A stretch of DNA of 26,455 nt from Fidelibacterota bacterium (lineage in GTDB: Bacteria > Fidelibacterota > UBA8477), in the NCBI GenBank assembly GCA_021734045.1, contig JAIPJR010000040.1:1-26455 (forward strand). The letters run 5' to 3'. Of this stretch, positions 1-26,455 are shown in pieces (within the stretch, counting starts at the first letter, position 1; each line of letters begins with the position of its first letter). Under the pieces are notes generated by a model, which worked only from the letters and a program-made list of their open reading frames with translations, was not told where the DNA came from and searched no databases. The position numbers were made by a program, and so were the translations under genes.

Positions 1-523
1 TCTTGAAAGAAATTGAAACGTGGTCCGAGTACTGCTGATCCACCAACTGGGCAGAATAGGTCTCGATGATCCGGTAAACCAGGTTGGATTGCTCGAAACT
101 GGCATCGCAGGACATTAATATCATGGGAATAAACTTTTCGGTTCGAAGCAGCGGTAATGCTTCCTGTACAACACCGCCATAAGCTCTTATCAGGCCACCT
201 TTACCCAGTTTAATGCCACCAAAATAGCGCGTTACCACCGCCAGCACATTGGTGATACCCTCACCAGCTAAAACAGTATAAATCGGCTTTCCAGCAGTAC
301 CCGCTGGTTCGCCATCATCATTCACTCTGTGCACCATCTCATCATCAGTTCCTATAACAAACGCATAGCAGTGGTGGGTGGCACCGTGCTCCCGTTTTCG
401 TACCAATTCCAGCTGTTCGAGCGCTTCAGCTTCGGACTTGATGGGAAAAATATCGGCAATAAATCGGGAGCCCTTGACTTTGAGTTCGTGCTGTATTGTT
501 GTAGTGGGTTGATGCCAGGTCAT
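1..523 (-). CDS. yigZ: YigZ/IMPACT family protein, C-terminus cut by window edge
   Basis: My translation of the minus strand from the ATG at 523 gives 174 residues and then runs off the left edge. The N-terminal UPF0029/IMPACT domain is clear: DDGEPAGTAGKP at about residues 69-80 and RYFGGIKLGKGG at 99-110 are the hallmark motifs. Family members are about 200-210 residues, so only the end of the second domain is missing. Mammalian IMPACT relatives modulate the Gcn2 translation-stress kinase; the bacterial role is not established, though a ribosome or nucleic-acid link is usually proposed. The gene starts 19 nt after the stop of the metalloprotease gene, so it is probably the last or a late gene of the DUF512-der-metalloprotease run. 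No strong Shine-Dalgarno sequence precedes the start. Family assignment is confident; function is not. Confidence 0.9.
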   Translation of the reverse strand, partial: MTWHQPTTTIQHELKVKGSRFIADIFPIKSEAEALEQLELVRKREHGATHHCYAFVIGTDDEMVHRVNDDGEPAGTAGKPIYTVLAGEGITNVLAVVTRYFGGIKLGKGGLIRAYGGVVQEALPLLRTEKFIPMILMSCDASFEQSNLVYRIIETYSAQLVDQQYSDHVSISFK

Positions 524-542
524 GGATTTTCTAAAAAACTCG

Positions 543-2123
543 TCAGCGGATATAGGTGAACTTTTTCGTGAATACGCCGTCAGGGGTCCGGAACTGTGCA
601 AAGTAGATACCCGCCGGAAGGTTATGGGGAAAGGGGAGATGCAGTAGATGAACGTCCTCCACTAATTGAAATTCCCGGGAGATAACTTCCTGTCCCAGGA
701 TATTATAAATCTTTCCGGTCACAGTTCCGGCTTTTCCCAAAGTCAAATCGCATAAGATGTTGTCCCGATCGCTGGTCACCGGATTAGGAAAAATGGCCTG
801 AAACGAGGTGGCCAGGTCCAGTGCATTGGTTTGTATGAGAATAATCATTGGATTCGCCGAACTGGCACTGGCATTGGCGGTGGGAAGATAGAGGACGGTG
901 CCACTGTTCACCCGCGTGGCTTTAACCAGATTGGGTGTCAGCGCATTAAGGGATACGAGATTGCCGTTTACAGCCCCAATGGCCAATTGCGTGGCCGTGG
1001 GGACTCCATCATCTGTTTGATTGGTGAGAAAAATGGTGCCTACGCCGGATACCAGATAGCGGTTGTAAAAAATGCTCAGGGGCGGCACGCTGTAGCTGTC
1101 GGTTCGGCCACCGGAAAGGGACAGGTTCACATCCGCGTAGGGAACGGTCGGCAGAAGTGCTGCATCGGGGTAGAGACCATTCTCCTGACCGCGCTCACCG
1201 GTGAATGTATTATAAACGCCGTATAAGCTCAGGGCTTGTTCCAGAGAAGAATAATTCCATCTTGAAGACGCAAGAATCGATTTAAGGTTTTGTACAGGAT
1301 CGCGGGATCCCAATTGCTCCCACAGGTCAGTCATAATGTGTTTCCCGCTACTGAATCCATATACGCGATCCAGAACATAGGGAAATAAACCTTGGCCGTA
1401 CTGGTGATAGGTGTCGTCCAGCCGGGGCGAAGGATTCTGTGAAAATACACTCTGCACGTAGCCCAGGTAGTCATTCACTTCCGGGTAGCAATATTCCTCA
1501 AACCACACGGAGGACATTTCATACCAGTATTGGTAATCTGCGGGGGAAGGGATGGAATAATGCACCTGCACCATGTGGAAAAATTCATGGGCAACGGTGA
1601 CCCGTAATGCGTCCAGACCATGGGTATAATAATTGGTTTCCGCGTAGTCATTATCAATGACCAGATACGCCGGGCTGGTGGTGGAGGAAAAATAGGTCAT
1701 CCCATAGTACTGACCGCCCCAGTTCTTAATGTATATGTCGTATTCCGGACCGTCGGTTGGATCATGAACAGGCAAATTAAATCCCAGGTGATGCACGAGC
1801 ATCGTGAAGGCCGAATCAGCAGCCATTGCGGCTTCAAAAACGAAGCGGGGTGTGCCATCGGGAAGGGTGTCCGTGGTATTCACGGCATGATAGCCGCCGG
1901 TGTCGTAGTGAATTTTAAAATTTCCCGTCGGACTGATGTAGCTGTTTTCCAGTACCGGGCGACCATTCACCAATGCTGCTGGTCGCAGTGCCAGATTACC
2001 GTCACCGAAACCACATTTGACAGAATGAATCCCTTGTCCTGTAACGACCAATGGCTGTACGAATATCAGTAACAGTGTAGAAGAGACTATTTTGAAAAAT
2101 GCATCGCGAACTGAGAAGGGCAT
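543..2123 (-). CDS. Secreted HExxH metalloprotease with T9SS C-terminal sorting domain
   Basis: 526-residue protein. I use the ATG at 2123 because it opens directly on a signal peptide (hydrophobic core about residues 11-28, ending near VVTGQG); an in-frame start at 2192 would add a non-signal leader overlapping der. A zincin motif HEFFH lies at residues 179-183, with WFEE at about 207-210 supplying a possible downstream acidic ligand. This layout resembles the putative metalloprotease family typified by MXAN_6640. The last ~80 residues begin FPNPVTSD, continue with IYNILGQEV and end in a basic strand (FTKKFTYIR), as in type A T9SS sorting domains. The protein is therefore predicted to cross the outer membrane through the Por system and be surface-attached or released. 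It lies 13 nt downstream of der on the same strand. Substrate unknown; the third zinc ligand is inferred, not proven. Confidence 0.8.
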   Translation of the reverse strand: MPFSVRDAFFKIVSSTLLLIFVQPLVVTGQGIHSVKCGFGDGNLALRPAALVNGRPVLENSYISPTGNFKIHYDTGGYHAVNTTDTLPDGTPRFVFEAAMAADSAFTMLVHHLGFNLPVHDPTDGPEYDIYIKNWGGQYYGMTYFSSTTSPAYLVIDNDYAETNYYTHGLDALRVTVAHEFFHMVQVHYSIPSPADYQYWYEMSSVWFEEYCYPEVNDYLGYVQSVFSQNPSPRLDDTYHQYGQGLFPYVLDRVYGFSSGKHIMTDLWEQLGSRDPVQNLKSILASSRWNYSSLEQALSLYGVYNTFTGERGQENGLYPDAALLPTVPYADVNLSLSGGRTDSYSVPPLSIFYNRYLVSGVGTIFLTNQTDDGVPTATQLAIGAVNGNLVSLNALTPNLVKATRVNSGTVLYLPTANASASSANPMIILIQTNALDLATSFQAIFPNPVTSDRDNILCDLTLGKAGTVTGKIYNILGQEVISREFQLVEDVHLLHLPFPHNLPAGIYFAQFRTPDGVFTKKFTYIR

Positions 2124-2136
2124 GTGAAAATTTGGG

Positions 2137-3459
2137 TTATTTGGCGTGAAAATGCAATTGAATCGGCACACCCTGAAATCCAAAAACCTCACGGAATTGA
2201 TTTTCCAGAAAGCGACTGTATTCTGTGGGAATCAGTTTTGGATGGGTGGAGAAAAATACAAAGCGGGGCGGTGCGGCTGAGACCTGATTGACGAATTTGA
2301 ACTTAATCTCTTTGCCCTTCACCGCCGGTGGTTGGCGCTTGGTGAGTATCGTGTCTAAAAACAGGTTCAACTGACGGGTGCTCACTTTCTTGTAGTAATC
2401 GACGTGAACGGCCAGAATTGTCTCCAGCACTTTTTGAATCCGCCGTTTATGCAGAGCTGATATGAAAAGGATGGGATAATGTTTCAGGGTATCGTACTGA
2501 TAAATCATTTCAGCCTGATAATCCCGCATGGTATTGGTCTCTTTTTCAATCAGATCCCACTTGTTCACCACCACGATGAGTCCTTTTTTCGCTTCAATCA
2601 CCTGACTCATGATGCGCTGATCCTGGTTGCCCATCCCTTTTTCAGCGTCAATGAGCATCACCACGATTTCCGCCTGGTCTATGGCGTGCTGGGTTCGCAA
2701 TGCAGAATAATACTCCACAGAGTCATCCAGTTTAGCGCGATGTCGCAAGCCGGCAGTGTCCATGAGGGTAATGGTCTGGCCATAGTACTTAAACTGCGCG
2801 TTCACCGCGTCACGCGTCGTACCGGGAATCGGTGTAACGATTTGCCGCTCTTCACCCAGCAATGCATTGGTAAGGCTGGATTTCCCCGCATTGGGCATGC
2901 CCACAATCGCCAAAGGAATGCTTCCATCCTCCGCTTCATCCGCCCCGATACCCTCGGCTGGCAATAAATCGATTACCTCGTCCAGTAAATCACCCACGGA
3001 GCGGCCATTCAATGCGCTGACACCTGAAACCCGTGCTAGTCCCAGGGAATAAAATTCGGCCAGATCAACCGTCCTGTTTTGATTGTCAACCTTGTTTACC
3101 ACCAGTATTACCGGTTTTTGTGCCCGGCGTAAAATACGGATGACTTCCATATCCTCTTTGGTAGGGCCGACCTGAACATCAACAACGAATAAGATGACAT
3201 CAGCGGATTCCATGGCTGTGACCGACTGACCGCGTACGGCTGAATCAATGGCATCCTCACTACCGGGGATATAGCCGCCGGTATCCACAAGGTAAAAATC
3301 ACGCCCTGCCCAGTCAGCCGGTGCAATCACACGGTCCCGGGTGACACCTTCCGATTGATGGACGATGGCATGTCGCCGCCCCAGTATCCGGTTGAAGAGC
3401 GTTGATTTACCCACATTGGGACGCCCCACAATAGCTACTACCGGTAATTTTACACCCAT
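2137..3459 (-). CDS. der: Ribosome biogenesis GTPase Der (EngA)
   Basis: 440 residues, the normal length of Der, an essential double GTPase that helps mature the 50S subunit. Domain order is G domain 1, G domain 2, C-terminal KH-like domain. G domain 1 has GRPNVGKS at 12-19, DTGG at 59-62 and NKVD at 122-125. G domain 2 has GMPNAGKS at 187-194, DTAG at 234-237 and NKWD at 299-302. All nucleotide-binding motifs are intact. The start ATG at 3459 overlaps the end of the DUF512 gene by 10 nt, which suggests translational coupling. A DUF512 gene next to der is, from memory, also common in Clostridia, so this pairing is probably functional rather than accidental. Confidence 0.97.
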   Translation of the reverse strand: MGVKLPVVAIVGRPNVGKSTLFNRILGRRHAIVHQSEGVTRDRVIAPADWAGRDFYLVDTGGYIPGSEDAIDSAVRGQSVTAMESADVILFVVDVQVGPTKEDMEVIRILRRAQKPVILVVNKVDNQNRTVDLAEFYSLGLARVSGVSALNGRSVGDLLDEVIDLLPAEGIGADEAEDGSIPLAIVGMPNAGKSSLTNALLGEERQIVTPIPGTTRDAVNAQFKYYGQTITLMDTAGLRHRAKLDDSVEYYSALRTQHAIDQAEIVVMLIDAEKGMGNQDQRIMSQVIEAKKGLIVVVNKWDLIEKETNTMRDYQAEMIYQYDTLKHYPILFISALHKRRIQKVLETILAVHVDYYKKVSTRQLNLFLDTILTKRQPPAVKGKEIKFKFVNQVSAAPPRFVFFSTHPKLIPTEYSRFLENQFREVFGFQGVPIQLHFHAK

Positions 3460-4736
3460 TCGGCTAACACCTCCGCCATATCTTCCTGGTGAATTTTTAC
3501 CGGTACACCTAAATATTTTTCAATGTCAGCCCGGGTCAGGTCATCCAGCGTAAGTCCGTCTTCATTAAACATACGGTGAGAAAGATAAACCACATCACCG
3601 ACACCATGATTCTTGAGTTGAACGGAGACATCGCGGCCGGAAAGCAGACCGGTTACCGTGACCATGCCGGCACCCAGCCAGTTATTTGTGATGGGCACCA
3701 GATCCCAGGTAAGATTGCCCACCCGGTTCAAATCAGCACGCATGGTTTGAATCAGAAATTTGTGCGGAAGAGTCCCTGTAGCGAGCGTCATCTTTACCGG
3801 TTTGGATAATGTTTCCGGGAAATCCAGAACCTGCTCCTGGAAATCGTCCGCGAAGGCACGACATTGACCCACACCATTCTCAACCATCAGGTAATCGTCG
3901 TAATAATCACTTTCCGGCATGGGTTCATCGGCTAAGATAAACCATTCATCGCTGAGATAGACAAAGCGCTGACCGTCCGGGCGCCGGTATTGGGCGTCCC
4001 ACTTTTCTGACTGAGGAATCATCTGTCGGGCGTATTCCCGACTTACAGTTGGTATTTGAGGTAGATTCTGGCGCCATTTGGTGAGTCCGACTGGAACAAT
4101 GGAGACCGTTTTCAGCATCGGCTGAAATTGATACAAATCATCAATGGTGCGGAACAGGGTATCGCCATCATTATAACCGGGACAGAGCACAATCTGGGTA
4201 TGAAGTTCAATACCATTGTCTGTGAGGAATTTCAGCTTCTCAAGAATGCGGTCATCTTTACCAAAAAGCATGAGTTTCTGGCGGACGGTGGGGTCCGTAA
4301 CATGCACTGATACATAAAGTGGCGAGAGCCGCTGTTCCACCACACGGTCCAGCTGCTTTTGTCCCATATTGGTCATGGTGACGAAATGACCGTGCAGGAA
4401 GCTGAACCGGTAATCACCATCGCGGAAATTGAGGGATTCCCGTACCCCTGGTGGATTTTGGTCTGCAAAACAGAAAATACAGTCATTGGCACAGGCGCGG
4501 ATACGCATGGGTTTGAACTGAACACCCAAATCGTGATCCGGATCTTTGGTGAGTGAGCGAACCAGGGTTTGGCCGTCACGCTTTTTGAACGCGATTTCCA
4601 ATGCCTCGTCCGCCACGTAGAACTCATAATCAATGATATCATTCAGTCGATGACCATTCAGGGTGAGCAGTTCATCACCGGGCTCCATACCCAGCCGGGC
4701 GGCCAGTCCATGTTTATCTAAATCAATTATTTTCAT
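3450..4736 (-). CDS. DUF512 radical-SAM protein with N-terminal PDZ domain
   Basis: 428 residues from the ATG at 4736. This start begins MKIIDLDKHG and leads straight into a PDZ-like segment (GMEPGDELLTLNG, about 16-28); the longer reading frame back to 4895 only adds unconserved leader and crosses the divergent promoter region. A radical-SAM type CxxxCxxC motif sits at C82, C86 and C89, followed by FADQNPPGVRES, diagnostic of the DUF512 family. The C-terminal DUF512 domain follows (VENGVGQCRAF and ATGTLPHKF are recognisable). The protein probably binds a [4Fe-4S] cluster and SAM, but no reaction is known for the family. It overlaps der by 10 nt, so a role near ribosome assembly or translation is a reasonable guess only. 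Confidence 0.88.
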   Translation of the reverse strand: MKIIDLDKHGLAARLGMEPGDELLTLNGHRLNDIIDYEFYVADEALEIAFKKRDGQTLVRSLTKDPDHDLGVQFKPMRIRACANDCIFCFADQNPPGVRESLNFRDGDYRFSFLHGHFVTMTNMGQKQLDRVVEQRLSPLYVSVHVTDPTVRQKLMLFGKDDRILEKLKFLTDNGIELHTQIVLCPGYNDGDTLFRTIDDLYQFQPMLKTVSIVPVGLTKWRQNLPQIPTVSREYARQMIPQSEKWDAQYRRPDGQRFVYLSDEWFILADEPMPESDYYDDYLMVENGVGQCRAFADDFQEQVLDFPETLSKPVKMTLATGTLPHKFLIQTMRADLNRVGNLTWDLVPITNNWLGAGMVTVTGLLSGRDVSVQLKNHGVGDVVYLSHRMFNEDGLTLDDLTRADIEKYLGVPVKIHQEDMAEVLAEWV

Positions 4737-4922
4737 AGCGGCGGAATATATCCGGACGGGTAGTGTTTTGAAAGCGAATCGATGGGGCATCAATGCCATT
4801 AAATGGGCCAAAATTCCTGTTTCAATGCGCCTGCAAATGTGTATAATGTGGCCCGTCATGGAGCCTGACGCACACCACATATTCAACCCGTTCAACCCAC
4901 CAAATGGAAATCAGTTAAAACC
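4737..4922. promoter_or_regulatory. Divergent intergenic region with candidate -10 box
   Basis: This 186-nt region separates the leftward DUF512-der run from the rightward DUF1015-serA run, so it must hold promoters for both. On the plus strand a perfect TATAAT lies at 4842-4847, about 75 nt before the DUF1015 start. The -35 is poor (TTTCAA at 4820-4825, 16-nt spacer). No convincing -10/-35 pair was seen for the minus strand. No operator repeat was recognised. Confidence 0.4.
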
Positions 4923-6218
4923 ATGAAAATATTCCCTTTCTGCGGAACGATTTATAATCCGGAAAAATTTGAAAATCTAACCCATGTTATTGCTCCACCG
5001 TACGATGTGATTAATCCGGCGGAACGCAGGTTTTTGGTTAATCGATCCCCTTACAATGTGGCACAGCTCATTTTGGGTGAAACCAAGCGTGGGGATTACT
5101 ACGAAGATTCGTTTTACACCAATTCGGGGAAATTGTTTGAGAGCTGGCTTCAGGAGGAAGTACTGGTTCGTCTGGAGCAGCCGGCCATCTACTATCTGCA
5201 TCAGTCTTTTCGTGGTCCCGATGGCTTGAAAAATCTCCGTAAAGGGTTCATCGCCCTCATGCCAATCATGCCTTATGGTGCTGATACGGTTTTGGCACAC
5301 GAACGTACCCACAAGGGTCCGATTCTGGACAGAGAACGGTTGGTGGAAGCCACCAAAATCAATCATAGCCAAATATTTTTCACCTATCAGGATGAGGAAA
5401 ATCGCATTCACCGGCGTCTGGATGAAGCCATTGACAAAGCGATTTTGAAAATTGATGGAGAAGATGACGCCAATGGTGTGGAAAATGTGTGCTATGTGAT
5501 TCAGGATGAGGAGGTGATTCGGGATGTCGCCGATTTGATGGAATCCAAGCCGGTATTCATTGCGGATGGGCATCACCGCTATGAAACGCTGCGAAAATAC
5601 CGGGATTCACAGCGAGAAAAACATGGGATTGATGAGCTGGAAGCCAATTATGTCATGGGGTATTTTTCCTGTGCCAATGATGCAGGGCTGAAGGTGTATC
5701 CTACGCATCGCACGATTCGGGATTTACCGGATTTTACCTACCGGGCATTACGGGAAGGAGTCTGGAAGTACTTCGATTTTTCAGAAGTAGAGTATGAAGA
5801 TGTGGATTTACATCTGGAGAAGCGCTCCTTTTACATGACCGATCCTGATGGGGTCATTTGGCTGTTGACACTCAAGGAGGAATACTACCGGCAGTTGAAG
5901 AAATCGCTGCCTGATCCGTTGCTGGCTGAGATGGATGTGGTGATTCTGGAAGAATTGATATTCAAAAATATCCTGGGAATGGATGACCAGACTATCTCAA
6001 ACCGAACACACATCAATTACCATCATGATATGGATGAATTCTGGGAGGCCATGCGTGGTGGGGACCAGGCGGGCTGGCTCATGAATTATCCCGAATCCCA
6101 ATTGCTATTCGAAGTTGGTAGACGGGGACTGATGCTGCCACAAAAATCCACCTATTTTTTCCCAAAACTCCCAACAGGTGTGGTGATGCGCCGATTCGAA
6201 GAATCCAGTTTGAGGTAA
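4923..6218 (+). CDS. DUF1015 family protein in the serine cluster
   Basis: 431 residues, typical of DUF1015 (COG4198). Hallmarks are APPYDVI at about 24-30, HERTHKGP at 126-133 and ADGHHRYET at 214-222. No signal peptide or membrane segment, so cytosolic. The first ~120 residues are sometimes annotated as ParB-like, from memory. It is followed 56 nt later by an aminotransferase and then serA. DUF1015 genes recur beside serA/serC in Bacteroidota and Clostridia, which ties the family to phosphoserine metabolism without defining the reaction. The ATG is preceded by an A-rich stretch rather than a clear Shine-Dalgarno, and a candidate TATAAT lies about 75 nt upstream. Confidence 0.9.
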   Translation: MKIFPFCGTIYNPEKFENLTHVIAPPYDVINPAERRFLVNRSPYNVAQLILGETKRGDYYEDSFYTNSGKLFESWLQEEVLVRLEQPAIYYLHQSFRGPDGLKNLRKGFIALMPIMPYGADTVLAHERTHKGPILDRERLVEATKINHSQIFFTYQDEENRIHRRLDEAIDKAILKIDGEDDANGVENVCYVIQDEEVIRDVADLMESKPVFIADGHHRYETLRKYRDSQREKHGIDELEANYVMGYFSCANDAGLKVYPTHRTIRDLPDFTYRALREGVWKYFDFSEVEYEDVDLHLEKRSFYMTDPDGVIWLLTLKEEYYRQLKKSLPDPLLAEMDVVILEELIFKNILGMDDQTISNRTHINYHHDMDEFWEAMRGGDQAGWLMNYPESQLLFEVGRRGLMLPQKSTYFFPKLPTGVVMRRFEESSLR

Positions 6219-6274
6219 AGGAAATTACACCGGTATCACACATAAAGGGTTAAAGAAAAGCAAGAAGCAGCATT

Positions 6275-7369
6275 ATGAATCGTAAAAAATTGTTTATCCC
6301 GGGTCCTACCCATGTACTGGACGATACCCTGCAAGCTATGGCGCAATATCCCATGGGCCATCGGAGTCAGGCTTATAAAGATTTGCATTTGAAAGTAGTG
6401 GCAGGAATCCAAAAAGTACTGTTTACGGAACAAACCATTTTGCTCAGCACCAGTTCGGCTACCGGCCTCATGGAGGCTGCAGTGCGGAACCTGGTCCACA
6501 AGCGGGCGGCCAATTTTACCTGTGGTGCGTTCTCTGAGCGGTGGGCTGAGATCACTGATTTGTGTGGTTTACCGCAGGATACCTTCCAGGTTGATTGGGG
6601 GCTGGCCAACAGGCCGGAACAGATTCAGGCTGCACTGGAGACGGGTCGGTATGATGTGGTGACCGTGGTCCACAATGAAACCTCCACCGGTGTTGCCAAT
6701 CCCATGGCAGAAATTGCCGCGGTGGTAAGTACATTTCCCGATGTCCTGCTTTGTGTGGATGCTGTCAGTGGAATGGCCGGACTCCCGTTTTATTTCGATG
6801 AATGGGGTGTGGATGTGGTGTTCGCCAGCGTTCAGAAAGCATGGGCATTGCCGCCGGGATTTTCCGTCATGGCGATTTCAGACAAAGCCCTGGCTCGGGC
6901 TGAACAGACACCAACGGCACAGAAGGGCTTTTATTTTGATCTGAATCGTCTGGCTAAATCGGGTGCCAAAGGTCAGACGCCCATCACACCTTCGATTCCG
7001 CACCTGTATGGGCTGGAAAGTCAGCTGGAACGCATGGCGGCCGAGACACTGGAGACCCGCTTTCAGCGCCATCGGGAAATGGCACAGCGCACCCGCGATT
7101 GGGGAGTGGACCGGTTCGGGTTATTTGCCGAGAGGGGCTATGAATCGGATACGGTGACCTGTTTCTCCAATCGTCAGGGGATAGATTTAAGTAAAATGAT
7201 ACAACTGGCTGACCGTGAGGGCTTTATTGTATCCGGTGGATATGGTGACCTAAAGGGGAAAACCTTCCGGATTGGCCATATGGGTGAACATACACTGGCT
7301 GGTCTTGAAGAGCTTTTGGGTGTGTTGGACGCTATCCTTGCGAAGATGAAAGGCGCTCATTCGAAATGA
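6275..7369 (+). CDS. Class V PLP aminotransferase, probable phosphoserine aminotransferase
   Basis: 364 residues of the alanine-glyoxylate/serine-pyruvate aminotransferase type. FIPGPT at 7-12 opens the fold. HNETSTG (133-139) and VDAVSG (161-166) are PLP-site elements, and SVQKAWALPPG places the Schiff-base lysine at K188. Enzymes of this type either transaminate glyoxylate/serine or act as the phosphoserine aminotransferase in place of classical SerC. The 4-nt ATGA overlap with serA argues for the second role: 3-phosphohydroxypyruvate plus glutamate to phosphoserine. Sequence alone does not exclude a serine-glyoxylate or alanine-glyoxylate activity. No symbol is given because serC proper is a different subgroup. 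Confidence 0.88.
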   Translation: MNRKKLFIPGPTHVLDDTLQAMAQYPMGHRSQAYKDLHLKVVAGIQKVLFTEQTILLSTSSATGLMEAAVRNLVHKRAANFTCGAFSERWAEITDLCGLPQDTFQVDWGLANRPEQIQAALETGRYDVVTVVHNETSTGVANPMAEIAAVVSTFPDVLLCVDAVSGMAGLPFYFDEWGVDVVFASVQKAWALPPGFSVMAISDKALARAEQTPTAQKGFYFDLNRLAKSGAKGQTPITPSIPHLYGLESQLERMAAETLETRFQRHREMAQRTRDWGVDRFGLFAERGYESDTVTCFSNRQGIDLSKMIQLADREGFIVSGGYGDLKGKTFRIGHMGEHTLAGLEELLGVLDAILAKMKGAHSK

Positions 7370-8937
7370 AAATTCTGGTAACCGATCCCATTGTGAAACA
7401 GGGAACAACGATTTTCCGAGAGGCTGGTTTTGAAGTGTTGGAGATCCCATTTAACAACACGGAGCAATTATTAGCAGCCCTGCCAGAAATTGACGCCTGG
7501 ATTATCCGCTCCGGTTCAAAGGTAACGGCCGAATACCTGCAAATTGCACGCAACCTCAAAGTCATTGGCCGCGCGGGTGTGGGGATTGATAATGTGGATT
7601 TAGCAGCAGCGACTCTCCAGGGTGTGGTTGTGATGAATACGCCCAACGGCAACACCATATCTGCCGCTGAACACACGCTGGCTATGATGTTAGCACTGGT
7701 TCGCAATATCCCGGAAGCGGATGCGACAATGAAGCGGGGCGGTTGGGACCGTAAACGCTTCACTGGCAATGAGTTACGCGGTAAAACCCTGGGTGTTGTG
7801 GGTTTGGGGCGTATTGGTCAGGAAGTAATTAAGCGTGCCCAGGTATTTGAGATGGCTGTTTTGGGGTATGATCCGTATGTTGAACCGGAACGAATCGGAC
7901 TGAAGAATGTGGTGGCTGCTACATTGGATGACCTATTGGCTAAATCGGACATTGTGACACTCCATGTTCCCAAAAACAAAGCCACGGAAAACCTCATTAA
8001 CGGTAGGCGTTTAGCCGGCATGAAACCGGGTGCACGGCTTATTAACTGTGCTCGCGGCGGTTTGGTAGATGAATCGGCGCTGGCAGCTGCGCTGGAGAAG
8101 GGTCAGTTAGCGGGTGCGGCCATAGATGTTTTTACGAGCGAACCACCCAAAGATTCGCCCTTATTGAGTGCACCGCATGTGATATTAACCCCGCATCTGG
8201 GTGCTTCTACAGTGGAAGCAGGCGAATCCGTGGCATTACAGGTGTGTGAACAGGTGAGAGATTATCTGACAGAGCAAAAATTGGTGAATGCGGTGAATGT
8301 CCCCATCGCCGATTTGTCCATTCTGAAGCAGTTGGAACCCGGATTAAATCTTGCGAAACGAATGGGCCATATCCTGCACCATTTGATGCCGGGAGCCATT
8401 CGTGAATGCGTTCTGACGTATGGTGGTGAAGCGTCCCATACTCAGCCACTTTTACTATCCAGCTTACAAGGATTACTGAAAGAGCGCCATGATGGGGATT
8501 TGAATCTGATTAATGTGCGCTCAATTGCGGAGCAGCAGGGAATTGATGTGGTGACGGTTAATGATTCGCGGATGGCCGATTTTAGCCACGCCATATCGCT
8601 GCGGCTTAAAGGGGCGGACGGTGTGGCATGTGAATTGGTGGGTTATACGGACCAAGAGGGGATAGGTCGCATCACACGGCTGGATGGCTATAAGATTGAC
8701 AGTAAGCCGGAAGGTGTGTTGCTGCTGATTGAGAATGATGATATCCCGGGTGTGGTTGGTCGCGTGGGGACGTTGCTGGGTGCCGCGCAGGTGAATATCT
8801 CCGGAATTGCCCTGAGTCGCGATAAGAGCAACCAAAAAGCGCTTTCAATCGTGCGGTGTGATCAGGAAGTGGGGGAAGATGTTTTGAAAAAATTGCGATC
8901 AGAGCAGGCAATTCGCCGGGTTTTACAGATAATTTAG
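7366..8937 (+). CDS. serA: D-3-phosphoglycerate dehydrogenase with ACT domain
   Basis: 523 residues, the length of the long (type 1) SerA with an intervening domain and a C-terminal ACT domain. It oxidises 3-phosphoglycerate with NAD+, the first step of serine synthesis. The Rossmann motif GLGRIG lies at 146-151. Catalytic residues are R230 (in NCARGGLVDE), E259 (in DVFTSEP) and H277 (in TPHLGAST). The last ~75 residues (LLLIENDDIPGVVGRVGTLL) are an ACT domain, usually a site of serine feedback. The start ATG overlaps the aminotransferase stop as ATGA, so the two are translationally coupled. gatB begins 60 nt further on. Confidence 0.96.
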   Translation: MKILVTDPIVKQGTTIFREAGFEVLEIPFNNTEQLLAALPEIDAWIIRSGSKVTAEYLQIARNLKVIGRAGVGIDNVDLAAATLQGVVVMNTPNGNTISAAEHTLAMMLALVRNIPEADATMKRGGWDRKRFTGNELRGKTLGVVGLGRIGQEVIKRAQVFEMAVLGYDPYVEPERIGLKNVVAATLDDLLAKSDIVTLHVPKNKATENLINGRRLAGMKPGARLINCARGGLVDESALAAALEKGQLAGAAIDVFTSEPPKDSPLLSAPHVILTPHLGASTVEAGESVALQVCEQVRDYLTEQKLVNAVNVPIADLSILKQLEPGLNLAKRMGHILHHLMPGAIRECVLTYGGEASHTQPLLLSSLQGLLKERHDGDLNLINVRSIAEQQGIDVVTVNDSRMADFSHAISLRLKGADGVACELVGYTDQEGIGRITRLDGYKIDSKPEGVLLLIENDDIPGVVGRVGTLLGAAQVNISGIALSRDKSNQKALSIVRCDQEVGEDVLKKLRSEQAIRRVLQII

Positions 8938-8997
8938 GTGATTGACGCGACTATTTTAACCACCGGAACCGGGGTGGTGAAGCGTGAGGATGAATTT

Positions 8998-10428
8998 ATG
9001 AAATATGAAGTGGTTATCGGCTTGGAAGTGCATGCGCAGCTTAGTACGAACAGCAAAATCTTCTGCACTTGCGCCAATCGTTATGGTGAAGCACCCAATA
9101 CCCTGACATGCCCCGTCTGTCTGGGCATGCCCGGTACATTACCGGTACTGAACGAGCAGGCGATCCACTTCGCTATCAAAACCGGATTGGCATTAGAATG
9201 CTCGATCCGTCGGTATTCCAGAACGGCACGGAAAAACTATTTTTACCCCGATCTGCCCAAGGGTTATCAAATTTCCCAGTACGAAGATCCCATTTGTTAT
9301 AATGGAAAATTGCTCATTGAGACAGACGGCAAGCCCCGGGAGATTGGGATTACCCGGATTCATATTGAGGAGGATGCTGGAAAATCGATTCACGGCATGG
9401 GAAGTGGAACCGGCGTGGATTTTAATCGCTGTGGTGTTCCGCTCATTGAAATCGTGAGTGAACCGGATATGCGTTCACCGGCAGAAGCCCGGGCATATCT
9501 GGCTAAATTAAAACAGATTCTCAAGTACCTGAATGTTTCAGACTGCAACATGGAAGAGGGGTCCCTGCGCTGCGATGCCAATGTCTCCTTACGACCCATG
9601 GGTGCCACCACATTGGGTACGAAGACCGAAGTTAAGAATATGAATAGCTTCAGGGCGGTGGAAAAGGCGTTGGAATACGAGGTCGCGCGGCAAACCACAG
9701 TCCTGGATGAGGGTGGTCGGATAGAGGCAGTCACATTATTCTGGAATGACGCGACGGAAGAGGCGGTGCTCATGCGATCCAAAGAGGAGGCACATGATTA
9801 TCGTTATTTCCCCGAGCCGGATTTGGTGCCCATCTCCGTTCCTGAGGCAATGGTTGAAACCATCCGCGGGCAGTTACCGGAGTTGCCTGCAGCTCGGGCG
9901 GAACGCTTTCTCAAAGCATATGGATTGAATGAGGAGACGGTTCGGATTCTTATCGCGGAAGTGGAATGGGCGCGTTACTTCGAAGATGTGGTCAAGACAG
10001 GCGTCAAAGCGAAATCCGCGGCTACCTGGGTCACCGGAGAAGTTCTGCGTGTGTTGAAAGAGCGTGAGGCCGGATTGGATGATTTCCCCGTTTCTGCGAG
10101 CCGGTTAGGTGAGTTGATCCGATACATTGAGGCCGGGAAAATTTCTAACCAGGCAGCCAAGAAGGTTTTCGAAACCATGTTAACCAGTGATCAAGCGGTG
10201 GCAGAGTTGATTGAAGCAGCCGGTTTATCACAGGTGAGTGATACGGACTTTCTGGAAACCATTATCCGGGAGGTGCTGGCAGCGCATCCGGAAGAGTTGG
10301 CGCGTTACCGTGAAGGGAAAAAGCAGCTCATGGGGTTTTTTGTGGGGCAGGTGATGAAAAAATCAAAAGGACGCGCCAATCCTAAAATAGTAAATCAACT
10401 GCTTCAAAGTGCCTTAGAGAGCGATTGA
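8998..10428 (+). CDS. gatB: Asp/Glu-tRNA amidotransferase subunit B
   Basis: 476 residues from ATG 8998, chosen because MKYEVVIGLEVHAQL is the conserved GatB N-terminus and a GAGGAT element precedes it; the in-frame GTG at 8938 would add 20 unconserved residues. GatB is the kinase and tRNA-binding subunit of GatCAB, which amidates misacylated Glu-tRNA(Gln) or Asp-tRNA(Asn). Zinc-site cysteines C23, C25, C38 and C41 are all present, and PDLPKGYQISQYE and the C-terminal YqeY-like tail are recognisable. gatA and gatC are not in the window. It follows serA by 60 nt and may share its transcript. Confidence 0.97.
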   Translation: MKYEVVIGLEVHAQLSTNSKIFCTCANRYGEAPNTLTCPVCLGMPGTLPVLNEQAIHFAIKTGLALECSIRRYSRTARKNYFYPDLPKGYQISQYEDPICYNGKLLIETDGKPREIGITRIHIEEDAGKSIHGMGSGTGVDFNRCGVPLIEIVSEPDMRSPAEARAYLAKLKQILKYLNVSDCNMEEGSLRCDANVSLRPMGATTLGTKTEVKNMNSFRAVEKALEYEVARQTTVLDEGGRIEAVTLFWNDATEEAVLMRSKEEAHDYRYFPEPDLVPISVPEAMVETIRGQLPELPAARAERFLKAYGLNEETVRILIAEVEWARYFEDVVKTGVKAKSAATWVTGEVLRVLKEREAGLDDFPVSASRLGELIRYIEAGKISNQAAKKVFETMLTSDQAVAELIEAAGLSQVSDTDFLETIIREVLAAHPEELARYREGKKQLMGFFVGQVMKKSKGRANPKIVNQLLQSALESD

Positions 10429-10505
10429 GAGAATTTGCTTATCCGTTGGAAGGGAAGGTAAAACAGCTTAGTTTTATGGTTGGTTAACAACGCATGCAGC
10501 GAATC

Positions 10506-10510
10506 GGAGG
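10506..10510 (+). promoter_or_regulatory. Shine-Dalgarno GGAGG for the coiled-coil protein
   Basis: GGAGG sits 6 nt before the ATG at 10517. It is one of the few consensus ribosome-binding sites in the window and fixes this start. Confidence 0.75.
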
Positions 10511-10516
10511 ATAGAG

Positions 10517-10990
10517 ATGACAAAATTATGGGATGATGTAAAAAAGAGCTTGAAAGATTTCAGCTCTGCGGCCATGGAGAAGGCCGAGGAATTTGGCAAG
10601 GTCGCCTCGGATAAAGCAGAAGAATTGACCAAGGTGGGGAAGATAAATTGGGAAATCAAGCAGCTAAAGCGCACCCGGGAAAAACATTTGCAGGAATTGG
10701 GGCAAATGGTCTATGACGCTGCTGAGTCCAATGCAATTCCTGAATTGGCAGATAATGATGAGATTACCGAGCGAATTCGTGAAATCAAATCGGTGAATGC
10801 AGAAATCAAGATTAAGCAGGACCGGATTGACGCCATTCATGCAGAGTTTGGGATGCCTTCCGAAGAGGTCATGCAAAAAGCCGAAAGTGAAGCGGCCGAA
10901 GCCGAAGGTAATTTTGAGAAGTATGATCCGACAGATTCTGCTGAGCCGGGTGACACCGATGAAACAGCCGGGGATAAACCGGAGAAATAG
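10517..10990 (+). CDS. Small charged coiled-coil protein of unknown function
   Basis: 157 residues, not matched to a named family. Residues ~1-45 form an amphipathic helix rich in K, A and E with repeated DKAEEL/EKAEEF-type units, a little like YtxH or phasin-like stress proteins. Residues ~50-110 form a second charged helix (QLKRTREKHLQELGQMVY, then IREIKSVNAEIKIKQDRID) likely to be a coiled coil. From ~118 the tail is very acidic and disordered (many E, D, G, P). No signal peptide, membrane segment or cysteine. A strong GGAGG ribosome-binding site argues that it is a real and well translated gene. It stands 88 nt after gatB and ~200 nt before the M23 peptidase. Confidence 0.75.
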   Translation: MTKLWDDVKKSLKDFSSAAMEKAEEFGKVASDKAEELTKVGKINWEIKQLKRTREKHLQELGQMVYDAAESNAIPELADNDEITERIREIKSVNAEIKIKQDRIDAIHAEFGMPSEEVMQKAESEAAEAEGNFEKYDPTDSAEPGDTDETAGDKPEK

Positions 10991-11192
10991 TGTAGCGGTG
11001 CAGCGGGTTTGCGAATAAAATTCTGCATGGGATGCTGAAATTTTCACCTTATATTCGGGCGCTGACAAGCTCACAGGGGGACTCTCCTGAAATGCAAAGA
11101 GCTGAAGAGTTTTAACGAGAAGGGTAGCGTTGCTTCAATCGGTTCCCGTGTTGAATGCGGGAATTGGGAATCAGCGAACAGACCAGACGAGA
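10991..11192 (+). other. Intergenic region with nested hairpin upstream of M23 gene
   Basis: Within this gap AGCTC (11068-11072) pairs with GAGCT (11099-11103). Inside it CAGGGG (11074-11079) pairs with CTCCTG (11084-11089) over a GACT loop, with one G-U pair. The nested fold is followed by a purine-rich stretch and an alternative TTG start at 11130. No known riboswitch class was recognised, and there is no U tract to call it a terminator. Confidence 0.3.
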
Positions 11193-12125
11193 ATGATTAA
11201 CCGAGACGGATTAAGATTTTTTCTGATTAACGATCGCAAACATCGGGTGAATGAGGTTTTTATTCCCCGCCGGACGATTTTTATCAGTCTCACCCTCACG
11301 CTGCTTGTTTTACTTACCGTCGGTATCTTTGGTATCATGCGCCTCTCGGATGCTTGGTATGCGACCCGGGTGAAATCGCTTCAGAATAAAAATGCGGATT
11401 TGGTGAATATTTTACATGACATGCAGACGCGGTTAGAGCAAGCTGAGCATGAACTCACCTCGCTGGTGGAGCAGGATAAAGCGTTGCGGACTTACGCTGA
11501 TTTACCCAAAATTGATGAAGATATCCAGGCAATGGGTGTTGGTGGTACTGTCCGTAATCACGAGCGGGAGTATGATGCGCTGCTCCCCTCAGACAATGAA
11601 TTAACATTGAGCTCGATTGAATCCAATCTCAGTGCGCTGTCCCGTGAGATTAACCTGCAGCGTAACAGTTACGAGCAGATTTATAATCGGCTGCGGGATG
11701 AAGTACCGCGCATCCGAGCAATTCCTTCCATTATGCCGCTACATTCCGGGTATATGAATGATGGATTTGGTGTACGGATGGATCCGTTCACCCGGAAACC
11801 ACGCTTCCATTACGGTCAGGATTTCTCAGTCCGGATTGGGACACAGGTGAAAGCTACTGCTGATGGGAAGGTTACCAAAATCAGCTCCAATACCGGCTAC
11901 GGGAAAACGATTGTTATTGATCATGGTTATGGAATTACCACCCTGTTTGCGCACCTGAACAGCTTCAAGGTGAAGAAGGGTGATTATATCAAACGGGGGC
12001 AGATTATTGCCACGAGCGGGAATACGGGACGCTCCACCGGTCCCCATCTCCACTATGAAGTTCGTGTCAATAATGTGCCAGTGAATCCGCGTTACTACTT
12101 CCTGGTGGATAATTTGGAACTATAG
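11193..12125 (+). CDS. Membrane-anchored M23 (LytM-type) peptidase
   Basis: 310 residues from ATG 11193. A short cytoplasmic segment (to ~28) is followed by one membrane helix (~29-50), a periplasmic coiled coil (~58-100 and ~138-170) and a C-terminal M23 domain (~180-300). Zinc ligands H206, D210 (in HYGQD) and H287, and catalytic H285 (in GPHLHYEV), are all present, so the enzyme is probably active on peptidoglycan cross-links rather than a degenerate EnvC-like activator. A TTG start at 11130 with GAAGGG just upstream is a credible alternative and would add 21 residues; I prefer the ATG because the family has short N-terminal tails. It precedes miaB and the lapAB-SPOR envelope genes. Confidence 0.88.
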   Translation: MINRDGLRFFLINDRKHRVNEVFIPRRTIFISLTLTLLVLLTVGIFGIMRLSDAWYATRVKSLQNKNADLVNILHDMQTRLEQAEHELTSLVEQDKALRTYADLPKIDEDIQAMGVGGTVRNHEREYDALLPSDNELTLSSIESNLSALSREINLQRNSYEQIYNRLRDEVPRIRAIPSIMPLHSGYMNDGFGVRMDPFTRKPRFHYGQDFSVRIGTQVKATADGKVTKISSNTGYGKTIVIDHGYGITTLFAHLNSFKVKKGDYIKRGQIIATSGNTGRSTGPHLHYEVRVNNVPVNPRYYFLVDNLEL

Positions 12126-12184
12126 CACTCTCTGCTTTTTAGACCCCTTTATTTATAAAATTACCCAATCTCCGCACAACGGCT

Positions 12185-12209
12185 GGGCAGGATATTCGTT
12201 ATCTTGTCC
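12185..12209 (+). terminator. Hairpin after M23 gene, weak terminator candidate
   Basis: GGGCAGGATA (12185-12194) pairs with TATCTTGTCC (12200-12209) over a TTCGT loop, ten pairs including two G-U. It lies 60 nt after the M23 stop. The following bases (TTGTTGCACTTT) are only moderately T-rich, so it may be a weak terminator or a leader structure for miaB. Confidence 0.35.
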
Positions 12210-12271
12210 TTGTTGCACTTTCGGTGTCAGGATATATTCGCCAGCAGATGTATGCGGTTAGGTAAACAGAC

Positions 12272-12301
12272 ATGAAAACATTAGAAAACAATGCAACATA
12301 A
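12272..12301 (+). CDS. Possible 9-codon leader ORF abutting miaB
   Basis: ATG at 12272 begins a 9-codon frame (MKTLENNAT) whose TAA (12299-12301) directly abuts the miaB ATG at 12302. An AGGTAAA element ends 5 nt before the leader ATG, whereas miaB itself has no Shine-Dalgarno. Translation of the leader could deliver ribosomes to miaB by termination-reinitiation. It may also be chance in A-rich sequence. Confidence 0.25.
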   Translation: MKTLENNAT

Positions 12302-13612
12302 ATGACACAATCAAAAAAATATTTTATTGAAACCTACGGCTGCCAGATGAATGTGTATGATTCTGAGTTAGTGGCCGGAATCCTGGAGAAGGAAGCTTAT
12401 CAGCGTGCCGATTCGGTGGAAGTGGCGGATATTATTTTTCTTAATACCTGTTCGGTACGGGAACACGCCGAGGACAAGGTTCATGCCCGGCTGGGCGTTC
12501 TGAAAGAGCAGAAAGAAAAAAACCCGGATACGATCATCGGCGTATTGGGCTGTATGGCTCAAAATCTGCGCGATGATTTGTTGGTGAAAAAACCTTATGT
12601 TGATGTAATTCTGGGACCCGATTCCTATCGCCGATTACCCGAGTTGCTCAAAACCCATTCTGGCCCCATGGATCACGTGGTGGATACGAAACTGAGCCGC
12701 ATGGAGGTTTATGAAGGTCTTTTCCCGGCTCGTCGTGAAGGGGTAGGAGCCTGGGTCAGCATTATGCGGGGGTGTGATAAATTTTGCACTTTTTGTATCG
12801 TCCCATTTACGCGGGGTCGTGAGCGCAGCCGAACAGTTGAAAGCATCGTCAATGAAGTCCAGCAAATCGCGGCTGACGGTTTCAAAGAGGTAACCCTGCT
12901 GGGTCAGAATGTGAATTCCTATCGTAGCGACAGCGCTAACTTTCCGGAGTTGCTGGAAGCTGTATCAGAAATTCCGGGCATCGAGCGCATTCGTTACACA
13001 TCGCCTCATCCCCAGGATATTGATGATGCGTTAATAAAAGTGCATCGCAACAATCCCAAGGTCTGTAATCATATCCATTTTCCACTACAGGCTGGTTCAG
13101 ATCGTGTTCTGGAACGCATGAACCGTACCTACACGAAACAGCATTTTATAGATCTGGCGGAGAAAATGCGACAAATGATACCGGGGTTAGCGCTGAGTAC
13201 GGATATTATTGCAGGGTTCCCCGGGGAGACTGAAGCAGATTTTCAGGAAACTTTGGACGTAATGCATGCGGTAAAATTCGATTCAGCGTTTACCTTTAAG
13301 TATTCAGCACGACCAGGTACCAAGGCAGCGGAGTTTGAGGATTCGGTACCGGAAGAGGTCAAGCAGAACCGATTGGAACGCTTAATTGACATTCAACGGC
13401 AACACACCCTGGAGCGAAACCGGGGGCATGTGGGCGAGACGCAGCTGGTGTTGGTGGAGAAAGATTCCAGAAAATCCACCCGCCAGCATATGGGACGCAC
13501 ACGGAATAATAAAATCGTCGTGTTTGACAAAGGGTCTGAGCAGGTCGGTGATTTGGTGAATGTGAAGATTACCGGCGCAGAAGGTGTAACATTGTTCGGG
13601 GAATTGGTTTGA
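12302..13612 (+). CDS. miaB: tRNA methylthiotransferase MiaB
   Basis: 436 residues, the normal size. MiaB is a radical-SAM enzyme that adds a methylthio group to i6A37 of tRNAs reading UNN codons. The N-terminal UPF0004 domain holds the auxiliary-cluster cysteines C14 (TYGCQMN), C50 (NTCSVRE) and C84 (GCMAQ). The radical-SAM triad is C158, C162 and C165 in RGCDKFCTFCIVPFTRGRE. A TRAM domain closes the protein. TYGCQMNVYDSE and RGRERSR mark MiaB rather than MtaB or RimO. There is no Shine-Dalgarno before the ATG; a tiny leader frame stops immediately in front of it. lapA starts 12 nt downstream. Confidence 0.95.
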   Translation: MTQSKKYFIETYGCQMNVYDSELVAGILEKEAYQRADSVEVADIIFLNTCSVREHAEDKVHARLGVLKEQKEKNPDTIIGVLGCMAQNLRDDLLVKKPYVDVILGPDSYRRLPELLKTHSGPMDHVVDTKLSRMEVYEGLFPARREGVGAWVSIMRGCDKFCTFCIVPFTRGRERSRTVESIVNEVQQIAADGFKEVTLLGQNVNSYRSDSANFPELLEAVSEIPGIERIRYTSPHPQDIDDALIKVHRNNPKVCNHIHFPLQAGSDRVLERMNRTYTKQHFIDLAEKMRQMIPGLALSTDIIAGFPGETEADFQETLDVMHAVKFDSAFTFKYSARPGTKAAEFEDSVPEEVKQNRLERLIDIQRQHTLERNRGHVGETQLVLVEKDSRKSTRQHMGRTRNNKIVVFDKGSEQVGDLVNVKITGAEGVTLFGELV

Positions 13613-13624
13613 GAGGGTAAAAAT

Positions 13625-13957
13625 ATGCGTGAATTAAAGATTTTCGTGATACTGGTATTGGTTCTGGCGGCGGTTTGGCTACTCACCCAGAATAGTGCGG
13701 CGGTGGATATCAAATTGTTCAGCCTCTCTTATACCGGTATTCCACTGTACCTGGTCATCCTGTTGGCTTTTGCCGTGGGTGCGCTGGTGGGATTTGGCTA
13801 TGGTGCTTCCCAAACACTGAAGCTCAAGAGCGATATTCGGGCGCTGAACCGGGAAAGGTTGAAGCTCCAGTCGGAAGTAGACCAACGCCGGGTCGCCATG
13901 CTGGACCGGGAAGATGATACGGAGACAACGGATGGTGATGTGAACTGGGACGCTTAA
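13625..13957 (+). CDS. lapA: LapA-domain (DUF1049) membrane protein
   Basis: 110 residues with two hydrophobic helices (~5-23 and ~39-60), then a charged coiled-coil tail (~65-95) and an acidic end. This is the layout of LapA/YciS, a small inner-membrane protein that works with LapB in LPS assembly in Enterobacteria. Small size makes sequence matching weak, but the next gene, 22 nt on, is a LapB-like TPR protein, so the pair supports the call. Confidence 0.8.
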   Translation: MRELKIFVILVLVLAAVWLLTQNSAAVDIKLFSLSYTGIPLYLVILLAFAVGALVGFGYGASQTLKLKSDIRALNRERLKLQSEVDQRRVAMLDREDDTETTDGDVNWDA

Positions 13958-13979
13958 TTCAGTCAAAAAGGCTTAAAAC

Positions 13980-15122
13980 ATGTCATTAGACTTCATATTC
14001 ATTGGACTGATTATCCTTATCCTGGCAGGCGGAGTGGTTATCTGGATGGTTTCACGACGAAAAAGCGGAACCCGGATGACCAGCCATGACCTGGAAATTC
14101 AAGGACTTAATTTGCTCCTCCAAAATCGTCCACAGGAGGCCTTGGCGGTTTTTCTCGATCTGGCGCGACGGGACACGAATAACCTGCGGGTTTATATGCA
14201 GGTCGCGGATATCTACCGGGAATTGGGGACGCCTCGCAAGTCCATTGACATTCACGAAGATTTACTCAATCGACCAGGAATCAGCGATCAATTTCGTATG
14301 ATGATATTTCAGAGTCTGGCTGAGGATTACGAAGCACTGGGACAGTACGAGAAAGCACTGGATTATGCCCGCAGTGTCTTGAAAATCAACAAACGAGATC
14401 CCTGGGCGATTCAAGCCAAGCATGATTACCATCGCGCGGCCGGCAATTGGGCAAAAGCCATCCGTGCATTTGACCGTTTGAAAAACATTAAACCCGATAT
14501 GGATGATCGCATTCCGGTGCTGTACAAAGTAGAAGAAGCTCTGGAGAAATTAAAAGCCGGCGAAATATCCGACGCAACAAGCCTATTAAAACAGGCTATT
14601 AAAATGGGTAAACCGGTACCGGCAGCCTATTATCATCTGGGGCAGATCAGTCAGAAATCGAGTCAGCTTAAAAATGCGATTGATTACTACACGACCTTTG
14701 CTGAGCTGGAGCCGGAATTGGGAAGTCTGGTATATCCTGAAATCGAAAAGATGTATTTTGAATTAAACCAGTTCGATTCTGTAGAACAGTTTTATACCCG
14801 ACTCAGAAAGAAACAACCGGAAAGTGTTGATATAGCAGTGGGATTGGCCAGTCATCTGGAACGCAAGGGAGAGTTACAAGAGGCATTATCCATCGTGGAT
14901 GAAGCACAGGTGCACAAACCTGACAGCCGCCGCCTGTCACTCATCCGGGTCAGCCTGCTGAACAAAATGGGTCGGGCTGATGCGGCTGATGCGCAGGTTC
15001 AGCGTATGCTAACCGCCGAATATCGAAAGAATAAGCTGACCTGTAAATTTTGTGGCTTTAATGCCGATTACCCGATTTACCTCTGTCCCAAATGCGGAAA
15101 ATTCACCTTCGACCATTCGTAA
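13980..15122 (+). CDS. lapB: LapB/YciM-like TPR protein with rubredoxin-type knuckle
   Basis: 380 residues, close to E. coli LapB (389). It has an N-terminal membrane helix (~3-23), a cytoplasmic TPR array (~35-340) and a C-terminal four-cysteine metal knuckle, C355/C358 and C369/C372 (LTCKFCGF and YLCPKCGKF). That three-part architecture is specific to LapB, which in E. coli brings LpxC to FtsH for degradation and so sets LPS levels. It sits directly after lapA and overlaps the SPOR gene by 1 nt (TAATG). Orthology is inferred from architecture and synteny; function outside Proteobacteria is less studied. Confidence 0.83.
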   Translation: MSLDFIFIGLIILILAGGVVIWMVSRRKSGTRMTSHDLEIQGLNLLLQNRPQEALAVFLDLARRDTNNLRVYMQVADIYRELGTPRKSIDIHEDLLNRPGISDQFRMMIFQSLAEDYEALGQYEKALDYARSVLKINKRDPWAIQAKHDYHRAAGNWAKAIRAFDRLKNIKPDMDDRIPVLYKVEEALEKLKAGEISDATSLLKQAIKMGKPVPAAYYHLGQISQKSSQLKNAIDYYTTFAELEPELGSLVYPEIEKMYFELNQFDSVEQFYTRLRKKQPESVDIAVGLASHLERKGELQEALSIVDEAQVHKPDSRRLSLIRVSLLNKMGRADAADAQVQRMLTAEYRKNKLTCKFCGFNADYPIYLCPKCGKFTFDHS

Positions 15123-15988
15123 TGCGAATTGTACAAACAGCAATAATCGCCGGCTTCATTCTCCTGGGCAGCGCTCTTGCACAGGACATCAAGCCTTACC
15201 TGGCCATGATTGAACGGGGGCAAGTGGACTCGGTTAGAGCTGCTTACGAACAGTTAGCGTACCAGTACCCCGGTAGTGTGGCGATACGCTATCTACGAGC
15301 GTTAATTGAGAGCGATGCCACCAAATCGGTAGCCATTTACAAAGACATTCTGCGCAATCATGTGAATTCAGAGTATGCGCCGGACGCCCTCATGTACCTT
15401 GGCGAGTACTATTACGCCCAGGGATTGTTTGTCCAAAGTCAATCGGTGTTAAAGCAATTAATCCGGATGCATCCGGAATTTCCCCGCCTGGCACACGCGG
15501 TGAATCTCATGTTACGCGGTGAAATTGTAGCCGGAGCAGTGGACAGTGCCAGAGCCGATTTGAATTGGGTGCGGGGCATTAAACCCGATTTAATTATTGA
15601 CATTCCGGCTGAATTAAAGGATGTGCAGCCCATGCAGGAAGCACGACTGGAAATGATGGAGCTGCAATCGGAGCAAAAAGCGGTTGATGAGCGCACGCCC
15701 AATAGGTTGGCAGCGCCCGCAACGCCATCATATCCACCTCCGACTCGTGCGCGGTACGAGTTGCAATGTGGTGCCTTCAGTAGCCAGAACAATGCAGATC
15801 TCCTGGCCAATCAGGTAGGTAGTTTGGGTTATGACGTGTCGGTAGAACAGAAGGTGGTTTCTGGCAAAACGCTTTATGTGGTTCTGGCGGGTAAATATTC
15901 GACCCGCGATGAGGCTGGTTATGAAGCTGAAAACATCAAAAATGCGCTGGGAATTGACAAACCCTTTCCCAAAACCATTGACCCTTAA
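15122..15988 (+). CDS. Secreted TPR-like SPOR-domain protein
   Basis: 288 residues from ATG 15122, which gives a clean signal peptide (1-20, ending GSALAQ) and a 1-nt overlap with the lapB stop. The middle (~22-150) is helical and TPR-like (YLGEYYYAQGLFVQSQSVL). A proline-rich linker (~190-210) leads to a SPOR domain at ~211-280 (YELQCGAFSS, then YVVLAGKYSTRDEA). SPOR domains bind denuded septal glycan, so the protein is likely periplasmic and concentrated at division sites. Its coupling to lapB suggests coordinated LPS and peptidoglycan growth, which is inference. The stop codon is only 8 nt before a tRNA-Sec gene. Confidence 0.85.
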   Translation: MRIVQTAIIAGFILLGSALAQDIKPYLAMIERGQVDSVRAAYEQLAYQYPGSVAIRYLRALIESDATKSVAIYKDILRNHVNSEYAPDALMYLGEYYYAQGLFVQSQSVLKQLIRMHPEFPRLAHAVNLMLRGEIVAGAVDSARADLNWVRGIKPDLIIDIPAELKDVQPMQEARLEMMELQSEQKAVDERTPNRLAAPATPSYPPPTRARYELQCGAFSSQNNADLLANQVGSLGYDVSVEQKVVSGKTLYVVLAGKYSTRDEAGYEAENIKNALGIDKPFPKTIDP

Positions 15989-15996
15989 ATTGATAT

Positions 15997-16088
15997 GGGA
16001 ATGCTTGTAGCCCGGTGGTTGCCGCAGCCTTCAAAGCTGCCGTGTTAGTGAAAAACTGACAGATAGGTTCGACTCCTATGCATTCCCG
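15997..16088 (+). tRNA. selC: Selenocysteine tRNA (anticodon UCA)
   Basis: All diagnostic features can be folded by eye. The acceptor stem is 8 bp (GGGAATGC with GCATTCCC). The D stem is 6 bp (GTAGCC with GGTTGC, including G-U pairs) with a 4-nt CGGT loop. The anticodon stem GCAGC/GCTGC encloses CTTCAAA with anticodon TCA. The long variable arm is TGTTAGT paired with ACTGACA over a GAAAA loop. The T stem ATAGG/CCTAT encloses TTCGACT. The discriminator is G, as in all tRNA-Sec, and CCA is not encoded. This 8+5 bacterial form is charged with serine and converted by SelA, then delivered to UGA by SelB. No good promoter fits the 8-nt gap upstream; a TTGACA at 15954-15959 lacks a matching -10, so co-transcription with the SPOR gene is likely. 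Confidence 0.96.
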
Positions 16089-16199
16089 CTATGAATTTTT
16101 ACGCATCGTCCCCGTTAAAATTCACACATCAAACCTTATTCATACTACAGCACTGTGGACGTCTGGTTTATAAATCTCATGGCTAGTCGATATAACAAA

Positions 16200-18479
16200 A
16201 TGAATTTACAGCGTTACGCCAAAGTCGTGTTTTCCATGCTGCTCGGTATGCAATTCATGCAGTGTGTCAATCCACAGATCACTGGCGAGCGATTGGTGTT
16301 ATGGCGGGATATCAACGGTTTGGATGAAATCCATACTGGTCGGTTTTCCTGGGGGCATGATCGGCTGGTAACGGGCATGCTGGATACATTTTACACAGCA
16401 AAAAATTCTTTTCAACTCATGGCGCGTGAGCTTCAGCCGACGGTTTGGAACGCACAAGATGGTGGGTGTCTGGTCATTCCGTCTGGCGTTCAGGTTAGCC
16501 TGGGGTACTTCCGATTTCAAGGCAACGCACCAACCGATACTCTCATTATCGTGGATGGCGGTGTGCTGAGATTAACGGGCTGTGATATTGCCGGACCGGC
16601 AGGTGGTGGAATCATTGTCCGGAATGGTGGTCGTCTCATACTATCAGAATCGCGGATTTTGGATATTGATCGGCCATTGCGCAGCGAAAATGGTGAACTA
16701 GACCTTGCGTATGTCCAGGTGCAAGATGCCCGTGGTCCGGGTGTGGAAATCCGTGGCGGAAGCAAACATCGTTTGAAGGGATTAGATATCCGAAAAATTG
16801 ATGGTGTAGGTGTTGATATATCCCGGGTAGGTGAGTCTCATCTCAATCAAATAAATTTAAAAGCTATAAGTGGTGACGGTATTCAATCCACAAGAATCGG
16901 TCAGCTTCATCTGGATAGCATTCAGATTCAGGAAACAGGTGGTCGGGGACTATTTTTGACACAAATAGAAAAGTTGCGGATTGGGGATGTAAAAATTTCG
17001 AGTTCCGGCTTAACGGGTGCCGAAATGAACCGGGTTGATCGGGCAGATGTGGTGAGATTGACCAGTACAAAAAATGGCTTAGACGGATTGCGGGTTGCGC
17101 TGTTTGATACATTGAAAATATCACAGTCACTGCTGTACAAAAATGGGCAGCGGGGAGGTGTATTTGAAGAGGGGTTGAATCTTTACCTTACGAATGGTGT
17201 CAGTTCAGAAAATCAGGGCAGTGGACTCTGGATTCACGATGTGGATTGCGGAATCCTGGATTCTATGCAGGTGAAGCTCAATCAGATTGCTGATTCTACC
17301 GCTGGAATCTTCATCTCAGGCATGGATGAACTCTCAATACAGCATTCTCATGTCCAATACAATGTAGGCAACGGTCTGGTGGTGGGGCCGATGCCAGCAG
17401 CCCGATTAGTCCGTAACACATTTATTAAGAACCTCCAAAGCGGCGCTGTCATCCAGTCTGTTCAGGACCTGGTTCTAGACGAAAACCAGTTTATGCGTAA
17501 TGTCACCGGCATGGAATTGACCGGTATCGGAAACCTGCTCCACCGAGGGAATGTATACGCAGAGAACAGCATAGGCTTAGTGGCAAAAGCTTCCAGCCTC
17601 CAATCTGAAAAAAATGCATATTCCCGGCAGGAGGTTACCGGAGTGGAACTCATGGACAGCCATTATAATGGGGGGATGGAGACATTTATAGGGAATCGAT
17701 TCGGGCTCACGGCGGTCGGGGGCTCCGTGAATTTTCATAATGGGGAATTGGTAGGAAATGGCGTGGGAATCTATGTGAAAGCAAGCTCTGTAAATATCCA
17801 GGAGACAAATTTTGAGCACGGTGAAACCGGGATTCACCTGAAGGAAATTACGACAGGGATGATCCAGAATTCTCATTTCAGTGAACAGACCGGGCGCGGT
17901 GTTGAAGTGGAATCATCGGGGACACTCATATTTTCCAATAACCGCGTTGTGAATACGCCTTTGGGAGTTCGTCTGCAGGACAATGACTTCGTCAATTTTT
18001 CCCGCAACGAAATCAGTAATTCTTCGGGAGCAGGTCTGGTGTGGGACAGAAATGGGAATGGAATTCTCCGCTACAACATTATTGTAAATAATGACACGGC
18101 GGTTCGCGTAATGAGTGACCATCAAATTCCGGCATTTGAGAACAATACGCTGGTGGCGAATGGCGTTTGTTTTGATGGTGTTCACGCCCGGGATGTGGTG
18201 GCACGCTATAATATTTTCCAGGGTAACCGCATGATAACACGCGAACCGATGGGGCCATCTCCAGTTGCAGGTGGGACGTGGGAATACAATTGCTTCTGGG
18301 AGAATGAAAGCGTTCCCGATGCGGCATTGGATAAAGCTGCGGGAAACTTTACGGCCCAACCGGTGTTTCAGCCGCAGTATTATTTGAAGTCTGCATCGCC
18401 TTGTCTGGAGGTAGGACCTGAACGGCGATTGGCAGGTGCGAGAGGACTGACGCCAGCCATTAAACCTAAAACCGATTAG
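16200..18479 (+). CDS. Right-handed parallel beta-helix protein, possible lipoprotein
   Basis: 759 residues from ATG 16200, preferred over a GTG at 16155 because it opens on a basic stretch plus hydrophobic signal (MNLQRYAKVVFSMLLGM). C22 in FMQC could be a loose lipobox of FCB type. From ~100 to ~700 the chain is made of ~22-25-residue turns with repeated G-L-x-V/I and N-x-F/I patterns (GNGLVVGPM, GVGIYVKAS, GIHLKEI, GVRLQDNDF), the signature of a NosD/pectate-lyase-like parallel beta-helix. The end (NTLVANGVCFDG, YNIFQGN, YNCFWEN) is typical of these proteins. No T9SS tail was found. Likely surface or periplasmic, perhaps binding polysaccharide; no catalytic residues can be named. It lies 11 nt before the protease gene. 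Confidence 0.78.
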   Translation: MNLQRYAKVVFSMLLGMQFMQCVNPQITGERLVLWRDINGLDEIHTGRFSWGHDRLVTGMLDTFYTAKNSFQLMARELQPTVWNAQDGGCLVIPSGVQVSLGYFRFQGNAPTDTLIIVDGGVLRLTGCDIAGPAGGGIIVRNGGRLILSESRILDIDRPLRSENGELDLAYVQVQDARGPGVEIRGGSKHRLKGLDIRKIDGVGVDISRVGESHLNQINLKAISGDGIQSTRIGQLHLDSIQIQETGGRGLFLTQIEKLRIGDVKISSSGLTGAEMNRVDRADVVRLTSTKNGLDGLRVALFDTLKISQSLLYKNGQRGGVFEEGLNLYLTNGVSSENQGSGLWIHDVDCGILDSMQVKLNQIADSTAGIFISGMDELSIQHSHVQYNVGNGLVVGPMPAARLVRNTFIKNLQSGAVIQSVQDLVLDENQFMRNVTGMELTGIGNLLHRGNVYAENSIGLVAKASSLQSEKNAYSRQEVTGVELMDSHYNGGMETFIGNRFGLTAVGGSVNFHNGELVGNGVGIYVKASSVNIQETNFEHGETGIHLKEITTGMIQNSHFSEQTGRGVEVESSGTLIFSNNRVVNTPLGVRLQDNDFVNFSRNEISNSSGAGLVWDRNGNGILRYNIIVNNDTAVRVMSDHQIPAFENNTLVANGVCFDGVHARDVVARYNIFQGNRMITREPMGPSPVAGGTWEYNCFWENESVPDAALDKAAGNFTAQPVFQPQYYLKSASPCLEVGPERRLAGARGLTPAIKPKTD

Positions 18480-18490
18480 TATGATATAGA

Positions 18491-19432
18491 ATGACAGACA
18501 CCGCAGCTCCCATATTTAGCCAATCGCTTTCCTGGCAGGAACGGATTGGGTATTCATGGAAACACCCTGTTCTGTTCGGATTGACGATACTTACCACACT
18601 GGTCGCCGGTGCGAATATGCAGGGATATGTTTCAATTTGGCCGGGTACTCAGGGTATTCTGGCCGGATTGGAATTTACGATTCCGTTGATGATTATTTTA
18701 GGCTGTCATGAGTTGGGGCATTACCTGGTAAGTCGGCATTATGGCGTGCAGGCGTCGTTACCTTATTTCATTCCCGCACCGCCGTTTATTACCTTCATCG
18801 GCACGTTCGGTGCGGTTATAAGTATGCGCAGCCGGGTACCAACCCGAAAGGCTATACTTGAAATCGGAATCGCCGGCCCCATTGCCAGTTATGTGTTGAG
18901 TATAGCGGCTATTATTTTGGGATTCGCGCTCATTCCAGGGAGTGAGTATGTTCAAAACCGGGTTGCTGAAATCCATCACATGATGGGAATTGACAGCCAT
19001 CCCGAGTCGGGCGTTCAGCTTTCCATGGGCACATCGCTGGCGTTTGCGGGATTGGCGTCGCTATTTGGTCATTCGGTACCGATGCACGAGATTTACCATT
19101 TTCCGCTGATTTTCGCGGGCTGGATCGGGCTGCTCATCACAGCATTAAACCTTATTCCGGCGGGCCAGCTTGATGGCGGGCATGTTTTGTATGCGCTGGT
19201 GGGGAAATATCATCAGAAAATTGGCTATTACATCTTGGGGGCAATGATTCTGTTGGGCGTGTTTTCCCTGAACTGGCTTGTATGGGCGGTTTTGGTCTAT
19301 TTCATCGCCCGGCGCCCCCATCCACCGGTAATTTTTCCCCGTGAGCCATTAGAGCCGCGTCAGGTCAAATTGGCATGGTCCGGTCTGTTTATGCTGATTA
19401 CAACCTTTATCCCCATTCCATTTTCATTATGA
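18491..19432 (+). CDS. Site-2-protease family (M50) intramembrane metalloprotease
   Basis: 313 residues with about seven hydrophobic segments. HELGH at 73-77 and NLIPAGQLDGGH at 220-231 give the zinc ligands (H73, H77, D228) and glutamate E74 of the M50 family. FIPAPPFITFIGTFGAVI and RKAILEIGIAGP mark the plant EGY/cyanobacterial S2P-like group, which lacks the PDZ domain of RseP. The likely role is regulated intramembrane proteolysis; the substrate is unknown. The stop overlaps the next start as ATGA, so it is translationally coupled to the PorZ-like protein. Confidence 0.9.
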   Translation: MTDTAAPIFSQSLSWQERIGYSWKHPVLFGLTILTTLVAGANMQGYVSIWPGTQGILAGLEFTIPLMIILGCHELGHYLVSRHYGVQASLPYFIPAPPFITFIGTFGAVISMRSRVPTRKAILEIGIAGPIASYVLSIAAIILGFALIPGSEYVQNRVAEIHHMMGIDSHPESGVQLSMGTSLAFAGLASLFGHSVPMHEIYHFPLIFAGWIGLLITALNLIPAGQLDGGHVLYALVGKYHQKIGYYILGAMILLGVFSLNWLVWAVLVYFIARRPHPPVIFPREPLEPRQVKLAWSGLFMLITTFIPIPFSL

Positions 19433-21828
19433 GTTATCCCTTTTTTCGTAAGAGAATTTATCGGTACTGGCTGAGTTTGGTAATAACGACAGTCGCAGCA
19501 CATGGGCAGGTGGGTACCTGGGATTTTTACCCGGCAGCTACGGAGGTGAGGCAGATGATTCTGTTTGATGAGAATCTCTACCTTGGTACTGATGGTGGGT
19601 TAATCAAATTTGACCCGGCCTCGGGAAACTTCATTCAGGAAGATCTGCTTACCCGTATTACCAATTTAGATGTGCGCACGATGCATCTGGATCAATATAG
19701 CCGTATTTGGCTGGGATTTTCGAAGCCGGGTCAATTGATACAGGCAGTGGATATGGCAACCCAAACAGTGGTGTCCGTGGGTCAACTGGACCTGGATGAG
19801 ATAGTGGATTTTGCGTCCTATGGTGACTCCCTTTTCGCAGCATATCGTAGCGGGGCGGATGGTGGTGTAATTTACCTGCGCAACCAGGCAGATGACCTCC
19901 AATACCTGGACTTATATCAGAATTTCCCACCCGCCACGAGCGCCATTGATCGGATTGTGAGCATTCAGGTGATGGATGGTCATTTAATTTTATTAACCGA
20001 AGAATCGCTGCTTTGGACGGACCTGGATTTGAATATGAAAGACCCGGGAAACTGGCAGATGGTGAATCCGCCTCAATCCATCTCAACAACACTGAATAAC
20101 TATTTTTCCGGTGCAGTAATGTTGAACGGCGCATTGATTGTGGCACAGGGATCGAAATTATACCAGTACGATTTTTCCCAGTTCGAGGAGATTGTACCGT
20201 CGCAAAGCATTACCGGAAATATCACGGCTATTTATTCGGGATTCGAAGGTGATATACATTTTGTGAATGGTGGAAATTTATACTCCCTGACCCTTGCAAC
20301 CGGCGAGACGGCATTACGCGGAACAGACCTTGGTTCCAGGCAGGCGGTCTTACAGACCGGCGAAAACGAATTCTGGCTCAGTTCGGAGAATACATTTTTA
20401 AAGCAGATTTCGCCTGCTGGTGAAGCAGAATTTCAACCAAACATGCCACTATCGCGGACATTCAATCAGATTAAAGTACTGGAAGATGGTGTATTGTTTG
20501 GCGCCGGTCGTGAAGGTATCAGCATGTTATATCCATTTGGTTGGCGCGTCATTGAAATGGCGGATCGCACGGTACAGCATGACTTCAATCCCCAAACACA
20601 AAGTGATCGGGTGACTGATTCATTGAATTATTTCCGGAAACCTATTTGGGAGGATGTGGTGCAGCGCTCCGATGGACGCTTGTTTCTCTCCGTGCAGGGC
20701 AAGGGTGTGCTGGAACTGGATCCATTCGATTTATCTACAGCTACTCGCTATGATACCACCGGCGGGGTTATCGAAATTGCCGATGGTCATCCCAATTACA
20801 TGTTACCACGGCAACTCGCACTTGATTCTGAGGAGAATGTCTGGGTAACGGTGGCTTTTGTTTCAGACGGCGGTCAGGTATTGACGGTAATTCGTCCCGA
20901 CGGCACCATTCGTCAAGTCCATCACAAGGCGGACGGCCTATCAACCCGGCTGCCCACTGCCATCGCGATTGATGACTACGACAGGGTTTGGATCGGTGGG
21001 CAGTACCGACACAATGAAGGTGATGTTGAATCCTCGGGGGGATTGTTTTGTTTAGATACCCGTGGTGATTTGGATGACGAAGATTCGTTTCAGTGGGCGC
21101 AGGTATTATCCACCAACAGTCCGGGTTTGGCGGGAATCGATATTTACCAGTTGGAGGTGGATGCTGCCGGGTATTTATGGATTCGGAGTAACGCGGGTGT
21201 TCAATATATGCGGGTTCCGCAGAATTTATTAACAACCCCCGAATTGAATGCCTACATCAGATCAAACATGTCGGACGTGGTGTACCAACTGTCTGATTTC
21301 AGCATCAACCGAATGGAGATTGATCAGCGTGGGAATCGTTGGTTTCTCACCGATCAGGATGGTGTTCAGATTCTCCAGGCGAATGATGTCTGGATGAATG
21401 GTGGATATGGGTATAACACGGGTAATTCGGATATTATTGATGATCAGGTCTATGCGGCAGGGTTTGACGCCGAATCGGGAATGGCATACGTAAGTACCGG
21501 GAAGGGGTTAGCGGTACTGCAAACGCCATTTGCCAGACCCCGCACGGATTATAAAACGGTTACCATCTACCCACAGCCATTTAGACCGGACAAACAGGAG
21601 CGGGTCTATATTCAGGGGTTAATGGATAACTCGACAGTGAAAATCATCAGTATTAGTGGTCAGGTTGTACGTGAGCTCGCAGCGGTTTCCGGTGAAGTGA
21701 AGGGGTATGAAGCCGCTTGGGATGGGCGTGATGGCGACGGCGACCTGGTCGGAACTGGTGTTTATTTACTACTCTACTATACAGAAAACGGTGATTCGGA
21801 AGTGGGGAAGCTGGCCGTGGTCCGCTGA
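19429..21828 (+). CDS. Two-propeller T9SS protein, PorZ-like
   Basis: 799 residues from ATG 19429 (ATGA overlap with the protease); an upstream in-frame start at 19375 would only overlap the protease further. The signal peptide covers ~1-27. After it comes VGTWDFYPAATEVRQM, close to the opening of PorZ-type propellers (GTW...YP). Two beta-propeller modules follow with repeats of the two-component-regulator type (LYLGTDGGLIKFD, RIWLGFSKPGQ, NVWVTVAFVSDGG, RVWIGGQYRHN, NRWFLTDQDGVQIL). The C-terminus is a FlgD-like/T9SS domain (YPQPFRPD, VKIISISGQVVREL, AAWDGRDGDGDLVGTGVYLLLY). PorZ of P. gingivalis is of similar length (~776) and also carries a sorting domain; it binds anionic LPS for T9SS cargo modification. 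The orthology is my inference. A generic propeller cargo protein is the alternative. Confidence 0.75.
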   Translation: MSYPFFRKRIYRYWLSLVITTVAAHGQVGTWDFYPAATEVRQMILFDENLYLGTDGGLIKFDPASGNFIQEDLLTRITNLDVRTMHLDQYSRIWLGFSKPGQLIQAVDMATQTVVSVGQLDLDEIVDFASYGDSLFAAYRSGADGGVIYLRNQADDLQYLDLYQNFPPATSAIDRIVSIQVMDGHLILLTEESLLWTDLDLNMKDPGNWQMVNPPQSISTTLNNYFSGAVMLNGALIVAQGSKLYQYDFSQFEEIVPSQSITGNITAIYSGFEGDIHFVNGGNLYSLTLATGETALRGTDLGSRQAVLQTGENEFWLSSENTFLKQISPAGEAEFQPNMPLSRTFNQIKVLEDGVLFGAGREGISMLYPFGWRVIEMADRTVQHDFNPQTQSDRVTDSLNYFRKPIWEDVVQRSDGRLFLSVQGKGVLELDPFDLSTATRYDTTGGVIEIADGHPNYMLPRQLALDSEENVWVTVAFVSDGGQVLTVIRPDGTIRQVHHKADGLSTRLPTAIAIDDYDRVWIGGQYRHNEGDVESSGGLFCLDTRGDLDDEDSFQWAQVLSTNSPGLAGIDIYQLEVDAAGYLWIRSNAGVQYMRVPQNLLTTPELNAYIRSNMSDVVYQLSDFSINRMEIDQRGNRWFLTDQDGVQILQANDVWMNGGYGYNTGNSDIIDDQVYAAGFDAESGMAYVSTGKGLAVLQTPFARPRTDYKTVTIYPQPFRPDKQERVYIQGLMDNSTVKIISISGQVVRELAAVSGEVKGYEAAWDGRDGDGDLVGTGVYLLLYYTENGDSEVGKLAVVR

Positions 21829-21862
21829 ATGACAGGACACTGACAATCTAATCTACCGAAAT

Positions 21863-21902
21863 AAAAAAGGTCGCTCCAGCAAACGGGCGACCTTTCTTAT
21901 TA
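21863..21902. terminator. Bidirectional rho-independent terminator
   Basis: AAAGGTCGC (21866-21874) pairs with GCGACCTTT (21887-21895) over a 12-nt loop. It is flanked by an A run on the left and T-rich bases on the right, so it can stop transcripts from both sides. It lies between the PorZ-like gene (ends 21828, plus) and acs (ends 21937, minus), which converge here. Confidence 0.9.
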
Positions 21903-21936
21903 ATACGCATCCTCTCAATTCAGGACATACCGTTAA

Positions 21937-23904
21937 CTAACTGCTCTCCTCCGATTCGTACTTCTGCTTCAGTTCCTCCACCACTTTTGGATCGGCTAAT
22001 GTGGTGGTATCACCAAGAACCTTACCGTTGGCAATATCACGCAACAGTCGCCGCATAATTTTCCCACTCCGGGTTTTGGGGAGTTCTGCCGTGATGAAGA
22101 TTTTTTCCGGCCGAGCGATGGCACCAATTTTATCCACCACGTGGGATTCGATTTCCTCTATCAAATCCAGCGTATGGGGAACACCATCCTTTATGGTTAC
22201 GAAGGCGACAATTGCCTGGCCTTTGATCTCATGCGGAATGCCGATAACCGCTGCTTCCGACACGGACGGAAAATCCACGCAGGCACTTTCGACTTCCATG
22301 GTGCCGATACGATGTCCGGAAACATTAATCACATCATCCACACGACCCAGTAACCAAAGGTAACCATCCCGGTCAATTTTTGCACCGTCGCCGGTGAAAT
22401 AGAGATTTCCAAACTTCTTCCAGTAGGTTTCATAATAGCGATCAGGGTCACCGTAAATACCGCGTAACATGGATGGCCAGGGTTTGCGCACCACCAGAAG
22501 TCCGCCTTCACCACGTTTCACCGGATGACCGTCTTTATCTACAACAGCCACATCATATCCCGGTAGGGGAACGGTAGCTGAACCGGGTTTGGTCGGGATA
22601 ACACCGGGTAATGGTGCCACCATGATGGCACCGGTTTCCGTCTGCCACCACGTATCCACCACCGGGCAGCGCTCGTGTCCAATATTTTTATAATACCACA
22701 TCCAGGCTTCCGGATTGATGGGTTCGCCCACAGTACCTAATAATCGTAATGTGGAGAGATTGCGCCGTTGGGGATATTTCTCGCCCCAACGCATAAAGGT
22801 CCGAATGGCGGTAGGCGCTGTATAGAAAACCGTAACACCGTATTTTTCAATAATATGCCAGAACCTGTCTTTATCCGGGTAGCTGGGAGCACCTTCGTAC
22901 ATGACAACGGTGGCACCGTTACTTAGTGGACCATAGGTGATGTAACTATGTCCGGTAATCCAGCCGATGTCTGCCGTACACCAGAAAACATCCTCCGGTT
23001 TCAGGTCAAATACATATTTGGTGCTGTAGTGAACCCCGGTGAGATAGCCACCGGTTGTGTGCATAATTCCTTTGGGTTTGCCGGTAGTGCCTGATGTGTA
23101 AAGCAGAAAAGCCAGATCCTCTGAATCCAACTCTGCCGGGGGAACAAAATGGTTGGCCTTGCGCATCGCCCGGTGGTACCATGAGTCCCGGCCTTCATTA
23201 ATCTCAATGTCCATGTGGTATTGCATGTTGCGCACCACAATTACATCGGTGACCGGTGTGTCATTCTCGGCCAGCGCTTCATCCACATTCCGTTTGAGCT
23301 GCAATACCTGACCATTGCGATAGCCGCCGTCGGCAGTTATCACAAGTTTAGATTGGGAATCCAAAATGCGGTCTTTGATGGACTCGGGACTGAACCCACC
23401 AAAAATAATGCTGTGCACAGCACCGATACGAACCACAGCCAGCATGGCAATCACCAATTCGGGAATCATGGGCATATAAATGGTCACCCGGTCACCAGTG
23501 TCCACTTTGAATTGATTCTTTAGCACATCGGCAAATTTATTGACTTCGCGGTAAAGGTCCCAGTAGGTGAGGACGCGTTGTTGTTCCGGTGCTTCACCTT
23601 CCCAGATGATGGCGGCTTTGTTCCGCAGGGCACCTTTGACATGACGATCCACGCAGTTATAACAAATATTGGTTTTCCCACCAACAAACCATTTGGCAAA
23701 GGGCACTTCCCAATCCAATACCTTGTCCCATGGACGAAACCAATGCAGTTCGCTGGCTTGTTCAGCCCAGAATCCTTCATAATCCTGTTCCGCCCGTTCA
23801 TACATGGATTTGTCCCGTGTATTGGCATTTTCCACAAAATTATCCGGTGGCGGAAAAACCCGTCCTTCGGTCAATAAAGCGGCCATTTTTTCATCTGTAT
23901 TCAT
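21937..23904 (-). CDS. acs: Acetyl-CoA synthetase (AMP-forming)
   Basis: 655 residues from ATG 23904, fixed by an AGGAG ribosome-binding site 5 nt upstream; a longer frame from 23937 lacks one. It activates acetate to acetyl-CoA through acetyl-AMP. The ATP-binding P-loop YTSGTTGKPKG lies at 269-279. VDTWWQTETGAIM, YFTGDGAKIDRDGYLWLLGRVDDVINVSG (core motifs) and the C-terminal PKTRSGK (609-615) are intact; K615 matches the lysine regulated by acetylation in other Acs proteins. Monocistronic by layout: a terminator lies after it and a 130-nt gap before it. A weak promoter (TTGCTA, 16 nt, TAAACT on the minus strand) can be drawn in that gap. Confidence 0.97.
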   Translation of the reverse strand: MNTDEKMAALLTEGRVFPPPDNFVENANTRDKSMYERAEQDYEGFWAEQASELHWFRPWDKVLDWEVPFAKWFVGGKTNICYNCVDRHVKGALRNKAAIIWEGEAPEQQRVLTYWDLYREVNKFADVLKNQFKVDTGDRVTIYMPMIPELVIAMLAVVRIGAVHSIIFGGFSPESIKDRILDSQSKLVITADGGYRNGQVLQLKRNVDEALAENDTPVTDVIVVRNMQYHMDIEINEGRDSWYHRAMRKANHFVPPAELDSEDLAFLLYTSGTTGKPKGIMHTTGGYLTGVHYSTKYVFDLKPEDVFWCTADIGWITGHSYITYGPLSNGATVVMYEGAPSYPDKDRFWHIIEKYGVTVFYTAPTAIRTFMRWGEKYPQRRNLSTLRLLGTVGEPINPEAWMWYYKNIGHERCPVVDTWWQTETGAIMVAPLPGVIPTKPGSATVPLPGYDVAVVDKDGHPVKRGEGGLLVVRKPWPSMLRGIYGDPDRYYETYWKKFGNLYFTGDGAKIDRDGYLWLLGRVDDVINVSGHRIGTMEVESACVDFPSVSEAAVIGIPHEIKGQAIVAFVTIKDGVPHTLDLIEEIESHVVDKIGAIARPEKIFITAELPKTRSGKIMRRLLRDIANGKVLGDTTTLADPKVVEELKQKYESEESS

Positions 23905-23909
23905 TTGCT

Positions 23910-23914
23910 CTCCT
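23910..23914 (-). promoter_or_regulatory. Shine-Dalgarno AGGAG for acs
   Basis: AGGAG on the minus strand, 5 nt before the acs ATG. It decides the start at 23904 over the upstream in-frame start. Confidence 0.75.
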
Positions 23915-24034
23915 CTCGTGGTGAGTGCTAATCCCAATTGTTGTCACTGAGTGATATCAAAGTTTAACGCAAATCGTTTGTGTAGCAATGTAAAACAAAT
24001 GTCGGGTTGGCAAGTAATCTGATTTTTGTGCTCG

Positions 24035-25555
24035 TTATCGTACGATTTGAAGCAAAATCAAGGCAAAGAGAGCACCACTGGCGGTGCAGATGATATTCAC
24101 CCAGTCATTGTCAATTTTCCGAACCCCTGAAATAAGGACGGCAGGGGCACCACAATGGTCTCGTTTTTCCGTCTCTTTACCGCACACGGTGCAGGCAAAT
24201 TTGGCCTGAATTGTGGCTCCCATGACCGAATCCACGAGACTGGCCAGAAACCCGCTACCTGCGGTCACTATAAGGTACTGGGGAAAGGTGAGCAAATCGG
24301 GACGCAGGAGGTAACCCAGGCTCGCAATAATTACAGCACCCAGAATGCCCCCCAGGGTGCCCGTTAGAGAAACACCGCCAGAATAGCCTCTCATTACCGG
24401 TTTCCAGGTGATGATATGGCGAGGATTGTGGCGGGAAAACCTGCCCAACTCCGTTTCCCAAGTATCGGACATGGCAGCTGTTAGAGAAGCGAGAAACACG
24501 GTATAGAGCAACGCATCACCTGTAAAATACCAGGTAATTGTGATTATCAGGGCTATACCACCATTTGCGTAAACTTGAATAATGTCGCGGTTGGAGCCCT
24601 TTTCATTGACATGATAAAGCTGTGGTTTACGATGATCTGATAATTTTGAGAGCAGGCTGGAGAGGGAAAAAAATGTAATCAGCGGCACCATGAATGGCCA
24701 TCCGCCCATACCAAACATAAAAACGCCCAGGATAAAAGCGCCGACGCCGCCACCAGCCGTGAGCAGACGAAATTTGTAAGCCAACCAACCCAACGCGGCG
24801 GAAAACACGATCCACAGAACGAATTCATGCAGTGCCTGGTTGGTAAAACTGAAAAGGGCTAAATCCAGTGCCAGCGCGGCAGACAGGGTTAATGTGAGGT
24901 TGTCGGAGCCTTGGCGTGAAGCGGATTCTGCCAGCATGCTCAGGAGGGCAGTGATTACGCTTAGCAGAAGCAGAAACGCCATTGGTAAAGGTGGACCACT
25001 TTCCATCTCCAATTCATAAAAAAATGGGAAAAATACCAGGACGATGATGAACGCGGTAATGAAGAAGGTGAAACTACCCAGGCGGGACTTTTTATCCTGC
25101 CAGAAAATGTAGGTTTTTGGATAGATGAGCTGTTCCCCGACGATTGAGGCAGCTGTATCAGCGAATGTGAGAATGAGCAGCGCGGTAAGCATGATTGCCG
25201 GACTATGCTCCCAATAGAGTGCAACGATAACCACAAACGCGATGGGGAAATAGACGGTCCCGTAAGAAATACGATCCGTCGCGTGCATGCCTGAGAAGAT
25301 ATGGCTTTTCAGCGCAAAATAATTGATGACGGCGAACAAAATACCCAGAATGATTGCAGGCGTTGGGGATGTAAGAATGAAGGGCGCGAAAACCAGTAAA
25401 ACGCCTACCAGAACATGAACCAGTTTGCGGCTGAACTCAGGCTGCCACTGGAAATATTTTCGCGCAATTTCCGCCAATGTGATGGCCAAAAAGATAATGA
25501 ACAGGAAGACGGTGAAGGCTGTCCATTCGTTTGCGAAGGTAAAAAGTTTGGGCAT
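24035..25555 (-). CDS. Fused dolichol/phytol kinase-like and DUF92 membrane protein
   Basis: 506 residues, roughly a dozen membrane helices. The N-terminal half (~1-235) resembles the dolichol/phytol kinase superfamily (SEC59, VTE5): RKLVHVLVG at 43-51, FADTAASIVG at 131-140 and KKSRLGSFTFF at ~155-165. The C-terminal half (~245-506) is DUF92/TMEM19 (VTE6-like): EKGSNRDIIQVYANGG at ~318-333, SDTWETELG at 363-371, GGVSLTGTLGG and SLVDSVMGATIQA. It ends in a small cysteine motif (C455, C458, C468). In plants VTE5 makes phytyl phosphate and VTE6 makes phytyl diphosphate, so the fusion could phosphorylate a prenyl alcohol twice. The real substrate is unknown. GGAGA lies 3 nt before the ATG. Confidence 0.87.
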   Translation of the reverse strand: MPKLFTFANEWTAFTVFLFIIFLAITLAEIARKYFQWQPEFSRKLVHVLVGVLLVFAPFILTSPTPAIILGILFAVINYFALKSHIFSGMHATDRISYGTVYFPIAFVVIVALYWEHSPAIMLTALLILTFADTAASIVGEQLIYPKTYIFWQDKKSRLGSFTFFITAFIIVLVFFPFFYELEMESGPPLPMAFLLLLSVITALLSMLAESASRQGSDNLTLTLSAALALDLALFSFTNQALHEFVLWIVFSAALGWLAYKFRLLTAGGGVGAFILGVFMFGMGGWPFMVPLITFFSLSSLLSKLSDHRKPQLYHVNEKGSNRDIIQVYANGGIALIITITWYFTGDALLYTVFLASLTAAMSDTWETELGRFSRHNPRHIITWKPVMRGYSGGVSLTGTLGGILGAVIIASLGYLLRPDLLTFPQYLIVTAGSGFLASLVDSVMGATIQAKFACTVCGKETEKRDHCGAPAVLISGVRKIDNDWVNIICTASGALFALILLQIVR

Positions 25556-25633
25556 TGGTCTCCGTTTCGATTTGGCTCAAGTGTAATTTGGTGCTGGAAA
25601 TTCAGAAATAGTTTTTCCGGTGGACTGATGAAA

Positions 25634-25639
25634 ATTATA
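25634..25639 (-). promoter_or_regulatory. Candidate -10 box for the kinase-fusion gene
   Basis: On the minus strand a perfect TATAAT lies 78 nt before the ATG at 25555. No good -35 hexamer is seen at the usual spacing. The rest of the 25556-25777 gap holds a terminator and nothing else recognisable. Confidence 0.35.
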
Positions 25640-25702
25640 TGTCGAATAACCATCGATATTTTTAATCACCTCAAGGGCAGATTCATTATTCATAGAACGT
25701 AA

Positions 25703-25738
25703 AAAAAAGACCGCCTCATTGCTGAAGCGGTCTTTTTT
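25703..25738. terminator. Rho-independent terminator of the T9SS cargo gene
   Basis: AAAAAAGACCGC (25703-25714) pairs with GCGGTCTTTTTT (25727-25738) over a 12-nt loop. It lies 39 nt past the stop of the minus-strand T9SS gene. The symmetrical A and T runs make it able to act in both directions. Confidence 0.92.
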
Positions 25739-25777
25739 AAGGTCAAACGACGCTGCGTTTGTAATCAGAAAATCTGA

Positions 25778-26455
25778 TTATTTCAGCAGGGTCATCCGTT
25801 GGGTTTTCACCACATTGCCGGCACGGAGTTCATAGATATAGATACCGGAAGCAACGCTGCGACCGTAAGCATCTTTACCATTCCATTCCAGACTGTGGGT
25901 ACCCTTTTGGTACATCTGATTGTCAGCCAGACGGACAACTTCCTGACCTTTGATATTGTAAACGGTCAGAGAGAGTTCCTTGGCCAACGGCAGTGTGAAG
26001 TTGATGGTCGTTGTCGGGTTGAACGGATTGGGATAGTTCTGCTCCAGGACATAGTCTTCAGGAGTAATGACTGTCCACTCGCTGTTCACACCTGTGGCTG
26101 TCTCTTCAACCACTGCGAAGGTATAACCTAACGGGTTACCGCCGCTATACGGTGGTTCCAGGAAGCCCTGAACGAGTTCTGGATAACCGTCACCATCCAT
26201 ATCGCCACCGTAGGTCACGCCAAAACCACCCATGGTATTGGTATGGTTGGCGACAACTTTCATGCTCCAGTTAGCCCGATCGAGGACATCGCCGCCATCG
26301 TAGTTCCATTCGTAGATACGACCGTAGTTGTAGTCCACCGAATAGATTTCCTCGATGCCGTCACCGTCGCCGTCACCTTTGGTTACAGACCAAACCGCAC
26401 CAAAGTCGGAAATCCAGCTTACATGCTCATCGTCCCAGGTGCTGGTGCCACTGGT
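25778..26455 (-). CDS. VCBS/FG-GAP repeat T9SS cargo protein, N-terminus beyond window
   Basis: The frame is open from the right edge to the stop at 25778 (225 residues shown); an apparent GTG start at 26338 is internal, because 39 further in-frame codons reach the edge without a stop. The visible part holds calcium-binding type repeats (KGDGDGDGIEE and GDMDGDGYPEL) as in FG-GAP/VCBS propellers. The end is a textbook T9SS type A sorting domain: YVLEQNYPNPFNPTTTI, VYNIKGQEVVRL, LEWNGKDAYGRSVASGIYIY and a basic end (KTQRMTLLK). The protein is exported through the Por system; what the missing N-terminal part does is unknown. Confidence 0.92.
   Translation of the reverse strand, partial: TSGTSTWDDEHVSWISDFGAVWSVTKGDGDGDGIEEIYSVDYNYGRIYEWNYDGGDVLDRANWSMKVVANHTNTMGGFGVTYGGDMDGDGYPELVQGFLEPPYSGGNPLGYTFAVVEETATGVNSEWTVITPEDYVLEQNYPNPFNPTTTINFTLPLAKELSLTVYNIKGQEVVRLADNQMYQKGTHSLEWNGKDAYGRSVASGIYIYELRAGNVVKTQRMTLLK

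Follow-up and report, generated by a model that had tools for sequence, protein, structure and literature searches.

The DNA at positions 15997–16088 of the window (the whole 26,455-nt stretch analysed here) is very probably a functional selC gene for tRNA-Sec, belonging to a Neomarinimicrobiota bacterium whose selenocysteine (Sec) trait is complete, and forming the end of a miaB-lapA-lapB-SPOR-selC unit whose layout is ancestral and vertically inherited. The genome of the window (2.54 Mb in 119 contigs, 92% complete) is assigned to Candidatus Neomarinimicrobiota (SAR406), and the neighbouring lapB gene has named relatives only in the same phylum, the nearest being 92% identical. The genes of the region are listed in Table 1.

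Table 1. Features of the selC region in window coordinates
Feature	Positions	Strand	Evidence
miaB-type tRNA methylthiotransferase gene, with which the unit probably begins	12302–13612	+	Pfam UPF0004, Radical_SAM, TRAM; synteny
LapA-domain membrane protein gene	13625–13957	+	Pfam PF06305; synteny
LapB-like TPR protein gene, overlapping the SPOR gene by 31 nt	13980–15122	+	ORF; Pfam TPR; synteny
TPR-SPOR protein gene, directly 5′ of selC	15092–15988	+	ORF; Pfam SPOR and TPR; orthologue in 53/53 genomes
Spacer from SPOR stop to tRNA 5′ end (attgatat, 8 nt)	15989–15996	+	Sequence
selC, tRNA-Sec (UCA)	15997–16088	+	ARAGORN; Rfam RF01852; fold

A canonical tRNA-Sec gene

ARAGORN predicted a tRNA-SeC with anticodon TCA in the window (15997–16089), and the Rfam family RF01852 matched over its full length (positions 1–91 of 91) with 67.2 bits, compared to a gathering score of 47. 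The minimum-energy fold is an 8/5 cloverleaf with an 8-bp acceptor stem, a 6-bp D stem closed by a 4-nt loop, a 5-bp anticodon stem, a 7-bp variable arm and a 5-bp T stem. Its energy of −38.7 kcal/mol (z = −5.3) was equalled by none of 200 shuffled sequences. Acceptor and T stems add up to a stack of 13 bp (8+5), and the long variable arm, the UCA anticodon and the discriminator G73 (base 16088) are all present. The CCA end is not encoded in the gene, which is also the case for the tRNA genes of many bacteria. The first-pass annotation had read this structure by eye and proposed scoring it with a SelC covariance model; each structural item checked proved correct in ARAGORN, RF01852 and the computed fold, and the score is high.

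The 8/5 fold, UCA anticodon, 6-bp D stem with 4-nt loop, variable arm and G73 are shared with canonical bacterial selC as represented by RF01852, from which the RNA of the window itself does not differ; the 8/5 rule for the bacterial tRNA-Sec fold has been described previously (PMC5330540). The locus is a canonical, ordinary bacterial tRNA-Sec gene that is apparently working.

The Sec machinery is encoded elsewhere in the genome

The ORF list of the window contains no sel genes and no convincing selenoprotein, as the first-pass annotation had observed; genes ending in UGA have short extensions only, except for miaB, which runs into lapA. The same annotation had placed the machinery elsewhere in the genome, where we indeed found it. 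While selC lies on contig 4, profile searches revealed adjacent selA (502.7 bits) and selB (361.9 bits) genes on contig 31, both scoring above the curated cut-offs. The selD gene on contig 24 (389.2 bits) carries a single in-frame TGA at the catalytic site (KAAGUAGK), and in a peroxiredoxin gene on contig 20 a TGA replaces the codon of the peroxidatic Cys (FTFVUATE). Contig 20 ends within the latter gene, so that only part of the protein could be read.

The in-frame UGA codons with SECIS-like hairpins that had been suggested as a search target were detected in both selD and the peroxiredoxin gene. Immediately after the UGA of the peroxiredoxin gene lies a hairpin of −13.8 kcal/mol (z = −2.6). 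The SECIS-like hairpin of the genome's own selD, taken alone, has a weak z-score (−0.97). Across the phylum, the 45 nt from the selD codon onwards fold with a mean energy of −14.7 kcal/mol in UGA-type genes (n = 16) compared to −4.3 kcal/mol in Cys-type genes (n = 14), without overlap between the two groups (p = 4e-6, a nominal value because the sequences are related and relatedness was left uncorrected). With selA, selB, a UGA-type selD, a UGA-containing peroxiredoxin gene and the associated hairpins, the Sec-decoding trait is complete at the gene level in this genome. The tRNA would be charged with serine, which SelA would convert using selenophosphate supplied by SelD, and SelB would deliver the Sec-tRNA to UGA codons followed by a SECIS hairpin in at least the selD and peroxiredoxin genes.

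Our selenoprotein search of the genome covered selected families. A selenoprotein W-like protein (PF10262) had no match in the genome, and no Sec-containing formate dehydrogenase was found, since neither of the two genes for PF00384 molybdopterin oxidoreductases carries an in-frame UGA in the domain.

selC follows a SPOR gene throughout the phylum

Conservation analysis in 80 genomes of the phylum showed that, in all 53 with a tRNA-Sec above the cut-off, the immediate 5′ neighbour of selC is the same TPR-SPOR gene in the same orientation. The SPOR domain of the window's upstream protein is recognised by Pfam (PF05036, E = 3.6e-14), and its orthologues were identified with an HMM built from families f1 and f2, those of other families being found at E-values from 1e-21 to 1e-52. 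The two genes are separated by a median of 4 nt; 42 of the 53 genomes have a gap of no more than 8 nt and 45 one of no more than 20 nt, and in eight it measures 44–243 nt. In the window, the SPOR gene ends with a TAA stop at 15988, outside the tRNA, which bears out the 8-nt distance given in the first-pass annotation. Order-level relatives retain the run M23 peptidase, miaB, lapA, lapB, SPOR and selC, and a wider sample of ten genomes from other families likewise has miaB, then lapB, then SPOR ahead of selC.

Judged from these gene orders, the SPOR-selC arrangement is ancestral to the phylum, vertically inherited and far from a chance association. Both the tight linkage to a protein gene and the lack of sel genes nearby had been called odd; they are instead the normal state of the phylum, and the order and spacing seen throughout explain the 8-nt gap as inherited layout. 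In the window's genome, selC does not adjoin selA or selB, which lie on a contig other than that of selC (31 and 4, respectively).

An overlap of 8 nt is found in seven genomes of family f9 (loci L118, L119, L120, L123, L125, L127 and L128), where the SPOR frame enters selC and its UGA stop corresponds to nucleotides 6–8 of the tRNA (tGGGAATGA). RNase P cleavage at these loci would take the stop codon off the SPOR mRNA.

In selABC operons, selC likewise lies behind protein genes in a presumed operon (PMC5330540), whereas here it follows miaB, lapA, lapB and SPOR. Moreover, selC genes nested in or overlapping selB have been reported (PMC8124441). These share with our loci a tRNA-Sec gene that abuts or overlaps a co-oriented protein gene, with an upstream stop within the tRNA in f9, but the partner in Neomarinimicrobiota is the TPR-SPOR gene and the window itself has no overlap. 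We found no report of a conserved SPOR-selC unit in the open-licence literature searched.

Distribution and loss of the Sec trait

In the 80-genome survey, where incomplete assemblies limit every statement of absence, tRNA-Sec scored above the cut-off in 53 genomes and selA in 57, with both present in 50; thus, 50 of the 57 selA-bearing genomes also have a tRNA-Sec. The first-pass annotation had considered that the lineage might have been thought to lack Sec, and not without reason: a 2016 survey (PMC5029168, Table 1) counted three SAR406 single-cell genomes among those with an orphan SelD and no Sec trait. In contrast, most genomes of the same phylum studied here have the complete trait, suggesting that the earlier listing is explained by incompleteness or by true loss in some families. 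The Sec trait is therefore widespread in a marine phylum from which orphan-SelD genomes had been listed.

Seven genomes have selA only. In two of them (G020, G033) selC is truncated where a contig ends, and the assemblies of G016, G030, G062 and G079 include neither selC nor a SPOR orthologue. In the seventh, G054, the SPOR gene is present and followed by an apparent alaS, with no tRNA behind it. No tRNA was found near selA in G030, G054, G062, G079 or G016 either. At L131 (G054 contig 52), L133 (G030) and L134 (G062) a full selA was seen without a recognisable tRNA-Sec; G054 is 96% complete and has a UGA-type selD. In these three genomes, the tRNA-Sec may be of an unusual form and lie elsewhere, or it may fall into an assembly gap.

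Conversely, three genomes carry the tRNA without a full selA. The selA gene of G014 is cut by a contig end. G012 has a mutated selC, no selA and no full selD, and G055 retains a selA fragment with stops; these two look like recent losses of the trait. Neither selA nor tRNA-Sec exceeded the cut-off in 20 genomes, comprising families f6 and f7 plus G025, which keeps a degenerate selC remnant behind its SPOR gene. From the apparent losses in G012 and G055 and the remnant in G025, we conclude that selC decays in place where the Sec trait has been lost. Apparent stages of decay without an intact selA are visible as altered D-arm positions (L112 in G012, L122 in G055) and as a degenerate gene (L132 in G025). 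In this phylum, selC can be located reliably by its SPOR neighbour, and so can decayed copies that record the loss of the trait.

Two further observations were made in the survey. In the single-contig genome G069, the tRNA-Sec family gives an additional hit (G069:C1:767661-767747) that barely exceeds the cut-off with 49.8 bits and may be another tRNA with a long variable arm. Furthermore, locus L072 (334-2532) appears, judged by sequence, to encode a fusion protein in which a cysteine-desulfurase-like (NifS) domain is followed by a Cys-type SelD, and open frames of ~740 aa suggest the same NifS-SelD fusion in other f9, f12 and f13 genomes.

Expression of selC and alternative readings

Phylum-wide gene order and tight spacing provide good support for the predicted co-transcription of selC with the SPOR gene. 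A scan for sigma-70-like sites detected no promoter-like site on the + strand in ~1.4 kb upstream of selC. Synonymous conservation in 17 related genomes, which we analysed because an internal promoter might raise it, shows no clear rise in the last SPOR codons (0.41–0.56 in the last windows compared to 0.34–0.58 elsewhere, the first window aside). Given the short distance to SPOR, the flat synonymous conservation at the SPOR 3′ end and the absence of any recognisable promoter, selC is most likely transcribed as the last gene of a miaB-lapA-lapB-SPOR-selC unit. As expected from general tRNA biology, RNase P would cut the SPOR mRNA at 15997 to release the 5′ end of the tRNA, and 3′ nucleases would trim its 3′ end before CCA addition.

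These same data make it unlikely that selC is driven by its own promoter, located towards the 3′ end of the SPOR coding sequence, with no more than a positional link between the two genes. E. coli-type selC genes do have promoters of their own, and the eight genomes with the widest gaps would have room for one; against this stand the missing sigma-70-like site, the unremarkable last SPOR codons and a tight spacing that is maintained across families. A relic or suppressor-like tRNA that survives although Sec insertion is gone is extremely improbable here. Such relics exist in the phylum, as in G012, G055 and G025, and the first-pass annotation had raised this reading for the case of a genome without selA and selB. 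However, both genes are present and adjacent in the window's own genome, the tRNA folds perfectly, and the intact selA, selB and UGA-type selD refute a relic on genomic grounds.

The junction could also be a regulatory device in which the ribosome terminating on the SPOR gene covers the acceptor stem and blocks RNase P, while RNase P removes an overlapping stop codon, so that SPOR synthesis and tRNA-Sec maturation compete. The short gaps in 42 of the 53 genomes and the stop codon inside selC in family f9 would fit such a device, and a similar effect has been proposed for selC nested in selB (PMC8124441). Nevertheless, we consider it improbable: in the window the stop codon lies outside the tRNA, and the gaps of 44–243 nt in eight of the 53 genomes mean that coupling of SPOR and selC is not obligatory. 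To our knowledge, there is also no functional link between SPOR proteins and selenium. Slimmer still are the chances of a phylum-wide mechanical coupling of SPOR translation to tRNA-Sec maturation, by which Sec capacity would be tuned by an envelope and tRNA-modification operon and of which the f9 overlap would be the extreme form. With tight linkage throughout the phylum and an overlap in one family, a coupling between mRNA translation and tRNA processing becomes testable.

In the stretch 12302–13957, at the other end of the proposed selC-terminated unit, the miaB stop codon is UGA and lapA follows in the same frame four codons later. A MiaB-LapA read-through fusion would be possible from this shared frame, which is probably a coincidence.
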